Shown: one piece after another, positions 1 to 64,000 of the stretch
How the letters are laid out: each line of letters opens with the position of its first letter
Position numbering within the stretch: the first letter of the stretch is position 1
Assembly (NCBI RefSeq): GCF_025148125.1
Contig: NZ_CP102267.1
Coordinates: 2,614,501-2,678,500 of the forward strand
Source of the DNA: Blautia wexlerae DSM 19850
GTDB taxonomy: Bacteria > Bacillota > Clostridia > Lachnospirales > Lachnospiraceae
Reading direction: 5' to 3'
Length of the DNA stretch: 64,000 bases
Notes under the pieces: model-generated
The model's database searches: none
Told to the model about the DNA's origin: nothing
What the model saw: the letters and a program-made list of their open reading frames with translations, nothing else
Made by a program: the position numbers and the translations under genes

Positions 1-1952
1 CCTTTGCTGATTACAAGCCCGTCCTGCGTCAGTTCATAACTGATCTTCACATAATCTTTCAAGTCATCAAAATCCATGTAGTTATGAAGCACCAGTTCTC
101 CGCTTTCTTTGTCATAGGAAATAACCCTTGCCGGGCGATAAACATTCTTGTATTCCAAAAGTCCTGTATGTACCGTTCTGTCCGGATATACTAATCCATC
201 CATACAGAAGTTGCCATCATGAATTTCTTCGCCATGGTCGCCCCCATAAGCATATATAGTCTTTCCATTCTCAGCAGTTCCATGAGCAATCGCATGGTCA
301 CACCATTCCCAGACAAAGCCGCCGCACATTTTATCATTATCCTGAATCATCTGGAAGTAATCTTCAAAATCTCCAGGTCCGTTTCCCATACTGTGACAGT
401 ACTCTACCAAAAGGAAGGGTTTGCTTCCATCTTTATCCAGATATTCCTGAATTTCGGAAAGCGCCGGATACATCCGGCTGTACACATCCAGATTGCTGTA
501 ATCATATGTTTCATCATAATTGCGGTATCTTGCACTCTCATATTGTGTGATGCGGTCTGGATCAAAATTCTTTGTCCATTCCAATGCTTTTTCAAAGTTG
601 CAGCCATAAGCACTCTCATTTCCCATTGACCACATAACAATACAGAAACGGTTTTTGTCACGTTCCACCATGAGTTTTACGCGATCAACGATTGCCTCTT
701 CCCATGCCGGATCATCTGCAATCATCTCATTCCATCGTTTGAACCGATTGTAATCGGTGTCTTCTTTTCTGTAGATCATAAATGGACCATGAGCTTCAAT
801 ATCTGCTTCATCTATCACCATGAATCCATACTTGTCACACATTTCATAGAAAAATGGTGCGTTCGGATAGTGGCTGGAACGGATCGCATTAAAATTATGC
901 TGCTTCATTAACGTAAGATCGGTTGTGAGCTGTTCCAGACTGATTGTAAATCCAGTAACCGGATCGGAATCATGTCGATTGACACCACGGAATTTAATCT
1001 TCTGTCCATTTAGGTAAATGACCTGGTCTTTAATCTCTATCTTTCTTAATGCAATGTGATCTACAATTACTTCATTCTCTGTTTCAAGAATCAGTTTATA
1101 TAGATATGGATTTTCTGTATTCCAAAGTTCCGGACTTGCAATTTCTAATACAGCTGTTCCTTCTTCAGCAATACTTCCTAGTGCTACAACTGCTCCGTTT
1201 CTATCTTCAATCGAAATTTTTACATTTAAGGGAGAGTAGAATTTCATTTCAATTTCTACTTTCGCAAGCATATCCTCAATTCTTGTTTTAATATGATAAT
1301 CACTGATTGCCTGTTTTGGGCGTTTCAAAATGTACACATCCCGGAAAATACCACTCATACGGAATTTGTCCTGATCTTCCAAATAGGAACCATCACACCA
1401 CTTCATGACCAGAACCTCTATGCTGTTCTCTCCGTCCCGAAGGAGGTCGGTGATATCAAACTCACTGGTCATATGAGAAACCTGGCTATACCCTACATAA
1501 GAGCCATTGATCCATACATAAAAGCAACTGTCTACTCCTTCAAAATTCAAGAAAGCTTTTGGTGCATTTTCATCTTTGTGATAAACAAAGGTATGTACAT
1601 ATGTTCCACATGGAATATCCTGTGGTACATACGGTGGATCAAATGGGAACGGATACCTGATGTTTGTATACTGATGTGTATCATATCCTGCCATCTGCCA
1701 TACACTCGGAACCTGAATCTCATCAAAATTTTCTGTATCATAATCTTTCTCAAAGAAGGGTTCCTGAACATCATAGATACTGTTAAAATACTGGAACTTC
1801 CAAGTTCCGTTCAATAACTGCATTCGGTCTGACTCTTCCCTGTGCTCCACCAGGTTATCCATTCTTTTGGATGCTGGAATAAAATAGGCTCTGGCTGGCA
1901 TTGTATTTTCATGCAGTACGCTTAAATCCTCATAATAACGTGGTACAATCAT
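1..1952 (-). CDS. lacZ: beta-galactosidase, GH2 family (partial, 3' end outside window)
   Basis: Hydrolyses terminal beta-galactosides such as lactose in the cytoplasm. About 650 residues are visible and the C-terminal part lies beyond the left edge. The protein opens with a GH2 jelly-roll domain (YYEDLSVLHENTMPARAYF, then GTWKFQYF and VPSVWQM). Both catalytic glutamates are visible: the acid/base in MGNESAYG (E446) and the nucleophile in LLVEYCHSMGNGPGDF (E517). The start is the ATG at 1952, preceded by AAAGGAGAG. An AraC-type regulator is divergently transcribed 200 bp away and probably controls it; galT lies nearby, which fits lactose use through the Leloir pathway. Family assignment is firm; the exact substrate (lactose or another galactoside) is inferred. 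Confidence 0.95.
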   Translation of the reverse strand, partial: MIVPRYYEDLSVLHENTMPARAYFIPASKRMDNLVEHREESDRMQLLNGTWKFQYFNSIYDVQEPFFEKDYDTENFDEIQVPSVWQMAGYDTHQYTNIRYPFPFDPPYVPQDIPCGTYVHTFVYHKDENAPKAFLNFEGVDSCFYVWINGSYVGYSQVSHMTSEFDITDLLRDGENSIEVLVMKWCDGSYLEDQDKFRMSGIFRDVYILKRPKQAISDYHIKTRIEDMLAKVEIEMKFYSPLNVKISIEDRNGAVVALGSIAEEGTAVLEIASPELWNTENPYLYKLILETENEVIVDHIALRKIEIKDQVIYLNGQKIKFRGVNRHDSDPVTGFTISLEQLTTDLTLMKQHNFNAIRSSHYPNAPFFYEMCDKYGFMVIDEADIEAHGPFMIYRKEDTDYNRFKRWNEMIADDPAWEEAIVDRVKLMVERDKNRFCIVMWSMGNESAYGCNFEKALEWTKNFDPDRITQYESARYRNYDETYDYSNLDVYSRMYPALSEIQEYLDKDGSKPFLLVEYCHSMGNGPGDFEDYFQMIQDNDKMCGGFVWEWCDHAIAHGTAENGKTIYAYGGDHGEEIHDGNFCMDGLVYPDRTVHTGLLEYKNVYRPARVISYDKESGELVLHNYMDFDDLKDYVKISYELTQDGLVISK

Positions 1953-2094
1953 AAATAACTCTCCTTTAATACATATACATTTTTTTACACTTTGTTTTTC
2001 CACAGCAAACCTTGTCTTTTACTTTTATGTTTACGCTTCTCTGTTTTGCTATATATATCTTATCCTAATCTGCAAAACATGTCTATGAATTGGA

Positions 2095-2124
2095 TTAGAC
2101 AAAATATGCACTAAATGATACAAT
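2095..2124 (+). promoter_or_regulatory. putative sigma-A promoter of the AraC-type regulator
   Basis: TTAGAC (2095-2100) and TACAAT (2119-2124) are separated by 18 bases and lie 30 bases upstream of the regulator's ATG. A short inverted pair CTAATC (2065-2070) / GATTAG (2093-2098) overlaps the -35 region and could be an operator. This is a consensus match only. Confidence 0.5.
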
Positions 2125-2154
2125 AACAAAAAAAAGGAAAAGAGGTGCTACCAT

Positions 2155-3018
2155 ATGTATATGAATACCGGTTATTTAAACCACTCCCATATGGATTTCA
2201 AAGACAAAAGTCGCCCACTGGTTGTAGGAAGTTGCGGTACTTACCGCCTTTCCAGCCATCCAAAGTTACCAACCTACCGTCCAAGGGGACGCCTGGATTA
2301 TCAGATTATCTATATCACTGCTGGTTGTGGGCATTTTCATTTTGACAATGTGGATAACGAAACGATTGTCCCCGCCGGTAATATTGTACTGTACAGACCG
2401 AAGGAACTTCAGAAATATGAATATTATGGAAAAGATAAGACAGAAGTATACTGGATTCATTTTACAGGCAACAATGTAAAAAATATCCTACGGCAATATG
2501 GATTCCCGGATAAAGAGCGTGTATTTCAGGTCGGAACCTCTATGGAATACGAACAGATTTTCAAGCGTATTATCATCGAGCTTCAGCGTTGCCAAGATAA
2601 TTATGAGGACATGCTTGTCCTTCTGCTCCGTCATCTTCTTATCATCTTTCATCGGGAACTGACCAGGGAACATATCTCGAAAAATGAATACCTGGATCAC
2701 GAGATGGATAACGCAGTTACCTTTTTCAGTGAAAATTATAACCAGAATATTAGCATAGATGATTATGCTGCCTCACGTGGAATGAGTGTCAGCTGGTTTA
2801 TCCGAAACTTCAAAAAATACACAGGTTCTACACCAATGCAGTTTATTGTGGGAATCCGAATTAACAATGCCCAGATGTTACTTGAAACAACAACCTATTC
2901 CATCAATGAAATTTCTAAAATCGTCGGGTATGATAATCAGCTTTATTTCAGCCGGCTTTTCCACAAGCTGAAAGGATATTCCCCAAGAGAGTACCGAAAG
3001 ATAAGAAACAAGTTGTGA
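2155..3018 (+). CDS. AraC family transcriptional regulator
   Basis: DNA-binding regulator, probably of the divergent beta-galactosidase gene. Residues about 40-110 form a cupin-like ligand-binding domain (IIYITAGCGHFHF, IVPAGNIVLYRPKE). Residues about 185-285 hold the two helix-turn-helix motifs of the family, with ISIDDYAASRGMSVSWF in the first and INEISKIVGYDNQLYFSRLF in the second, ending SPREYRKIR. Its 287 residues are the normal length. The ATG at 2155 was chosen because AGAGGTG lies about 8 bases upstream; a second ATG follows at 2161. The divergent layout with lacZ is typical of sugar-responsive AraC activators. The ligand is unknown. Confidence 0.93.
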   Translation: MYMNTGYLNHSHMDFKDKSRPLVVGSCGTYRLSSHPKLPTYRPRGRLDYQIIYITAGCGHFHFDNVDNETIVPAGNIVLYRPKELQKYEYYGKDKTEVYWIHFTGNNVKNILRQYGFPDKERVFQVGTSMEYEQIFKRIIIELQRCQDNYEDMLVLLLRHLLIIFHRELTREHISKNEYLDHEMDNAVTFFSENYNQNISIDDYAASRGMSVSWFIRNFKKYTGSTPMQFIVGIRINNAQMLLETTTYSINEISKIVGYDNQLYFSRLFHKLKGYSPREYRKIRNKL

Positions 3019-3056
3019 ATTACTCGGTAACTGAGTTACCAGAGCATCTGAATTAA

Positions 3057-3076
3057 GGCGGGATACCGCCTTTTTT
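3057..3076 (+). terminator. rho-independent terminator after the AraC-type gene
   Basis: Stem GGCGG (3057-3061), loop GATA, stem CCGCC (3066-3070), then six T. A second stem-loop just before it pairs GGTAAC with GTTACC across the loop TGA, around 3023-3044. Confidence 0.8.
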
Positions 3077-3257
3077 CAGGGTGCATCCATGGCACCACTA
3101 CTGTTTGCTCTTTAGAGCTATACAGCTACTTTTATTATTTCCGGTGTTTTCAGTCCGGTTACGGACAATTCTCTTTTTATTCCGGATACGGAGTGATATT
3201 TTCTCAGGATTTTTATAGGGAGAAATTGAATGAAAGCCGTTTTGTTATTTTTATTTA

Positions 3258-3794
3258 TTATGAGTGCAGATATGCACAGTTTGCGCTTTCATCTCGGTAA
3301 TTGAATTGCCGAGGATTCCCGCTTATTATCCTAAGTTCATCATACCTTTTCCAGTAATCCAATTTGGGAAGCATTTCTTTCAAATAAGATTGTGCCTGTT
3401 CTTCGGTAAAGTTTTCATTTACCATATTCTTTACACACACATCAATAAGTTCATCCATATCATTATATGTGTACGTTCCATCTGCATAGCACCATTTACA
3501 ATATTCCTCGTTTAATGTACCATCTTTATCACGTCCCAAGATAGAATCATCATCAATTGGCATTCCACAGCACTGACAAATCAGCTTTCTTGGTTCTCCC
3601 AAAAGCGTATTAATTGAAACATCAAATTCTTTTGATAAAAGCCTAAGTGTATCAGTATTTGGGACTGTGTCTCCATTTTCCCATCTGGAAACTGTTCTTG
3701 CAGATACTTCAAACTTCTCGGCAAGCTGCTCTTGTGTAAGATTCTTTTCTTTACGACATTGCTTTAAAAAAGCTCCAATCTTTTTTGTATCCAT
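3258..3794 (-). CDS. XRE-type helix-turn-helix protein with C-terminal zinc ribbon
   Basis: Likely a transcription factor. Residues about 1-60 are an XRE helix-turn-helix (GAFLKQCRKEKNLTQEQLAE, then FEVSARTVSRWENGD). A putative zinc-ribbon domain follows, with paired cysteines CQCC and CKWC and the flanking sequence GMPIDDDSILG, common in Clostridia next to a helix-turn-helix. The start is the ATG at 3794, with GGGAGGT seven bases upstream; an earlier in-frame ATG at 3827 has no ribosome site and was rejected. The gene stands alone between the AraC-type gene and galT. Its target is unknown. About 290 bases on its upstream side, to 4084, hold no credible gene. Confidence 0.85.
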   Translation of the reverse strand: MDTKKIGAFLKQCRKEKNLTQEQLAEKFEVSARTVSRWENGDTVPNTDTLRLLSKEFDVSINTLLGEPRKLICQCCGMPIDDDSILGRDKDGTLNEEYCKWCYADGTYTYNDMDELIDVCVKNMVNENFTEEQAQSYLKEMLPKLDYWKRYDELRIISGNPRQFNYRDESANCAYLHS

Positions 3795-4084
3795 GTCTCT
3801 ACCTCCCTTCCTCTTACAGCTTACCAATATGCACCAAAATTACCACGACATAAAACGAGAATCCGCTAATTTTCAACCGGACATCGTATGTCTAAAACAA
3901 ATAAACAGCATTTTCACCCCGAAAACATTCTATTTTTCTATAAATTATCTTTCTCTTTTATGTCTCTCCATAAGCAACAGAATAAACATAATAAACCATA
4001 TCGCACATGCAATTAAACATCCGATTCCTGGTTTATCTGTACTCCTGCAATCATTTCCTGCAAAGAATCCTTTTATTTCAATTT

Positions 4085-5575
4085 TTATAATGTTTCAAGA
4101 AAACGCATGAATGCTTCTCTTCCCTCGGTCGTACATTTGTATACTCCTGCATCTTCCAGAACATGGGTAAATACGATTCCAATCTCTTTCTGAAGAATGC
4201 CATGGATGTTTTCTTTTGTGATTTCCGGATATTTCGGAAGAAACTTCTTAACCCACTCTGCATGTTTCTCAATCTGTTCATTTGAAGAAATATCTTTGCC
4301 TTCGAGAATATACTTTTCCAGAAGTTCCATCTCTCCTTTTAATCTGGCCGGAAGAACTGCAAGGCCCATAACTTCGATCAGGCCGATATTCTCTTTCTTA
4401 ATATGATGATATTCTGCATGCGGATGATACACACCCAGCGGATGTTCTTCTGTTGCAATGTTGTTTCTTAATGTCAGATCCAATTCGTAGATATCCCCTA
4501 CTTTACGTGCAATTGGTGTAATTGTATTATGAGGCTCTCCATTGGTTTCAGCATAAATAAATGCTGCTTCGTCAGTATAACCTCTCCATACTTCCAGCAC
4601 ATGTGTTGCCAGATCTACCAAACGGTTAGAATCTTTATGACGAATACGAAGTACAGATAACGGCCATTTTACAATTCCAGCCTCTACATCTTCAAATCCC
4701 GGAAGTACCACATGCTGCTCAATTGGTGCTTTTGCCATTGCAAATGTATAATGTCCACCCTGGAAATGATCATGGCTTAAAATCGAGCCGCCTACGATCG
4801 GCAAATCTGCATTAGATCCAAGGAAATAATGCGGAAACAGTTTTACAAAATCAAACAGTTTAATGAATGCATTTCTCTCGATTTTCATTGGAGTATGCTG
4901 GCAATTAAATACAATACAATGCTCATTGTAATATACATACGGAGAATACTGGAATCCCCAAGGAGTATCATTGATTGTGATCGGAATAATCCTGTGATTC
5001 TGCCTTGCCGGATGATTAACACGTCCCGCATATCCTTCATTTTCCGGGCAAAGAAGACATTTCGGATAGCTTCCGGATTTTACATTCCTTGCCGCGGCAA
5101 TTGCTTTTGGATCTTTTTCCGGTTTGGACAAATTGATGGTAATATCAATCTCACCGTATGGACTGTCTACCTTCCACTTTTGATCCTTCTCTACGCGATA
5201 TCTGCGGATATAATTGCTGTCCTGACTCAGTTTATAAAAATAATCGGTTGCTTCCTTTGGGCTTTCTTTATATTTATCCCAGAATTCTTTTTGCACCTGG
5301 CCTGGACGCGGCATCAGACAGTTCATTAATCTGGTATCAAATAAATCCCGGTATACAATACTGTCTTCGATCAGTCCTCTTTTTACGGCTTCATCCAGCA
5401 ATTCACCCAATGTTGCTTCAAGATTAACAGATTCCTCAATGTTGTCCGGTTTCTCATAGTCATCCTCATGAAAAACGTCCAGCAGAAGATTTGTTGTGTA
5501 GTTTCTTTCACATTCCGGTGTCAGACCTGTTGTAATTCCATACTGTACCAGTTTTGCAATGCTTTCACTTAACAT
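4085..5575 (-). CDS. galT: UDP-glucose--hexose-1-phosphate uridylyltransferase, class II
   Basis: Leloir-pathway enzyme that exchanges UMP between UDP-glucose and galactose-1-phosphate. At 496 residues it matches the Firmicutes class II GalT family, which is longer than and distinct from the E. coli type. Recognisable segments are the N-terminal MLSESIAKLVQYGITTGL, CLLCPENEGYAGR, and the histidine-rich GGSILSHDHFQGGHYTF that carries the nucleotide-transfer histidines. Its start overlaps by a few bases the end of a truncated DUF2500 gene, so the two were probably co-transcribed before an insertion sequence landed upstream. It likely works with the nearby beta-galactosidase. No clear terminator was seen after it. 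Confidence 0.95.
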   Translation of the reverse strand: MLSESIAKLVQYGITTGLTPECERNYTTNLLLDVFHEDDYEKPDNIEESVNLEATLGELLDEAVKRGLIEDSIVYRDLFDTRLMNCLMPRPGQVQKEFWDKYKESPKEATDYFYKLSQDSNYIRRYRVEKDQKWKVDSPYGEIDITINLSKPEKDPKAIAAARNVKSGSYPKCLLCPENEGYAGRVNHPARQNHRIIPITINDTPWGFQYSPYVYYNEHCIVFNCQHTPMKIERNAFIKLFDFVKLFPHYFLGSNADLPIVGGSILSHDHFQGGHYTFAMAKAPIEQHVVLPGFEDVEAGIVKWPLSVLRIRHKDSNRLVDLATHVLEVWRGYTDEAAFIYAETNGEPHNTITPIARKVGDIYELDLTLRNNIATEEHPLGVYHPHAEYHHIKKENIGLIEVMGLAVLPARLKGEMELLEKYILEGKDISSNEQIEKHAEWVKKFLPKYPEITKENIHGILQKEIGIVFTHVLEDAGVYKCTTEGREAFMRFLETL

Positions 5576-5812
5576 TTTTCTTCCTCCTGTGCTTCACTTT
5601 TAAATTTATATTTTTGGTAACATATATACCGATTTCCCTGATAAGTCAGCATACCTCGATCGCCTTTTTCCAATTCACGAAAATCTCCCTGTTGCATTTG
5701 AAATTCCATCAAACTTCCATCTGTCATCTCAAATACAACGCGAAACCAAGGTACATGTGCTTCAGACTGCATATGGGTATAGATTCCTTGCTTCTTGTGG
5801 ATCTCACATGAC
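5569..5812 (-). pseudogene. DUF2500-type protein, 5' end lost at an insertion sequence
   Basis: The visible 67-80 residues (WFRVVFEMTDGSLMEFQMQ, then EKGDRGMLTYQGNRYICY) match the C-terminal half of DUF2500 proteins, small membrane-anchored proteins with a beta-rich domain. The frame extends upstream of the first ATG (5772) through EIHKKQGIYTH, which also fits the family, and reaches a stop at about 5813, where the IS200/IS605 element begins. The N-terminal membrane anchor that DUF2500 proteins normally carry is therefore missing. The gene overlaps the galT start. It is probably dead, though a short product from 5772 cannot be excluded. Confidence 0.65.
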
Positions 5813-5965
5813 TAAAGTCACATGCTCCTCAGCCGCTTTAAGCGACAAGGCTAAATATCGGCGGATACGCCTGTAACTTAGGATATGCGCAGTCATGCGC
5901 TTTTTTCCATGCCAGATATGGCAGGTTCCCACACCACAGGTAGTCCGCTGTATATCTGCCTGTGT

Positions 5966-7294
5966 TTATGCTGCTCTTAAGAGTTCCATTTCTAAAAATA
6001 GTTCTCTTAAGTCCGCATATACACATGAGATCCTACGCTTTACTGAAGGGACTTTTGCCTCCAGCAAAGACCTTTCCGTTACCGGAATGGGTTTTAAAAG
6101 TTCCCGTATAAAATATCTTGCTCCAATATTATAGGACGCTGAAAGATCACAGTTATATCTTTTTCCATTCTGGAATGTACATAAACTGTGATTGCCCGGA
6201 TCGCGGACAACTGTTCCTGACCCATCATAGGCAAGCCTGCTGGTATTCCATGCACAGATTCTGGAAATCCGCATCCCTCTGCGATGCGCCTGATGTTCAC
6301 ATCTTTTCTGGATATCTCTTTTTCTCCACAGATGCAGCTTCTGTTTCTTTCTTCCGGATATCTTTCCTTTTATTTCCAGATACTCAAACACAATCACATC
6401 CACATGGTTTTCTTCTGCATATCCTGTGACTGCACCTGCAATCTTTCTTCCAAGTTCTGTGTTAAGACGCTTCGCGTAGGCCCATCTGCTTTTCACCTGT
6501 GCAGAACCATGTTTCCTCTGGAACCTGCTTATTCGTCCCAGCACACGGTACATCCGGTCTTTTTCACTGGGAAAATCAATAAACTTTCTTCCCAGGACAG
6601 TTCCATCTGCCCGCATAATGGTACAGACTGCATCCGTATTGAGTCCTAAATCCACACTGCAGATGATCTGTTCTTTTACAGGTGTCTTTGTAAGCGGCAC
6701 TTCTTCCGTATAAGAAAAGCGCAGGAAGTATTTACGATGCCTTTTTTCCAGCACGGGTGCTGCAGCTTTTTTTCCTGCCCAGTTCTTTCTTAGATATTCC
6801 ATATCTGTATGGCTGAGGCTGACCCGGAACCATTTCCAGTCATGACCATCATAAAGTTTCAGGCACGCTCCATCTTTTTCTTCTGTATCCTCACGATACA
6901 TCACATCTCGGTAGAATACCGGCATGGCATGATTATCACACACCAGCTTCGGCCTGCCGCCTTTCTGATCCGTTTTTTTCCACAGTTCCATCCTTGTCTT
7001 ATATGAGGATACACTTCCCAGGGCATGCTGGATAGCTGCCCTTCTGAGATAAGAAGGCATCTTTGGAAAACGCAGGTCAAAATCAAACCTTGCCTGGTTC
7101 TTTTTGGTGGTATGTACCAGATGTTCTGCCGTGTTGAAACGTTTTTTAGGTTCTGTGATCACTGCCAGTTCATCCCATATCTGGGCATAGATCTCAATCA
7201 GACAACTGACCGCAGAACGATAAATATCCAGTGTCTGGCGGATCGGGATATTTTGTTTTCGCAATTCTACACCATAACTGGATACTGTCCTCAT
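5966..7294 (-). CDS. tnpB: TnpB-family transposon protein lacking the usual zinc finger
   Basis: TnpB proteins are RNA-guided nucleases encoded by IS605-type elements. The RuvC-like catalytic residues are visible in order: aspartate in SVDLGLNTDAVC, glutamate in VIVFEYLEIKG and a C-terminal aspartate in YNCDLSASYNIGARY. The region that normally carries two CxxC pairs reads ICAWNTSRLAYDGSG followed by NHSLCTFQNGKRYNC, so the four-cysteine zinc finger is absent. This matches a divergent TnpB branch seen in Lachnospiraceae, as far as I recall. At 442 residues it is complete. The start ATG (7294) follows GAGGAAAAAAG. About 150 bases from its 3' end to the element end are non-coding and probably hold the guide RNA. 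Confidence 0.85.
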   Translation of the reverse strand: MRTVSSYGVELRKQNIPIRQTLDIYRSAVSCLIEIYAQIWDELAVITEPKKRFNTAEHLVHTTKKNQARFDFDLRFPKMPSYLRRAAIQHALGSVSSYKTRMELWKKTDQKGGRPKLVCDNHAMPVFYRDVMYREDTEEKDGACLKLYDGHDWKWFRVSLSHTDMEYLRKNWAGKKAAAPVLEKRHRKYFLRFSYTEEVPLTKTPVKEQIICSVDLGLNTDAVCTIMRADGTVLGRKFIDFPSEKDRMYRVLGRISRFQRKHGSAQVKSRWAYAKRLNTELGRKIAGAVTGYAEENHVDVIVFEYLEIKGKISGRKKQKLHLWRKRDIQKRCEHQAHRRGMRISRICAWNTSRLAYDGSGTVVRDPGNHSLCTFQNGKRYNCDLSASYNIGARYFIRELLKPIPVTERSLLEAKVPSVKRRISCVYADLRELFLEMELLRAA

Positions 7295-7339
7295 CTTTTT
7301 TCCTCTTTCTTACAAATATAAAAAACGGATTCTTTCAGG

Positions 7340-7759
7340 TTACTGTTTTTCTTTTTGCCCCTCGATATAAGAACATACCTGTTCCCTGCTCCTGTCACTC
7401 ACCGTTACTGCACAATAAGATGGATTCCACAGATGCCCTCCCCAAAGCTCTTTCTTCAGTTCTGGATGCGCAAGAAACATCTGCCGGGCAATGTTCCCCT
7501 TCATGATCTTGATCATATCAGCGATATAAAACTGTGGTCTGCAATCTACAAGCAGATGGATATGATCCGGCATAACCTCCATTGCCAGAATCTGAAATTT
7601 ATATTCTTCTGCAAGATCACAGAGCATTTCTTTGCATTCTGCATCAATACCATCTTTTAAAACCTTTTTCCGATATTTTGTGCACCATACCAGATGGTAC
7701 TGTAGGGAATACACATATCCTCTACCATATGAAAGTTCATTATTATTGATATTAAACAT
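7340..7759 (-). CDS. tnpA: IS200/IS605 family transposase TnpA (Y1 HUH type)
   Basis: Single-strand DNA transposase. The HUH motif is present in VMPDHIHLLVD and the nucleophile tyrosine in CSYIEGQ near the C-terminus; WCTKYRKKVL is the typical N-terminal strand. About 139 residues is normal for the family. An ATG lies at 7771, but the promoter -10 box ends only seven bases before it. The ATG at 7759, with GGAG six bases upstream, is the better start. Both catalytic motifs are intact, so unlike elements A and B this copy may still be mobile. Confidence 0.9.
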   Translation of the reverse strand: MFNINNNELSYGRGYVYSLQYHLVWCTKYRKKVLKDGIDAECKEMLCDLAEEYKFQILAMEVMPDHIHLLVDCRPQFYIADMIKIMKGNIARQMFLAHPELKKELWGGHLWNPSYCAVTVSDRSREQVCSYIEGQKEKQ

Positions 7760-7777
7760 ATTTTTCTCCATGTTTAT

Positions 7778-7806
7778 ATTATATCATATGCAAGAAGTGT
7801 TTGCAA
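7778..7806 (-). promoter_or_regulatory. promoter of the IS200/IS605 tnpA gene
   Basis: On the minus strand TTGCAA (7806-7801) and TATAAT (7783-7778) are separated by exactly 17 bases, a near-consensus sigma-A promoter just upstream of tnpA. Confidence 0.75.
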
Positions 7807-7841
7807 ACATTTGTTCTGCTCGTTTTTTAAAAAAAGTGCGC

Positions 7842-8312
7842 CTAACTCATCACTAAGTAACGAGAATGCGACGCACAGTTATTCAATTCCTGCCGAAATC
7901 CATACGGTGTCCAGAAGCTCATTCCACCGATATGCAGATAATTGAAATTCGCCAGCTGATAAAGGAAATTGTTCTGCATACCAATTCCGGCAGATGGAAG
8001 TATGGTGGAGAACCATGTTGCTCCCATCGCCACATAAGCAAAAAGCGGCATGAAAAGAACCACAATAGAGATCAGTAAAACCGTCAGGGTATCTTTAAAC
8101 TTCGCAGACAGGAATAGCGTACAGCTAACCGTTGCTAATACGGAGAGCAAGCCTGCTGCGGCAAGAATTATCTGCAACTGTCCCAGATTGATGTTTGGCA
8201 GGTTAATGATAGAGTATAGCATCTGGAATGATGTTTTTAAGCAATCCGTACCGAACGCTGCATCTAAAAGAAGCTGCCCACTACGGACAGCCTCTTCTCT
8301 ATAATAAGATTT
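7842..8312 (-). pseudogene. ABC-2 type transporter permease remnant
   Basis: A reading frame of about 155 codons without a proper start. It begins YYREEAVRSGQLLLDAAFG immediately after the stop of the anti-sigma gene and runs through hydrophobic segments (LGQLQIILAAAGLLSVL, VLLISIVVLFMPLFAYVA) to YLHIGGMSFWTPYG, then an unrelated tail ending at 7842. This resembles the C-terminal half of an ABC-2 exporter permease. The front half is missing: the frame opens directly after a stop 3 bases from the anti-sigma stop. The rear is cut near the IS element. The first ATG in the frame (8222) has no good ribosome site. It is a decayed remnant, not a functional gene. Confidence 0.65.
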
Positions 8313-8315
8313 TCA

Positions 8316-9761
8316 TTACTGATATATGTCCACCAATCCTGTTTTTAACATTGAATCTGAAAACTCATATGCAGCTCCATCACCGTTAAGATTCAGATAC
8401 ATATTATTCAAGTCATTCTCATTTACGATCCATGCCATATTCACCTGTATACTCTCACCAGGTTTTAATGAAGAAATATAGTTTCCTCCATTTCCATAAT
8501 CCTCTGATATACTGTTGTATGTCATTTCAGCTGTACGTGCAACACCATCCCATATAACACGATCGTAGTCATCTCCGGACGGTTCTGTCGGATCGTAAAT
8601 TTGATATGATCCATCTTCATGGTCCATCAACAGCAATGTACCAATATAAAGCATATGGTTAATTTCTTCATCTGACTTATTGGTATAAGTAACTGTCGCA
8701 TAGACGAGCTTTTGTTTCACACTTTCTGTTTTTACAATCTCATCCACTGAATCAATGCCATTACCGGACTTAATATAAGACAGCGTATTATTTACTAAAT
8801 TTCCATCAGTTCCAACTGCATCAGTCCATTCTTCCGGCACATTATTCTGACCAAGCAGCTGCAGATTGTCCTCCACCTGAACAGCATCAACACAAACTGA
8901 AATTTTATCATTTTCAATATAGTTGCCATCTCTGTCTTCACCAGATGCTGATATATCAAACACTTCACCAATCTGATGCATTAGCAATTTATTATCTGCA
9001 ATAGAAGTCATCACTGCTTCTCCCGATGATTCTTCAGGGGATACCATTTCGCTCCACGTATACAAACCAGCGGTTTCAATCATTGTATCATTTTCAGTGA
9101 TTACAAGGTTTTCTACCACTTTAATGGCATCCTCTTTTGAAATATCATCACCGATATAAACAGTAATTACACGATATACATCTGGGCGAAGAAGGTAAAT
9201 CCTTTGATTAAAAGATCCATCCTCTGCCAGGTCATTATATTTAAGATATACACCTTCATAATTGCCAAAAGTTCGTTCCTCACAGTCAACAACATTCTTA
9301 TCTTGCATTACTTTGCTCAAATCATCCTCGTCTAAAAGCACAGATGCAAAGCTGAATCCTCCGGTTCGATCATGCTCAGGATATTCCAGATGAAATTCAT
9401 CAATCCATTCCATTCCTTCTGGAATATATCCTGCTGAGATATCTATATCATGAATTCTTTCAGGAAGATTAATTTTCCCTGTGCTGCCATCCGCCTTAAT
9501 TCCCGTTACGATACTGTAGGCTCCTTGTTTTTCTAAAAACATATGATATAATTTGGTACCTGCATAGACTATGGTCGATGTAGCCAATACACATACGGCT
9601 ATTGCTGCAACCACTCTGGCACCTGTCCATTTTTTCACTCTCCTTGTCTGAATATTAACCACCTTCGTGTCCTGTAGCTGTTTTTTCACTTCGCTTTGGA
9701 TCATCGTGTGGATGAACTCCGGAGTTTCAGGAATATCTTTTTTCATATCTTCTAACCTCAT
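8316..9761 (-). CDS. membrane-anchored anti-sigma factor, DUF4367-like
   Basis: Partner of the ECF sigma factor upstream. Residues 1-50 are cytoplasmic and would bind sigma, about 51-70 form one membrane helix (GARVVAAIAVCVLATSTIVY), and the long extracellular part includes ISAGYIPEGMEWIDEF, the Y-x-P-x-G pattern typical of DUF4367. Its ATG overlaps the sigma gene stop (ATGA, 9758-9761), a classic translational coupling. The C-terminal half, about residues 230-481, has no recognised domain. The signal sensed is unknown. The gene ends three bases before a permease remnant. Confidence 0.85.
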   Translation of the reverse strand: MRLEDMKKDIPETPEFIHTMIQSEVKKQLQDTKVVNIQTRRVKKWTGARVVAAIAVCVLATSTIVYAGTKLYHMFLEKQGAYSIVTGIKADGSTGKINLPERIHDIDISAGYIPEGMEWIDEFHLEYPEHDRTGGFSFASVLLDEDDLSKVMQDKNVVDCEERTFGNYEGVYLKYNDLAEDGSFNQRIYLLRPDVYRVITVYIGDDISKEDAIKVVENLVITENDTMIETAGLYTWSEMVSPEESSGEAVMTSIADNKLLMHQIGEVFDISASGEDRDGNYIENDKISVCVDAVQVEDNLQLLGQNNVPEEWTDAVGTDGNLVNNTLSYIKSGNGIDSVDEIVKTESVKQKLVYATVTYTNKSDEEINHMLYIGTLLLMDHEDGSYQIYDPTEPSGDDYDRVIWDGVARTAEMTYNSISEDYGNGGNYISSLKPGESIQVNMAWIVNENDLNNMYLNLNGDGAAYEFSDSMLKTGLVDIYQ

Positions 9762-10246
9762 ACTGTCAACTCCTCACTTTCCTGTAAATTACGCTTAAGC
9801 TTTCCCCGTGCTCTGGCAAGTCTTTTTTGAACTGCTCCCTCGGTTATCTCAAAAATCTGCGCAATCTCTTTTATGTTGAAATCCTCAATATAGTACAGAA
9901 TAACTGGCATTCGTAATTCTTCTTTCAAAGAATTTACGGCTCTGTACAAGTCGCTATAGTCAGTTCTCTGATCTGTCTCAATTTCTGTCATTTCACTCAT
10001 CCCTTCCAAAGAAACAAGTTTACTCGACTTTCTCAAAAGAGTATAACACTCATTGATCAATATACGAATCAACCAAGTCTTGGCATATTTGTCATTTCTC
10101 AAAGTTCCAATCTTTGAAAATGCCTTAACAATCGTTTCCTGAATAGCATCCGCACAATCTTGATCGTTAATTAAAATTGTTTTGGCAGTAGAATACAATT
10201 GTCTCTCTGAATTGAGAATCAACGTCCCTAATTCTTCTTTGGTCAC
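9758..10246 (-). CDS. ECF RNA polymerase sigma factor (sigma-70 family)
   Basis: A 162-residue extracytoplasmic-function sigma factor. Region 2 is seen in DCADAIQETIVKAFSKIGTL and TWLIRILINECYTLLRK; region 4 in LPVILYYIEDFNIKEIAQIF-type sequence followed by EGAVQKRLARARGKLKR. The start is GTG at 10246, preceded by AAGGTGGTG. It is translationally coupled to the anti-sigma gene behind it. An inverted, broken paralogue of its region 2 lies on the opposite strand 160 bp upstream. Such pairs usually regulate their own operon and envelope or antibiotic responses. Confidence 0.93.
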   Translation of the reverse strand: MTKEELGTLILNSERQLYSTAKTILINDQDCADAIQETIVKAFSKIGTLRNDKYAKTWLIRILINECYTLLRKSSKLVSLEGMSEMTEIETDQRTDYSDLYRAVNSLKEELRMPVILYYIEDFNIKEIAQIFEITEGAVQKRLARARGKLKRNLQESEELTV

Positions 10247-10404
10247 TTTAACACCACCTTCTTTAGCCGGTCGGCAATTTTCATTTACATAGATTAGACG
10301 TACAGCTTTTCAAAATATCCCCAAATAAACTTTATTTTTTTATAATAGAGGAAATAAATCTTTCCCCTCTGTTGACATTATACACCTGTCTTACTTCTTA
10401 CCCA

Positions 10405-10665
10405 TATACAATTGTGAAGGCTTTTTCCAACGTCGGTACATTAAAAAACGATAACTATGCCCGGACCTGGTTAATCCGTATCTTAATCAACGAATGTTAC
10501 AGCCTTGTGCGTAAATCCAGTAAATTTATCCCATTGGAAAATCTAGCTGACAGACAGGAGCCGGAAGCATCAACGGTATCCAAACAGATTTTGGCTTTTT
10601 GCACAACATCAAAATCAAAGAAAGAGCTTGCAGCATTTTGCGGCTTCAAAGATTTAAGAAACTTC
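10405..10665 (+). pseudogene. chimeric gene debris: ECF sigma region 2 fused to a helicase-type C-terminal fragment
   Basis: The first 55 or so codons (IVKAFSNVGTLKNDNYARTW, then LIRILINECYSLVRKSSKF) closely match the intact sigma factor at 9758-10246 but lie on the opposite strand. In the same frame the sequence switches to VSKQILAFCTTSKSKKELAAF and CGFKDLRNF, which resembles the C-terminal winged helix of AAA-4/RecG-like putative helicases. Neither piece has its own start, and regions 1 and 4 of sigma are absent. The open frame runs on into the hairpin at 10671 and has no biological meaning beyond that point. These are fused remnants of two genes. Confidence 0.7.
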
Positions 10666-10670
10666 ATTTT

Positions 10671-10731
10671 GAATAAACAAAGGAGCAGGGCATTGGGTAG
10701 CATCCCCATTGTCCTGCTTCTTTGTTTATTC
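10671..10731. repeat. long imperfect inverted repeat, 27-bp arms
   Basis: The left arm begins GAATAAACAAAGGAGCAGGG and the right arm is its reverse complement with three mismatches in 27; the loop is about seven bases. The stop of the BlaR1-like gene lies in the right arm, so it may be that gene's terminator, but it is far longer than usual and lacks a clean T-run. A miniature mobile sequence is the alternative. Confidence 0.7.
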
Positions 10732-12384
10732 TGTATAGATGTTCCCATTCTCATCCGTCCAAGTGCCATCACCATTGTCTGTGTATCCGACCCCATCTGC
10801 GTCACAATAGTAATAATCTCCGTTTGTTGTTTCTTTTACAGTAACGGTACCGTTACTGCCCTGGAGTTCATGCTGTTCCAGTTGGTTTCCGGAATAATAA
10901 TCTTCGTCATTCCAGGTACGATATGAATTGCCATTAGCATCTGCCCAGTTTCCATCTCCCTGATAACTGTATCGGCTCCCATAATCATCAGAATAGGTCC
11001 CATCTCCGTTATCGTAAAGAACTCTGGATTCTTCATCTCCTCCACCCGGTGCTACAATTGATGCTACACCGGAAGCAGTAGTGAATCCACTGGTATATGG
11101 TACGCCTGCTGGCAGATTCTCATAAGATGAAACAGACTCGTTGTTGTCAGAGGTAATTCCATCATCGGTCGTTTCACTTACCTGTCCGCTGTTTTCCATA
11201 GCAGGTTCATCGTTTGTTTCCGCATCTGCTTTTTCCTCTTCGTCTACAGAATCCTCTGTATCTGCATTCTCTGTCACCCCTCCTTCGCCCTGTGTTTCAG
11301 CATCTTTCTGCATAGTTACCATTTCAGAAAACGGTGCATAATCCGGTACATTATTTTTCTCTGAATCTGCATTTTTTTCAATACCAGACTTCTCCGTCTC
11401 TACTGAAACTGTATCTGTCCCGGCAGAAACATTAAATACCAGATTACCGCCTGCAAGCAGCAACGTCACAAGAATTCCCGGAAGAATTCCTCTGCGAAGC
11501 TTCCGAATGTTCACCATATACAGAATCCGATCTTTAAACACCATTTCGCTGTCATTAAGACTTGCTGACACATATGGAATCTGATTTTCCATGGCCACTG
11601 TCCTGAGAAGCAGCTGTCGATATAATTTATGTTCTTTTTTATTAACTCTGCGAACAACTGCTGTATCACACAGATTCTCAATATCCTTATCCGCTTCTTT
11701 CAGCATGATAAGAAGAAAGGGATTGAACCAGTATATCGATGCACAGATTCGAAGGAGCATCTTATACCAGAGATCCCGATGACAGTAATGTGTAAGTTCA
11801 TGGTAAAAGATAAGTTTTCTTTCTTCTGCTGAATACCCGGTTGCTGGTAGATACAATTTTGTATGAAAAAGTCCCGCAAGAAGCGGTGTGGTAAGACCTG
11901 CGTTTTGCCTGAGCTCCGGTCTTCTGCGTACGTGCTTCTTTTGACATGCTGCACGGTACATCTGAATACCCACCGTATCACTTACCTGCAGACTCATCCG
12001 TTCCAGATTCCTTATAGAAAAATAATATGCCAGCAATTCTCCTGTCAGTTTAAGTACCGCTACACTCAGCCAGACAGCAACAAAAATCACAGCCACAATT
12101 CCCAGCCATTTATCTGATTCGTACCTGACAGTTCTCTTTTGTTCCGGGATTTCTGTCAGATTTTTCATGTCATTGCTCGCAGATGATACGGTTTCTGTTA
12201 TCTTCTGACTTTCCTCTGGTCTGACTGCGTAATCCGTTATCTTCGGGTTTTGCGTATTCTGTTGACTGCTTCTAAGTACTTTGAAATCCACCAGTGCCAG
12301 ATTCTCCGGAAGGCGCACCGGAACACAAAGGCTTATCGTAATCAACAGCCAGATAAAGTACTTCCATCTCGCTGATACACGTCC
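10726..12384 (-). pseudogene. BlaR1-like M56 metallopeptidase sensor, N-terminus removed by an insertion sequence
   Basis: M56 proteins are membrane zinc peptidases that sense antibiotics and cleave a repressor. The zinc motif is intact (YHELTHYCHRD), followed by the second acidic site EADKDIENLCDTAVVRR. Membrane helices are seen at ARWKYFIWLLITISLCV, GIVAVIFVAVWLSVAV and the C-side GILPGILVTLLLAGG. The first helix is missing because element A starts at about 12385. The frame stays open into the element, to an ATG at 12540 without a ribosome site. The extracellular tail holds three GDG repeats (NGDGTYSDDYG, QGDGNWADANGN, NGDGTWTDENGN) instead of a penicillin-binding domain. No BlaI-type repressor gene is present. 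Probably inactive. Confidence 0.75.
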
Positions 12385-12530
12385 TGTGACATGCTCCCAC
12401 CACTTAAATCTTACGATTTTGAAGTGGGGGCTTCCTGCTCGATTGCCCTTTAGGGCAAAGCTAAAACAGGCTATCCCCGCGTATCCTGCGGTTTTATTTT
12501 TTATTCGGATACGGATCTTTTTCTGTGCCG

Positions 12531-13628
12531 TCAGGCACATTCTTTATAAAGTCTTTTTCCTTCTTCCCGGATATTGACTGCCGCATTCACATCCCGGTCC
12601 ATCCGGTTTCCACACTCACAGACATACTCTCTATCCGACAATGCCAGTTCCTTTTTCTTATGTCCGCATACACTGCAGATCTTGCTGGATGCAAAATAAC
12701 GGTCTACTTTTATAAGATTCTTTCCACGCTCTTCCAATTTGTATCCCAGCATGGACAGGAACTGCCCGTACCCATTATCCTGCACGCCCTTTCCAAGATG
12801 CAGGCCTCCGGACATGCCCTTCAGGTTCAGATCTTCTACACATACCGCATCATATCTTTCTGCAAGCCCCCTGCTGAGTTTATGCTGGAAATCTTTTCTT
12901 TGGTTCTTTATCTTTTCATGGCACAGCGCTACTCTCTTCTTCTGTTTCTGATAATTCCTGCTTCCTTTTTCACAGTGGGAGAGTTTCCTCTGTTCCCTTA
13001 CAAGTTTTTTCTCTGCTTTCCTGTAAAACATAGGATACCCGGCTCTTTCCCCTGTGGAAAATACACACATTCCCCGCATGGCAAAATCGATCCCAAGGAA
13101 TTTTTCTGCCGGACTTTTTTCCACTGTTTGGCTCTCACAGTAGAACAAAAGACTTGCAAAATATTTTCCGGATGGCTCACGGCTCACAGTTACAGACTTC
13201 AGTTCCCAGTCTGACGGGATCTGCCGGTGGAATTTTATCTTTATGGCAGACATCTTTGGAAGCTTCAGATGGGTATCCTGCAAAAAGATATTCCCGTTTA
13301 CTGCATTGGTCGTATAGGAATTTCCTGCACGTTTTTTTGATTTATAGCGTGGAAATCCGCAGGATGGTTCCCGGAAAAACTTCCGGAACGCACTTTCCAG
13401 ATGCAGCTGCACATTCGCCAGGGCCAGGGAGTCCACCTCTTTCAGCCAGGGGTATTCCTTCTTATATCCGGCCGGTGTGTTCCTGAGCATCTTTTTTTCT
13501 TTCTGATAATAGCTGATCTTATCCGCCAGCATCTGGTTATAAATAAAGCGGCTGCAGCCGATTGTTTTCTCTATCTGGACTCTCTGCTCTTTATTTGGAT
13601 AGATTCTTATTTTTACGGCGCGGTTCAT
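12531..13628 (-). CDS. tnpB: RNA-guided endonuclease TnpB family protein
   Basis: Full-length TnpB of about 365 residues. The N-terminal helix-turn-helix part reads AVKIRIYPNKEQ and CSRFIYNQML. RuvC catalytic residues are seen in FLGIDFAMRG (D), VCVEDLNLKG (E) and NRMDRDVNAAVNI (D), and the four-cysteine zinc finger in CSVCG and YVCECG. The ATG at 13628 was preferred to a GTG at 13637 because AAGGTGAG lies about seven bases upstream. It overlaps the end of the broken tnpA. In active relatives the guide is taken from DNA next to the tnpB-side end, here the BlaR1-like gene. Activity is inferred only from intact motifs. Confidence 0.92.
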   Translation of the reverse strand: MNRAVKIRIYPNKEQRVQIEKTIGCSRFIYNQMLADKISYYQKEKKMLRNTPAGYKKEYPWLKEVDSLALANVQLHLESAFRKFFREPSCGFPRYKSKKRAGNSYTTNAVNGNIFLQDTHLKLPKMSAIKIKFHRQIPSDWELKSVTVSREPSGKYFASLLFYCESQTVEKSPAEKFLGIDFAMRGMCVFSTGERAGYPMFYRKAEKKLVREQRKLSHCEKGSRNYQKQKKRVALCHEKIKNQRKDFQHKLSRGLAERYDAVCVEDLNLKGMSGGLHLGKGVQDNGYGQFLSMLGYKLEERGKNLIKVDRYFASSKICSVCGHKKKELALSDREYVCECGNRMDRDVNAAVNIREEGKRLYKECA

Positions 13629-13942
13629 TCTTCTCACCTTGACTTTCTATATACTGTCGTATCGTTTCAATCGGTGCCCCGCCTGCACTGAGCAGACAGA
13701 AGCTCTGGCTCCAGAATGCATCTTTCCAGAGTTTTTCTCTTATCTTGGGATACTCTTTTTTCAGCAGCCTGCTGCTGGCGCTTTTATAGGCATTGATGAA
13801 TTTACTGGGGTGCGATATACTCAAAGATCTCTTTTGCTCTTTCGGATATTTCGTCGTTCAGTACTTTTCTTCTGTATTTTATAACCATCACTAGATGATA
13901 GTATAACAGAAATACTGAATGAGAATTATGGTCTAATTCCAT
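13591..13942 (-). pseudogene. tnpA: TnpA transposase with the HUH region deleted
   Basis: The first part (MELDHNSHSVFLLYYHLVMV, then KYRRKVLNDEISERAKEIFE) runs into a stop at YIAPQ. The rest continues in another frame (SKFINAYKSASSRLLKKEY to IRQYIESQGEKN, including the catalytic tyrosine). Compared with the copy at 58959-59365, about 25 residues are missing between the halves, including the stretch with the HUH motif (DHVHV). Start ATG at 13942. A transposase without its HUH histidines cannot cut DNA, so this gene is dead. Confidence 0.85.
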
Positions 13943-14178
13943 TATATTTATCATCCTTTTTCTTATATCGACTGATATATATTTACGAACTAATTGTTCT
14001 TTTTTAGTATACTACATTAGGAAACGGAGAACAAGTGTTTCTTTTATAATATAGGGATTTTTTGAGCAGATATGCTCAGATGTGCAATTCATCTCACCAC
14101 CTGAAGGACGCCGCTGAAAAACTGTTTTTTCATACTATATACAGTGTCTCAAAGTTGATTGATGTACTTTATTTTTTG

Positions 14179-14400
14179 TTAATTTATACGCAAAAAGGAC
14201 TTTTTCAGTGGCCTTCCTGAAGAGGTGGGAGAATTCTTGCTACATTTGTTAAAAGGTGGAAAATCGTCACTTCCAATGATTATCTCTGGCATGTTTTCCT
14301 GTGAAAATGTACTTTTCTGTGTTGTAACTGAACATCCTGATATCAGTAATACCCCAAAAGCAAACAAAAACGGTATTACTGCCATGTACTTAGATTTCAT
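14179..14400 (-). pseudogene. truncated lipoprotein, start of a solute-binding protein
   Basis: 73 codons. A lipoprotein signal peptide with lipobox LISGC (AVIPFLFAFGVLLISGC) is followed by EIIIGSDDFPPFN, the opening strand of family 3 solute-binding proteins (normally about 250 residues more). The frame then continues with unrelated CSKNSPTSSGRPLKK and stops. GAGGT lies eight bases before the ATG, so the start is real, but the binding domain is gone. It sits between IS element A and a region of gene debris. A short secreted peptide could still be made. Confidence 0.6.
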
Positions 14401-14662
14401 GCTATGTACCTCAACAATTTTCTCTGATTTTTTTGGATTTTACGTCATTATAATAACTCTGTTCATACTGAATTTACATAAAAGATATAATACAAAACAT
14501 GCACAAAATTTTATATTTTTTACAAAGAACAGGTGATTTTTCAAGTGAATCATGTTATGTAAATTTCACTCAGAGTGGTGCTCCATCACTTTCACTCTGA
14601 AACTCCATCTTCATTTTTACTTGTGCCAGTTTTATTTCCGGTACTCCTTCAGAAATGGACAT
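14401..14662. other. intergenic debris, no intact gene
   Basis: About 260 bases, AT-rich. On the minus strand a frame of 30 codons reads MSISEGVPEIKLAQVKMKM and ends near 14568; it has no ribosome site and starts inside the run after the next terminator, so it is probably the tail of a lost gene. Nothing else was recognised. Confidence 0.4.
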
Positions 14663-14698
14663 AAAAAGCGCCATAGGTTTTTTCCAATGCCTATGGCG
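14663..14698 (-). terminator. rho-independent terminator of the CPBP-C39-two-component operon
   Basis: CGCCATAGG (14669-14677) pairs with CCTATGGCG (14690-14698); on the minus strand it is followed by CTTTTT. It lies 78 bases after the histidine kinase stop. The same nine-base stem occurs again at 21056-21082. Confidence 0.8.
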
Positions 14699-14775
14699 TG
14701 TAAATAATTTTCTACTCTGCGGATACCTTGTTTATGATTGTCTGCCTGAACAGGCATCTATGCCAACAGATTTCT

Positions 14776-16104
14776 CTATACTTTTGAAATTTTATGATAC
14801 TCTTTTTTCTCTGGAAAATACAAAACTATACAATAAGTTAAATCGTCTGCGTTAACTTCCATTCGCCCATCCATCTGCTCCATCATAATAGAAATATTCT
14901 GCAACCCAATCCCTGTTTTTTGATGCTCAGAATCAAACCTGGTAATACTATTTTGAATACTGATTCCTACTTCTTCATTCCCATAACAAAGCTGTATACA
15001 TACCTCATTTTCATGTTTTCCATATTTTTCAATATTAGAAATAATATTATTCATAATTCTGCCGATAAAATCTGTATTTATACATACAGATATCTGTCTC
15101 CACTCCAACCGATCTGTATTTACTTTAAAGCCTTCATATTCCAGTAAAGCACACAGTTCAGAAAGATAATCTCCAAAAGCACACATAATATCTTCTGCAG
15201 GTTCCAGTTCTATATGGTGTCGTGAATTTACAAAAAAATATTCAAACATCTGCTCCGACAAATCTCTGATCTGAAGTACACGATCAAAGGCTTTATTTAT
15301 ATATTCCTGAGTAACCGCACCTTCTTTTTGCTGCTTTTTTAGAATCTCAAGATATGCCATCAAACCAGTCAGAGGAGTACGCAGATCATGTGACATTCCT
15401 AACACCAGCTTCTCCTGTGCGCTCTTCAGGTCATACTCTATCTGCTCTTTTTTCACCAATGTTTGTCTCATATGTTCCAGTCCACTGGCTAACTGTGCAA
15501 TTTCATCTGTTCCCTGAACAGTTACATTCCCCTGCAAATTTCCTCTGCTGATTATATTTACCTCTTTCATAAGGCATTGTATATATTTTACATTCTCATA
15601 CATTCCGGATACAACAATTCCAATACACGCCGCGACTCCAAGTACAACAGAAAAGACCATCAATATGTTAAAATATTTATCCGCTGTTCCTTCATATATA
15701 TATACATCTGCCGTTCCATCCTTAAATGAAATTCTGTGGTACATTCTCCATGTCAGATTTGGTATTTCTCTGCTGCCATACATAATTTTACCGTTGTAGG
15801 AAATATCAAACAACAGCCATTTTCCCCTTGAAATCGTGAAGTCATCAATATTTCGTTCTGTACCCCATTTTTTCAACATTTTATAATCAGATGCACTCAA
15901 CTTATTTTGTGTGACATATTCCTGAAGTTCTTCTGCACGTTCTGTCTCTTCAGCATAAACATATCCTGTACGAAAGAAAAAGCGTTGCAGTAACCCCTTT
16001 CCCCCGAAATATGTCACGCTTAACACTAATAAACCTGCTAATAACCCCTGCATAAGATAGCAAATTATCTTGCCTGTCAAACTACTTCCGCAAATTTTAT
16101 CCAA
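14776..16104 (-). CDS. sensor histidine kinase
   Basis: 442 residues. Two membrane helices (LLAGLLVLSVTYFGG near residue 20-35; FNILMVFSVVLGVAACIGIV near 148-167) bracket an extracellular sensor of about 110 residues. A HAMP-like linker follows, then the phospho-acceptor histidine in GMSHDLRTPLTGLMAYLEI, the N box NNIISNIEKYG and a C-terminal GIGLQNI box. The usual DxGxG box is replaced by IQNSITRFDSEH, so ATP binding may be unusual. It overlaps the response regulator gene by eight bases and shares an operon with a CPBP protease and a C39-like peptidase. The signal is unknown; a cell-envelope or peptide signal is inferred from the neighbours. Confidence 0.9.
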   Translation of the reverse strand: MDKICGSSLTGKIICYLMQGLLAGLLVLSVTYFGGKGLLQRFFFRTGYVYAEETERAEELQEYVTQNKLSASDYKMLKKWGTERNIDDFTISRGKWLLFDISYNGKIMYGSREIPNLTWRMYHRISFKDGTADVYIYEGTADKYFNILMVFSVVLGVAACIGIVVSGMYENVKYIQCLMKEVNIISRGNLQGNVTVQGTDEIAQLASGLEHMRQTLVKKEQIEYDLKSAQEKLVLGMSHDLRTPLTGLMAYLEILKKQQKEGAVTQEYINKAFDRVLQIRDLSEQMFEYFFVNSRHHIELEPAEDIMCAFGDYLSELCALLEYEGFKVNTDRLEWRQISVCINTDFIGRIMNNIISNIEKYGKHENEVCIQLCYGNEEVGISIQNSITRFDSEHQKTGIGLQNISIMMEQMDGRMEVNADDLTYCIVLYFPEKKEYHKISKV

Positions 16105-16795
16105 GGCGATATCCCTTTCCCCATACGGTTTGAATCATCTTTGGCTTTTGTGGATCATCTTCGATTTTCATTCGTAATCTTCGGATATGCACCATAACAG
16201 TATTTCCAGATGAATATAAGAACGGCTCCTCCCACAAACTCTCATAAAGATTTTTTACCGAGAATACCTTTTTCGGGTTTTCCATCATAAGCAATAAGAT
16301 TCTGTATTCCATTTCTCTGAGACTGATTTCCTTTTCATTGCGGAATACCTCATTACATTGAGTATTCACTTTTACTTTTCCATATTCAATCCAATGTTCT
16401 TTTGTCTTCTCACCTTGTAATGTCTGACTATATACATGATATCTTCGTAGTAACGCTTTAACCCGGGCAAGAAGTTCCGCATACGAAAATGGTTTCACGA
16501 GATAGTCATCACCTCCTGCCATAAGTCCGAGTAATTTATCAGATTCCTGACTTTTGGCTGTCAGAAACAACACTGGAACATGTGAGATTTTTCGAATTTC
16601 TTCACAAGTTTTTATCCCGGATATTCCCGGCATCATAATATCAAGAATAACAAGGTCAATATCATCTGATACTTTTTTCAAACACTGATATCCATCCTCT
16701 GCTTCCTGAACAATATATCCCTCACCTTCAAGAAGTATCCTCACTCCTTCTCTAATTGCTGCATCATCTTCTACAACCAAAATATGATTATCCAT
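16097..16795 (-). CDS. response regulator, OmpR/PhoB family
   Basis: About 232 residues. Receiver domain with the acidic pocket in ILVVEDDAA, the phosphorylated aspartate in LVILDIMMPG and the conserved lysine in DDYLVKPFSYAELLARV. The C-terminal winged helix reads EISLREMEYRILLLM and HIRRLRMKIEDDPQ ending KGYRLG. The ATG at 16795 is preceded by GAAAGG at good spacing; longer in-frame starts reach into the C39 gene and were rejected. It is cognate to the overlapping kinase. The TTAACT repeats at 18519-18545 upstream of the operon are its likely binding site. Confidence 0.93.
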   Translation of the reverse strand: MDNHILVVEDDAAIREGVRILLEGEGYIVQEAEDGYQCLKKVSDDIDLVILDIMMPGISGIKTCEEIRKISHVPVLFLTAKSQESDKLLGLMAGGDDYLVKPFSYAELLARVKALLRRYHVYSQTLQGEKTKEHWIEYGKVKVNTQCNEVFRNEKEISLREMEYRILLLMMENPKKVFSVKNLYESLWEEPFLYSSGNTVMVHIRRLRMKIEDDPQKPKMIQTVWGKGYRLG

Positions 16796-16812
16796 TTTCA
16801 TCCTTTCGTCTT

Positions 16813-17613
16813 CTAAACTGCATATACCCATATTTGCTGACATTGAGAAATCAGGGTCGTATATTCCCATTTTTTTGAACTGTTTGTATAGCTGAATGGA
16901 TCGTTTACAGAAAATTTCTTTCTGGAATAATCATAAATAACAATAAAATGCCCTGAATTTGTAAAATCTCCGGGACCCATAGCACAGATTATCAGATTTC
17001 CATCTTTAAGTCTGTCGGCCATTTCCTGTTCTCCCAGCATATCAAATTGCGAAGCAATTACACCGTAATCCAAAGCAGCTTCTCTCATGAATTTCCAGGA
17101 TGTTCCAATACCATCTACATAATATCCCTCGTTCATGGATTTTTGCGCAAGCACAAGTGGTGTTGCCTCTGTATTTCTGGTTAAACTGTATATTACCATT
17201 GCCATGCACGTCGGACCACATCCGGAAATTCCTATATCACTTGTTCCATAAGGTTCATATCCCCATCTTTTATCCCATTGAATAAATAAAGGAACTTTTT
17301 TCTTCCGTTCCTCAAATGTAAGTCCTTCAGAAGACTTCTTATGTACATCATTGTATCCTTCGACAAATTCCAGCATTTCCGGATTTCTTTTTAAATCCTC
17401 TAAAAGAATATCCGGGTAATTTTCTGTATGTAAAAATATCTTCTTCCACTCTGCACTTTCCATTATCTGTTTTTTGTAAGCATCTGTCAATATAATACCC
17501 TCTTCAGTTTTTTTCGCTCTTACTGTCACAACTATCCATGCTGCCAGAATTAAAATCAGAAGAATAATTTTACTACAACTTTTTCCCATATGTTTTTTTC
17601 TTTTTTTCATCAT
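16813..17613 (-). CDS. membrane-anchored C39-like cysteine peptidase
   Basis: 266 residues. A single N-terminal helix (KIILLILILAAWIVVTV) would place the domain outside the cell. The C39-like catalytic set is visible: glutamine in PLFIQWDKRWG, cysteine in ISGCGPTCMAM, histidine in SGHFIVIYD and aspartate in VNDPFS. The family cleaves double-glycine leaders or other peptides; stand-alone secreted forms are poorly characterised. Its start overlaps the upstream CPBP gene by 41 bases and it ends 17 bases before the response regulator, so all four genes form one operon. A role in processing or degrading an extracellular peptide is inferred. Confidence 0.88.
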   Translation of the reverse strand: MMKKRKKHMGKSCSKIILLILILAAWIVVTVRAKKTEEGIILTDAYKKQIMESAEWKKIFLHTENYPDILLEDLKRNPEMLEFVEGYNDVHKKSSEGLTFEERKKKVPLFIQWDKRWGYEPYGTSDIGISGCGPTCMAMVIYSLTRNTEATPLVLAQKSMNEGYYVDGIGTSWKFMREAALDYGVIASQFDMLGEQEMADRLKDGNLIICAMGPGDFTNSGHFIVIYDYSRKKFSVNDPFSYTNSSKKWEYTTLISQCQQIWVYAV

Positions 17614-18424
17614 AAATCACCATTAATATGATCCCGGTAAATCCTGCCATTGTTGGAATTGAAGCTGTAAACCCTACCGAACCATTAATTCCTGTAAGCA
17701 ACATATTTTTACTGTTTACAGTATACATCCATATTGCAGGAAAGTTCTGTGCCACATCAATATGAAAAATCTGGCTTTCTCCTGATAGAATATTATACAG
17801 ACAATGAATTATAACCGAAGACCATATAGAACCTGTCTGCTCTGTAACAAGTGCCAATGCAATTCCTGCAATTTCAACAGAAATAATCATCATAATTACT
17901 TTTTTTATATCAGAAGTATCAATCCCATCAAAATGATAAACAGCAAATAAAAAACTTGAAACAAACACTGCACATTTCTTTCCAAAAGTATTCTGAAGCA
18001 ATCTTAAAATCATACCACGAAAGACAATTTCTTCTGTTACTGCCGCTTTAATACCTGATGATAAAATAGAAATTGTAACTACATCTATGATTTCTTTATA
18101 TGTAAGGTTTCCTTTTTCAAATGTTCCCTTTGTAAAAAATATATAAAAAAGGCATATTAATACCGGCATTAATACCGCTGTTATACACCACTTTTTTTTC
18201 GGAAGCGGCATTCCTAAAAACAAATCCTGCATTTGAATTCTTATAATATACTTCGTATATAAATATATCATGGTCAGCAGGCTCAAAATCGCAAATGTCA
18301 CATATAGAATTCTCACATATGGATTCTTCTCACATATCCCATATGCAAATGCTATACTAAATTCATCCGTAAGCTGAATAAGAATGAATGCTATTGCAAT
18401 ATGGAACGTACATTTTATTTTCAT
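17573..18424 (-). CDS. CPBP family intramembrane metalloprotease (Abi/CAAX-like)
   Basis: 283 residues with about seven or eight hydrophobic segments. The family motifs are present: EEIVFRG (E131, E132, R136), a histidine in FAVYHFDG (H164) and HCLYN (H207, N211). In bacteria CPBP proteins are often found with bacteriocin loci, where they process peptides or give immunity. It is the first gene of a four-gene operon with a C39-like peptidase and a two-component system. AAAGGAGC lies upstream of the ATG at 18424. Substrate unknown. Confidence 0.9.
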   Translation of the reverse strand: MKIKCTFHIAIAFILIQLTDEFSIAFAYGICEKNPYVRILYVTFAILSLLTMIYLYTKYIIRIQMQDLFLGMPLPKKKWCITAVLMPVLICLFYIFFTKGTFEKGNLTYKEIIDVVTISILSSGIKAAVTEEIVFRGMILRLLQNTFGKKCAVFVSSFLFAVYHFDGIDTSDIKKVIMMIISVEIAGIALALVTEQTGSIWSSVIIHCLYNILSGESQIFHIDVAQNFPAIWMYTVNSKNMLLTGINGSVGFTASIPTMAGFTGIILMVIYDEKKKKTYGKKL

Positions 18425-18458
18425 AAATGCTCCTTTACTTTTCTCCTCATGTATTATT

Positions 18459-18480
18459 TTCTAAGAGTTATCTCTTAGAA
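18459..18480. promoter_or_regulatory. inverted repeat upstream of the CPBP operon
   Basis: TTCTAAGAG and CTCTTAGAA, nine perfect bases each, are separated by TTAT. It lies 35 bases upstream of the CPBP start, so it may be an operator or a leader hairpin. Confidence 0.6.
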
Positions 18481-18518
18481 TGTACTTATACAATAACATT
18501 TAATTCTTACCTGTTCAT

Positions 18519-18545
18519 TTAACTGTACCTTAACTATTCTTAACT
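18519..18545 (-). promoter_or_regulatory. three direct repeats, probable response-regulator binding site
   Basis: TTAACT occurs at 18519, 18530 and 18540 (AGTTAA on the minus strand), spaced 11 and 10 bases apart, one helical turn. OmpR-type regulators bind such direct repeats near the -35 box. It sits about 95-120 bases upstream of the CPBP operon that encodes a response regulator. Confidence 0.6.
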
Positions 18546-18641
18546 ATCTTCAAGCAGATGCAAGGCCTATGACGAAAGCTTTGCCTTAGAAGCTATAGCA
18601 TCATCCATGGTCATGTTCCCCATAAAATTTGTTTTTCATGT

Positions 18642-20477
18642 CTACCATCCAAATGCGTCCCGGATCAAAGCCCCGGTTTCTCCGTCTATATAAAACAATT
18701 CCTGTTCTTCTGGTGAATCCTTCCATTGGTAAGGACAGCAAAAACTCCATACAGGCCTGTAAACAAGTCCATCTGCGGTTTCATCAATATAATATTTCAG
18801 ACGGATTTTCGTAACTGGAATCGTGATTGGTTCTGTTTTCTCCGTCGTGTCCTCTTCCGTAAAAAATCCGATTTTTCCTTCTTTTACATATTGTTCCACC
18901 GATTTCATTATTTCTTCCATGGGAAGCATAGTGACTGTTTCTTTCTCTTTCACCTGAAGCGGGATCGGTATTTTGAAATAGCAGTCTTCAGGCTTGAGAC
19001 CAAATCCTGCGCTTCCCTGGTAATGATACTGGGAAAGTCCACCTGCCGGTATTCCATTCAACAGAATTTCTGTGTCGTAATAATCATATCCTTCCGTCAT
19101 GTCGCTAATTGATTTTCTTACAGAAGTTCCAGTTAAATCAGCTTTGGAAAACAGTTGATTTATAATATTTAATTTCTCATCTTCCGTATTCTCACCTAAA
19201 AATCCCAGATCTTTTTCACTTAATCCGTCACACTCTATCATCCCATCCGAAATAAATAACTGCAGTCCTTTTTCTTTATTTTCCCAGACCGTTTCATCTG
19301 TTACAGATTTTTCCCATCCATCTTTCCCGCCAAACCAGGAGCAGATGTCTTTCCCTGATATATTGCATTTTTTCAGAACTCCCTTTGAAACGTCATCAGT
19401 ATTTCCGGTAATATCAGCTTCTATCGTAAGGGTTCCTGATTTTCCCGGCAGAGAAGCTGTTACATGGTTTTCCTTTACCTGCAATATTGTTTTCTCCGGA
19501 TCATATTTTTCATTTACACTCGTAGTATTTGACGAACTTTCCAAATCTGTTGTGTTCTGCGTACTCTCGCCCGAAGATGGTTCTATTCCGGTGTCAGCAG
19601 CCTGCAATTTCCCTTCTTTTCTATATTTTTCAATGATATCCTTTACTTCATCCTTTAATGGAAGGGTTAACGTAAGAGTCTGAGGCGTATATCCTCTGTA
19701 AACGTCCTCCGCAGGAAGTGCATAAGAAACCTTTCCTTCTGAATCTGTAAAAGAACCAATTTTAAAAATCTTTTCGTAAGCTTCAGTGTCTTTCCAGGTA
19801 TAATAAATCTTACCGTCATAAACAGGATATGCCTGAATAGTCATGGAAAGTTCTACTTCAGAATCTTCTTTTAATATTTTCTCAATCAAAGCGTCATCAT
19901 ACAAAGTAATATGCCCATAATAAAGATCTTCTCCTTCTATTTTATTTAAAGAAGCCAGTGCATCTTTTCCATTCACCGTTGCATGATCACGGCAAGTGAT
20001 CATATAATTCTTTGCCTCATTGGAAGGTTCTCCGAGAAAACTTAAACCACCGCCATCAAAATACGCTTCTTTAACAGTCAACATGGACTGATTCCAATCG
20101 ACCGTCTCGGGAGTTATTGGATAAGAAGTAATATTTTCCACATTTTCTGCAGTTGACTCAGGTTCTGTGACAACCATTTGAGCTGCCTCCTGTTCAGCGA
20201 CCCCCTGTTGTTCAAGTTCTTTATACAGTCGTCCGATATTTGTTGCAAGTACGCCAGTACTAACTCCTAATATAGCAGCTACCGGAAGAAGAATCCGAAT
20301 TATTTTTTTCTTATTTCCTGAATTTTTCGTTCTTTCTCCATTTGTTTTTTTACTTAAAGCCCCCGTTGTTTTCTCGTCTGGGGAATTTAAAATTCCGCTC
20401 AGAACATCTTCCATGGCTTTATCAATATTTTCCGGTATTGCAGTTTCTTCTTTTAAAATCCTTCTGATTTCTTTCAT
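18642..20477 (-). CDS. large membrane-anchored anti-sigma-type protein
   Basis: 611 residues, following an ECF sigma gene by six bases. Residues about 1-60 are charged and cytoplasmic and start KEIRRILKEETAIPENIDKA, as in other Clostridial anti-sigma proteins. A single helix (IIRILLPVAAILGVSTGVLA) lies near residues 58-78. The extracellular part of some 530 residues has a serine/threonine-rich linker (SSGESTQNTTDLESSSNTTS) and ends in ELFYIDGETGALIRDAF, a pattern seen in PepSY-like and DUF6034-like domains. Signal and regulon are unknown. The anti-sigma role is inferred from position and topology. Confidence 0.75.
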   Translation of the reverse strand: MKEIRRILKEETAIPENIDKAMEDVLSGILNSPDEKTTGALSKKTNGERTKNSGNKKKIIRILLPVAAILGVSTGVLATNIGRLYKELEQQGVAEQEAAQMVVTEPESTAENVENITSYPITPETVDWNQSMLTVKEAYFDGGGLSFLGEPSNEAKNYMITCRDHATVNGKDALASLNKIEGEDLYYGHITLYDDALIEKILKEDSEVELSMTIQAYPVYDGKIYYTWKDTEAYEKIFKIGSFTDSEGKVSYALPAEDVYRGYTPQTLTLTLPLKDEVKDIIEKYRKEGKLQAADTGIEPSSGESTQNTTDLESSSNTTSVNEKYDPEKTILQVKENHVTASLPGKSGTLTIEADITGNTDDVSKGVLKKCNISGKDICSWFGGKDGWEKSVTDETVWENKEKGLQLFISDGMIECDGLSEKDLGFLGENTEDEKLNIINQLFSKADLTGTSVRKSISDMTEGYDYYDTEILLNGIPAGGLSQYHYQGSAGFGLKPEDCYFKIPIPLQVKEKETVTMLPMEEIMKSVEQYVKEGKIGFFTEEDTTEKTEPITIPVTKIRLKYYIDETADGLVYRPVWSFCCPYQWKDSPEEQELFYIDGETGALIRDAFGW

Positions 20478-20483
20478 ATAGTC

Positions 20484-20975
20484 TCACCTCCTGATCACCT
20501 TTTTTAATTTTGCTCTTGCCCGGGAAAGTTTGGTTGATACGGTATTGCTGTTCATTTCAAGAAGGGCACTGATTTCCTTAACTGAAAACTCATCAAAATA
20601 ATAGAGTTCCACGATTTTCCTACTTTCTTCATCCAGGCATAAAAGCAATTGTTTCCATTCACAGAGATTCAGTTCTTCACAATGTACACCTTCTGCAAAA
20701 TCATCCAGTTCTGCTGCATGGTTCTTTTGGCGGAGAATGTCCTTGCACTCATTTATAAGGATCCGCATCAGCCAGGTTTTAAAATACTTCGGTTCTCTCA
20801 GTCTCTGTATATTTTCATAGCAGGATAGGATTGTATTTTGCAGGGCATCAGCAATGTCCTGCTCATCCCGAAGATAAATCCAGGCAGTCTTATACAGGCT
20901 CTGCTTATTCATCCGGATTAATCTGACAAATGCTTCTTTATCTCCATTTTTAGCCTCTGTTATTAAAGCATCCAT
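20484..20975 (-). CDS. ECF RNA polymerase sigma factor (sigma-70 family)
   Basis: 163 residues. Region 2: DIADALQNTILSCYENIQRL and YFKTWLMRILINECKDILR. Region 4: RKIVELYYFDEFSVKEISAL followed by NSNTVSTKLSRARAKLKK. AGGAGG lies upstream of the ATG at 20975. It is the first gene of a pair with the large anti-sigma-type protein behind it. It resembles the sigma factors at 9758 and 56870, making three such pairs in this window. A terminator hairpin lies 75 bases upstream and would insulate it from the region now occupied by the ICE. Confidence 0.93.
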   Translation of the reverse strand: MDALITEAKNGDKEAFVRLIRMNKQSLYKTAWIYLRDEQDIADALQNTILSCYENIQRLREPKYFKTWLMRILINECKDILRQKNHAAELDDFAEGVHCEELNLCEWKQLLLCLDEESRKIVELYYFDEFSVKEISALLEMNSNTVSTKLSRARAKLKKVIRR

Positions 20976-21049
20976 AAAGTACCTCCTTTTCTTCTTATAA
21001 TTATTAGACTTGAAAAACAGCCATTTGCTTTCAAGAAAAAATTTTTATA

Positions 21050-21082
21050 AAAAACGCCATAGGTTTTCGATACCTATGGCGT
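21050..21082 (-). terminator. rho-independent terminator, second copy of the CGCCATAGG hairpin
   Basis: CGCCATAGG (21056-21064) pairs with CCTATGGCG (21074-21082) and is followed on the minus strand by TTTTTT. It would end a minus-strand gene coming from the right; only the tail of that gene remains (codons for NKLDVITDVEEEE before a stop at 21163), apparently cut by the ICE. Confidence 0.75.
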
Positions 21083-21271
21083 GTAGATATAGGGAAAAGC
21101 TACCTTTTTTATCGGCAGTGGAGTGTTTTCTGTTATTGCATATTGTTGAATTGGTATAATTACTATTCCTCTTCTTCCACATCAGTAATAACATCTAATT
21201 TGTTACTAAATTAGTTGATTGTCTTGAAAAATGCTTGATTTACGGGCATATTCGCAGGTTTGCAAATTGAT

Positions 21272-21297
21272 TTTACTACTCATTTACTACTTTTAAC
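21272..21297. other. left-end integrase-binding region of the ICE
   Basis: TTTACTACTC (21272-21281) then ACTACTTTTAAC (21286-21297). The right end has the same two blocks (51686-51695 and 51701 onward) at nearly the same spacing. A block TGCTTGATTTACGGGCATA just outside, near 21231-21249, resembles part of the 112-nt repeat inside the element. Confidence 0.6.
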
Positions 21298-21403
21298 GGA
21301 TTGAGCCTTGATATGCAAAAAGCACCTGCGGGCTGCCGGATAGACCGCTACACCACCTTACGCGGCACGTCGAAAAGAAAAAATAAAATAACACCACCTA
21401 TAA

Positions 21404-21477
21404 GGCGGCGTTTCTCACTCCTACACTGGAGAACAGGAACGCTGCTTTTTTATGCCCTCATGTTACGCAGTAAGGGC
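21404..21477 (+). other. tandem hairpin leader before repA (copy 1 of three)
   Basis: GGCGGCGTT (from 21404) pairs with AACGCTGC (21438-21445), then TTTTTT, then ATGCCCT ... AGGGC (21452-21477) forms a second stem. The same order of hairpin, six T, ATGCCC ... GGGC is found at 22822-22880 and 25464-25510. Confidence 0.65.
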
Positions 21478-21573
21478 AAATGAAGCCTTGATTTATGCGG
21501 CTCTTAGAGCGCGGAAATGAGAAATGCAAGGGTTGATACCTTTTCCCTCAAAACCGCGTTTCTACTGCGTAAC
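21462..21573 (+). repeat. 112-nt direct repeat, copy 1 (upstream of repA)
   Basis: Starts GTTACGCAGTAAGGGCAAA, contains AAGCCTTGATTTA and ATACCTTTTCCCT, and ends TCTACTGCGTAAC. In this copy the first and last 11 bases are perfect inverted repeats. A second copy of identical length lies at 40286-40397. The repA ribosome site follows within 25 bases. Confidence 0.8.
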
Positions 21574-21600
21574 AAATCCAACCAAAGGAGTGATGAAGCT

Positions 21601-22575
21601 ATGGCAGTTTTCCGCGTGGAAAAGAACAAAGGTTATACGGTTATGAGCAACCACCATTTACGCAACAAGGAACTTTCCCTAAAGGCAAAGGGCTTGTTGT
21701 CGCAAATGCTCTCACTTCCCGAAGATTGGGACTACACCCTTGCAGGGCTGTCCCTTATCAACCGGGAAAGTATCGACGCTATCCGCACCGCTGTATGGGA
21801 GCTTGAAAAAGCCGGATATATCACAAGGCGGCAGGGACGCGACGAGAAAGGCAAAATGACCGCTATCGAGTACACCATTTACGAACAGCCACAGCCCCTA
21901 GCATTGGATTGTCCGGTATTGGAAAATCCAACAGCGGATAAGCCGATATTGGAAAATCCGACACCGGATAACCCGACGTCGGAAAATCCAACGCAATTAA
22001 ATAAAGAACTATTAAAAACTAACTTACCCAAAAAAGAAAAATTAAATACAGATGTATCAAGTACCCATTCCATTCCTTTCCATTCCCTAAATCCCTCTCC
22101 CTTAGAGGACGCGGCACAGCCGCCGGAACGGAAGCGAAAGGAAGCGACAGACGCATACAGCGTGTATGAGGAAATCATCAAGGACAATATTGAGTACGAC
22201 TATCTGATACAGGACAGATACCTTGACCGGGACAGGATAGAGGAAATCCTTGCCCTTATTCTTGAAACCGTCTGCACCAAACGAAAAACAATCCGTATCG
22301 CCGGGGACGACTACCCGGCAGAGCTTGTAAAAGCAAGGTTTATGAAACTGAACAGCGAACATATCCGCTTTGTACTTGACTGTATGCAGGAAAACACCAC
22401 CAAAATCCGCAACATCAAGCAGTACATGAAAGCTGCCCTTTTCAATGCCCCGTCTACGATTGGCAGCTATTACACGTCCCTTGTATCTCACGATATGGCA
22501 GATGGTACTTTTTATGGGAAACCGAAAAAATCCGGCATACCCGATTACACCTGCAACGAGGGCGAAAGCCTGTAA
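21601..22575 (+). CDS. repA: replication initiator protein A-like (RepA N-terminal domain, DUF6017-type C-terminus)
   Basis: 324 residues. The N-terminal RepA-type winged helix reads KGYTVMSNHHLRNKELSLKA, LSLPEDWDYTLAGL and IRTAVWELEKAGYITRRQG. A middle linker repeats the pattern ENPT (about residues 105-140). The C-terminal domain YSVYEEIIKDNIEYDYLI to LKQYMKAALFN-type sequence is the DUF6017 type found with it on Tn1549-like elements. Start at 21601, where AAAGGAG lies upstream; an earlier in-frame ATG (21517) sits inside the 112-nt repeat and was rejected. It may allow ICE circle replication. The control role of the leader repeats is inferred. Confidence 0.85.
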   Translation: MAVFRVEKNKGYTVMSNHHLRNKELSLKAKGLLSQMLSLPEDWDYTLAGLSLINRESIDAIRTAVWELEKAGYITRRQGRDEKGKMTAIEYTIYEQPQPLALDCPVLENPTADKPILENPTPDNPTSENPTQLNKELLKTNLPKKEKLNTDVSSTHSIPFHSLNPSPLEDAAQPPERKRKEATDAYSVYEEIIKDNIEYDYLIQDRYLDRDRIEEILALILETVCTKRKTIRIAGDDYPAELVKARFMKLNSEHIRFVLDCMQENTTKIRNIKQYMKAALFNAPSTIGSYYTSLVSHDMADGTFYGKPKKSGIPDYTCNEGESL

Positions 22576-22599
22576 ACCAACCCAAAGGAGGATTTGATT

Positions 22600-22818
22600 A
22601 TGACACAGAAAACAGGAGCTTTGATTTTTGATGAAACCGCTGACCGCTACGACATTCGCTTTGACGTAAACGACTACTACGGGGGCTTACATTGCGGCGA
22701 CTGCATGGAGGTCTTTGTGCGGGGCAAATGGAAGCCTACCCGTATGGAGTACGGGGACAACTGGTATCTTGTGGGTATTCGGGCGGCAGACCTTTCCGGG
22801 CTGCGGGTACGGATTTAA
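22600..22818 (+). CDS. small DUF5348-like protein
   Basis: 72 residues, TQKTGALIFDETADRYDIRF then YYGGLHCGDCMEVFV and WKPTRMEYGDNWYLVG. It looks like the small DUF5348 proteins of conjugative elements; function unknown. The ATG at 22600 follows GGAGG by eight bases; a TTG six bases earlier was rejected. It sits 24 bases after repA and is followed by a terminator-like hairpin. Confidence 0.7.
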   Translation: MTQKTGALIFDETADRYDIRFDVNDYYGGLHCGDCMEVFVRGKWKPTRMEYGDNWYLVGIRAADLSGLRVRI

Positions 22819-22821
22819 CAG

Positions 22822-22880
22822 GGCGGCGTGAAAACGGACGCTCTTTTTTCATGCCCGCCCCGCTTCCCGGCGGCGGGCAT
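22822..22880 (+). other. tandem hairpin leader before pcfB (copy 2 of three)
   Basis: GGCGT / ACGC stem, TTTTTT (22844-22849), then ATGCCCGCC pairs with GGCGGGCAT (22872-22880). It has the same architecture as 21404-21477 and lies 30 bases before the PcfB start. Confidence 0.6.
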
Positions 22881-22911
22881 ACCACCATAGAACATGAAAG
22901 GAGGACACCCA

Positions 22912-23394
22912 TTGCAGGAGGAAACCAACGAAAAGACCATAGCCCTTTACATCAAAACCGGGAAACTGACGGCACAGCAGCTCCAAAAGGCTATGAAAGC
23001 CCTGCTTGCACAGATGAAAAAGCAGCATGACAGACAGAAAATCCCGCATGGCAAACAGACCCTAAAGCAGCTTATGAAGCAGAACGCGGGCGTTTCCAAC
23101 ATTGAAATCACAAAGGACAATATCAAAGCCTTTGAGAGTACGGCGAAAAAGTACGGGATTGACTTTGCCCTAAAGAAAGACAGCACCGAAATCCCGCCCC
23201 GCTATCTTGTTTTCTTCAAGGGACGGGACGCGGACGCACTGACCGCAGCTTTCAAGGAGTTTTCCGCAAAGAAGCTGACGCAGGAACAAAAGCCCTCTAT
23301 CCGAAAGCTGATTGTTTCCCTCAAAGAAAAGGCGGCGGCTTTGAACGCACAGCGGGACAAAGTAAAAAACAAAGACAGGGGGATTGCAAGATGA
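22912..23394 (+). CDS. PcfB family relaxosome accessory protein (DUF3801)
   Basis: About 160 residues. Diagnostic stretches are ALYIKTGKLTAQQLQKAMKA, DRQKIPHGKQTLKQL and FESTAKKYGIDFALKKD. PcfB of plasmid pCF10 helps the relaxosome and coupling protein recognise oriT. The start is TTG at 22912, seven bases after AGGAGG; an in-frame ATG at 22894 lies upstream of that site and was rejected. It overlaps the VirD4 gene by four bases (ATGA), so the two are coupled. Confidence 0.85.
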   Translation: MQEETNEKTIALYIKTGKLTAQQLQKAMKALLAQMKKQHDRQKIPHGKQTLKQLMKQNAGVSNIEITKDNIKAFESTAKKYGIDFALKKDSTEIPPRYLVFFKGRDADALTAAFKEFSAKKLTQEQKPSIRKLIVSLKEKAAALNAQRDKVKNKDRGIAR

Positions 23395-25181
23395 ACGCTA
23401 TCAACTGGAAAAAGCTGCTGCTTCCCAACATTCCCTATCTGCTCTTTGTGTATCTCTTTGATAAAGTCGGGCAGGCGGTACGCCTTGCGCCGGGAGCTGA
23501 CCTGTCCGGCAAGGTGCTGTCGCTTGGGGAGGGCTTTTCTATGGCTTTTTCAAACCCGCTTCCGAGCCTTGCCCCTATGGATTTACTGATAGGAATTTTA
23601 GGCGCGGTGCTTATCCGGCTGATTGTCTATGTAAAAGGCAAGAACGCGAAGAAATACCGGAAAGGTATCGAATACGGCTCTGCCCGTTGGGGAACTGCCG
23701 AAGATATTAAGCCCTACACCGACCCGGTATTTCAAAATAACGTGCTTCTGACACAGACGGAACGGCTTACCATGAACAGCCGCCCGAAGCAGCCGAAGTA
23801 TGCAAGGAATAAAAATATCCTTGTTATCGGGGGAAGCGGCAGCGGCAAGACGAGATTTTTTGTGAAGCCCAACTTAATGCAAATGCACTCAAGCTACGTT
23901 GTAACTGACCCGAAAGGTACGGTTTTAGTCGAGTGTGGGAAGCTCTTACAGCGCGGCGGGTATCGGATAAAGGTGCTGAACACGATAAATTTTAAGAAAT
24001 CCATGCGTTATAATCCCTTTGCCTATATCCGCAGCGAAAAAGACATTTTGAAACTGGTAAATACCTTGATTGCCAACACCAAAGGGGACGGGGAAAAAGC
24101 CGGGGAGGATTTTTGGGTAAAATCGGAACGGCTCTTTTACTGCGCCCTTATCGGCTACATTTGGTACGAAGCCCCGGAGGAAGAAAAGAACTTCACGACG
24201 CTGCTTGAAATGATAAATGCCAGTGAAGCCCGCGAGGACGACCCGGAATTTCAGTCCCCCGTTGACCTCATGTTTGAACGGTTGGAGGAAAAAGACCCGG
24301 AACACTTTGCCGTCCGGCAGTACAAGAAATTCCTGTTATCTGCGGGAAAGACACGAAGCTCTATTCTCATTTCCTGCGGTGCGCGGCTTGCCCCTTTTGA
24401 CATTAAGGAGCTGCGCGACCTTATGGAAACCGACGAAATGGAGCTTGACACCATAGGCGACCGCAAGACCGCCCTGTTTGTTATCATCAGCGACACCGAC
24501 GATACTTTTAACTTTGTCGTGAGTATTCTTTACACGCAGCTTTTCAATCTGCTTTGCGACAAGGCAGATGATGAATACGGCGGCAGGCTGCCCGTCCATG
24601 TGCGCTGTCTGTTAGACGAGTTTGCAAATATCGGGCAGATACCGAAGTTTGAAAAGCTCATAGCCACCATACGAAGCCGGGAAATCTCCGCGTCGATTAT
24701 CTTACAGTCGCAAAGCCAGTTAAAGGCAATCTATAAGGACAACGCCGATACCATAGTCGGCAACTGCGACACCACCCTTTTCTTGGGCGGCAAGGAGAAA
24801 ACCACCCTCAAAGAAATGTCGGAAATCTTGGGGAAAGAAACCATTGACAGCTTCAACACTTCCGAGAACCGGGGGCGCGAGGTATCGCATGGGCTGAATT
24901 ATCAGAAGTTAGGCAAGCAGCTTATGACGGAAGATGAAATAGCGGTTATGGACGGCGGGAAATGTATTTTACAGCTACGAGGGGTGCGCCCGTTCTTCTC
25001 TGATAAGTACGACATTACAAAGCACCCCAACTATAAATATCTTTCCGACTATGACAAGAAAAATACTTTTGATATGGAAAAGCATTTAAGGCGCAGACCC
25101 GCCCTTGTGAAGCCGGACGAAGTATTTGACTACTACGAAATCAGCGAAAGCGATTTGCAGGAGGACACCGACCATGAATAG
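23391..25181 (+). CDS. VirD4-type type IV secretion coupling protein
   Basis: 596 residues. The membrane ATPase links the relaxosome to the conjugation channel. N-terminal membrane segments (PYLLFVYLFDKVGQAV and LLIGILGAVLIRLIVYV) precede Walker A GGSGSGKTRFF at about residue 145 and Walker B VRCLLDEFANIGQ at about 405. IILQSQSQLKAIY and NCDTTLFLGG are also typical of VirD4/TraG. Length is normal. It is coupled to pcfB in front and overlaps the small gene behind. Confidence 0.95.
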   Translation: MNAINWKKLLLPNIPYLLFVYLFDKVGQAVRLAPGADLSGKVLSLGEGFSMAFSNPLPSLAPMDLLIGILGAVLIRLIVYVKGKNAKKYRKGIEYGSARWGTAEDIKPYTDPVFQNNVLLTQTERLTMNSRPKQPKYARNKNILVIGGSGSGKTRFFVKPNLMQMHSSYVVTDPKGTVLVECGKLLQRGGYRIKVLNTINFKKSMRYNPFAYIRSEKDILKLVNTLIANTKGDGEKAGEDFWVKSERLFYCALIGYIWYEAPEEEKNFTTLLEMINASEAREDDPEFQSPVDLMFERLEEKDPEHFAVRQYKKFLLSAGKTRSSILISCGARLAPFDIKELRDLMETDEMELDTIGDRKTALFVIISDTDDTFNFVVSILYTQLFNLLCDKADDEYGGRLPVHVRCLLDEFANIGQIPKFEKLIATIRSREISASIILQSQSQLKAIYKDNADTIVGNCDTTLFLGGKEKTTLKEMSEILGKETIDSFNTSENRGREVSHGLNYQKLGKQLMTEDEIAVMDGGKCILQLRGVRPFFSDKYDITKHPNYKYLSDYDKKNTFDMEKHLRRRPALVKPDEVFDYYEISESDLQEDTDHE

Positions 25182-25341
25182 ACGTATCAGAAAGAAAAAG
25201 GACAAGAAAATCACAGAAGCCATAAACGGGCTTGTTTCGATTGCTGAACGACGGGAACAGCAGCGGCAGGCTGCTATCCGGCAGTTTGTGAAACGGTGTG
25301 AAGCCCTGTATGAGCAGCAGCGAAAAGAAAGGAGGAATTGA
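25174..25341 (+). CDS. small basic protein, function unknown
   Basis: 55 residues, strongly charged (NRRIRKKKDKKITEAINGL then ERREQQRQAAIRQFVKRCEA). The start codon lies inside the end of the VirD4 gene, 10 bases after GGAGG. A small basic frame at this place is, as I recall, common in Tn1549-like elements. Likely helical or coiled coil; no domain was recognised. Confidence 0.6.
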   Translation: MNRRIRKKKDKKITEAINGLVSIAERREQQRQAAIRQFVKRCEALYEQQRKERRN

Positions 25342-25463
25342 CGCAGTAACAAAGAAAAAGACAACTTGCATGATACGCGCCCCTACAAAAATTCCTATCG
25401 CCCACACTGACAACTGAATACCGCCGCGCAGCAGACATTTAGGCAGCGCGGGGACTTATGACC

Positions 25464-25510
25464 GCGGCAGTTTGAAAACTGACCGCCGTTTTTTATGCCC
25501 TTTTACGGGC
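25464..25510 (+). other. tandem hairpin leader before the VirB2-like gene (copy 3 of three)
   Basis: GCGGCAGTTT pairs with AACTGACCGC, then TTTTTT (25489-25494), then ATGCCC ... GGGC (25495-25510). A further stem GCCGCATTTGCGGC follows right before the ribosome site, and CCGCGC ... GCGCGG lies just upstream. The whole gap 25342-25539 is non-coding and rich in stems. Confidence 0.65.
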
Positions 25511-25539
25511 AAGCCGCATTTGCGGCAGAAAGGAGTTTT

Positions 25540-25755
25540 ATGGAATTTTTCAACAGCGCAATCGGCGTATTACAGACTTTGGTTATCGCTCTTGGAGCAG
25601 GACTTGGCATTTGGGGCGTTATCAATCTCTTGGAGGGCTACGGAAATGATAATCCGGGCGCAAAATCACAGGGCATTAAGCAGCTCATGGCGGGCGGCGG
25701 CGTTGCCCTTATCGGCACTATCCTTGTACCTCTGCTTTCCGGCTTGTTCGGTTAA
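25540..25755 (+). CDS. VirB2-like pilin (Maff2 family)
   Basis: 71 residues with two hydrophobic segments (IGVLQTLVIALGAGLGIWGV and GGGVALIGTILVPLLSGLFG), the shape of a small VirB2-type channel subunit; GDNPGAKSQGIKQLM-like sequence lies between them. AAAGGAG precedes the ATG. It starts the secretion cluster after a structured leader. Maff2 naming is from recollection of annotation in related elements. Confidence 0.8.
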   Translation: MEFFNSAIGVLQTLVIALGAGLGIWGVINLLEGYGNDNPGAKSQGIKQLMAGGGVALIGTILVPLLSGLFG

Positions 25756-25771
25756 GCGCGGGTAGCTGCCT

Positions 25772-26641
25772 ATGCAGAGCATACTTGACGCGATTAACGA
25801 ATGGATAAAGGAAATCCTTATCGGAGCGATAAACGGTAATCTGTCAACTATGTTCGGGGACGTAAACGAAAAAGTCGGGACTATCGCAAACGAGGTAGGA
25901 CAGACCCCGCAGGGTTGGAACGCAAATATTTTCAGCATGATACAGACCCTTTCTGAAAATGTAATCGTTCCGATTGCGGGGCTTGTCATTACCTATGTCC
26001 TATGCTACGAGCTAATCAGCATGGTAACGGAAAAGAACAATATGCACGACATAGAAACATTCATGTTCTTTAAGTGGATATTCAAAGCCTTTGTCGCGGT
26101 GTTTATCGTAACCAACACGTTCAACATCACAATGGCGGTCTTTGATATGGCGCAGCATATCGTTTCCGGCGCAGCGGGGGTTATCGGCGGCGATACGAAT
26201 ATCGACGTTGCCGAAGCCCTTGCCACCATGCAGGAGGGGCTTGAAGATATGGAAATCCCCGAACTGCTCTTACTTGTGCTTGAAACAAGCCTTGTAAGCC
26301 TTTGCATGAAAATCATGTCCGTACTGATAACCGTTATCCTCTACGGCAGAATGATAGAGATTTACCTTTACTGTTCGGTATCGCCTATTCCATTTGCGAC
26401 CATGACCAACAGAGAATGGGGACAGATTGGAAACAACTACCTAAAAGGGCTGTTCGCTCTTGGTTTTCAAGGCTTCCTCATTATGATATGTGTCGGTATT
26501 TACGCCGTACTGGTAAACGATATGATAATCGCAGACAATCTGCACAGCGCGGTATTTTCCCTTGCCGCCTATACGGTTATCCTCTGTTTTTCCCTGTTCA
26601 AATCCGGCACACTGGCAAAATCCATATTCAACGCCCACTAA
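25772..26641 (+). CDS. VirB6/TrbL-like conjugal transfer membrane protein
   Basis: 289 residues with about five or six membrane segments (VIVPIAGLVITYVLCYELI, IFKAFVAVFIVTNTF, LLLVLETSLVSLCM, SVLITVILYGRMIEIYLY, GLFALGFQGFLIMICVGIY, FSLAAYTVILCFSLF). VirB6/TrbL proteins form the inner-membrane pore of type IV secretion systems. It starts 16 bases after the pilin gene and ends 21 bases before the PrgI gene. No soluble domain. Confidence 0.85.
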   Translation: MQSILDAINEWIKEILIGAINGNLSTMFGDVNEKVGTIANEVGQTPQGWNANIFSMIQTLSENVIVPIAGLVITYVLCYELISMVTEKNNMHDIETFMFFKWIFKAFVAVFIVTNTFNITMAVFDMAQHIVSGAAGVIGGDTNIDVAEALATMQEGLEDMEIPELLLLVLETSLVSLCMKIMSVLITVILYGRMIEIYLYCSVSPIPFATMTNREWGQIGNNYLKGLFALGFQGFLIMICVGIYAVLVNDMIIADNLHSAVFSLAAYTVILCFSLFKSGTLAKSIFNAH

Positions 26642-26662
26642 GGGCAGAAAGGAGGTATTTTC

Positions 26663-27067
26663 TTGGCGTATGTACCTGTACCCAAAGACCTTTCCAAAGT
26701 CAAAACAAAAGTCGCTTTCAATCTGACAAAGCGGCAAATCGTTTGTTTTGCGGCGGCTCTCTTAATCGGACTGCCGCTGTTTTTTTTGCTCAAAGGCAGC
26801 GCAGGGACAAACCTTGCGGCTATGGCGATGATTGTCGTCATGCTCCCCTGTTTCCTGCTTGCCATGTATGAAAAACATGGGCAGCCCCTTGAAGTGGTGG
26901 TAAGAAATGTCGTTCAGACAAAGTTTACCCGCCCAAAGGAGCGACCTTACAGAACCGAAAACCTATACGCTGTCTTGGAAAAGCAGCGAAAACTTGAAAA
27001 GGAGGTATCAGCGATTGTCAAAAGGACAAACAAAAAAGACGCGGGAAGCCGCAGGAAACAGGCGTAA
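26663..27067 (+). CDS. PrgI family (VirB3-like) conjugation protein
   Basis: 134 residues. YVPVPKDLSKVKTKVAFNLT then KRQIVCFAAALLIGLPLFFL and MAMIVVMLPCFLLAMYEKHG show the two-helix PrgI pattern. The start is TTG at 26663, with GGAGG eight bases upstream. It overlaps the VirB4 gene by 53 bases in another frame, as is usual in this family of elements, where PrgI partners the VirB4 ATPase. Confidence 0.88.
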   Translation: MAYVPVPKDLSKVKTKVAFNLTKRQIVCFAAALLIGLPLFFLLKGSAGTNLAAMAMIVVMLPCFLLAMYEKHGQPLEVVVRNVVQTKFTRPKERPYRTENLYAVLEKQRKLEKEVSAIVKRTNKKDAGSRRKQA

Positions 27068-29444
27068 GCTGACCCGCGCCGAAAAGAAACAGATTGCCGA
27101 AGCTATCCGAAAGGCAAAGGGGGACGGCAAAGCCCGCACCGCACAGCAGACCATTCCTTACCTTGCCATGTACCCGGACGGTATCTGCAAGGTTACGGAA
27201 AAGAGATATTCAAAGTGCGTCGTGTTCGAGGACATCAATTATCAGCTTGCACAGGCAGACGATAAGACCGCCATTTTTGAAAACTGGTGCGATTTCCTCA
27301 ACTACTTTGACGCGAGCGTGAGCGTGCAGCTTTCTTTCATCAATCAAGGGACGCAGCGGGAACAGGCAGAAAAAGCTATCACTATCCCGGCACAGGAGGA
27401 CGCTTTTAACTCTATCCGCACCGAGTATTCGGATATGCTGAAAAATCAGCTTAGTAAAGGCAACAACGGGCTTGTGAAGCACAAATACATTACCTTTACC
27501 GTTGAAGCCGATAACAAGGCGGCTGCAAAATCAAGACTTTCCCGTATCGAAACCGACGTGTTTAACAATTTCAAGGTGCTTGGCGTAACCGCCCGCCCCT
27601 TATCCGGCTATGAACGCTTAAAGGTGCTGCATGGGGTATTCCACCCGGAGGGCGAGCCGTTCTCCTTTTCCTTTGACTGGCTTACCCCGTCGGGGCTGTC
27701 TACAAAGGATTTTATCGCCCCGTCCTCTTTCCGTTTTGGCGAGGGCAGATATTTCCGCATGGGGAAGAAAATCGGCGCGGCGAGCTTCCTTGAAATCCTT
27801 GCGCCGGAGCTTAACGACCGTATCTTAGCGGATATGTTGGACTTGGAAACAGGCGTTATTGTCAATCTCCACATTAAAAGTATCGACCAGTCGGAAGCAA
27901 TCAAGACCATTAAGCGCAAAATCACTGACCTTGACAAGATGAAGATTGAGGAACAGAAAAAAGCGGTTAGAAGCGGTTACGATATGGATATAATTCCGTC
28001 CGACCTTGCCACCTTTGGAAATGAAGCAAAGAACCTGTTGCAGGATTTACAGAGCCGCAACGAGCGAATGTTTCTTCTCACGTTCCTTGTGGTAAACATG
28101 GCAGACACGAAGCGGAAACTGGAAAATGACATTTTCGCGGCGGCGGGCATTGCACAGAAATACAACTGCGCCCTGACCCGTCTTGACTATCAGCAGGAAG
28201 CGGGGCTGATGTCCTCTATCCCTTTGGGGGAGAACCTTATCCCGATACAACGGGGACTTACCACATCAAGCACCGCTATTTTTATCCCGTTCATCACGCA
28301 GGAGCTATTTCAGACCGGGTCTGCCCTGTATTATGGGCTGAACGCTTTAAGCAACAACATGATACTCTGCGACCGCAAGCAGCTTAAAAACCCGAATGGG
28401 CTTATCTTGGGAACACCGGGCAGCGGAAAATCCTTTGCGGCAAAGCGGGAAATCACAAACGCCTTTCTCATTACTGACGATGATATTTTTATCTGCGACC
28501 CGGAAGCCGAGTATTTTGCCCTTGTCAAGCGGCTTGGCGGGCAAGTGATACGCTTATCCCCGACCGGGAAAGGCATGGACGGCAAGCCCCAGTATGTGAA
28601 CCCTATGGATATGAACCTTAATTACAGCGAGGACGACAGCCCCCTTGCACTGAAAAGTGATTTTATCCTGTCCCTCTGCGAGCTTGTCATTGGCGGCAAG
28701 GAGGGCTTGCAGCCCGTTGATAAGACCGTCATCGACCGCGCCGTAAGGAATGTGTACCGGGACTACCTTGCTGACCCCGACCCGGCAAAAATGCCTATCT
28801 TGGGCGACCTTTACGACGAGCTGTTAAAACAGCCGGAGCCGGAAGCTGCCCGCATTGCAGCGGCATTGGAGCTGTATGTTTCCGGCAGTCTTAACGTATT
28901 CAACCACAGAACGAATGTGGAGCTTTCTAACCGCCTTGTCTGCTTTGACATTAAGCAGCTTGGGAAGCAGCTCAAAAAGTTAGGTATGCTCATTGTGCAA
29001 GACCAGATATGGAACCGCGTTACCATTAACCGGGCAGAAAAGAAATCTACCCGCTACTATATGGACGAATTTCACTTGCTCTTAAAAGAGGAACAGACCG
29101 CCGCTTACAGTGTGGAGATTTGGAAGCGTTTTAGAAAATGGGGAGGCATACCCACAGCTATCACGCAGAACATTAAGGACTTGCTTGCTTCCCGCGAGGT
29201 GGAAAATATCTTTGAAAACTCTGATTTTGTCCTCATGCTCAATCAGGCACAGGGCGACCGGGCTATCCTTGCAAAGCAGTTAAATATCAGCCCACAGCAG
29301 ATGAAGTATGTAACCCACACCGAAGCAGGCGAGGGACTTATCTTTTATGGGAATGTGGTGCTTCCCTTTGTAGACCATTTCCCGAAAGATACCGAGCTTT
29401 ACCGCATTATGACGACGAAGCCGGAGGAAGTGAGCAGCCTATGA
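27015..29444 (+). CDS. VirB4-type type IV secretion ATPase
   Basis: 809 residues, powers channel assembly and transfer. Walker A LGTPGSGKSFAAKRE lies at about residue 465 and Walker B RYYMDEFHLLLKEE at about 680; FKKWGGIPTAITQNI-like and GDRAILAKQL motifs follow. The start is TTG at 27015 with AAAGGAGG upstream; the frame stays open further back inside the PrgI gene, but no ribosome site supports that. The gene ends with an ATGA overlap into the CHAP protein gene. Confidence 0.93.
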   Translation: MSKGQTKKTREAAGNRRKLTRAEKKQIAEAIRKAKGDGKARTAQQTIPYLAMYPDGICKVTEKRYSKCVVFEDINYQLAQADDKTAIFENWCDFLNYFDASVSVQLSFINQGTQREQAEKAITIPAQEDAFNSIRTEYSDMLKNQLSKGNNGLVKHKYITFTVEADNKAAAKSRLSRIETDVFNNFKVLGVTARPLSGYERLKVLHGVFHPEGEPFSFSFDWLTPSGLSTKDFIAPSSFRFGEGRYFRMGKKIGAASFLEILAPELNDRILADMLDLETGVIVNLHIKSIDQSEAIKTIKRKITDLDKMKIEEQKKAVRSGYDMDIIPSDLATFGNEAKNLLQDLQSRNERMFLLTFLVVNMADTKRKLENDIFAAAGIAQKYNCALTRLDYQQEAGLMSSIPLGENLIPIQRGLTTSSTAIFIPFITQELFQTGSALYYGLNALSNNMILCDRKQLKNPNGLILGTPGSGKSFAAKREITNAFLITDDDIFICDPEAEYFALVKRLGGQVIRLSPTGKGMDGKPQYVNPMDMNLNYSEDDSPLALKSDFILSLCELVIGGKEGLQPVDKTVIDRAVRNVYRDYLADPDPAKMPILGDLYDELLKQPEPEAARIAAALELYVSGSLNVFNHRTNVELSNRLVCFDIKQLGKQLKKLGMLIVQDQIWNRVTINRAEKKSTRYYMDEFHLLLKEEQTAAYSVEIWKRFRKWGGIPTAITQNIKDLLASREVENIFENSDFVLMLNQAQGDRAILAKQLNISPQQMKYVTHTEAGEGLIFYGNVVLPFVDHFPKDTELYRIMTTKPEEVSSL

Positions 29445-31384
29445 AACAGTTAAAACCACGCGATAAAATCACGCAGAAAATGACCCGCGACGGTGCGGTG
29501 GAAATCAATGAAACACAGCAGACTGCCGAGCGTATCAGCAGCCGGGAAGCAGACAGCGACTTTTCACAGCCGGACACCGCTACCGCAGAGCGTGTCATGG
29601 AACACCTTGACGCAGCCCATACCCGAAAGGCAAGCAAAAAGGCAGTCAAGAAAGCACAGGAAGCGGCTGTTTTGCGTACTTCCACTTCACGCTTGCAGTT
29701 TACCGACGAGGAACGGGAAACGCCAAAACTGCAACCCTACATCAAAAAATCGGAAAAAGCAGCCGACAAACTGGACGCAGCAAAGGCAGCTCTCCCGAAG
29801 CAGAAGAAACTTGTAAAAGAGCGCACCTTTGAGGAAACCACCGGAAAGGCAAAGACCCGTTTACGCTTTGAAGAACAGGAAAAGCCGATACCCGGCGGCA
29901 AAGCCCACAGTAACCCGTTATCCCACCCCGCGCAGGAAGCGGGTATTTTTGTTCACAACAAAATCCATAGCGTCGAGAAAGATAATTCCGGTGTGGAGGG
30001 CGCGCACAAATCGGAGAAACTTGCCGAGCGCGGCGCAAGGTACGGGACAAGAAAATTAAAACAGGGCTACCGCAGCCATAAGCTGAAACCCTACCGGGAA
30101 GCGGCAAAGGCAGAACAGGCAGCGTTTAAGGCAAACGTCAATTTTCAGTATCACAAAGCCTTGCAGGAGAACCCGCAGCTTACAAGCAATCCCTTTTCCC
30201 GGTTCATGCAGAAACAGAAAATCAAACGCCAGTATGCAAAAACCGTAAAGAAAAGCGGCGCAGCCACCGCCAAAGCTGCCGCCGGAGCGTCCCAAACAGC
30301 AGCAAAGAAAGCGGCTGCCTTTGCAGGACGACACCCGGCAGGCGTGATAATCGCTATCGCCGCGCTGCTTCTGTTCATCATGGTATCCGTAGGGCTTTCC
30401 TCTTGTGGGGCAATGTTTTCCGGCAGCATGAACAGCGTGTTAGGGACTTCCTACACGTCCGAGGACAGCGACCTTGTGGCAACGGAACAGAGCTATGCTG
30501 CAATGGAAAATGAGCTGCAACAGGAAATTGACAATATCGAAAGCACCCACAGCGGCTATGATGAATACCGCTATGACCTTGATACTATCGGGCATAACCC
30601 CCACGAATTAGCGTCGTACTTGACTGCCCTTTTGCAGAGTTACACCCCGCAGAGCGCACAGGCAGAGCTAAAACGGCTGTTCGGCTTACAGTACACCTTG
30701 ACGCTGACGGAAGAAATCGAGATACGCACCACCACCGACGAGGAGGGCAACGAGGAAGAATACGAATACCGTATCTTAAATGTGAAACTGACAAACAAGC
30801 CGATTGCTTCCCTTGCGGAAGAACTGCTGAACCCACAGCAGTTTGAAATGTTCAAGGTGTACTTACAGACACAGGGCAACAAACCGTTGATTTTTGGCGG
30901 CGGCTCTCCCGACGGAAGCCCGTCCGAGGATTTAAGCGGCGTGGAGTTTGTAAACGGCACACGTCCCGGAAACCCGGAGCTTATGGAGCTTGCAAAACAG
31001 CAGGTCGGAAACGTGGGCGGCTACCCTTACTGGTCTTGGTACGGATTTAACAGCCGCGTGGAATGGTGCGCCTGCTTTGTGTCATGGTGCTACAATCAAG
31101 CCGGAAAAAGCGAACCCCGCTTTGCGGGCTGCGAATGGCAGGGCGTTCCTTGGTTCCAGTCAAGGGGACAATGGGGCGCACGCGGCTATGAGAATATCGC
31201 ACCGGGCGACGCTATCTTTTTCGACTGGGATTTAGACGGCGTTGCCGACCATGTGGGGCTTGTGCTTGGCAGGGACGGAAGCCACGTCTATACCGTTGAG
31301 GGCAATTCCGGCGACGCCTGCAAGATTAAAAGCTATGACCTCAACTATCAATGTATCAAAGGCTACGGGCTGATGAACTGGTAA
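29441..31384 (+). CDS. membrane-anchored CHAP-domain cell-wall hydrolase of the conjugation machine
   Basis: 647 residues. The first 300 are basic and cytoplasmic; one helix follows (GVIIAIAALLLFIMVSVGLS, about residues 302-321). The extracellular C-terminus is a CHAP domain with the catalytic cysteine in VEWCACFVSWCYNQAG and histidine in GVADHVGLVLGRDG. Such proteins open peptidoglycan for the conjugation channel (Tn916 Orf14 has an analogous role). Coupled to VirB4 by ATGA. A middle extracellular region (about 330-500) has no named domain but is conserved in shape in Tn1549-like elements, as far as I recall. Confidence 0.88.
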   Translation: MKQLKPRDKITQKMTRDGAVEINETQQTAERISSREADSDFSQPDTATAERVMEHLDAAHTRKASKKAVKKAQEAAVLRTSTSRLQFTDEERETPKLQPYIKKSEKAADKLDAAKAALPKQKKLVKERTFEETTGKAKTRLRFEEQEKPIPGGKAHSNPLSHPAQEAGIFVHNKIHSVEKDNSGVEGAHKSEKLAERGARYGTRKLKQGYRSHKLKPYREAAKAEQAAFKANVNFQYHKALQENPQLTSNPFSRFMQKQKIKRQYAKTVKKSGAATAKAAAGASQTAAKKAAAFAGRHPAGVIIAIAALLLFIMVSVGLSSCGAMFSGSMNSVLGTSYTSEDSDLVATEQSYAAMENELQQEIDNIESTHSGYDEYRYDLDTIGHNPHELASYLTALLQSYTPQSAQAELKRLFGLQYTLTLTEEIEIRTTTDEEGNEEEYEYRILNVKLTNKPIASLAEELLNPQQFEMFKVYLQTQGNKPLIFGGGSPDGSPSEDLSGVEFVNGTRPGNPELMELAKQQVGNVGGYPYWSWYGFNSRVEWCACFVSWCYNQAGKSEPRFAGCEWQGVPWFQSRGQWGARGYENIAPGDAIFFDWDLDGVADHVGLVLGRDGSHVYTVEGNSGDACKIKSYDLNYQCIKGYGLMNW

Positions 31385-31415
31385 GCAGCCCCGAAAAGAA
31401 AGGAGAATTTATTTT

Positions 31416-31685
31416 ATGGCAAACAACAAAATCGACCGTATCAATAAGGAAATCGCAAAGACCCGCGAGAAAATCACAGAGTATCAGAACAAGTTAAAAG
31501 GACTGGAAGCGCAGAAAACCGAAGCGGAAAACCTTGAAATCGTGCAGCTTGTACGCGCTATGCGACTTACCCCGCAGGAATTAAATGCTATGCTGTCCGG
31601 CGGCGGTATTCCCGGCATGAACGCCGCACCCGCTACCGAAGCGGCAGACTACGAAGAACAGGAGGACAATGCAGATGAAAAATAA
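31416..31685 (+). CDS. DUF4315 family protein
   Basis: 89 residues. KIDRINKEIAKTREKITEYQ is coiled coil, then VQLVRAMRLTPQELNAMLSG; the acidic tail is disordered. DUF4315 proteins sit at this position in Tn1549-like elements; function unknown. AAAGGAG precedes the ATG. The end overlaps the start of the DUF4366 gene. Confidence 0.85.
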   Translation: MANNKIDRINKEIAKTREKITEYQNKLKGLEAQKTEAENLEIVQLVRAMRLTPQELNAMLSGGGIPGMNAAPATEAADYEEQEDNADEK

Positions 31686-32400
31686 ACTCAAACAGACCAT
31701 GACTGCCCTTTGTGCCGCCCTTATCCTTATGGGCGGTTTTTCTGTCCCTGCCTATGCACAGGGAACAGCCGCAGAGCCACCCACAGAGGACGCGACCAAC
31801 GACAGCAATGTAGTGGTGGAAGAACCGGAAACGCCGCCCCTTACCCCAAAGGGCAACGCAACACTGGTGGACGATTTCGGCGGCAATAAGCAGCTTATCA
31901 CTGTTACCACCAAAGGCGGCAACTACTTTTATATCCTCATTGACCGGGCAACCGAGGGGGAACAGACCGTACATTTCCTTAATCAAGTGGACGAAGCCGA
32001 CCTTATGGCACTGACCGAAACCGGGGAAGCCACGAAAAAGCCGGAAGTCTGCAACTGTACGGAAAAATGCGAAGTCGGAAAGGTAAATACGTCCTGCCCG
32101 GTATGTGCAACTACTCTGACAGGCTGCACAGGCAAGGAACCCACGCCAACACCCACCGAGCAGCCGGAAGAACCCAAAGAAAAAGACGGCAATCCCGGCG
32201 CGGTGCTTGCCTTAGTCCTCTTTGTGCTGCTTGGTGGCGGCGCGGCGTTCTACTACTTTAAGTTTGTAAAACCGAAGCATAACGTGAAAGGAAGCACCGA
32301 CCTTGAAGATTTTGACTTTGAGGATTACGACGAGGACGAGCCGGAAGCAGATACCGGGGAAGTTTCCAAAGAGGAAGAAACGGAGGACGAGGAAGTATGA
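31675..32400 (+). CDS. DUF4366 family exported membrane protein
   Basis: 241 residues. Signal peptide (LKQTMTALCAALILMGGFSV then PAYAQG), extracellular domain (ATLVDDFGGNKQLITVTTKG and GNYFYILIDRA), four cysteines in CNCTEKCEVGKVNTSCPVC, then a C-terminal helix AVLALVLFVLLGGGAAFYYF and an acidic cytoplasmic tail. The ATG at 31675 gives ideal spacing to GGAGG; one six bases earlier is too close. It is probably a surface part of the mating machinery. Ends with ATGA overlap into the next gene. Confidence 0.85.
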   Translation: MKNKLKQTMTALCAALILMGGFSVPAYAQGTAAEPPTEDATNDSNVVVEEPETPPLTPKGNATLVDDFGGNKQLITVTTKGGNYFYILIDRATEGEQTVHFLNQVDEADLMALTETGEATKKPEVCNCTEKCEVGKVNTSCPVCATTLTGCTGKEPTPTPTEQPEEPKEKDGNPGAVLALVLFVLLGGGAAFYYFKFVKPKHNVKGSTDLEDFDFEDYDEDEPEADTGEVSKEEETEDEEV

Positions 32401-32582
32401 CCCTGTTTACCGACAATCCCTTTGAAAAGATGATGATACAGAAGCCGGACTATGGCAAACGGGAAAAATCCCCGCCGGAGATTTCTTCCCCACGCTGCGC
32501 GGGCTGCCCTTACAAGGGGCAGTCCCCTTGTGTGGGGTACTGTATGAGAAAACTGGAAAACAAACGACAGACCGAACGATAA
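32397..32582 (+). CDS. small cysteine-rich protein, function unknown
   Basis: 61 residues with CAGCPYKGQSPCVGYCM, four cysteines that could bind a metal. Coupled by ATGA to DUF4366 and followed 16 bases later by topoisomerase III. No family recognised with certainty. Confidence 0.65.
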   Translation: MTLFTDNPFEKMMIQKPDYGKREKSPPEISSPRCAGCPYKGQSPCVGYCMRKLENKRQTER

Positions 32583-32597
32583 AAGGAGGAATTATCA

Positions 32598-34688
32598 TTG
32601 ATTTTAGTTATCGCAGAAAAGCCCAGTGTGGCACAGACAATCGCTGCCGTACTTGGGGCAAAGGAAAAGAAAGACGGATTTCTCATAGGAAGCGGCTATA
32701 TCGTTTCTTGGTGCGTGGGACATTTGGTAGGGCTTTCCGAAGCTGCCGCCTACGGGGAGCAGTATAAAAAGTGGAGCTATGACAGCTTACCGATTTTGCC
32801 GCAGGAATGGAAGTACACCGTTGCTTCTGACAAGGAAAAGCAATTCAAGACCTTAAAGGAACTTATGCACCGGGCAGACGTTTCCGAAGTCGTCAATGCC
32901 TGCGACGCGGGGCGCGAGGGAGAACTCATTTTCCGTTTTGTCTACGAAGTTGCCGGGTGCAGGAAGCCCACGCGCCGCTTGTGGATTTCCTCAATGGAAG
33001 AAGCTGCTATCAAAGAGGGCTTTTCTCATCTGAAGAACGGCGAAGCATACGACGCGCTCTTTGCTTCCGCATTATGCAGGGCAAAGGCTGACTGGCTAAT
33101 CGGTATCAACGCCACCCGTCTTTTTTCTGTCCTTTACAACCATACCTTGAATGTGGGACGCGTACAGACCCCGACCTTAAAAATGCTTGTTGACCGGGAC
33201 GCGGCGATTACCACGTTCAAGAAAGAAAAATACTATCATGTGCGCCTGTCCTTATCCGGCGCGGAAGCTGCAAGCGAAAAACTGTCTGACCGTTCCGAAG
33301 CTGACAGGCTGAAAGCTGCTTGTGAAGCGTCAAAAGCAGTCTGTACTTCCCTTGTGAAAGAGAAAAAGACCGCAGCCCCGCCGAAGCTCTTTGACCTTAC
33401 TTCTTTGCAGAGGGAAGCAAACCGCCTGTTCGGATATACCGCAAAGCAGACCCTTGACCTTGCACAAGCCCTGTATGAAAAGCGTTTGCTTACTTATCCG
33501 AGAACCGACAGCGCATTTCTGACCGACGACATGGGCGACACAGCGGCGGGCATTATCAAGCTGCTTTGTGGGAAATTTTCTTTTATGGCGGGCATGGACT
33601 TTGCGCCGGAGCTTGCAAAAGTGCTGAACAGTAAAAAGGTATCAGACCACCATGCCATTATCCCGACTATGGAGCTTGCAAAGACCGACCTTGCCGCGCT
33701 GCCGGAAAGCGAAAGGAATATCCTTACCCTTGCCGGGGCGCGTCTGCTCATGGCGACCGCCGCAGTACATACCTTTGAAGCGGTTACGGCTACATTTGAA
33801 TGTGCCGGACAGTCCTTTACCGCAAAGGGAAAAACAGTGCTGTACGACGGTTGGAAAGAGATTGACCGCCGTTACCGGGCAGCCTTAAAGAACAAGCCCG
33901 AAACGGACGACGCAGACAGCGACACAGAAAAGACCCTGCCGCCATTTACCGAGGGACAGACCTTTGAAAATCCGGCGGCAACGGTAACGGAACATGACAC
34001 AACACCGCCAAAACCTCACAACGAAGCGTCGCTGCTCTCTGCTATGGAGCACGCCGGAAGCGAGGACACCGACCCGGACGCAGAACGCAAAGGGCTTGGA
34101 ACTCCCGCCACCCGCGCCGCCGTCATTGAAAAACTGGTAAAGGGCGGTTTTGTGGAGCGAAAAGGCAAGCAGCTACTTCCCACAAAGGACGGTATCAACC
34201 TTGTGTGCGTCCTGCCGGACACCTTGACAAGCCCGCAGCTTACCGCAGAATGGGAAAACAATCTGACACAGATTGCAAAAGGCAAGGCAGACCCCGCCGC
34301 ATTTATGGAGGGTATTGAGAATATGGCGCGGGAACTGGTAAAGACGTACCCGTTTCTTTCTGATGATAAAGCGCAGATGTTCAAGCCGGAACGGGAAGCG
34401 TTGGGAAGCTGCCCCCGCTGCGGTTCTCCTGTCTATGAGGGCAAGAAGAATTACTATTGCAGCAATAAGGAATGTATCTTTACCATGTGGAAAAATGACC
34501 GTTTCTTTGAAGAACGAAAAGTAACCTTTACCCCGAAGATTGCCGCCGCGCTCTTACAATCCGGCAAGGTAAATGTGAAAAAGCTCTATTCCCCAAAGAC
34601 TGGCAAGACCTACGACGGAACTATCGTATTGGCTGATACGGGCGGGAAATATGTCAACTACCGGGTGGAGCTTCCGAAGAAAAAATAA
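32598..34688 (+). CDS. topB: DNA topoisomerase III (type IA)
   Basis: 696 residues. The Toprim domain opens ILVIAEKPSVAQTIAAVLGA with acidic residues in NACDAGREGELIFRFV. The active-site tyrosine is Y300 in RLLTYPRTDSAFL. A C-terminal zinc finger is present (CPRCGSPVYEGKKNYYC). ICEs of this superfamily encode such enzymes, perhaps to resolve transfer or replication intermediates. The start is TTG at 32598 with AAAGGAGG upstream. The gene is complete. Confidence 0.95.
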   Translation: MILVIAEKPSVAQTIAAVLGAKEKKDGFLIGSGYIVSWCVGHLVGLSEAAAYGEQYKKWSYDSLPILPQEWKYTVASDKEKQFKTLKELMHRADVSEVVNACDAGREGELIFRFVYEVAGCRKPTRRLWISSMEEAAIKEGFSHLKNGEAYDALFASALCRAKADWLIGINATRLFSVLYNHTLNVGRVQTPTLKMLVDRDAAITTFKKEKYYHVRLSLSGAEAASEKLSDRSEADRLKAACEASKAVCTSLVKEKKTAAPPKLFDLTSLQREANRLFGYTAKQTLDLAQALYEKRLLTYPRTDSAFLTDDMGDTAAGIIKLLCGKFSFMAGMDFAPELAKVLNSKKVSDHHAIIPTMELAKTDLAALPESERNILTLAGARLLMATAAVHTFEAVTATFECAGQSFTAKGKTVLYDGWKEIDRRYRAALKNKPETDDADSDTEKTLPPFTEGQTFENPAATVTEHDTTPPKPHNEASLLSAMEHAGSEDTDPDAERKGLGTPATRAAVIEKLVKGGFVERKGKQLLPTKDGINLVCVLPDTLTSPQLTAEWENNLTQIAKGKADPAAFMEGIENMARELVKTYPFLSDDKAQMFKPEREALGSCPRCGSPVYEGKKNYYCSNKECIFTMWKNDRFFEERKVTFTPKIAAALLQSGKVNVKKLYSPKTGKTYDGTIVLADTGGKYVNYRVELPKKK

Positions 34689-34693
34689 CTGAA

Positions 34694-34793
34694 TAGCAAG
34701 CATAGGAAAAGAGTACCCTTTTCCGTAAAATCCCTGCTTTCTCTACCGAGAACGGCGGGGATTTTTGCTTGTTGGGAAGTTTCCCAAACCCTC
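34694..34793 (+). repeat. 100-nt oriT-like repeat, copy 1
   Basis: Block 1 (34694-34727, 34 bases) includes GGAAAAG / CTTTTCC; after 37 bases, block 2 (34765-34793) includes TTGGGAAGTTTCCCAAAC. The same two blocks at the same 37-base spacing occur in inverted orientation at 42773-42872, just upstream of mobC. Block 1 is identical in both; block 2 differs by one base. It lies between topB and the large anti-restriction gene. Confidence 0.85.
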
Positions 34794-34905
34794 TGAAATC
34801 TTGAAAAAATATCTAAACTCTTTGGCAAAAACGCGGGCGCGGGGTACTGAATGATGAAACTGGAAAGCGCAGCGTCCGCGCTGCCTTTGGGAAAGGAGGT
34901 TACAC

Positions 34906-37900
34906 ATGGCAAATTTACGGGACACCGTAAAAGACTATCAAGAAGAATTAAGGGACGGTATCGCTTGGGTGGCGTTTTGGAAAACGGGACGTTCTTGGAA
35001 CGCGGAATATTTCCACCTTGAAATGGGCGATATTCTCTACCCGGAGGACAGAAGCCGCATGGAAGAAATCAAACAGGCTGACCCTGCCGCCGTTGTGGTA
35101 AACGGCTATTATTCCGGCTATCTTGGCGAGGACAGGAACCTTGACGAACTGACCGCCGGGGTGCGCCGCCACTACGAAAACGGATATAGCAATATCGGGG
35201 AATTTATCGAAGCCCACGACGACAGGCTGCCGCCGGAGCTTATCGAGGAAGCAAGAGCCGCCGCCCACGCTGCGGGGCTGCCTTTTTCTGAAAAAGCCTA
35301 CCGGGGCGGCGAAGAACCCGACCCCTATCTATTTGACGGGAGCATGAGCATGGAGGACTACGAGCTTATGCACCGCATGATTGAGAAAGAAAGGAGTGAG
35401 CGCATGGAAGAAACGATTTTAAGCGGGTATCTTTCTAATCTTGGAAAGTACACCGAGGGCAGACCTGCGGGCGAATGGGTATCATTCCCCACGACTGCTG
35501 AACATTTGAAAGAAGTCTTTGACCGTATCGGGATAGACGGCAAAAACTACGGGGAGCTGCACATCACAGAATATCAGTCCTCTATTCCGGGACTGGCAGG
35601 GAAATTGACCGAGCTTGAAAGCCTTGACGAACTGAACTATTTGGGCGAGCTTTTGAAAATGCAGTTTGACGACGACCGGGAAAAATTTGCTGCGGCTATC
35701 ACATACGGCGACCATACAAGGGACTTGCAGGACATTATAAACCTTGCACAAAATCTTGACTGTTACTGGATTTATCCGTCCGTAAAAACCGAGGAAGATT
35801 ACGGGCATTATCTGATTGAAGAACTGGACGAGTTGGAGCTGCCGGAAGAAGCAAAAAACTATTTTCTCTATGAGGAATACGGGCGGGACGCTGCTATCAA
35901 TGACGGGGGCAGATTTACCGAGCAGGGATATATCTACAACAACCGCAACACCTTTACACAGTGGTATGACGGACGGGACGTGCCGGAGGAATATCGGGTA
36001 ACACCGCAGCCGCCAGTACAGGAAAAGGAACAGGCAGACATTGACGCTGCCGCAGCCATACCGACCACTGCCACAGAGCAGCCCCCGGTTCTCCCGATTA
36101 TCCTATCTTCCGAAAAGCCCGCCAACAAAATGAAAGAGATTACCGACCGACTGGAACAGGGCATTTTGGGGATTTATGAAAGCGACCGTTACGCCGACTA
36201 TCTGCGTACTATGTCTAAATTCCATGATTACAGCCTAAACAATACAATCCTTATCGCCATGCAGGGCGGCAACCTTGTAAAAGGCTATAAACAATGGGAA
36301 AAGGAATTTGACCGCCATGTAAAGCCGGGGGAAAAAGCTATCAAGATAATTGCGCCCGCGCCCTTTACCGTTAAGAAACAGGTGGAAAAAATCGACCCGG
36401 ACACGCAAAAGCCTGTTTTCGATAAGAACGGGAAAGCCGTTACCGAGGAAAAGGAAATCCAAATCCCCGCCTTTCGTGTGGTATCTGTTTTTGACGTGTC
36501 GCAGACCGAGGGTAAGGAGTTGCCCGACCTTGGGATAAAGGAGCTTACGGGCGACGTGGAACAGTATCAGGATTTTTTCGCTGCCCTTGAAAAAACTTCC
36601 CCCTTTGCTATGGGATTTGAAGCACTAAGCGGCAGTATAAAAGGACGCTGCAATTATGAGGAAAAGTGTATTCTCATCAACGAGGGCATGGACGAATTGC
36701 AGAATATCAAGACCGCTATCCATGAAATTGCCCATGCGACACTCCATGACATAGACAAAGACGCGCCGGAACGTCCCGACCGTCGCACCCGCGAGGTACA
36801 GGCAGAAAGCGTCGCCTATGCCGTTTGCCAACACTACGGGCTTGATACGTCGGACTATTCCTTTGGATATATCGCCGGGTGGAGCAGCGGAAAAGAACTT
36901 GCAGAACTGAAAGGCTCTCTTGAAACAATCCGCAGCACCGCCGCAAGTCTGATTGATACCATAGACGGACATTTTGCAGAAATCCAAAAGGCACAGGATA
37001 AGGAACAGACCACCGAACAGGCACAGACCCCACAGGAAGCTACCATACAGCCCGAAGCAGAAGCAGCCGCGCCGGAGCTTCCCGAAGAAACAGCCCCGGT
37101 ACAGGAAAAAGAAGCACAGACCGAGCCGGAAGCTGATACAGGCGCAAGCAGCGAAGCACCACAGCCGGAACAAGCTGCACCCGCCGCACCTTATTACACA
37201 ATCAACGAAGCTGCCGCCAAACGTGCAAAGGACGCAAACAGTTTTTCCGATTATAAGCAAGGCAGCGCGACGGCTGAATACAGGCACTATGTAGATGAAG
37301 CCGTACAGCTTGCAGAAAGGCAGAAACAGCGGGTAGACCCGATGTACCATGAGAAAATCGACAGCCTGCTTGACACCTACGCCCGGAAACTGGCGGCGAA
37401 CATGAACAAAGGCTATGAGATTGACGCGCGTGTTCCCTCTATCCTCATTGCGGGCGGCTCTAACTTCCCCACAAGGAAGAAAGAAAAGCAGAACGCAGCC
37501 CGCGACAGCAATTACCGGGAATGGCAGGACATACAAGGACTTCTTGATAAAATCCGCAGTACCGGCATGGGCGGTATCAGTGCAGACGACCCGCAGGCAG
37601 TACAGAAGTTAGAAAAGAAACTGGAAAGCCTTGAAAAATCACAGGAAACCATGAAAGCCGTAAACGCCTATTACCGTAAGCACAAGACCCTTGACGGCTG
37701 CCCGCATTTGTTGCCGGAACAGCTTGAAAAATTAAAAGCGGACATGGCGAGCAGTTGGCATTTGGGGGACAAGCCCTTTGCGACTTGGGCGTTATCCAAC
37801 AACAGCGCGGAAATCCGGCGCGTGAAAGACCGTATCAAATCCCTTTCACAGCAAAAAGAAATCGGTTTTGTGGGTTGGGAATTCGACGGCGGCAAGGTGG

Positions 37901-38778
37901 AAGCAAACACCGAAGCGAACCGTCTGCAAATCTTCTTTGAGGATAAGCCGGACGAAGCTACGCGGGAAGCCTTAAAAAGCAACGGCTTCCGTTGGTCGCC
38001 AAAAGCCGGGGCATGGCAGCGGCAGCTTACCAGTAACGCCTATTATGCGGCTGATTATGTCAAGGCGATTGCACCTCTTACCGGGGAAAAGCCTACCGAG
38101 TTACAGCGGGCGCATATCCGGGCGCAAAAGGTAGCTGCACAGGAACAATTCGCACAAGGGCAGCCGGAGCAGGAAGCCCCACAGGATAAAGACACCTTTT
38201 CCATTTATCAGATAAAAGGCGGGGACGAAACAAGGGACTTGCGTTTTGAGCCTTACGACCGTCTGATTGCCGCCGGACACCGGGTAGACGCGAAAAACTA
38301 TACACTTGTCTATTCCGCACCTCTTACGCCGGGGACTTCCCTTGAAGATATTTACACCCGCTTTAATATCGACCACCCGAAAGATTTTAAGGGACACAGC
38401 CTTTCCGTTTCCGACGTGGTGGTACTTCATCAGAACGGACAGGACACCGCCCACTATGTAGACAGCTTCGGTTATAAGGACGTGCCGGAGTTTTTGCAGC
38501 CGGAAAATTATCTGAAAGCTGCCGAACAGACCACCGAGCAGAATTACAACATGATTGACGGGCAGATAAACAACACCCCGACCGCTACGGAACTGGAAGA
38601 AAAAGCAAAAGCCGGAGGACAGATTTCCCTTGCAGAATACGCCGAAGCCCTCAAAGCAGAAAAGAAACAGGCAGAGCCGGAGAAAAAGTCCTCTATCCGG
38701 GCGCAGCTTAAAGCAGCGAAAGAACAGGCACCGAAGAAACAGGCAAGACAGAAAACACAGGATTTGGAAAGGAGCTGA
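34906..38778 (+). CDS. 1290-residue multidomain anti-restriction protein (ArdA + ArdC-type + YodL)
   Basis: An N-terminal domain of unknown type (AFWKTGRSWNAEYFHLEMGD, residues 20-130) is followed by an ArdA-like domain (about 165-360: GYLSNLGKYTEGRPAGEW, DRIGIDGKNYGELHITEY, YFLYEEYGRDAAIN). Next comes an ArdC-type DNA-binding region (about 410-545: DYLRTMSKFHDYSLNNTILI, PAPFTVKKQV) with the metallopeptidase motif HEIAHATLHD (H606, E607, H610). A Glu/Gln/Pro-rich linker leads to a helical region, and a YodL domain (about 1085-1200: YDRLIAAGHRVDAKNYTLVY) sits near the end. ArdA mimics DNA and blocks type I restriction enzymes; ArdC protects incoming single strands. The fusion would protect the ICE on entering a new host. 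Domain borders are by eye. Confidence 0.8.
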   Translation: MANLRDTVKDYQEELRDGIAWVAFWKTGRSWNAEYFHLEMGDILYPEDRSRMEEIKQADPAAVVVNGYYSGYLGEDRNLDELTAGVRRHYENGYSNIGEFIEAHDDRLPPELIEEARAAAHAAGLPFSEKAYRGGEEPDPYLFDGSMSMEDYELMHRMIEKERSERMEETILSGYLSNLGKYTEGRPAGEWVSFPTTAEHLKEVFDRIGIDGKNYGELHITEYQSSIPGLAGKLTELESLDELNYLGELLKMQFDDDREKFAAAITYGDHTRDLQDIINLAQNLDCYWIYPSVKTEEDYGHYLIEELDELELPEEAKNYFLYEEYGRDAAINDGGRFTEQGYIYNNRNTFTQWYDGRDVPEEYRVTPQPPVQEKEQADIDAAAAIPTTATEQPPVLPIILSSEKPANKMKEITDRLEQGILGIYESDRYADYLRTMSKFHDYSLNNTILIAMQGGNLVKGYKQWEKEFDRHVKPGEKAIKIIAPAPFTVKKQVEKIDPDTQKPVFDKNGKAVTEEKEIQIPAFRVVSVFDVSQTEGKELPDLGIKELTGDVEQYQDFFAALEKTSPFAMGFEALSGSIKGRCNYEEKCILINEGMDELQNIKTAIHEIAHATLHDIDKDAPERPDRRTREVQAESVAYAVCQHYGLDTSDYSFGYIAGWSSGKELAELKGSLETIRSTAASLIDTIDGHFAEIQKAQDKEQTTEQAQTPQEATIQPEAEAAAPELPEETAPVQEKEAQTEPEADTGASSEAPQPEQAAPAAPYYTINEAAAKRAKDANSFSDYKQGSATAEYRHYVDEAVQLAERQKQRVDPMYHEKIDSLLDTYARKLAANMNKGYEIDARVPSILIAGGSNFPTRKKEKQNAARDSNYREWQDIQGLLDKIRSTGMGGISADDPQAVQKLEKKLESLEKSQETMKAVNAYYRKHKTLDGCPHLLPEQLEKLKADMASSWHLGDKPFATWALSNNSAEIRRVKDRIKSLSQQKEIGFVGWEFDGGKVEANTEANRLQIFFEDKPDEATREALKSNGFRWSPKAGAWQRQLTSNAYYAADYVKAIAPLTGEKPTELQRAHIRAQKVAAQEQFAQGQPEQEAPQDKDTFSIYQIKGGDETRDLRFEPYDRLIAAGHRVDAKNYTLVYSAPLTPGTSLEDIYTRFNIDHPKDFKGHSLSVSDVVVLHQNGQDTAHYVDSFGYKDVPEFLQPENYLKAAEQTTEQNYNMIDGQINNTPTATELEEKAKAGGQISLAEYAEALKAEKKQAEPEKKSSIRAQLKAAKEQAPKKQARQKTQDLERS

Positions 38779-38781
38779 CCT

Positions 38782-39726
38782 ATGAAGTTACAAAAATTTG
38801 AAAATGTGGACGTTATTGCTTCCCTTGAAGCCATAATGAAACAGAACACCGCTTTTTATCAGAGCGATTTTGACATAGACAAACAGATTTTGCGGAAAGC
38901 GGCGGTAAGCCTTATCCCGGAGGACAAACGGCTTTTGTGGTTTTCCCGCCCGTCCGGGACGTGCTGCTTCCGGGAACGGGACGTTTTTCTAAAGGACACA
39001 AGGCAGCATAATACATGGCGGTTTTACGGGGAACAGACCCGCGATACTATCCTTGCCTATGCGGTGGAACTGACAGGCACAGAGCAGGAAAAAATCAAGG
39101 GCAATCTTTATGAACTGGATTATTTGCAGCATTTCCGGGAAGTAATCGAAAAATCAATCCCTGCCGACAACTACACGCTGATTTATGAGCATGGGGAGCT
39201 GACAAAGCCTGCCGGACAATATTTTGACGGGGACACTGACCCGCAACTTGGAAAGTTTATACGTTTTGAAGCACAGCCAAACGACCCGGAAGCCTTAAAA
39301 AGCCTTTTGAGGGAACAGCAGAAAAAACGAACACCGCATACGCAGAGGGATTTTCAGTTACATATCGCCGCCCTGCATGATAGACAGATTGAAACAGAAG
39401 CCCGCCGGATTGTGGAAAATGTAAAAGGGCTTGGAGAACCGGACAGCCCCGAAAAGACCCATTGTGCGGTAGAACTTTCTCCCTACTTTGTTCCACTGGC
39501 AACGGATAAGGATATGGAACGGCTGCTTTCCATGCTCCCTTACAAAAGCCTTTCCTTATCTACGTTGGAGGGCAGGCATGGAGTTTATGCGCTGATAGAT
39601 AAAAGCGAGAGGAATAAAGAGATGAAACAGTCCCCTCCCTCTGTCCGGGCGCAGTTACAAACAGAAAAATCCCCAAAAGTCCCGAAAAAGACAGCAAAAT
39701 CAAAACATCACGAATTGGAGGTATGA
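38782..39726 (+). CDS. conserved ICE protein of unknown function
   Basis: 314 residues, no signal peptide or membrane helix. It begins KLQKFENVDVIASLEAIMKQ and has a globular middle (LLWFSRPSGTCCFRERDVFL, WRFYGEQTRDTILAYAVEL, YTLIYEHGELTKPAGQYF). The C-terminal 40 residues are basic and Ser/Lys/Pro-rich. It starts three bases after the anti-restriction gene, so they are co-expressed. I recognise the placement from Tn1549-like elements but no domain. Confidence 0.7.
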   Translation: MKLQKFENVDVIASLEAIMKQNTAFYQSDFDIDKQILRKAAVSLIPEDKRLLWFSRPSGTCCFRERDVFLKDTRQHNTWRFYGEQTRDTILAYAVELTGTEQEKIKGNLYELDYLQHFREVIEKSIPADNYTLIYEHGELTKPAGQYFDGDTDPQLGKFIRFEAQPNDPEALKSLLREQQKKRTPHTQRDFQLHIAALHDRQIETEARRIVENVKGLGEPDSPEKTHCAVELSPYFVPLATDKDMERLLSMLPYKSLSLSTLEGRHGVYALIDKSERNKEMKQSPPSVRAQLQTEKSPKVPKKTAKSKHHELEV

Positions 39727-39728
39727 GC

Positions 39729-39935
39729 ATGATTAGACTGACCGTTGAAGAAATGAACCTGTTGAGTATTTACCATGAGGGAAGCAAAGCACAGCTTATG
39801 GAAAATATGACGGCTGCGCTGCCGTTCATGGACGAGGATATGCGCCCCTTTGCAGAACGCACCTTACAGAAAATTTCCCCGCTAACAGAAAACGAGTATG
39901 CGGAGCTTGCCATTTTCGCCGCTGATGAAGTATGA
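39729..39935 (+). CDS. transposon-transfer assisting family protein (TTRAP-like)
   Basis: 68 residues, acidic: IRLTVEEMNLLSIYHEGSKA then NMTAALPFMDEDMRPFAERT and PLTENEYAELAIF. This matches the small putative transfer-assisting proteins of Tn1549-like elements. The ATG at 39729 is seven bases after GGAGG; one at 39723 is too close. ATGA overlap with the next gene. Confidence 0.75.
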   Translation: MIRLTVEEMNLLSIYHEGSKAQLMENMTAALPFMDEDMRPFAERTLQKISPLTENEYAELAIFAADEV

Positions 39936-40297
39936 CCGGGGGTAAGCGGCTTACGCCGCCACAGAGCCGAAAAGTCAACAGCCTTGTAAAAAAGGAGTGC
40001 TGCAACTGCGAGCGCGGACACTGTATCTTACTGGACGACGGGGAGGAATGTGTCTGCCCGCAGCTCATTTCCTGTTCGCTTTTATGCAAGTGGTTTCAAA
40101 TTGCCGTACTTCCTCTTGATAAGCTACTGTATGCAGAGCTTTTCAAGACAGAGGACAAAAAGCGTTGTACCGAGTGCGGCACGTTCTTTGTATCAAAATC
40201 GAACAGCGTCAAATACTGCCCGGACTGCCGGAAGCGGATTACCCGCAGACAGGCAGCCGAGCGCATGAGGAAACGGCGTGCGGCGGTTACGCGATAA
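39932..40297 (+). CDS. cysteine-rich VLP-type small protein
   Basis: 121 residues. N-terminal cysteines in KKECCNCERGHCILLDDGEE and CVCPQLISCSLLCKWF match the cysteine-rich VLP domain; a C-terminal zinc-ribbon-like CTECGTFFVSKSNSVKYCPDC is followed by a basic tail. Coupled by ATGA to the gene before it. Probably a metal-binding nucleic-acid protein. The last 12 bases lie within repeat copy 2. Confidence 0.75.
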   Translation: MTGGKRLTPPQSRKVNSLVKKECCNCERGHCILLDDGEECVCPQLISCSLLCKWFQIAVLPLDKLLYAELFKTEDKKRCTECGTFFVSKSNSVKYCPDCRKRITRRQAAERMRKRRAAVTR

Positions 40298-40397
40298 GGG
40301 CAAAAAAAGCCTTGATTTACAGGGCATAAATGACGTGAAACTGGCATAGGCGATACAGAATACCTTTTCCCTTAAAATGGGGGTTCTACTGCGTAAC
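40286..40397 (+). repeat. 112-nt direct repeat, copy 2
   Basis: Same length as 21462-21573, sharing TAAGGGCAAA, AGCCTTGATTTA, ATACCTTTTCCCT and TTCTACTGCGTAAC at matching positions, with divergent stretches between. Here no gene follows in the same direction; a strong terminator and a minus-strand operon follow instead. Confidence 0.75.
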
Positions 40398-40416
40398 ATT
40401 TTAAAATCAGTACCTA

Positions 40417-40470
40417 TAAAAGAACAGGGTGCGGGAGGTCATTACTGGCTTCCTGCGCCCTGTTCTTTTT
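40417..40470. terminator. bidirectional terminator between converging ICE operons
   Basis: AAAAGAACAGGGTGCGGGAG pairs with CTTCCTGCGCCCTGTTCTTT with mostly G-U exceptions; A-run and T-run flank the 20-bp stem. It separates the plus-strand transfer operon from the minus-strand mobilisation operon. Confidence 0.85.
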
Positions 40471-40831
40471 GTGTCTGACTGTCTTTATCCTGCATTTCCG
40501 GCTTCGGCTGTAATTCTTTTTCTATCCGGTTCCGGTAATGGGTTTTCCTGCGGTAAAAATATTTTGTTACTTCCTGTTCCGGCAGCCATATCCCCGCAGC
40601 TTCTATCCGTTCCATAACAGCGGCAACGATTTCCCGGTTGTTGTACTTATGCGGCTCCTGTCCCTTTTCTATCCAAAGACGGCGGTATTCCTCATAAAGC
40701 CATGTACTGATAGTTTCTTTCTGCCGTTGCTTCAAATGCCGGAACTGCTTATCTGTCCGCAGCAGCTTCCCGTCTACCTTTTTATGATTTTTTGTCCCGA
40801 TTTCTTTTTTCCTCTCTTTCCATTTCTTCAA
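40442..40831 (-). CDS. small basic ICE protein of unknown function
   Basis: 129 residues, rich in Lys, Arg and Glu (KKWKERKKEIGTKNHKKVDG, then STWLYEEYRRLWIEKGQEPH, IWLPEQEVTKYFYRRKTHYR). The middle looks helical and could bind DNA. It overlaps the upstream helix-turn-helix gene by 50 bases, which makes the exact start uncertain. No domain recognised. Its end lies in the bidirectional terminator. Confidence 0.55.
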   Translation of the reverse strand: MKKWKERKKEIGTKNHKKVDGKLLRTDKQFRHLKQRQKETISTWLYEEYRRLWIEKGQEPHKYNNREIVAAVMERIEAAGIWLPEQEVTKYFYRRKTHYRNRIEKELQPKPEMQDKDSQTQKEQGAGSQ

Positions 40832-41051
40832 GGGGAAACTGGGGGAGGGCTTCTATCAGCTTCATTGTGATATACTGGCGCATATCTTCATCAATTTCCA
40901 GTTTGAATGTTCCGTCCGGCTGACGTTTCTTTACAGTTGCCTGCCTGTCGATTTCGTCCTTGTAGCACATAAGCACCTTTTCCACCGCCCATGTTTCTCC
41001 GGTAACGGCGGCGCTTATGGTTTCATAATCGGGTATCGTTTGGTCTGCCAT
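40782..41051 (-). CDS. Orf8-type helix-turn-helix (HTH_16) regulator
   Basis: 89 residues: IPDYETISAAVTGETWAVEK, VLMCYKDEIDRQATVKKRQ, then IDEDMRQYITMKLIEALPQF. This is the small sigma-like helix-turn-helix type found beside conjugation genes (Tn916 Orf8). A relative lies at 49501-49761 in this ICE and another at 61361-61603. Transcribed away from the relaxase operon region with a 60-base gap. Confidence 0.75.
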   Translation of the reverse strand: MADQTIPDYETISAAVTGETWAVEKVLMCYKDEIDRQATVKKRQPDGTFKLEIDEDMRQYITMKLIEALPQFPLEEMEREEKRNRDKKS

Positions 41052-41111
41052 GTTTTCACGCTCCTGTCTATATTGGAATACCTTTATCCTACCACGCTTT
41101 TATAGATATTT

Positions 41112-42461
41112 CTACTGTAAGCGTTCGGTTTCCCTGCCCCGTTCCGGTTCTTTTTCCAGTCTTAAAATACTGTCTATGTTCTGTTTGATAACGTCGTATT
41201 CCTTGACCTGTTTTTTCAGCTTGCCATAATCAGTGTAAAGGGCTTCTTTCTGCGCTTGGAGCTTCCCGTATTCTTCCTGCATGGCGGCAAGATTGGGGAG
41301 CTTGGTAACGCCCGCCGCTTTCAATGCCTTTGCCACCGCTTCATGGAGTATCAGACTGCTTTCCTGCTTTGCCCGGTATGTGTCCTTATCCTTTGCCCTG
41401 CGGTATGCTTCATAGACGGTTTTTGTTTTTTGGTAGGTGGTAACGTGCTTCATCAGCACCGCCATGTCTGCAAGACGTTTCTCCACGCTCTTTAATGCGT
41501 CTGCTGTCTTTTCATTTTCCGCATTTATTTCTTCAATCCGGCTGACTAAATCCGCGTACTGCTCAATCTTGTGTTCTGTCAAGAAATTCATAGTTTTTGC
41601 AGCCAGTTTCAGATTATGGATTTTCGCCCACTGTTCATAGCCCCGGCTCTCTTGTGCCTTGATACTACTTTCAATGTCGATAAGCAGCGATACGCCGCGC
41701 TGCTCTTTGGGAGCTTTCGCTGCCTTTGTGTGCTTGCCTGCAATCCGTTCTTTGATTGCTTCCTCTGTATAATCTGCACCGAGGGTTTTTATGCGGGTAA
41801 AGCGTTCCTGTCCGGGAGCGCGGCAGGAGATATATTTTCCCGGCTTTATCTCATAGCCCGCCGCCTGTAACCGCTGCAATAATTCTTCAAAACTTGCTAC
41901 TTGGGGGATAAGTGTATCAACGGCAATTTTTAGCTTGCCTTTCCAACTTGTTCCCGTCTTTTCCGCTTGATATTCTGCATAGCTTTTTCCCTTACTGCCT
42001 TTACCCGGAATGACAACGGACAGCCCGTTTTCCCTGCACAGCTTATCACTTATGTTCCGTATGCCGTAGTAACTGCGCTTATTGGAATTGTACTTATGGT
42101 AGTCAACAAAGTTGACCGCACAAAAAATGATATGGTTATGGATATGCCCTTTGTCTATGTGGGTAGTCAAGACGTATTCATGCTGTCCCTTTGTTACCGC
42201 GTCGGCAAGCTGTTTTCCGATTGTGTGGGCTTTCTCACAGTCCACCTCTCCCGGTTCAAACGATTGTATCAGATGAAAGGCTAAGTTGTTCCCTTTCTGC
42301 CGAGCCTGCGACAAAGTATATTCAAACTCAATATCTGCCGTTTCATAGCTGCACCCAAAGGAGGACACAAGCGTTTTCCCGTCTGTCTTATCCGGGTTTT
42401 GGATATAATCAAGGGCTTTGCTCAACGTGCTTTTAATAGGCTTAATCTTTGTAACCGCCAT
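41112..42461 (-). CDS. MOB_P-type relaxase
   Basis: 449 residues. Nicks oriT and leads the strand into the recipient. The three-histidine metal site is HIDKGHIHNHIIF (H101, H106, H108, H110 region), with the N-terminal domain opening KIKPIKSTLSKALDYIQNPD. The helical C-terminal half (about 250-440) is coiled-coil rich. It overlaps mobC by 40 bases, and the oriT-like repeat lies just upstream of mobC, the classical order oriT-mobC-relaxase. Complete and probably functional. Confidence 0.92.
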   Translation of the reverse strand: MAVTKIKPIKSTLSKALDYIQNPDKTDGKTLVSSFGCSYETADIEFEYTLSQARQKGNNLAFHLIQSFEPGEVDCEKAHTIGKQLADAVTKGQHEYVLTTHIDKGHIHNHIIFCAVNFVDYHKYNSNKRSYYGIRNISDKLCRENGLSVVIPGKGSKGKSYAEYQAEKTGTSWKGKLKIAVDTLIPQVASFEELLQRLQAAGYEIKPGKYISCRAPGQERFTRIKTLGADYTEEAIKERIAGKHTKAAKAPKEQRGVSLLIDIESSIKAQESRGYEQWAKIHNLKLAAKTMNFLTEHKIEQYADLVSRIEEINAENEKTADALKSVEKRLADMAVLMKHVTTYQKTKTVYEAYRRAKDKDTYRAKQESSLILHEAVAKALKAAGVTKLPNLAAMQEEYGKLQAQKEALYTDYGKLKKQVKEYDVIKQNIDSILRLEKEPERGRETERLQ

Positions 42462-42751
42462 ATCTCCGCAAGCACCCCCTTTATTTCCTCTATGTCCTCT
42501 TGGTAGACGCTGCCTGTCGCATTGACACGCTTTGCAATCTGATTGACGTTGACCCCGATTTTCTGTATCTCCGCTGTCATGGCTTTTATGTCGCTATGGT
42601 CTGTCTGAATGATATACCCGTCAATGGCAATCTTGCGAAGATACGCCGCCATATTTTGGGTAGGGACGAGCTTCATTTTCTGTTCAATCAATGCCCGTTC
42701 TTCCTCTGTTACATAGAATTTGATTTGTACTTTTCTTTTGCGTCCGTTCAT
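42422..42751 (-). CDS. mobC: MobC-type relaxosome accessory protein
   Basis: 109 residues. VQIKFYVTEEERALIEQKMK is a ribbon-helix-helix-type start; NMAAYLRKIAIDGYI and IQKIGVNVNQIAKRVNATG are hallmark MobC stretches. The ATG at 42751 follows AAAGGAA; a longer frame to 42817 runs into the oriT-like repeat and was rejected. It likely bends oriT DNA for the relaxase encoded behind it. Confidence 0.88.
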   Translation of the reverse strand: MNGRKRKVQIKFYVTEEERALIEQKMKLVPTQNMAAYLRKIAIDGYIIQTDHSDIKAMTAEIQKIGVNVNQIAKRVNATGSVYQEDIEEIKGVLAEIWRLQRLSLLKAR

Positions 42752-42772
42752 GCAATCGTTCCTTTCCATTCC

Positions 42773-42872
42773 GAGGGTTTGGGACACTTCCCAACAAGCA
42801 ATTTTTAACCGACGCACCGCAGGGCGGGAGGGCGAAAATACGGAAAAGGGTACTCTTTTCCTATGCTTGCTA
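42773..42872 (-). repeat. oriT: 100-nt oriT-like repeat, copy 2 (probable origin of transfer)
   Basis: Inverted copy of 34694-34793: a 34-base identical block (42839-42872) and a 29-base block (42773-42801) spaced by 37 bases. GGGACACTTCCC replaces the perfect GGGAAACTTCCC palindrome. It lies 22 bases upstream of mobC, where oriT is expected in MOB_P systems. Confidence 0.7.
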
Positions 42873-42950
42873 AGAAAGTTTTTTATCTTTTATGTCCTTA
42901 TTTCCCTCTACGGAGAAAAAACCATTTTGCCGAACTTATGCAAAAGAAAA

Positions 42951-42980
42951 ACGCTGCAATCTCAAAAAAGATTACAACGC
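42951..42980 (-). terminator. terminator after the XRE-type gene
   Basis: CGCTGCAATCT pairs with AGATTACAACG with one mismatch; on the minus strand TTTTTCTTTT follows. Confidence 0.7.
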
Positions 42981-43015
42981 TTCCGAAAATCCATATTCAA
43001 TTTTGCCGGACGTTT

Positions 43016-43369
43016 CTATTTGTCCTCTTTTTCGACTTCTGAAATTTCCTTTGCGGTTGCTGTTACAATCCGTATGCCGTTATCGCTCATATCATCAAGC
43101 AGAGCGTCGAGCTGCCGCCGCTTTGTATCTTTTCCGACGGGCGTATCTAAAAGAAACTGGTCTACGGATATATTGTAACGGAGCATAAGCTCAAAAAAGA
43201 TTTGCAGACTGGGGTGCTGTCCTTTATTCTCAATATTCGCAAGGTAGCGAGGGGAAATATACATTTCATCACTTACCTGTTTGCGGCTTTCCTTGCGTCC
43301 TGTCCGCGCAGCTTTTATCGCTTCTCCAAAGGCTTTGAAGTCATATTTTTCTACTGGTCTTTTTGCCAT
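43016..43369 (-). CDS. XRE-type transcriptional regulator
   Basis: 117 residues. The helix-turn-helix is GRKESRKQVSDEMYISPRYL and ANIENKGQHPSLQIFFELML; the C-terminal 50 residues are acidic. Such genes sit near regulation modules of Tn1549-like ICEs and may repress transfer. Divergent from the helix-turn-helix/two-component cargo, with 160 bases between them that hold the cargo promoter. Confidence 0.85.
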   Translation of the reverse strand: MAKRPVEKYDFKAFGEAIKAARTGRKESRKQVSDEMYISPRYLANIENKGQHPSLQIFFELMLRYNISVDQFLLDTPVGKDTKRRQLDALLDDMSDNGIRIVTATAKEISEVEKEDK

Positions 43370-43464
43370 ATTTATTCACCCAGTTACATTTTACTGTTCC
43401 CCTTTCTTCTTGGATATGTCTATACAGTTCCACTAATTAGCCATAATAATTCATATTTATATAC

Positions 43465-43493
43465 TTGCTATTATTCGTATGTCCGACTATAAT
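43465..43493 (+). promoter_or_regulatory. promoter of the two-component cargo operon
   Basis: TTGCTA (43465-43470), 17 bases, TATAAT (43488-43493). It drives the small helix-turn-helix gene and the two-component system. Confidence 0.75.
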
Positions 43494-43529
43494 TATACTG
43501 ATATGATTTGTAGAAAGGACTTGGGTGTT

Positions 43530-43718
43530 ATGGAATATATGTCTTGCCCCGAAGCAGCGAAGAAATGGGGAATTTCTGAAAGGCGGGTACAGGTACTTTG
43601 CAGAGAAAACCGCATACCGGGTGTTTCAAAACTTGGATATATGTGGCTGATACCAAAGGACGCTGAAAAACCGATTGACGGGAGAACAAAACGAGGAAAG
43701 GAGCTGCACCATGAATAA
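43530..43718 (+). CDS. small helix-turn-helix (excisionase-like) protein
   Basis: 62 residues: SCPEAAKKWGISERRVQVLC then RENRIPGVSKLGYMWLIPKD, the winged-helix fold of MerR/excisionase-type small DNA-binding proteins. The ATG at 43530 with AGAAAGGAC upstream was chosen; an earlier ATG at 43479 overlaps the promoter. It overlaps the response regulator start by eight bases. Probably a local regulator; an excision role is less likely because a Xis gene lies beside the integrase. Confidence 0.8.
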   Translation: MEYMSCPEAAKKWGISERRVQVLCRENRIPGVSKLGYMWLIPKDAEKPIDGRTKRGKELHHE

Positions 43719-44409
43719 AGTTTTGATTATAGATGATGATAAAGAGCTTTGCGCTCTTATGAAAAAGTGCATAGAGCAGGAAAAATTATCAGCCGTAACT
43801 GTATATAACGGTATTGAGGGGGTTCGTCTAATTGATGAAAATAAAGATAGCTATTCCCTTATTATTTTGGACGTAATGCTGCCGGATATAGACGGGTTTC
43901 AGATTCTCCAAAAAATTAGAGATACAAGCAATATCCCGGTGCTTATGCTTACTGCAAAAAGCAGCGAAGAAGATAAGGTTTTCGGTCTGCGACTGGGAGC
44001 AGACGACTACTTGACAAAGCCATTTGGTATTAACGAGCTTTTGGCGCGTGTCAATTCCCTTATCCGGCGATATACCACCTTAAACCCCTTTACGGCAGAC
44101 ATAGACAGCATATCGTTGAAAGATATGGTAATTGACAAATTAAATCGTACAGTTACGGTCAAAGATATTCCCGTTTTGCTTACAGGAAAAGAATTTGATT
44201 TACTTCTCTTTCTTGCTTCCAACAAAGGACGAGTATTTACCAAAAAACAAATTTATTCACAGGTATGGGAGGAAGAATACGCTTTTGATGATAGCAATAT
44301 TATGTCTTTTATTAGCAAATTAAGGAAAAAGATTGAGCCAGACCCCGACCACCCCTTTTACATTTTAACTGTCCGGGGTGTCGGCTACCGTTTTAACAAG
44401 GAGGCGTAA
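43711..44409 (+). CDS. response regulator, OmpR/PhoB family (cargo)
   Basis: 232 residues. Receiver: VLIIDDDKELC, phosphorylated aspartate in LIILDVMLPDIDG, lysine in DDYLTKPFGINELLARV. Winged helix: VLLTGKEFDLLLFLASNKGR and IMSFISKLRKKIEPDPDHPF ending GVGYRFNKEA. The ATG at 43711 has AAAGGAG upstream. It probably binds the three GCAAGGTT repeats in front of the ABC transporter genes. Close to regulators of bacitracin/lantibiotic resistance systems. Confidence 0.93.
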   Translation: MNKVLIIDDDKELCALMKKCIEQEKLSAVTVYNGIEGVRLIDENKDSYSLIILDVMLPDIDGFQILQKIRDTSNIPVLMLTAKSSEEDKVFGLRLGADDYLTKPFGINELLARVNSLIRRYTTLNPFTADIDSISLKDMVIDKLNRTVTVKDIPVLLTGKEFDLLLFLASNKGRVFTKKQIYSQVWEEEYAFDDSNIMSFISKLRKKIEPDPDHPFYILTVRGVGYRFNKEA

Positions 44410-44410
44410 C

Positions 44411-45334
44411 ATGGATATAAATGTTTATCTTTTCATAGTGATAGCCCTTATGCTGCTTATTATTATGTATCTCCTTTTTGTCTTACGGCGTGTGCGGACA
44501 CAGCTTGCGCTGATAAAAGACGCCTTAGATGATATAAAGGGAGGGAATTTGAACCGACGTATTTTAGCAGGCGAAAACGATATGACAAAAACAATTTGCT
44601 ATGACATTAACAAAATAGCAGTAAACAGTCAGGCGCAGCTTATACGGCAAAGACAATCTGAACAGGCATATAAACGGCTGATGACAAGTCTTTCACATGA
44701 TGTAAAGACCCCGCTTGCTTCTCTTGTAGGTTATCTGGAAGCGGTTGAAAACAAAATTGTTATTGGAGAGGAAAAGGACGAATATATCCATGTCGCACAT
44801 GAAAAAGCCCACTATATGAAATCCTTTGTGGAAAATTTGTTTGAATGGGTAAAACTGGATTCCGGAGAGCAGATTTTTCATTTTGAAAAATTTGACCTTA
44901 ACGAGTTATCCCGCAACATTATAGCGGATTGGATTCCCGTCTTAGAAAGCAATCATTTTGAATATGAGTTTGTCATACCCGAAACAGAGTATTTTATTCA
45001 CATAGATGTAAACGCATATACCCGCGTACTTAACAATCTTTTTCAAAATATTATTATCCATAGTGCGGGAGATAAAATGGCACTGCATATTTGTGAAGAT
45101 ATACAACAAGCTAAAATTATAATTTCAGATAATGGAAAAGGAATAGCTCCCGATAAGCTGCCACATATTTTTGAAAGAATGTACCAGTGCGACCAGTCGC
45201 GGTCTGCAAAGGGAAATGGTTTAGGACTGGCGATTGCTAAAGAGCTTATCAGTGTTCACAAAGGAACCATTACCGCTGAAAACAGCTCTGATAAAGGGAC
45301 TGTATTTACTATATTGCTTCCCAAAGCCCTGTAA
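44411..45334 (+). CDS. sensor histidine kinase (cargo)
   Basis: 307 residues. One N-terminal membrane helix (VYLFIVIALMLLIIMYLLFV) and almost no extracellular sensor, so it may sense in the membrane or through the transporter. The H box is SLSHDVKTPLASLVGYLEA; ATP-binding boxes are NLFQNIIIHS, ISDNGKGIAPDKL and GNGLGLAIAKEL, all intact. It starts one base after the response regulator stop. Together they form an antimicrobial-peptide type two-component system. Confidence 0.92.
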   Translation: MDINVYLFIVIALMLLIIMYLLFVLRRVRTQLALIKDALDDIKGGNLNRRILAGENDMTKTICYDINKIAVNSQAQLIRQRQSEQAYKRLMTSLSHDVKTPLASLVGYLEAVENKIVIGEEKDEYIHVAHEKAHYMKSFVENLFEWVKLDSGEQIFHFEKFDLNELSRNIIADWIPVLESNHFEYEFVIPETEYFIHIDVNAYTRVLNNLFQNIIIHSAGDKMALHICEDIQQAKIIISDNGKGIAPDKLPHIFERMYQCDQSRSAKGNGLGLAIAKELISVHKGTITAENSSDKGTVFTILLPKAL

Positions 45335-45371
45335 ATAATGCGGGGCTTTCCTGCTATAAAACAAGAAAAAA

Positions 45372-45414
45372 GCAAGGTTTCGGCAAGGTTATGGCAAGGT
45401 TGATACTATATAAT
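45372..45414 (+). promoter_or_regulatory. three GCAAGGTT repeats and a TATAAT box before the ABC transporter
   Basis: GCAAGGTT at 45372, 45383 and 45394, exactly 11 bases apart, then TATAAT (45409-45414). The third repeat takes the place of the -35 box. Direct repeats on one helix face at this position are the typical binding site of an OmpR-type activator, most likely the regulator at 43711. Confidence 0.85.
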
Positions 45415-45439
45415 GGGAGGTAGAAAGGAGGAAAAGACA

Positions 45440-46207
45440 ATGACTATCATTTCTACTGAAATGCTGAAATGGAAACGCAATAAGACAGTCTTAGGTATCT
45501 TTATTCTAACTGCAATTTTAGGAATATTCGCAGTTGAACGTGCTTTCAGTATATCAAGAAGTAGCTCACTAATGAATAGTTTTAGTGATTTATACACATT
45601 GGCATTTAAGAACCTTACAAGTTTGTTTCTGCCTATTGTGTTGAGTATGTTTGCAACCACATTGTTCTTTGATGAACAGAAAAATGATACCTTAAAAGGA
45701 CTTCTGATTATTCCGATTTCCAAAACGCAACTTTATTTTTCAAAGATAGCAGTGGTAATTTTTATGTCATTAGCACTATGTCTGCTTACTTTTGCAATCT
45801 GTATTCTTGGCGGCTTTCTTGCAGGCGGCTTTACAGATTTGAATACGGAAACAATTTTACAGGCGGGATTATTATTTTTAGCCGGTGGCGTGTTAGTTCC
45901 ACTTGCAATGCTCCCCGTTATTTTTTTAGCAACATTGGCAAAGGGATATGTTCTACCGATTGGGGCTGCATTACTTTATCTTGTGCCTGTCGTGCTTATT
46001 CCGTCGGGGATTATGGGACTGCACCCACTGGCGAGTGTTATGGGAATTTATCCCTATATTTCATCTGACGCAGCAGAAATGGTTAAGAAATGGGCGGGAG
46101 GAATAGAAATAACTATATCTCCGAATATCTGTTTAATTTCTCTTTTGGTAATTGGAAGTATTTCAGCCATTGTTTCCGTACTTGCATTGCGGAAACAGAC
46201 CTATTGA
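45440..46207 (+). CDS. ABC-2 type permease 1 (peptide-antibiotic protection type)
   Basis: 255 residues, about six membrane helices (TVLGIFILTAILGIFAVERA, LTSLFLPIVLSMFATTLFF, AVVIFMSLALCLLTFAICIL and others) and the conserved first-loop pattern FDEQKNDTLKGLLIIPISKT. The ATG at 45440 with AAAGGAGG was chosen; a start 27 bases earlier lies before the ribosome site. First gene of a four-gene transporter operon behind the two-component system, similar in layout to LanFEG/BcrAB exporters. Confidence 0.88.
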   Translation: MTIISTEMLKWKRNKTVLGIFILTAILGIFAVERAFSISRSSSLMNSFSDLYTLAFKNLTSLFLPIVLSMFATTLFFDEQKNDTLKGLLIIPISKTQLYFSKIAVVIFMSLALCLLTFAICILGGFLAGGFTDLNTETILQAGLLFLAGGVLVPLAMLPVIFLATLAKGYVLPIGAALLYLVPVVLIPSGIMGLHPLASVMGIYPYISSDAAEMVKKWAGGIEITISPNICLISLLVIGSISAIVSVLALRKQTY

Positions 46208-46219
46208 AAGTGAGGATAT

Positions 46220-47146
46220 ATGATGAATAAATATGTAATTGAAACAAAACAACTGACAAAAACTTATGGAGAGCAAACGGTAGTCAATTCTGTTAATATT
46301 CATGTGAAACAAGGACAGATATATGGGCTGTTGGGGCGTAATGGGGCGGGTAAAACCACAATTATGAAAATGATTTTGGGGTTGACCGATATTACTTCCG
46401 GCGAAGTAGACGTATTCGGTCAAAATATCAAAGGGAGGGAAAAAAGAGTATATCCCCGGATTGGTGCTATTATTGAAACACCCGGCTTTTATCCGAATTT
46501 AACAGGTACGGAAAACTTGGAGATATTTGCAAAACTGCGCGGTACTGCTGCGCCAAATGCAGTAAAAAACGCCTTGGAGATTGTCGGTCTGCCTTATCGG
46601 GACAAAAAATTGTTTAGCAAGTATTCTCTTGGAATGAAGCAGCGTCTTGGAATAGCAAATGCTATTTTACATGACCCTGAACTGCTAATCTTAGATGAAC
46701 CCACAAACGGTCTTGACCCGATAGGCATTGCAGAAGTAAGGGACTTTATTAAGACTTTAAGTATCGAGCGCGGAAAAACAATTCTCATTTCCAGTCATAT
46801 TCTGTCCGAAATTGCACTACTGGCTGATGACATCGGCATTATTGACCATGGTGTACTACTGGAAGAAAACAGCATGAATGAGCTACAAAAGAAAAACAGT
46901 AAGTATATACTTCTGCAAGTTTCTGATATACCGAAAACTTCTCTTGTTTTGGAAAGGCAGTTTGGGGTTACCGAATATTCCGTACAGGACGAACACACCC
47001 TGCGGATTTATGACACTTCGTTGGATATGGCTGCTGTCAATAAAGCTCTTGTGGTACAGGATATAGCTGTTATCAGTTCTCAGCTATGCAATGATACATT
47101 AGAGGACTATTTCAAAAAAATCACAGGAGGAGAAGGAATTGCTTAG
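46220..47146 (+). CDS. ABC transporter ATP-binding protein, BcrA/LanF type
   Basis: 308 residues. Walker A LLGRNGAGKTTIMKM, signature YSLGMKQRLGIANA, Walker B LLILDEPTNGLDPIG, and the switch histidine in LISSHILSEIALL. The C-terminal 90 residues are the extension typical of drug and lantibiotic exporters. It partners the three permeases around it. Its end overlaps the second permease start by eight bases. Confidence 0.93.
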   Translation: MMNKYVIETKQLTKTYGEQTVVNSVNIHVKQGQIYGLLGRNGAGKTTIMKMILGLTDITSGEVDVFGQNIKGREKRVYPRIGAIIETPGFYPNLTGTENLEIFAKLRGTAAPNAVKNALEIVGLPYRDKKLFSKYSLGMKQRLGIANAILHDPELLILDEPTNGLDPIGIAEVRDFIKTLSIERGKTILISSHILSEIALLADDIGIIDHGVLLEENSMNELQKKNSKYILLQVSDIPKTSLVLERQFGVTEYSVQDEHTLRIYDTSLDMAAVNKALVVQDIAVISSQLCNDTLEDYFKKITGGEGIA

Positions 47147-47870
47147 GCTGATACAGGCAGAGTTTCTTAAACTGCGTCGAAAAAAATTTATTGTGTTAAT
47201 GCTGTTATCCGCTCTTTTCATGCCACTTCTTGCAGTTTTTTATTTCAGAAGTGCTGATAAAACAGTTATTGAACCATTACAATTTTATAAGTGGACTACA
47301 TTCAGCTATACAGCTTGGATTATACTTCCTGTTGTATTGGGTTTGGTTTCTACTATGCTCATGTATGACGAAAATCAAAACGATATGCTCAAACAGTTGT
47401 GGATTATACCGATTAGCAAGACAGGATATTTTTTTAGCAAATTTATTGTTGTACTGTCTTATTCCGTTTGTTTTATGTTGCTTACAGCCATAGCGTCTGT
47501 ATTTTTCGGTATGCTTCCCGGTTATATAACCTTTGAATGGAATAGTATCAGTTATCTATTTAAGAAATGTATTGAAATCGCCATACTTACCGCATTTTCC
47601 ATATTACCACTTTTAGCGGTTGCAGCTGCCGGGAAGAACTATATACTCCCTGTATGTGTGACACTGGTTTACACCTTTCTTAGCTTTATTTTGCTTATGG
47701 TTAATATGTACCTACACCCTCTATCCAGTGCAACAGCAATTATCATGCGAGATATTCCCGGTGTTATTTTGGCACAGGAAGTCAATATTCCGGCTGCACT
47801 TTTTTGTATCGGTATATGGACTATTGTTTCTATCGTATTTGCGTACATTTCCTTAAAGCATAGAAAGTGA
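47139..47870 (+). CDS. ABC-2 type permease 2
   Basis: 243 residues with six hydrophobic segments and the loop YDENQNDMLKQLWIIPISKT, nearly the same as in permease 1. The start is TTG at 47139, preceded by GGAGGAGAAGG and overlapping the ATPase end. Resembles LanE/LanG-type immunity permeases. Confidence 0.88.
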   Translation: MLRLIQAEFLKLRRKKFIVLMLLSALFMPLLAVFYFRSADKTVIEPLQFYKWTTFSYTAWIILPVVLGLVSTMLMYDENQNDMLKQLWIIPISKTGYFFSKFIVVLSYSVCFMLLTAIASVFFGMLPGYITFEWNSISYLFKKCIEIAILTAFSILPLLAVAAAGKNYILPVCVTLVYTFLSFILLMVNMYLHPLSSATAIIMRDIPGVILAQEVNIPAALFCIGIWTIVSIVFAYISLKHRK

Positions 47871-47878
47871 GTGATTGA

Positions 47879-48616
47879 ATGATGAAAGAATTGATTTGGG
47901 CAGAACATCAAAAACTCCGACGTTCAAAAATTGTGTTGGTCGCCATATTCGCAGTTATTATGGTTGCAATTATTGTTTTTACTCAAGGGCAGTTTTCTTT
48001 TGGGGAAAAACGCTATATAGATGACGCAGGGTGGTTTATGAACGCAGCACAGTCTTTAGCAACTTTTTTTGTTCTTCCTGCGGTTATTGCACTTTTGGGG
48101 AGCTATATGATTTGTCGTGAGGAACAAGAAGATACTATTAAATCATTACGTTTAATTCCAATAAGTGAAGCTAAAATGACGATTGCAAAATTACTTATTA
48201 CTTTTGCATTTAGCGTACTCTTTTATTTGCTGCTTTTCGGCATTACATTTTTAGTTGAAGTTATTTTGCATTTTAGGGGCTTGTCTATCAAAATGATTTT
48301 AAGTTTTTTCAAAATCTATTTACTTGACGGCATTGGGATTTTCTTTGCTATTGCACCTGTTATTGCGGTTGTATCAAGAATAAAGAAAGGCTATTGGCTT
48401 GCTTTGATTTTTACAGTAATTTATTCTTTTGCAGGATTATTCACAAGTATATCCGATGTTCTTTCGGCTTGCTATCCTATTACTGCTACATTCAATATTT
48501 CCGGCTATTATTCTGCCACCTTTGGAGAAATCATTATTAGCCTTATGAGTTTGTTCTTTTGTGGATTGTTTTCTGTCTTGATTTTAATATCTAAAAAAAC
48601 AATCAAAAATAAGTAA
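47879..48616 (+). CDS. ABC-2 type permease 3
   Basis: 245 residues with six hydrophobic segments and the loop CREEQEDTIKSLRLIPISEA. All three permeases share this loop, so they arose by duplication. Starts nine bases after permease 2 (ATGATG; either may serve). Three permeases for one ATPase is more than the usual two in LanFEG systems. Confidence 0.88.
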   Translation: MMKELIWAEHQKLRRSKIVLVAIFAVIMVAIIVFTQGQFSFGEKRYIDDAGWFMNAAQSLATFFVLPAVIALLGSYMICREEQEDTIKSLRLIPISEAKMTIAKLLITFAFSVLFYLLLFGITFLVEVILHFRGLSIKMILSFFKIYLLDGIGIFFAIAPVIAVVSRIKKGYWLALIFTVIYSFAGLFTSISDVLSACYPITATFNISGYYSATFGEIIISLMSLFFCGLFSVLILISKKTIKNK

Positions 48617-48639
48617 TGATACAACCAACATCTGCCGGA

Positions 48640-48735
48640 CGACGGCAAAGAAAAAAAGCCGTCGCAGAGCAGCCATATTTTCACGCGCCTATTCTATTTC
48701 GGCGGCTTTGATTTTCAGAGCCGCCGTTTCTTTTT
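48640..48735 (+). terminator. two consecutive hairpins after the ABC transporter operon
   Basis: CGACGGC (48640-48646) pairs with GCCGTCG (48658-48664). Then GGCGGCT (48701-48707) pairs with AGCCGCC (48719-48725) and is followed by GTTTCTTTTT. The second is a good terminator. Confidence 0.75.
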
Positions 48736-48764
48736 GTCTGTACGACGACCCTTAACCATGTAGA

Positions 48765-48793
48765 CATGGCGGCTTTAGGAGGTAGCCGCCATG
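48765..48793 (+). promoter_or_regulatory. hairpin with the Shine-Dalgarno in its loop and the start codon in its stem
   Basis: CATGGCGGCT (48765-48774) pairs perfectly with AGCCGCCATG (48784-48793). The nine-base loop holds AGGAGG (48777-48782), and the ATG of the next small frame is the end of the right arm. The stem would hide the start codon. Confidence 0.8.
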
Positions 48794-48892
48794 AGTTATA
48801 AACCACATCAACAAATTCTTACATTCTTTGATTTATCAAAAAAAGCCCGACCGCCACCGGGGATATTCCTACCCTTAGATATGAACTATTAA
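48791..48892 (+). CDS. 33-residue peptide, possible leader peptide
   Basis: SYKPHQQILTFFDLSKKARP then PPGIFLPLDMNY. Ribosome site AGGAGG is eight bases upstream but in the loop of the hairpin at 48765-48793. Length and hairpin suggest a regulatory leader, as upstream of resistance genes, but the next gene is the Orf7-like sigma at 49080, beyond another terminator. It may be left over from a lost cargo gene. No homology recognised. Confidence 0.5.
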   Translation: MSYKPHQQILTFFDLSKKARPPPGIFLPLDMNY

Positions 48893-48919
48893 ATCATCTA
48901 AATACTTTTTATTATTCCT

Positions 48920-48959
48920 ATGCGCCTGTCCGCGTTTTTTTGCGGACGGGCGCATTTTG
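48920..48959 (+). terminator. terminator before the Orf7-like gene
   Basis: ATGCGCCTGTCCGC pairs with GCGGACGGGCGCAT across a T-rich loop, then TTTTG. A 14-bp stem with one mismatch. Confidence 0.8.
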
Positions 48960-49079
48960 TATGCTTAAAAAAATTTTTGAAAAAATTTCCGAAAATATTT
49001 GGCATTTTTTCAAAGCTCCGTATTACCCCGCGAAAAGGGGGAAGCACCACCAACTTTCAACGAGAAAGGAGGTGAGAAT

Positions 49080-49520
49080 GTGGAACCTAATAGCAGGGAG
49101 TTTTATAAGCAATGTTCTTTTCAGAAGTATTGCAATGCGGTATTGCACAATGAAGCGTGCGACGCTCATAGAGAGCTTCGTACACATAAGGCAAAGGAAG
49201 TAACCTTTTCCGACATGACCTTAGATGAAGCGCGACAGCTACATACCTTTGATGAATATTTCAAACGGGAAACTGCTGAAACCGTCTTTGAAAAAGCCGG
49301 AAAGAAAATCACGCCGAAGCTGCTTCTTGAAGCAATCCGTACTTTGCCGGAAGAAAAGCGCAAAGCCATATTGCTGTATTATTTCGAGGGAATGAGCGAT
49401 ACAGAAATTGCAGAGTTGCTCAATACACCGAGAAGCACAATACAGTACAGGCGGACAAGCTCTTTTGAACAATTAAGAAAATATTTGGAGGAAAATGCTG
49501 ATGAATGGGACGAATGGTAA
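49080..49520 (+). CDS. sigma-70-like regulator of conjugation (Tn916 Orf7 type)
   Basis: 146 residues. Region 4-like part: IRTLPEEKRKAILLYYFEGM, SDTEIAELLNTPRSTIQYRR; the front has VTFSDMTLDEARQLHTFDEY. In Tn916, Orf7 and Orf8 switch on transfer genes. The start is GTG at 49080 directly after AAAGGAGGTGAGAAT; longer open frame upstream has no ribosome site. Overlaps the Orf8-like gene by 20 bases. Confidence 0.85.
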   Translation: MEPNSREFYKQCSFQKYCNAVLHNEACDAHRELRTHKAKEVTFSDMTLDEARQLHTFDEYFKRETAETVFEKAGKKITPKLLLEAIRTLPEEKRKAILLYYFEGMSDTEIAELLNTPRSTIQYRRTSSFEQLRKYLEENADEWDEW

Positions 49521-49761
49521 TCAACCTGGCTACCCGGAAAATGCCCTTGTTCCTTATCCTGTCATTGTGGCAGCGACAAAGGGCGACCCGGACGCTATGA
49601 AAATGGTCTTGCAGCATTTCAGCGGTTATATAGCCCGTTTATCCATGCGAAAGTTATATGACGAGCGTGGAAATGTTTATTTTGGTATAGACAACGACAT
49701 TCGGGAACGGCTGCAAGCCAAACTGATGATGGCTGTCCTCAATTTTAGAACAGAGAAATAA
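49501..49761 (+). CDS. Orf8-type helix-turn-helix regulator
   Basis: 86 residues: PYPVIVAATKGDPDAMKMVL, QHFSGYIARLSMRKLYDERG and IDNDIRERLQAKLMMAVLNF. HTH_16 type. The ATG at 49501 is nine bases after GGAGG; one at 49495 is close to it. Works with the Orf7-like sigma. Paralogous to 40782-41051 and 61361-61603. Confidence 0.85.
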   Translation: MNGTNGNQPGYPENALVPYPVIVAATKGDPDAMKMVLQHFSGYIARLSMRKLYDERGNVYFGIDNDIRERLQAKLMMAVLNFRTEK

Positions 49762-50193
49762 CCGCAATCGGCGGTGGAACGTCTTTACTCCCCCTTTTCC
49801 GTTCCGCTGCTAATGCGGCAACACAGCCATTTTGAACCTTGACAAAGAAAGCGGCGCAATAGAACGGCGACGCAGCATAAGGCAAATCGGATACGTTCCT
49901 TTTGTGCCGAGCCATACGGCGGGTGCGCCATGACCTTTCTCCTACGGGAAAAGCGAGCGAACAACACCACCGCTGCAAAGCAAGTGTAGCAACTTGCGGG
50001 CGATAACGCACAGAATACATAATGATACTTCCTTACAGCCATAGTCCGAGCGTTAGAAGCGTCGCAGGCAATGGGTAGGGCTTCGGCAGACCGCCGGAGG
50101 GGTGCAAGTCCCATGAGGTTACGCTAATAGCCGTCCGATTAAAGCCTATGTTACAAATTGACTTTTGACCCATTTAGAAAGGGGGACGACAAA
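49762..50193 (+). other. 432-bp non-coding region before the excisionase gene
   Basis: No credible gene on either strand. It is G+C-rich, with short stems such as GGGTGCAAGTCCC near 50100 and GCCGGAGGGG nearby, and looks like structured RNA. In Tn916 the region before xis carries regulatory transcripts and integrase sites, so a control role is likely. No known RNA family recognised. Confidence 0.5.
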
Positions 50194-50397
50194 TTGAACA
50201 ATAACGACGTGCCGATTTGGGAAAAGTACACTCTTACCATAGAAGAAGCCGCAAAATATTTCCGTATCGGAGAAAGCAAGCTGCGGAAACTGGCAGAAGA
50301 AAATCCCGTCCCGGACTGGGTAATGATGAACGGAAACCGTATTCAGATTAAGCGTAAGCAGTTTGAAAAAATGATTGATACGGTGGACGCAATCTGA
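50194..50397 (+). CDS. xis: excisionase (Tn916 Xis type)
   Basis: 67 residues: [57 protein letters not shown]. Matches Tn916 Xis in length and order. The start is TTG at 50194 after AAAGGGGG. It assists the integrase 80 bases downstream in excision. Confidence 0.92.
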
Positions 50398-50476
50398 TAG
50401 TGAAATCGAGCCTTGAATGTGGTACAATGTAGTCAAGCATATCAAGGCTCTTTCCATTATGGAAAGGAGCATAACG

Positions 50477-51670
50477 ATGTCGGAAAAAAGACGGGATAAT
50501 AAAAATCGTATTCTCCGCACCGGAGAGAGCCAGAGAAAAGACGGGAGATATGCCTACAAATATATAGATACCTTTGGAAAACCGCAGTTTGTGTATTCTT
50601 GGAAGTTAGTACCTACGGACAAAACCCCGGCAGGAAAACGCGACGATATAGCGTTGAGGGAAAAAGAGAAAGAAATCCAAAAAGACCTTGACGACGGTAT
50701 CGACCATATCGGAAAGAAAATGACGGTCTGCCAACTCTACGCAAAGCAGATACGCCACCGGGCAAATGTGCGGCATGGTACAAAGCAGGGGCGAAAACAG
50801 CTCATGCGGATTTTGCAGGAGGATAAACTTGGAGCCTGCCGGATTGAAAATGTGAAGCTCTCCGACGCAAAGGAATGGGCATTACGCATGAAAGAAAAAG
50901 GTTACGGCTTCAAGACTATCAACAACCACAAGCGTTCCTTAAAGGCTGCTTTTTACACAGCCATACAGGACGATTGTATTCGTAAAAATCCATTTGACTT
51001 CCAGTTGAACACAGTCCTTGAAGATGATACGGAACCAAAGGAACCTCTATCCCCTACGCAGGAAGCGGCTTTTCTGTCCTTTGTGCAGCATGATAAAGTC
51101 TATCAGAAATACTACGACGAGATTATCATACTGTTAGGGACAGGGCTTCGCATTTCGGAACTCTGCGGACTGACGGAAGCTGACATTGACTTAGACAAAC
51201 AGCTTATCAATGTAGACCACCAACTTTTGAAGATTGCAGACGTGGGTTACTATGTGGAAACGCCTAAGACGAAAAGCGGCAATCGGGTTATTCCTATGAG
51301 TGAAAAAGTGTTGGAAGCATTTCAACGGGTGCTGAACAAACGGAAATATGCACAGCCTGTTATTTTAGAGGGCTACACAAAGTTTCTGTTTCTTAACCGG
51401 AACGGCTTGCCAAAAGTGGCAGTCAACTATGAAAGTATGTTCCGGGGGCTTGTAAGGAAATACACAAAAACGCAAAAGGTAGCATTGCCAAAGGTAATGA
51501 CACCGCACACCTTACGCCACACATTCTGCACCACGTTAGCAAATGCAGGAATGAACCCAAAGGCATTGCAGTACATCATGGGACATTCCAACATCAATAT
51601 GACGCTGAACTATTACGCGCATACGACTTCCGAAACGTCGATAACAGAAATGAAGCGGCTGATTGCATAA
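50477..51670 (+). CDS. int: tyrosine integrase, Tn916 family
   Basis: 397 residues. The catalytic set is complete: R225 in TGLRISELCGLTEADID, H344 and R347 in HTLRHTFCTTLANAG, H370 in MGHSNINM and nucleophile Y379 (the number used for Tn916 Int) in TLNYYAHT. The N-terminus has the arm-binding domain (ENRILRTGESQ-like, GRYAYKYIDTFGKPQFVYSW). The ATG at 50477 with AAAGGAG was chosen. The right ICE end lies within 45 bases of its stop. Confidence 0.95.
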   Translation: MSEKRRDNKNRILRTGESQRKDGRYAYKYIDTFGKPQFVYSWKLVPTDKTPAGKRDDIALREKEKEIQKDLDDGIDHIGKKMTVCQLYAKQIRHRANVRHGTKQGRKQLMRILQEDKLGACRIENVKLSDAKEWALRMKEKGYGFKTINNHKRSLKAAFYTAIQDDCIRKNPFDFQLNTVLEDDTEPKEPLSPTQEAAFLSFVQHDKVYQKYYDEIIILLGTGLRISELCGLTEADIDLDKQLINVDHQLLKIADVGYYVETPKTKSGNRVIPMSEKVLEAFQRVLNKRKYAQPVILEGYTKFLFLNRNGLPKVAVNYESMFRGLVRKYTKTQKVALPKVMTPHTLRHTFCTTLANAGMNPKALQYIMGHSNINMTLNYYAHTTSETSITEMKRLIA

Positions 51671-51672
51671 GT

Positions 51673-51713
51673 AGTAAACGGAGAATTTACTACTCCACAT
51701 ACTACTTTTGAAC
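51673..51713. other. right-end integrase-binding region of the ICE
   Basis: GTAGTAAA and TTTACTAC form an inverted pair, followed by TTTACTACTC (51686-51695) and ACTACTTTTGAAC (51701-51713), the counterparts of the left end at 21272-21297. Confidence 0.6.
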
Positions 51714-51766
51714 ACCAAAACATACGGGGATATAAGAAGATTTGAGAATATCTTCCATAACAAAAA

Positions 51767-51804
51767 ATGCCGGAAAAGCCTGTAACAATAGGCTATACCG
51801 GCAT
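51767..51804 (-). terminator. terminator of the minus-strand two-gene unit
   Basis: ATGCCGG ... AGCC pairs with GGCT ... CCGGCAT with small bulges; on the minus strand TTTTTTG follows. Rest of 51805-52084: an AT-rich gap; on the minus strand a 27-codon frame (METFEMPFKLGNDAKAALVG) starts near 52020 and appears frameshifted. Confidence 0.7.
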
Positions 51805-52084
51805 ATAAGAACTTTTGAAAAGATAGTCAAAAATTACTTTGTGATTTTTCTCAAAAAAGCCCCAAAATAGAACGTATAGTTTGTTTCTATACACTCTATC
51901 TCAAATTTGCTATTAAATGCAGCTCTGTTTTGTCTTCATAGTCTGCAAGTACATATTTCTCCTACAAGGGCCGCTTTTGCATCATTTCCCAATTTAAACG
52001 GCATTTCAAAAGTTTCCATTCGTTTTTCCTTAAAAAATAAAATAAAAAGCACTACCGTTTTTAGCGATAATGCTTTCCATATTC

Positions 52085-52714
52085 TTATCCGAGAAAGAAT
52101 AACACAATTGAAAGAACAAGAGGGATTATCCAAGCTAAAACGGAAATTGCTACCTTCCAAAACGTCTTTCTTTTAAGTTTTATTAGATGACGATATGAAT
52201 TTTCGATAATCTCATACACTCTATGATATTGATTATACGCCGCCTCAAATTCGTTGTATGCGTCTTCCACATCTTCAACCATACCTTCCTTTTGCTTAGC
52301 AAGTATTAACTGCTTTTTTGCTTTAGATACGGTTTCACAAAGATCTGACCAAAATTCCCCATTATCTACAACAGTTAAATCTGTAAAGCGATATTTATGT
52401 ACAAAATTTTCATAATAATCACTGTACGCAAGGCACAGATACTTATAGCAATCCAGTACACAACGCTTCATATGACTCTTGGCTTTTCCTATATTCTTTT
52501 GAATTAGTTCCTCATTTGTAATTTCATAGCATTTTGCTATATGACTCATAATAGCCCTGACTTCATTTAAGATTTCTATCGGAAATTCATTTTCCATTAC
52601 CTCCAATTGAGCTACATAAGGTTTTACCGTTTGTTGGTACTGTTTATAAATATCAGCTATTTGTTTTTGATATTCTTCCTTAAACACTGGTGTACTATTG
52701 GTACTTTCTGACAT
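52085..52714 (-). CDS. tail-anchored coiled-coil protein, function unknown
   Basis: 209 residues. Long helical region (EEYQKQIADIYKQYQQTVKP; VDNGEFWSDLCETVSKAKKQ; EDAYNEFEAAYNQYHRVYEI) and one C-terminal membrane helix (VAISVLAWIIPLVLSIVLFF). No domain recognised. Its ATG shares one base with the stop of the gene before it, so both are one operon. It sits at the edge of the ICE; whether host or ICE cargo is unclear. A stress, toxin or defence role is possible but unsupported. Confidence 0.75.
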   Translation of the reverse strand: MSESTNSTPVFKEEYQKQIADIYKQYQQTVKPYVAQLEVMENEFPIEILNEVRAIMSHIAKCYEITNEELIQKNIGKAKSHMKRCVLDCYKYLCLAYSDYYENFVHKYRFTDLTVVDNGEFWSDLCETVSKAKKQLILAKQKEGMVEDVEDAYNEFEAAYNQYHRVYEIIENSYRHLIKLKRKTFWKVAISVLAWIIPLVLSIVLFFLG

Positions 52715-52956
52715 TATTTAATCCTCGACAATCCTGCATTTACTTTATCCATTGTTTTAATACGTCTTCTGGACAATAAAGGATTTCCACGTCCCACTTT
52801 CCTGTGATCCACCTTATTAGAAAATACCAATTTTCTGTTGTTCTTTTTTTGGATATACGAAATCTCGTCATCATAGTCCATATCTACAATTTCCCGATAT
52901 TTCTTTCCCAGCATCTTTTCAAGTATTTTTTGTGATGAACTGTTAATCTTATACAT
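52714..52956 (-). CDS. small basic protein, function unknown
   Basis: 80 residues: YKINSSSQKILEKMLGKKYR then EIVDMDYDDEISYIQKKNNR and a basic C-terminus GRGNPLLSRRRIKTMDK. The ATG at 52956 follows GGAG by six bases; a GTG at 52968 precedes the ribosome site. Coupled (TAATG) to the coiled-coil gene behind it. Soluble, mixed acidic middle and basic tail; may bind nucleic acid or its partner. No homologue known to me. Confidence 0.65.
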   Translation of the reverse strand: MYKINSSSQKILEKMLGKKYREIVDMDYDDEISYIQKKNNRKLVFSNKVDHRKVGRGNPLLSRRRIKTMDKVNAGLSRIK

Positions 52957-53145
52957 ATCAATCTCCACACTTCTTTACAAATTTTACTTTCCTGTTTCTA
53001 TATTTATGTCCATACACGTATCTAAGTGTCTAAAACCAATAGATTGGTTTCATTATAGGAGTTCTTGGTATTACTGTCAAGAAACTTTCCTGTTTCACAG
53101 AGATTTCACTTTTAGTTTTTTGGTTCATGCATTTTTATAAAAAAT

Positions 53146-53580
53146 TTATCGTGTATATGGTTCGGTGTCTTTTCCGTCATATACAAATACTTTTATATCC
53201 GTATTTTCACCAACATCAGCATGAATACCTACCGTGTATTCTTTATCTGTAACGTTCAGAAAAGAATAGCAACCACCCGCAGGAATACTGCCAGATACGA
53301 GTTCCTGTTTTCCTTCGCAGAGCAGATGCACAATAACGTCAAAATCGTTTCTGTTCTGAACCGTCAACACGCCTGTTTTGGATAAAATTTTTGCATCAGA
53401 ATATGTAATTACATAAGAATCAGGCGTTGACTCTTCCGCACAGGTTACAGAACAATCCCACTGTATCGCGGCATTTGCTTTTCGACAGGCTTCTGAAGAC
53501 TTATATGTTGAAAACATAATCATTGTACTTATAGCAACAATACTAATAATGACCAACACTATTGTCACTTTTTTCTTCAC
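53146..53580 (-). CDS. exported single-pass protein, function unknown
   Basis: 144 residues. N-terminal helix KVTIVLVIISIVAISTMIMF then an extracytoplasmic beta-rich domain (SYVITYSDAKILSKTGVLTV, NRNDFDVIVHLLCEGKQEL, AGGCYSFLNVTDKEYTVGI). GTG at 53580 is seven bases after GGAGG; an ATG at 53586 is only one base from it, so GTG is preferred. Stands alone. The 300 bases on its upstream side (53596-53882) hold AT-rich DNA with a palindrome ATCTTTTAAAAGAT near 53741 and no gene. Confidence 0.65.
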   Translation of the reverse strand: MKKKVTIVLVIISIVAISTMIMFSTYKSSEACRKANAAIQWDCSVTCAEESTPDSYVITYSDAKILSKTGVLTVQNRNDFDVIVHLLCEGKQELVSGSIPAGGCYSFLNVTDKEYTVGIHADVGENTDIKVFVYDGKDTEPYTR

Positions 53581-53882
53581 AGCCATCACCTCCACACACA
53601 GTTCAATTTGTTACCCATATGATATCATATCTTTTCTTCAATTACATTACCTAATTTTAATACACAGCCATTCGACTTGCTATTACTTTGTTTTCTTCCA
53701 TGTATAAAATTGCGGATTTGAATATATCTCCCGGTCACAATCTTTTAAAAGATCCTGAAAAAGTTTTGCCCACATCACAGGTATTTTTTTATTCTTTAAA
53801 AATGAGGTCTTCTTTTCCAAAAACAAATATCCGGCGGATTGAAAACATATTAATTAAAGCCGTCTGGCAGAATAATATAGAA

Positions 53883-55415
53883 TTAGTAAAAACAAATTAT
53901 CGGGACATCATACTGAATAAGACTATAAAGCTGCCCGGCATTTTCCGGGGGAAGATTGATGCATCCATGAGAACCACCTGTAAGATATCTGTCACCACCA
54001 AAGTACGGCTGCCAGTCTGCATCATGAAAGCCAATTCCTCCATTGAATGGCATCCAGTACGTTACCGGCTGTTCATAAGAATAGGTTCCATTTGCTGTCA
54101 TTTCACCTCGCAGCACAGACGGACTGCTCTTTGAATTCAGTGTGAATATTCCAGGGGGTGTTTTTCTATCCGGATCACCTGGCAGTCCGGATACGATTTC
54201 TGATTGAAAAATAATATTTCCATTCTGATAATACCACATATACTGCTCTGTAAGATCTACCTCTATATATGTATCTCCGAGATCATTGATCCCATGTGCA
54301 TTTGCTCTCATAGAATATACCGGTTCCCTGGTTGTCTGGGTTCCTGATTGAATTTCCTGCATGAGCTGTGCTGCTTCCTTGTCCTGATCAATCTTCCATC
54401 CATAGGCTGAGCCATATACATACACAATCCTTCCGCTTGTGGTCTCAAATTGTCTTTCAGTGCCAACTGTATCATGATCTGCTGCAAGCTGTGCCACATA
54501 ATCCACTACATGCTGCCTGAAGGCTCCATCATCCGGAAGCAACTGCCCTTTCTCGTCAAACTGCAGCCAGTTTTTGATGGTATTCCCGTCAAGTGTTACC
54601 GTTTCATCTCCAAATGTATATGTGATATTTACTTTTGCCAGGCCATTATACATATTTACCATATTCTGAAGTTCTGAACTATCTCTCGTCACATCTGCTT
54701 CCTTATAAGCCTTTGGATTGCTTCCCAGATCTACATCTGCCGCCTCATTATCAATTGCTCTGCTTATCATCTGATAAGCTTCCTTGGCATTTAATTCACT
54801 GCCTTCTGTCTCTGGCACAATAGTAAATTCTGAATTAGAAAAACTTACATACGCATTTTCCGGTGCTATCTGATTCTCTTTTTTGGCACAATTTAATGAA
54901 CTTACCTGTTCCTCCAGCTTTTCCCGACTGAAAACAGTCTCTTCTTGAACCATATAATTTTTCGTTTCAAAAAAACCTCTGATCCATTCCCATGGTTTCT
55001 GAGTCTTCAGCAGCTGAAGGATTTCCCCGCTGGATACATATTGATAATCAATGTCTTTACCTGTAATAGTCTGAGGTTCCTGCATCCTTGCACTTACCTG
55101 AATAACATAGTTATCCTTTTTCCCTGCAATCTCCTGCTCAACTTCATAAGCTGTCTTATTTGAACTGTCAATTCCATTGATGGTCGTACCCAAAAAGAAG
55201 TGATATGAGTAATAATAAGATATACCTGCATACACACAACAGCTAATAACCAAAATCATCACTATAAGCATTACAACTATTTTCATAATTTTGTTTTTGT
55301 CTGAAAATACAGTAGATCTGAATTCAGACTTGTTCATCGGCACATAAGTAATTGTTCCGGGTCTTGCCGATTTTGAGGTTCTTATTGATTGCCCTATCAC
55401 TTCTTTTTGTCTCAT
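53883..55415 (-). CDS. L,D-transpeptidase (YkuD) with peptidoglycan-binding domain
   Basis: 510 residues. One membrane helix (KIVVMLIVMILVISCCVYAG, about 44-63), a putative PG_binding_4 region (about 75-330), then a YkuD catalytic domain with IGFHDADWQPYFGG and the active cysteine in GGSHGCINLPPENA near the end. L,D-transpeptidases make 3-3 cross-links in peptidoglycan outside the membrane. ATG at 55415. Full length. It lies 27 bases after the anti-sigma gene stop, so it may be read through from the sigma/anti-sigma operon. Confidence 0.93.
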   Translation of the reverse strand: MRQKEVIGQSIRTSKSARPGTITYVPMNKSEFRSTVFSDKNKIMKIVVMLIVMILVISCCVYAGISYYYSYHFFLGTTINGIDSSNKTAYEVEQEIAGKKDNYVIQVSARMQEPQTITGKDIDYQYVSSGEILQLLKTQKPWEWIRGFFETKNYMVQEETVFSREKLEEQVSSLNCAKKENQIAPENAYVSFSNSEFTIVPETEGSELNAKEAYQMISRAIDNEAADVDLGSNPKAYKEADVTRDSSELQNMVNMYNGLAKVNITYTFGDETVTLDGNTIKNWLQFDEKGQLLPDDGAFRQHVVDYVAQLAADHDTVGTERQFETTSGRIVYVYGSAYGWKIDQDKEAAQLMQEIQSGTQTTREPVYSMRANAHGINDLGDTYIEVDLTEQYMWYYQNGNIIFQSEIVSGLPGDPDRKTPPGIFTLNSKSSPSVLRGEMTANGTYSYEQPVTYWMPFNGGIGFHDADWQPYFGGDRYLTGGSHGCINLPPENAGQLYSLIQYDVPIICFY

Positions 55416-55442
55416 ATCTTATTCATCTTTCTTTTATATCAA

Positions 55443-56870
55443 TTAGTTTTTTGCATTGTCATTGTCAAAATGCAATGTCTTATGGTACTTCGCATTCTCC
55501 TCCAGAAGTTTTTTCCATTTTTGTCCATCCTCTTTCGTAGGATTATCAAAATTCTGCTGACCTTTCAGCTCATCCATATACTGGACATAATCCAGAAAAT
55601 AAATGTCTACCGTAGAAATATCTCTGTCCTGAATTGCGAAGTTATTACAGTTTCCAGTAGACTCATTGTACGGAAGTGTGTTTCCATTGGCATCAAGAGC
55701 TACCATGAAGCAATCACTGTTGGAACCTTCCTTATAAAGTTCATTTACCGTTAATTCATATGGAGTACGAATCACCGATTTAAGTCCAATACCTGCATCG
55801 TTTGTATCATTAAGTTCCAATACTTCTGTCTGGGAATCATCTACCGTAACCGGGATATCGAAGCTCCAGTCACCTTCATATTTGTAGTAACCGGCATCCG
55901 TTCCATATTTTTTCTCATCCTCTTCTGACCACTGGTAGTTTGCTTCCAGTCCTTTTACCTTCGTGATGTCCAGATGCAGATTAAAGGTATCTGGAATTTC
56001 AATTTCTTTAATATATTTCTGATATTCCCCACCACGTTCAGACACTTTATTTGTAAACTCTTCCAACAGCGCATATCCTTCATCTGTCTGATCGTCCAGA
56101 TCGTCCAGTGTTATTCCCATCTCGTCCAGTACCTGCTGCGTCATCTCATTGTATTTCTCGCTGTATTCAGTATAATCTTTTGCAGCTTCTGCCAGATCAT
56201 AGCGGAAAATACATGCATAAGTGTTATCATCCAGAAATTGTCCTTCCACCTGACCATCAATTACAGGACTGGCATCCGGATTAAAGTCCACACCACCAGT
56301 CATATCCAGATCAATGACCGGTGTTCCATTTTCCGCCAAAGTTTCTGTCTCCGGAAATGGTGTATCACTTTTAAACTGCATGGTCACATAAATCGCCTGG
56401 CTGTTAGCATACACCTCAGAGCATGTAATTGTCAGCCCATCTGCAGTTTTAGTGTAAGCAGCACCACTATTGGCGTTGCCGTTCTTGGCTCCATCTGTTT
56501 CACTGCTGTCTGTCTTCGTTCCATCAACAGCTTCCAAAGTTGTTGCATGATCTGAAAAGTCACCAAAGAAACTCACATTATCCTGTAAAATTTCAAAGAG
56601 TCCTCCTACAACCGGGATATTCTTTGCCATTACCGGATTGATTGCACAGAATACAAATCCTACTGCCAGTACCGCTGCCATACCTCCTGCTATCCTGCCT
56701 CCACTTTTCATCCAATGATATGGATCCTTTGATGCTTTTCTCTGTAAAACAGTGTTATTTTCAATCAAACGATATGCCTGATTAATATGTTCATTCACGA
56801 TTTCCGGCATTTCTATATCCTTTTGAAGTTTTTTCTGAAAGTCTTTCTCATTATAATTTAAAGTCATCAT
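55443..56870 (-). CDS. DUF4179 anti-sigma-type membrane protein
   Basis: 475 residues. Cytoplasmic start (YNEKDFQKKLQKDIEMPEIV), one helix (GGMAAVLAVGFVFCAINPVM) followed by AKNIPVVGGLFEIL, the hallmark of DUF4179. The extracellular part is beta-rich with Asp-rich stretches (MGITLDDLDDQTDEGYALLE). It shares one base with the sigma gene stop (TAATG). It senses an unknown envelope signal; the L,D-transpeptidase behind it is a plausible target. Confidence 0.88.
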   Translation of the reverse strand: MMTLNYNEKDFQKKLQKDIEMPEIVNEHINQAYRLIENNTVLQRKASKDPYHWMKSGGRIAGGMAAVLAVGFVFCAINPVMAKNIPVVGGLFEILQDNVSFFGDFSDHATTLEAVDGTKTDSSETDGAKNGNANSGAAYTKTADGLTITCSEVYANSQAIYVTMQFKSDTPFPETETLAENGTPVIDLDMTGGVDFNPDASPVIDGQVEGQFLDDNTYACIFRYDLAEAAKDYTEYSEKYNEMTQQVLDEMGITLDDLDDQTDEGYALLEEFTNKVSERGGEYQKYIKEIEIPDTFNLHLDITKVKGLEANYQWSEEDEKKYGTDAGYYKYEGDWSFDIPVTVDDSQTEVLELNDTNDAGIGLKSVIRTPYELTVNELYKEGSNSDCFMVALDANGNTLPYNESTGNCNNFAIQDRDISTVDIYFLDYVQYMDELKGQQNFDNPTKEDGQKWKKLLEENAKYHKTLHFDNDNAKN

Positions 56871-57388
56871 TAGGCACGTCCCTCCTTAACCTTATATCCA
56901 TACATCTCTGCAATCTGTTTTCTGCCACGATAAAGACGAGATTTTACAGTGCTTTCCTTCATATCCAGAATGTCACTGATTTCCCGGATACCAAATCCTT
57001 CCATATAGTATAGAAGAATAACCAAGCGGTATTTACTGTCCAATGGCTCTAAGGCCTGGATCCATTCCATTGCTGCATATTTTTCTTCGTGAAAAGGCGT
57101 TTCCGGCATCTGATCCGTATAAGTAACCAGCTTTTTCTTCTGTATCATGTCCTTGCACTTATTGATCAGAATTCGAATCATCCATGTCTTGAAATATCTG
57201 TTCTGTTTCAGACTTTTCAGATTTTCATAGCAGGAAAGAATCGTATCCTGTATTGCATCCGCAACATCTTCATCATTTTTCAGATATGCTGCTGCAACCT
57301 TGTACATACTCTGTACATTCTCATCTATAAGCCGACAAAAAGCATCTTTATCGCCTTTCTTTGCTTTTCGTATCAAAATCTCATTCAT
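56870..57388 (-). CDS. ECF RNA polymerase sigma factor (sigma-70 family)
   Basis: 172 residues. Region 2: DVADAIQDTILSCYENLKSL and YFKTWMIRILINKCKDMIQ; region 4: YRLVILLYYMEGFGIREISD and KESTVKSRLYRGRKQIAE. Third such gene in the window and closest in style to that at 20484. GGGAGA lies upstream of the ATG. First gene of the unit sigma - DUF4179 - L,D-transpeptidase. Confidence 0.93.
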   Translation of the reverse strand: MNEILIRKAKKGDKDAFCRLIDENVQSMYKVAAAYLKNDEDVADAIQDTILSCYENLKSLKQNRYFKTWMIRILINKCKDMIQKKKLVTYTDQMPETPFHEEKYAAMEWIQALEPLDSKYRLVILLYYMEGFGIREISDILDMKESTVKSRLYRGRKQIAEMYGYKVKEGRA

Positions 57389-57595
57389 TGTCGTCTCCCT
57401 TCTCCTATATCAGACCGGTCATCAGGAAATATTGTATAAAAGCTTTTCTTTATGTGCTTCTACTTATTAGACGTGCAAACTCCCAAAAAAGTTGCACTTT
57501 TTTTAACAATCTCAGAAAATCCCCAAAAGATTAGTTTGAACACTTCCATGCTTTTCATGATTACCCGGAAAGGTGCTATAAAATATTCCAGGTAC

Positions 57596-57636
57596 TAAAA
57601 ACAGCCGTACCATGTGTTTTTACATGATACGGCTGT
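57596..57636 (-). terminator. terminator upstream of the third sigma operon
   Basis: ACAGCCGTA (57601-57609) pairs with TACGGCTGT (57628-57636) with inner ATGT / ACAT; on the minus strand TTTTT follows. The gene it served has been replaced by element B. The gap 57389-57696 holds nothing else seen. Confidence 0.75.
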
Positions 57637-57858
57637 CAATGATTCCAGCCCCTCAGGACAGATCAATCAAAAATCATGTCCTCTGTCTCATCAGGTTGTG
57701 ACATGCTCCCACCACTTAAATCCCAGATTTTGAAGTGGGGGCTTCTTGCTCAATGACTCTACTGAGCCAAGTATCTACAAGCTATCCTCGCGTGCCCCGC
57801 GATTCTTTTTGCCCGGACACGGGCGTATTTTCTTACTTATTGTCCGGATATGGACAGT

Positions 57859-58962
57859 TTATACTGCCAGCATCCTTCTTGCCTCTTCACGGATATTGAT
57901 CGCTGCATTTCGATCTCTGTCCATCTCATTTCCACACGTGCAGCGGTATACTCTTTCAGATAATCCCAGCTCTTTTTTTATCTTTCCGCATTTACTGCAT
58001 TTTTTGCTTGAAGGGAAAAAGCGGTCTGTCTTTACTAATTTCTTTCCCTTCCAGGAAAGCTTATAATCCAGCATATTCCGGAACATCCCGTATCCATTAT
58101 CCTGTACACTTTTTCCAAAATGCAGGCCCCGGCTCATTGCTTTCATATCAATATCTTCTACCGCGACTATATCGTACTGGTCTGTGATCCTGCGGCTCAG
58201 TTTATGCAGATAATCTTTTCTCTGGTTTCGTATTTTTTCATGGCACCTGGCAACTTTCTTTTTCTGCCGCACATAATTGCGGCTTTCTTTTACACATCTC
58301 GACAGTTTACGCTGCTCTCTCGCCAGCCTTTTTTCATTTCTTCTGAAGAATCCTGCTTTTTCAAGCTCAATCTCTTATGAAAACACTGCCATCCCCTGCA
58401 TCGCATAATCAATCCCCAGTATTTTGGCATTGCTGTAATCTTTATCTGCTGCTTGGTTTTCGCAGCTGTATCCTTCATACAGCAGACTTGCAAAATACTT
58501 TCCGGACGGCTCCATACTGACTGTCACTGATTTCAGGCAGCAGTTTTCTGCAGGCTCCCTGCGTTTTTTCATGGAGATCCATTTTAATTTTGGAAGCCGG
58601 ATCCGCTTATCTTCTACCAGAATATTTCCGTTGACTACATTTGTTGTGTAACTGTTTTGGGAGTGATGTTTTGACTTGAAACGTGGAAATCCAACCTTGG
58701 GATCACGGAAAAAGTTCTTATATGCTTTCTCCAGATGAAGCTGAACATTTGCCAGTGCCAGCGAATCTACTTCTCTCAGAAATGGATACTCCTTTTTATA
58801 CATGGCTGGTGTATTTTTTAACAGCTTTTTCGTCTTTTTATACTCCCGGATCTTGTCATTAAGCATCTGGTTATACAGAAAACGGCAGCAGCCAAATGTT
58901 TTTCCAAGGAGTATCTTCTGTTCTTCTGTTGGATAGATCCGGAAACGATATGCTATGTTCAA
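57859..58962 (-). pseudogene. tnpB: TnpB with an in-frame stop
   Basis: 368 codons aligning end to end with the intact TnpB of element A, with one stop (TAA, 58377-58375) right after LGIDYAMQGMAVFS. No gap is needed at the stop. Downstream parts are otherwise intact: VAVEDIDMKAM, CSKCGKIKKELGLSERVYRC, NEMDRDRNAAINI. The RuvC aspartate and glutamate would be on different peptides, so it is dead unless the stop is read through. The TTG start at 58962 follows GGGAGAG. Confidence 0.85.
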
Positions 58963-59365
58963 TTCTTTTTCTCTCCCTGGGTTTCGATGTATTGACGGAT
59001 TACTTCAACTGGTGCCCCTCCTGCCGTCAAAAGGCAGAAACTCTGGCTCCAGAATGCTTCTTTCCAAAGTTCTCCCGGATTTCCGGATACTCTTTTTTCA
59101 GCAGCCTGCTGCTGGCGCTTTTATATGCATTGATAAATTTACTGAGTCCCGTTTTAGGCTGTGCACGAAACATTACATGCACATGGTCAATATCATGATT
59201 CCATTCCTCCAAAACAATTCCATATCGGGGTGCAATATATTCCCATATTTCTTTTGCTCTTTCTGAAATTGGGTCATTGATAACTTTTCTTCGATATTTT
59301 ACCACCATGATCAGATGATAATACATCAAATATACTGAATGTGCATTGTGATCTATTTTTTCCAT
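58959..59365 (-). pseudogene. tnpA: TnpA with a -1 frameshift before the catalytic tyrosine
   Basis: EKIDHNAHSVYLMYYHLIMV, HUH motif in WNHDIDHVHVMFR intact, but after KEYPEIREN one base is missing compared with element A (AAACT versus AACT) and the frame ends at SGARVSAF. The tyrosine (VIRQYIETQGEK) lies in the next frame. Inactive. Useful for showing what element A lost. Confidence 0.85.
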
Positions 59366-59388
59366 AAAACCAGTCCTTTTTTGATCTT

Positions 59389-60507
59389 TTATCTTGTATA
59401 ATTTTCTATTTCAATCCCTGGACCTGCAGATCTTACAAGATAGTCAAATTCATTATAATCCTGGATCTCATAGGCGGTCTCTTTGTCCGTTGCTTCCTCT
59501 GCATCATCCCAGGCAGTTCCTTTGTCCCCTACCCTTTTCTCGATATCCGGCTCATTCGGATCTACAACTTTCGGGATGGTTAAAAGACACTTGCTGGTAA
59601 AGCTGTAATAAGAGCTTCCAATGTTTCCGGCAGAGGTACGTGCATTTCTTATGGTATCCCCGCTTCCCAGGTTACCAAAATTCATCCCCTCATAAAAGCG
59701 GAGGGAAAACTGGTCTGCTCCTTTTATATAGGCAGTAACCCAGGCTTTTTTATCTGCATCTGTTGTCAGGACATCTTTGGAAACTACATTTCCTCCCTCC
59801 TGATAGATATGGTCATAACCCTTTAATTTATAAATGCCGACCATACCCGGCTGTTCATTGATGCGGAATGCCTGCGCAGCATCCAGGTCACTTAATGTAA
59901 TATAGGAACGGAGTCTGGCGGTTTCCTCATCGGTTAATTTCAGGGACTGCTTTTTACCTGAACTGTCTTCTCCGTATTTCGTCCATTGAAAAGTGGTATC
60001 AATATAGTCAAGTCCACGGATACTGATACCGATCTTTGTTGTATGGAACCGGATAAACGGAGGGATTGCTTTGCCTGTCGGCACATCGATCCAGCTGAAC
60101 GGCTGCTTTTTCCAGTTGGTAACGGTCATTTCTACATTGTAGTAGACTTTGTTGATCTTATCGTAGGCAGCTTTATAGTAGATGATCTTCGGCTTTTTAT
60201 CTCCAAGGTTGTCTACTTTTACACTCTTTCCTGCCGCGTCTTTTGATACATCCATAATAGGGGACATATCGTTGTCTACATTTACAGTTTTAAATCCGTT
60301 ATTCTTATTCCATTTAAAAGTAATGATACTGTCTTGTCTCGGATCAATAGTCGTGACATCCGTGCCGTTCTGTATGGTCTTTAATGTCATTGCGCTTGCA
60401 GCCTATACGATCTGCGCGGAAAACGGCAGATAACCGATCACCGTATTCACGATCATTAACAGTACCATGAAAAACGCAACTACTTTTCCATATGTTTTTT
60501 TAATCAT
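59389..60507 (-). pseudogene. isopeptide-type fimbrial surface protein, stop in the signal peptide and C-terminus cut
   Basis: Starts IKKTYGKVVAFFMVLLMIVN (signal peptide) at ATG 60507 with GGAGG upstream, then a TAG stop at codon 35 (60405-60403), directly before AASAMTLKTIQNGTD. The rest is open to 59389: beta-rich domains typical of fimbrial subunits (WKKQPFSWIDVPTGKAIPPF) and the start of an isopeptide domain (PDIEKRVGDKGTAWDDAEEA). The C-terminus with wall anchor is missing where element B lies. A start at 60390 would give a protein without signal peptide. Probably a dead gene. Confidence 0.75.
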
Positions 60508-60628
60508 GGGCTTTCCTCCTCTTTTTCTCTGCGTTTTCATTAGAATCTCACACATTCATAGGCATCACATCCCCATTTTTACAATAAAAAAAGCAAGATC
60601 TTTCATCTCACTTTTTCCTTAATCCCAA

Positions 60629-60856
60629 TTAAAATTTATGTGTATCGAATAACCCTTTCAGTTCTGTTTCCATCTGGTTTTGTTCCTCTGGCAATGGAAT
60701 CTTTTTATCTTCAAAGGCGTAAACTGCATGTTTGATATAATCATTTACTGTTTTATGCAGTAACTGATCTCTGTTTTCGATTTTCTCTATGATGATCCGG
60801 TCTTCCGGTTTGTCACGATGCAGTCTTATCTGAGGGCGGTATATTTTATTTTCCAT
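60629..60856 (-). CDS. small accessory protein of a decayed ICE, function unknown
   Basis: 75 residues: ENKIYRPQIRLHRDKPEDRI, IIEKIENRDQLLHKTVNDYI, KHAVYAFEDKKIPLPEEQNQ. Looks like a small ribbon-type regulator (basic start, helix, acidic tail); I do not recognise it firmly. GGAGAG lies upstream. Coupled to the next small gene, whose end overlaps its start. Confidence 0.6.
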   Translation of the reverse strand: MENKIYRPQIRLHRDKPEDRIIIEKIENRDQLLHKTVNDYIKHAVYAFEDKKIPLPEEQNQMETELKGLFDTHKF

Positions 60857-61001
60857 CATTCTCTCCTGCTGTTTTTTCATTGATTTTCTTTTTAAACATG
60901 ATTTCTGCATCCTGATCTGCCCGCTTTGCAACGATCAGACAGGCATACATAAGAATAGAATTACCCTCTAAAAATACCAGTAAAATAGCAATACATACCA
61001 T
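60846..61001 (-). CDS. small membrane protein (DUF3789-like)
   Basis: 51 residues: one helix (CIAILLVFLEGNSILMYACL) then IVAKRADQDAEIMFKKKINE. DUF3789 proteins of conjugative elements have this shape; assignment is weak. ATG at 61001 follows AAAGGAG. Upstream 61053-61360 is a 300-base non-coding stretch with a CCCATGGGG palindrome near 61124 and no gene seen. Confidence 0.5.
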   Translation of the reverse strand: MVCIAILLVFLEGNSILMYACLIVAKRADQDAEIMFKKKINEKTAGENDGK

Positions 61002-61360
61002 ACAGCGTTCTCCTTTCACTTTATGACATCGTGTCACAAAGTTCTTTTTCAAAAGAGTCCCAGGCCGTTCATGGTCTGAACGTCATAACCCTGCGCGGCT
61101 TAATCTATTTTCAATTACTGTCCCCATGGGGATACCTATGGCTGGACAGAAGTATCATTATCCCTGCAATTTCTCATGGCAAGCAGACTGTACCAATAAG
61201 TCTGTTTTGACCTGCGCTTATCGCTCCCTATCTTTAGATCATGGCGGCACGAATCCTGTTGCTCCTAATTACAGTAACGTACCTGGGATACTTCTATTAA
61301 ATTTTCAAGGTGCAATAGGGGGAAAACATTCAGAAAGGAAAAAAGTTTCTATATCTCTTG

Positions 61361-61603
61361 TTATAATTTGAAATTTATGATTTTTTTAACTAATTGATTC
61401 TCCAGACACTGACGTAATGTTTCGTCTACATAACAGTAAGTGTTTCCATACTCATCTTTTAATCTTCTGATGGATTTCTTTATTATGTATCCACGGTAAT
61501 GATCCAGGATCTGATTTACAGCCAGAATGTTTCCGGATGCTGCTTTCTGGATCACTTCATATTCAGGCAGTTTTCTGTTTAATGGCTCTTTTCTTTTATC
61601 CAT
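61361..61603 (-). CDS. Orf8-type helix-turn-helix regulator (second ICE)
   Basis: 80 residues: LPEYEVIQKAASGNILAVNQ, ILDHYRGYIIKKSIRRLKDE, VDETLRQCLENQLVKKIINF. Same HTH_16 type as 49501-49761. Overlaps the Orf7-like gene by eight bases. The pair marks a second, decayed conjugative element, since no transfer genes are nearby. Confidence 0.8.
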   Translation of the reverse strand: MDKRKEPLNRKLPEYEVIQKAASGNILAVNQILDHYRGYIIKKSIRRLKDEYGNTYCYVDETLRQCLENQLVKKIINFKL

Positions 61604-62033
61604 CGGCAGTCTCTGCCTCCTTTAAAATTTCTTTTAATATTTCAAGAGAACGCTTACGGTGTTCGCAGACAGTGCTACGTACCAAATTCATGCTCTTCGC
61701 AATTTCCACATCGTTCATATCCATAAAGAAGTAAAGCAAAATTACATTCCGTTTTCTTTCCGTAAGTTTCTCTAATGCCATTGCGATCTTCGGGTCTTTG
61801 ACCTCTATATCATATTCCAATACTTGAAAAAAGAAATTTTCTACACTGTATTCATCTACGGTATATAATTCCCCAAGCTGTACTTCTGACAGCTCAGAAA
61901 AACTGGTTTCTCTTTTTCCGTACCGGTCCAATGCCTTGAAATAGTTTGCTGCCTCTCCATTGATTGCCAGTATACATGCTCTGTCAAATTCATGCCGGAT
62001 CCTTTCCTTATAACAGGAACAATCCTCACCCAT
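61596..62033 (-). CDS. Orf7-type sigma-70-like regulator (second ICE)
   Basis: 145 residues: SFSELSEVQLGELYTVDEY, then region 4-like ALEKLTERKRNVILLYFFMD and MNDVEIAKSMNLVRSTVCEH. Homologous in layout to 49080-49520. Its ribosome site GAGGGGG is inside the right arm (minus-strand sense) of a 27-bp perfect hairpin six bases before the ATG, so translation should be strongly limited or controlled. Confidence 0.8.
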   Translation of the reverse strand: MGEDCSCYKERIRHEFDRACILAINGEAANYFKALDRYGKRETSFSELSEVQLGELYTVDEYSVENFFFQVLEYDIEVKDPKIAMALEKLTERKRNVILLYFFMDMNDVEIAKSMNLVRSTVCEHRKRSLEILKEILKEAETADG

Positions 62034-62038
62034 AAAAA

Positions 62039-62108
62039 TCCCCCTCGCCGGTTGGGAGATATAGCAAAGTTTTTTCCTTTCGCTATATCTCCCAACCGGC
62101 GAGGGGGA
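62039..62108. repeat. perfect 27-bp inverted repeat with 16-base loop
   Basis: Arms 62039-62065 and 62082-62108 are exact reverse complements (TCCCCCTCGCCGGTTGGGAG at the outer part, ATATAGC inside). On the minus strand the last arm carries GAGGGGGA directly before the Orf7-like ATG, and ATTTTT follows, so it could be a terminator, a translation lock or both. Confidence 0.9.
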
Positions 62109-62207
62109 AATGTTCGGGTCTTACATATTTTTTTACAAAAAAATCTGATTTATTTCATAATCACAATTTCAGTAAACATAAATAAACCAGATCTTTAACT
62201 TCCATAT

Positions 62208-62468
62208 TTATGATTTTGTGTCATTCTCCAATGCCTCGTTTTCATCATCCAGATACTTCCTAGATATTTCATCTATATATTCCAGCAATTCTTTCCTGAT
62301 TTCTTCAACAATCTTCTCCTGTTCTTTCTTAGATTTCATATAAAATGATAGCGGATATATCATTCTCTCCTGCGAGATCATCACACGATTAAATATGTAA
62401 TAGTCCATGTATTTACGCATAAAATTAATTCTTTGCAATATCTTTTTGATAATTGTTAGTCCGTTCAT
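62208..62468 (-). CDS. small helical protein, function unknown
   Basis: 86 residues: NGLTIIKKILQRINFMRKYM, then SFYMKSKKEQEKIVEEIRKE and a Glu/Asp-rich end. Mostly helix, no membrane segment. GGAGGCAGGAG lies before the ATG at 62468. It faces away from the RHH gene on the right and shares the control region 62497-62584 with it. Confidence 0.6.
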   Translation of the reverse strand: MNGLTIIKKILQRINFMRKYMDYYIFNRVMISQERMIYPLSFYMKSKKEQEKIVEEIRKELLEYIDEISRKYLDDENEALENDTKS

Positions 62469-62496
62469 CTCCTGCCTCCTTTGAAATATTTTATGT

Positions 62497-62584
62497 ACTT
62501 AAAATAAGTTCATATAAAACATCTTATCAAACTTTTTGTCTAATATAAATACTTAGAATGTACTTATTTCGAACTTATTTTTAA
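62497..62584. promoter_or_regulatory. shared control region with inverted AATAAGTTC / GAACTTATT sites
   Basis: AAAATAAGTTC (near 62499-62509) and GAACTTATTTTT (near 62571-62582) face each other across 60 bases between divergent genes; a further ACTTATTT lies in between. Likely operators of the RHH repressor. Confidence 0.5.
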
Positions 62585-62596
62585 GGAGAGATTATT

Positions 62597-62758
62597 ATGG
62601 AAAAAGATAAACACTTAGGACTGCGTATTGATTCAGATACACATAGAAAACTGAAAAGTATGGCAGAATATGATGGACGTTCTATCAATGGAGAAATTTT
62701 ATATCTGATTAGACAGGCAATTTCCGAGTACGAGAAAAAACATGGAAAGCTGGAATAA
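62597..62758 (+). CDS. Arc-type ribbon-helix-helix protein
   Basis: 53 residues: KDKHLGLRIDSDTHRKLKSM (strand and helix A) then AEYDGRSINGEILYLIRQAI (helix B), the ribbon-helix-helix fold of Arc-like repressors and many antitoxins. AAGGAGAG is seven bases upstream. No toxin gene follows on the same strand; the next gene is the converging DUF4238 gene. Probably represses itself and the divergent small gene. Confidence 0.85.
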   Translation: MEKDKHLGLRIDSDTHRKLKSMAEYDGRSINGEILYLIRQAISEYEKKHGKLE

Positions 62759-62763
62759 TTTGT

Positions 62764-62790
62764 AAAAGGGGGTTCTGTTCATCCCCCCTT
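62764..62790. terminator. possible terminator between the RHH gene and the DUF4238 gene
   Basis: AAGGGGG (62766-62772) pairs with CCCCCTT. No long T-run, so weak. Confidence 0.4.
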
Positions 62791-62855
62791 AATATCACAT
62801 TGCGTTTATTAGCAACCTAAAAACTATTTATCTGTTAATGGAAATGTTATATCAC

Positions 62856-64000
62856 TTAAGAAAGATTAAATATATGTTCACATAATTTAACCCATGGTCT
62901 TATCATATCATCAAACACAATTTCTATTAATTCATCATTTTTACTTTCTAAAAATTTTTGTATTTCGGTGTCTGACATTGTTTGCGTTTTTTCTATATCA
63001 GACTTCATTTTTTCTTTAATTTTTTCTTTAATTTTCTCTTCAACTTCTTCTTTTGTATGACTTGATATATTCATTTCTATATACTTATGCTTTATTTCAA
63101 ATATGTCCGATAAATCATATCTTCCGGCAATTTGTTTGTTCACAAATTTTATTACATTGCCATTTTCATCTGACTCCAAAATATGTTTCGGTTTTTTAAT
63201 GAGTTTATCAATATAATTTATCTTTTCATTTTTTGCTACTTTTTCATTATACTCAAAAACAATCATTTCATCAGAATTATTCAAAAATAATTCATTCAGC
63301 TTATTTATTGTACTGCATGAAGTCAATATTTTTTCTTTCATATCATATACCTCACCATCGTACATACAAACAGCAATTTTTGCGCTAACCGGAATAATAA
63401 ACTGTATTCCAATCTCTCCCCATCCAAATCCACGGGACAAATTTTTTTCTTGAAATAATTGATTACAAAATACAACAGGATTATCAGAAGTCACAAAACT
63501 CTCTTCACTCTTGTTAATTAGTAAATCCATTTTCAGATCAACTACTAATGGCAAAAATTCTTGGGCCGCTTTTATAGAAACTAATGCTGGATGTTGCATT
63601 TCAATCCAAACATCGCTATTTATTATTTTTTTTAAAAGTTCTGGATCTTCTATCTCAAGAATTTTTTTTATTAATGTGTTATAGTCACTATTTATTTGAT
63701 TTCCACGTTTTAATGTACGAGCAGATGCAATTAATATGAAAAAACGTAAACATGCCAAATCTTTTTCTGTATCAGGAAGACTTTCTGTCTCAAGTATGGA
63801 AGAAATAATTTCATTCCATCGTCCTTCGTAATCAGCCAATTTATTTTCCACCACCGCATCTTCTCCATAATAATATTCTTTCCAGAGATTATCATTAATG
63901 GAAGCGTGTTTAATCATCTTATTTTCCTTAAAAAGATATATCCCAACGGACTTATTATTTTCAGAAAAATTACGAAGATAAAATTTGGGCACATAATGCT
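62856..64000 (-). CDS. DUF4238 family protein (5' end outside window)
   Basis: Visible part about 381 residues. The frame runs to the window edge as HYVPKFYLRNFSENNK, the family's hallmark opening HYVPxFYLxNF, so only a few residues are missing. Other conserved parts: EESFVTSDNPVVFCN and IQFIIPVSAKIAVCMYD. The last 100 residues are Lys/Glu-rich helix (EEVEEKIKEKIKEKM). Function unknown; such genes are frequent in accessory and defence-rich DNA. Codon use is AT-rich compared with the ICE. Confidence 0.85.
   Translation of the reverse strand, partial: HYVPKFYLRNFSENNKSVGIYLFKENKMIKHASINDNLWKEYYYGEDAVVENKLADYEGRWNEIISSILETESLPDTEKDLACLRFFILIASARTLKRGNQINSDYNTLIKKILEIEDPELLKKIINSDVWIEMQHPALVSIKAAQEFLPLVVDLKMDLLINKSEESFVTSDNPVVFCNQLFQEKNLSRGFGWGEIGIQFIIPVSAKIAVCMYDGEVYDMKEKILTSCSTINKLNELFLNNSDEMIVFEYNEKVAKNEKINYIDKLIKKPKHILESDENGNVIKFVNKQIAGRYDLSDIFEIKHKYIEMNISSHTKEEVEEKIKEKIKEKMKSDIEKTQTMSDTEIQKFLESKNDELIEIVFDDMIRPWVKLCEHIFNLS

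What the first reader, a model, noticed from the sequence alone, without database searches (positions are those of the whole stretch)
34694..42872. Two inverted 100-nt oriT-like copies bracket an 8-kb ICE segment
Seen directly: a 34-base block and a 29-base block with the same 37-base spacing at 34694-34793 (plus) and 42773-42872 (minus). Block 1 is identical, block 2 differs by one base, and the 37 bases between are unrelated. The second copy lies immediately upstream of mobC-relaxase, where oriT is expected. Conserved blocks around a free spacer suggest protein-binding sites kept by selection. A second copy facing the other way could allow nicking on both strands, inversion of the segment with the anti-restriction gene, or be a relaxosome-controlled promoter.
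Basis: partly seen in the sequence, partly recalled or inferred. Interest (0 to 1): 0.75.

Follow-up and report, generated by a model that had tools for sequence, protein, structure and literature searches.

The report
Two facing transfer origins per element
This mobile element carries two near-identical copies of what is predicted to be its DNA-transfer start signal, facing each other about 8 kb apart, and the same facing pair is present in 77 other elements examined, so the element could likely be sent out from either DNA strand.

Summary
In detail: block 1 matches 34/34, block 2 28/29, the spacers are unrelated, and the copies face each other about 8 kb apart. It is not a one-off. Seventy-eight elements, the window's included (some near-duplicates), hold both copies, all 78 facing inward. 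Among loci with a relaxase at least 57% identical and the topB 3' end in view, 77 of 78 keep the inverted copy after topB; L068 has a truncated one. A vanB element on Enterococcus plasmids has the pair too. Beyond that, 2 of 11 loci have it.

Block 1 is a nick-like core plus an inverted repeat whose variants match between the two copies of one element (mean edit distance 0.81 against 5.76 permuted, n=36). No element shows the segment swapped.

Best reading: a second, relaxase-competent oriT on the opposite strand, possibly also an operator for the ardA operon. Nicking at the topB-side copy is untested. Dual oriTs are known (ICEclc, pAD1, R6K). My ten literature searches showed no report of this conserved facing pair, but the main Tn1549 oriT paper could not be read here.

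The parts
34694..34793 (+). Copy A: inverted second oriT-like copy, between topB and the ardA-type gene
   Evidence: present after topB in 77 of 78 loci with relaxase at least 57% identical
34694..34727 (+). Copy A block 1: nick-like core TAGCAAGCATA plus inverted repeat GGAAAAG/CTTTTCC
34696..34697 (-). Predicted nick in copy A (minus strand, TATGCTTG|CTA), inferred by analogy with RP4/R64 (recalled)
   Evidence: inference; core AGCAAGCA intact in A of 77 of 78 elements, found with a pattern that allows one mismatch
34728..34764 (+). Copy A spacer: strong hairpin AAATCCCTGC...GGCGGGGATTT
   Evidence: the terminator scan reported no terminator-like site here
34765..34793 (+). Copy A block 2: TTGCTTG plus inverted repeat TTGGGAA/TTCCCAA
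42773..42872 (-). Copy B: predicted primary oriT, directly upstream of mobC
42839..42872 (-). Copy B block 1, identical to copy A block 1
42869..42870 (+). Predicted nick in copy B (plus strand, TATGCTTG|CTA), inferred by analogy (recalled)
   Evidence: inference; core intact in B of 78 of 78 elements
42802..42838 (-). Copy B spacer, of a class not found at A positions
42773..42801 (-). Copy B block 2, one base different from A
42422..42751 (-). mobC (NikA-like/MobC relaxosome protein)
41112..42461 (-). relaxase (MobA/VirD2-like nuclease domain)
32598..34688 (+). topB, topoisomerase 3 type, the constant left neighbour of copy A
34906..38778 (+). LPD15-ArdA-ArdC-YodL gene, the usual right neighbour of copy A

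Best explanation
Copy A is a second, inward-facing copy of the element's predicted origin of transfer (copy B, upstream of mobC), and it is likely bound and nicked by the same MobC-relaxase complex, on the opposite DNA strand. Shown: both copies carry the same build (nick-like core, variable inverted repeat, second inverted repeat), face each other and keep the same gene neighbours across many relatives, and their repeat variants match inside each element. Inferred: MobC recognises the repeat in both copies and recruits the relaxase. At B the relaxase would cut the plus strand and the transferred strand would leave rightward; at A it would cut the minus strand and the transferred strand would leave leftward. 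In both cases the ardA-to-relaxase segment would enter the recipient last. The excised circle could then be copied and sent from either strand, and an unexcised element could lead out chromosomal DNA on either side. Binding at A may also gate the ardA operon; the two roles do not exclude each other.
For: All 78 elements with both copies have them facing inward. A follows topB in 77 of 78 loci with relaxase at least 57% identical. A scan by DNA pattern alone gave 15 same-contig pairs, all 15 facing (my count). Block 1 variants match inside elements: 0.81 edits against 5.76 permuted, lowest of 10,000 permutations 3.97, n=36 under 97% relaxase identity; stem-loop identical in 67 of 78. The nick-like core is intact in A of 77 of 78, which a bare operator would not need. 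Blind blastn of the region upstream of the relaxase found the inverted copy in L092, L093, L094 and L107 without any motif given. A spacers of L064 and L037 differ by 2 edits while their block 1 differs by 5 in both A and B. [quoted passage not shown] ICEclc has two oriTs used by one relaxase (PMC5714925, passage).
Against: Nicking at A is untested. Most distant relatives lack A (9 of 11 loci). L081 and L158 (the same contig by its length) have different block 2 types in A and B; A block 2 is degenerate in L147 and L153. L072 has T1-type repeats in both copies while its relaxase groups with T2-type elements, so the repeat is not dictated by the relaxase alone. T1/T2 switches give only 2-3 independent pairs, too few for a significant sign test. 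Gene conversion could also keep copies alike (L107, L132 spacers resemble each other). In ICEclc only oriT1 mattered for replication (PMC6561031, passages).
Confidence: 0.55

Rival explanations
1. Copy A is an operator, not an origin: MobC or the whole relaxosome binds it to repress or time the ardA operon, as binding at B would autoregulate mobC and the relaxase gene, so the two convergent operons are co-regulated.
For: Both copies have the same orientation towards the operon they precede. In the loci without A the next reading frame starts within about 25 nt of topB (L095, L098, L148-L150, L152, L103, L106), so A coincides with an operon break. MobC of plasmid RA3 autoregulates its operon by binding a palindrome in the promoter (PMC4175270, abstract).
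Against: The nick-like core is kept in A (77 of 78) although an operator would not need it. Promoter scans found no sigma-70-like promoter towards ardA or mobC near either copy, though such scans are weak. A is kept in L058 and L059, which show no ardA-type hit in the segment, although another reading frame follows it there.
Confidence: 0.25
2. Copy A serves replication of the transferred or excised strand (a priming or conversion site) rather than initiation of transfer.
For: A folds into a strong multi-arm structure on either strand (z -6.4 and -6.0). Relaxase-driven replication of excised ICEs is known (PMC6561031, passages).
Against: A priming site would not need to share its recognition sequence with oriT or to change in step with it.
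Confidence: 0.09
3. Copy A is a relic of a duplication kept alike by recombination with B.
For: L107 and L132 have A and B spacers that resemble each other; A is absent or cut in some relatives.
Against: Spacers of A and B stay distinct while both blocks stay alike, which needs exchange tracts confined to about 30 nt; A persists in 77 of 78 loci at 57% identity or more.
Confidence: 0.07
4. The copies are recombination sites that invert the 8-kb segment.
For: Near-identical inverted repeats of 34 and 29 nt flank it; some relaxases, NikB of R64 among them, can recombine oriTs (PMC5714925, passage).
Against: 0 of 78 elements are swapped: A is on the topB side and B on the mobC side, with no spacer string shared. 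Rare inversion within a culture would not show in assemblies.
Confidence: 0.03

Closest known systems
Tn1549-like vanB element of pMG2200 (NC_011642.1); the name Tn1549 for it is recalled
   Same: Same gene order topB - ardA-type gene - relaxase - mobC, relaxase 64% identical, and the same facing pair: B at L132:13592 (+), A at L132:21623 (-), 11 nt after the last topB codon.
   Different: Other repeat type (GGGAGTGT...), B loop two bases shorter than A, spacers partly alike.
Dual oriT of ICEclc
   Same: Two oriTs on one ICE recognised by one relaxase, both able to start transfer (PMC5714925, passage).
   Different: Other relaxase family (MOBH). Only oriT1 mattered for replication (PMC6561031, passages). 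Whether the two face each other was not seen in the passages. Here the pair is a family-wide, facing, co-varying feature.
Dual oriTs of pAD1 and R6K
   Same: More than one oriT on one element (PMC5587640, passage).
   Different: Plasmids; orientation and co-variation not seen in the passage.
Predicted multiple oriTs on plasmids
   Same: A computed survey reports multiple putative oriTs on almost two thirds of its oriT-bearing plasmids (PMC7755788, passage).
   Different: Largely secondary or non-cognate oriT hits, not a fixed facing pair of one type.
oriT mimics of staphylococcal plasmids
   Same: oriT copies served by a relaxase encoded elsewhere (PMC8136818 and PMC4652767, abstracts in a search listing), like the solitary copies in L167 and L169.
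   Different: They lie on other replicons; copy A is on the element that encodes the relaxase.

Membership tests
Tn1549-type ICE | MOBP-type relaxase with MobC upstream, topB and an ardA-type gene in this order | tested here: met
Tn1549-type ICE | Tn916-type tyrosine integrase | tested here: met
   Integrase_DNA (DNA binding domain of Tn916 integrase) E 1.4e-34 and Phage_integrase E 1.1e-35 at 50468-51667
Dual-oriT element (ICEclc kind) | Two copies of the oriT sequence on one element | tested here: met
   copy B as oriT rests on position and family
Dual-oriT element (ICEclc kind) | Both copies nicked by the same relaxase and able to start transfer | not testable with these tools
   Matching repeats fit it; no biochemical data
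Relaxosome-controlled promoter | Promoter overlapping or next to the copy | tested here: inconclusive
   No sigma-70-like site towards ardA or mobC; the scan is weak
Invertible segment | Both orientations found among relatives | tested here: not met
   0 of 78 elements swapped

The most novel reading that the evidence does not exclude
Tn1549-type ICEs are two-headed: the relaxase nicks both facing oriTs on opposite strands, so complementary strands leave the donor in opposite directions with the anti-restriction-to-relaxase segment last, replication runs outward from both ends, and an integrated copy can lead out chromosomal DNA on both flanks.
Probability: 0.38. Interest if true: 0.82.

Novelty: new variant of a known kind. 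Interest (0 to 1): 0.66.

Why it matters
Tn1549-type elements are common conjugative elements of gut Bacillota and include a vanB carrier (frequency recalled; vanB genes seen). If both copies work, the one-strand, one-direction picture of ICE transfer does not hold for this family, and chromosomal DNA could leave on either side of an unexcised copy. If A is instead an operator, it ties anti-restriction genes to relaxosome assembly. Either way the pair gives a testable sequence rule (core, repeat, orientation, position after topB) for annotating these elements and for spotting relaxase-less elements that copy the same signal.

Tried and rejected
Inversion switch: rejected as the main reading (0 of 78 swapped).

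Spacer as free filler: rejected; A spacers hold a perfect stem of at least 6 pairs in 77 of 77.

An accident of this genome: rejected; the chromosome has three facing pairs and one solitary copy, and relatives have the pair.

The IS110-type element at the oriT of L015: seen at the same place in both copies (1706 nt, 99.94% identical; transposase DEDD_Tnp_IS110). Not used as evidence for nicking, since site choice by sequence explains it.

Promoter and terminator scans: little help; no terminator-like site was reported in the A spacer.

Literature: ten searches. I saw passages of PMC7755788, PMC6561031, PMC7168690, PMC7563491, PMC5587640, PMC8849049, PMC5714925, PMC5038250 and PMC12857230, and the abstract and outline of PMC4175270; the other papers only as listings. 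None that I saw states a facing second oriT in Tn1549-type ICEs. Tsvetkova 2010 on Tn1549 mobilisation is not held and was seen only in reference lists and one citing passage, so absence from print is not claimed.

Limits of the counts: loci (40 chosen from the matches; 25 chosen) partly repeat strains (L158/L081 and L159/L072 share contig lengths), hence the thinned figures. The copy finder allows one mismatch in the core, so 'core intact' counts are conditional on detection. L160 was missed by the script through an orientation slip and is counted. L107 (split relaxase frame) and rows under 380 aa or under 45% identity were left out of the tree. In the band 78-100%, 5 of 89 loci show no B copy to the script, in part because the stretch begins after it.

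Full report
What is there. The two copies are as described. Five bases separate the topB stop codon from copy A; copy B lies between an HTH gene and mobC. Each copy reads: nick-like core TAGCAAGCATA; an inverted repeat (GGAAAAG...CTTTTCC in this element); a spacer; and block 2, TTGCTTGTTGGGAAGT(T/G)TCCCAAACCC, with its own inverted repeat. Folded as single-stranded DNA, CAAGCA of block 1 also pairs with TGCTTG of block 2, giving a closed multi-arm fold on either strand (z -6.4 and -6.0 for A, -3.8 and -4.2 for B). Both copies point inward, so each stands upstream of one of two convergent operons: A before the LPD15-ArdA-ArdC-YodL gene, B before mobC and the relaxase gene.

Is it kept? The own chromosome holds three facing pairs and one solitary copy. 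Of the 80 loci found by relaxase in genome contigs (best 80 of 221), 51 show both copies. Of the other 29, 26 have no topB 3' end in the stretch, L032 and L063 have A but begin after the place of B, and L068 has a truncated A. With loci added from whole genomes and plasmid records 152 loci were classed. By relaxase identity, with n the loci whose topB 3' end was in view (L160 corrected): 78-100%, A after topB in 61 of 62, the exception being L068; 57-78%, 16 of 16; 52-57%, 1 of 6, that one (L151) sitting in the 59% clade of the tree; 45-52%, 1 of 4 (L107); 30-45%, 0 of 1. On a tree of 101 relaxases presence of A needs 3 changes. In the 78 elements where both copies were found, all 78 face inward, 2.8-11.7 kb apart, median 7.5 kb.

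A check not steered by the relaxase. The block 1 pattern in 348 genomes of the family gave 51 exact matches in 20 genomes; the reversed control reads 0 in the rows listed. By my count of that list, 30 matches form 15 same-contig pairs within 12 kb, all facing inward. Of the 21 unpaired, 3 (own genome 3,796,097; L179; L180) have a partner whose loop is one base shorter, which the exact pattern misses; 13 are solitary in the stretches I fetched (L011, L167-L178), some of them short contigs; 5 were not followed. In viral contigs 6 stretches on 4 contigs matched: one contig shows both copies facing in a single stretch (L162), two show a topB-side copy in one stretch and a mobC-side copy in another (L163/L165, L164/L166), and one shows a topB-side copy only (L161).

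Named relatives. The vanB element of Enterococcus faecalis pMG2200 has B at L132:13592 (+) and A at L132:21623 (-), 11 nt after the last topB codon. Its A and B regions each match 14 Enterococcus plasmid records at 99% or more, two places in each record; I looked at the layout only in pMG2200. Records of Monoglobus (L134) and Vescimonas (L133) have pairs too. The Streptococcus agalactiae record (L135, relaxase 39%) gave none to the finder.

Do the copies change together? Block 1 repeats differ between clades but match inside an element: AAGAGTACCCTT, GCGGGTACCCAC, AGGGGTACCCT, GTGTGTACCCAC, the CAGCAAACG...CGTTTGC type of L092-L094, and the GTGTATTAACAC type of L107, whose A loop is two bases longer. 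The stem-loop is identical in 67 of 78 elements. Thinned to 36 elements under 97% relaxase identity, the A-B distance averages 0.81 edits against 5.76 permuted (lowest of 10,000: 3.97), and an element's own B is the nearest or joint nearest for 30 of 36; thinned to 18 under 92%, 1.33 against 6.80. Block 2 shows the same trend more weakly (1.14 against 2.76, n=35; own B nearest in 21 of 35). Relatedness inflates these figures. The T1/T2 switch happens 3 times on the tree, A and B agreeing in 42 of 42 elements, but only 2-3 independent pairs exist, so the sign test cannot be significant. A telling case: A spacers of L064 and L037 differ by 2 edits while their block 1 differs by 5 in both A and B.

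Results against the reading. L081/L158 (one contig, by its length) have different block 2 types in A and B. A block 2 is degenerate in L147 and L153. L072 has T1 copies with a relaxase nearest to T2 elements. L107 and L132 have A and B spacers that resemble each other, as conversion or recent duplication would leave. In the loci without A the next reading frame follows topB within about 25 nt, so A coincides with an operon break; this keeps the operator reading alive.

How it most likely works. By analogy with RP4 and R64 (recalled: nick about 8 nt beyond the repeat, consensus YATCCTG|Y), the strand opposite to block 1 reads repeat-TATGCTTG|CTA. That puts a predicted nick on the plus strand at 42869/42870 (B) and on the minus strand at 34697/34696 (A). 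[quoted passage not shown] If it does so at both copies, the two transferred strands are complementary and leave in opposite directions, each with the ardA-relaxase segment last. The kept nick-like core in A (77 of 78) is my main reason for preferring an origin to a bare operator. Every step from binding to nicking is inference.

Known kinds. Dual oriTs exist: ICEclc (PMC5714925 and PMC6561031, passages), pAD1 and R6K (PMC5587640, passage), and a computed survey predicts multiple oriTs on many plasmids (PMC7755788, passage). What is added here is a facing pair with fixed gene neighbours, kept across a large MOBP-type ICE family of Bacillota and changing in step. I rate it a new variant of a known kind.

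Noticed in passing
L167-L172, L177, L178 (for example L167:5452, L169:5491): Solitary copies of the same oriT, seven of the eight with an AAATCTGCCC..GGACAGATTT-type spacer, with no hit to the Tn1549-type relaxase in the stretch (some are short contigs). In L167 and L169 a large serine recombinase gene lies about 300 nt away and six further proteins scanned show no relaxase; they look like relaxase-less elements that copy the oriT.
   Followed up: partly
L011:9198 (own genome 3371165) and L175:5418: Solitary oriT copy with a 15-nt hairpin spacer and no Tn1549-type relaxase hit, in the window's genome and in a genome of the same genus.
   Followed up: partly
L015:9590 and L015:16529: The same 1.7-kb IS110-type element sits at the same place, beside the predicted nick, in both oriT copies (99.94% identical).
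   Followed up: partly
L072:3504: Mosaic at copy B: the flank is like one clade, the spacer and mobC like another, so a recombination point lies in or next to the oriT.
   Followed up: no
34694-34793 and 42773-42872: Block 2 starts with TGCTTG, the complement of the nick-proximal CAAGCA of block 1, so each oriT can close on itself; TGCTTG is present in A of 75 of 77 and B of 60 of 78 elements.
   Followed up: partly
57859-59365: IS200-type transposase (Y1_Tnp) next to an OrfB/IS605-type gene that appears in two pieces.
   Followed up: no
L121:4011: An oriT-like copy just downstream of, and facing, a distant (36%) relaxase gene in the window's own genome.
   Followed up: no
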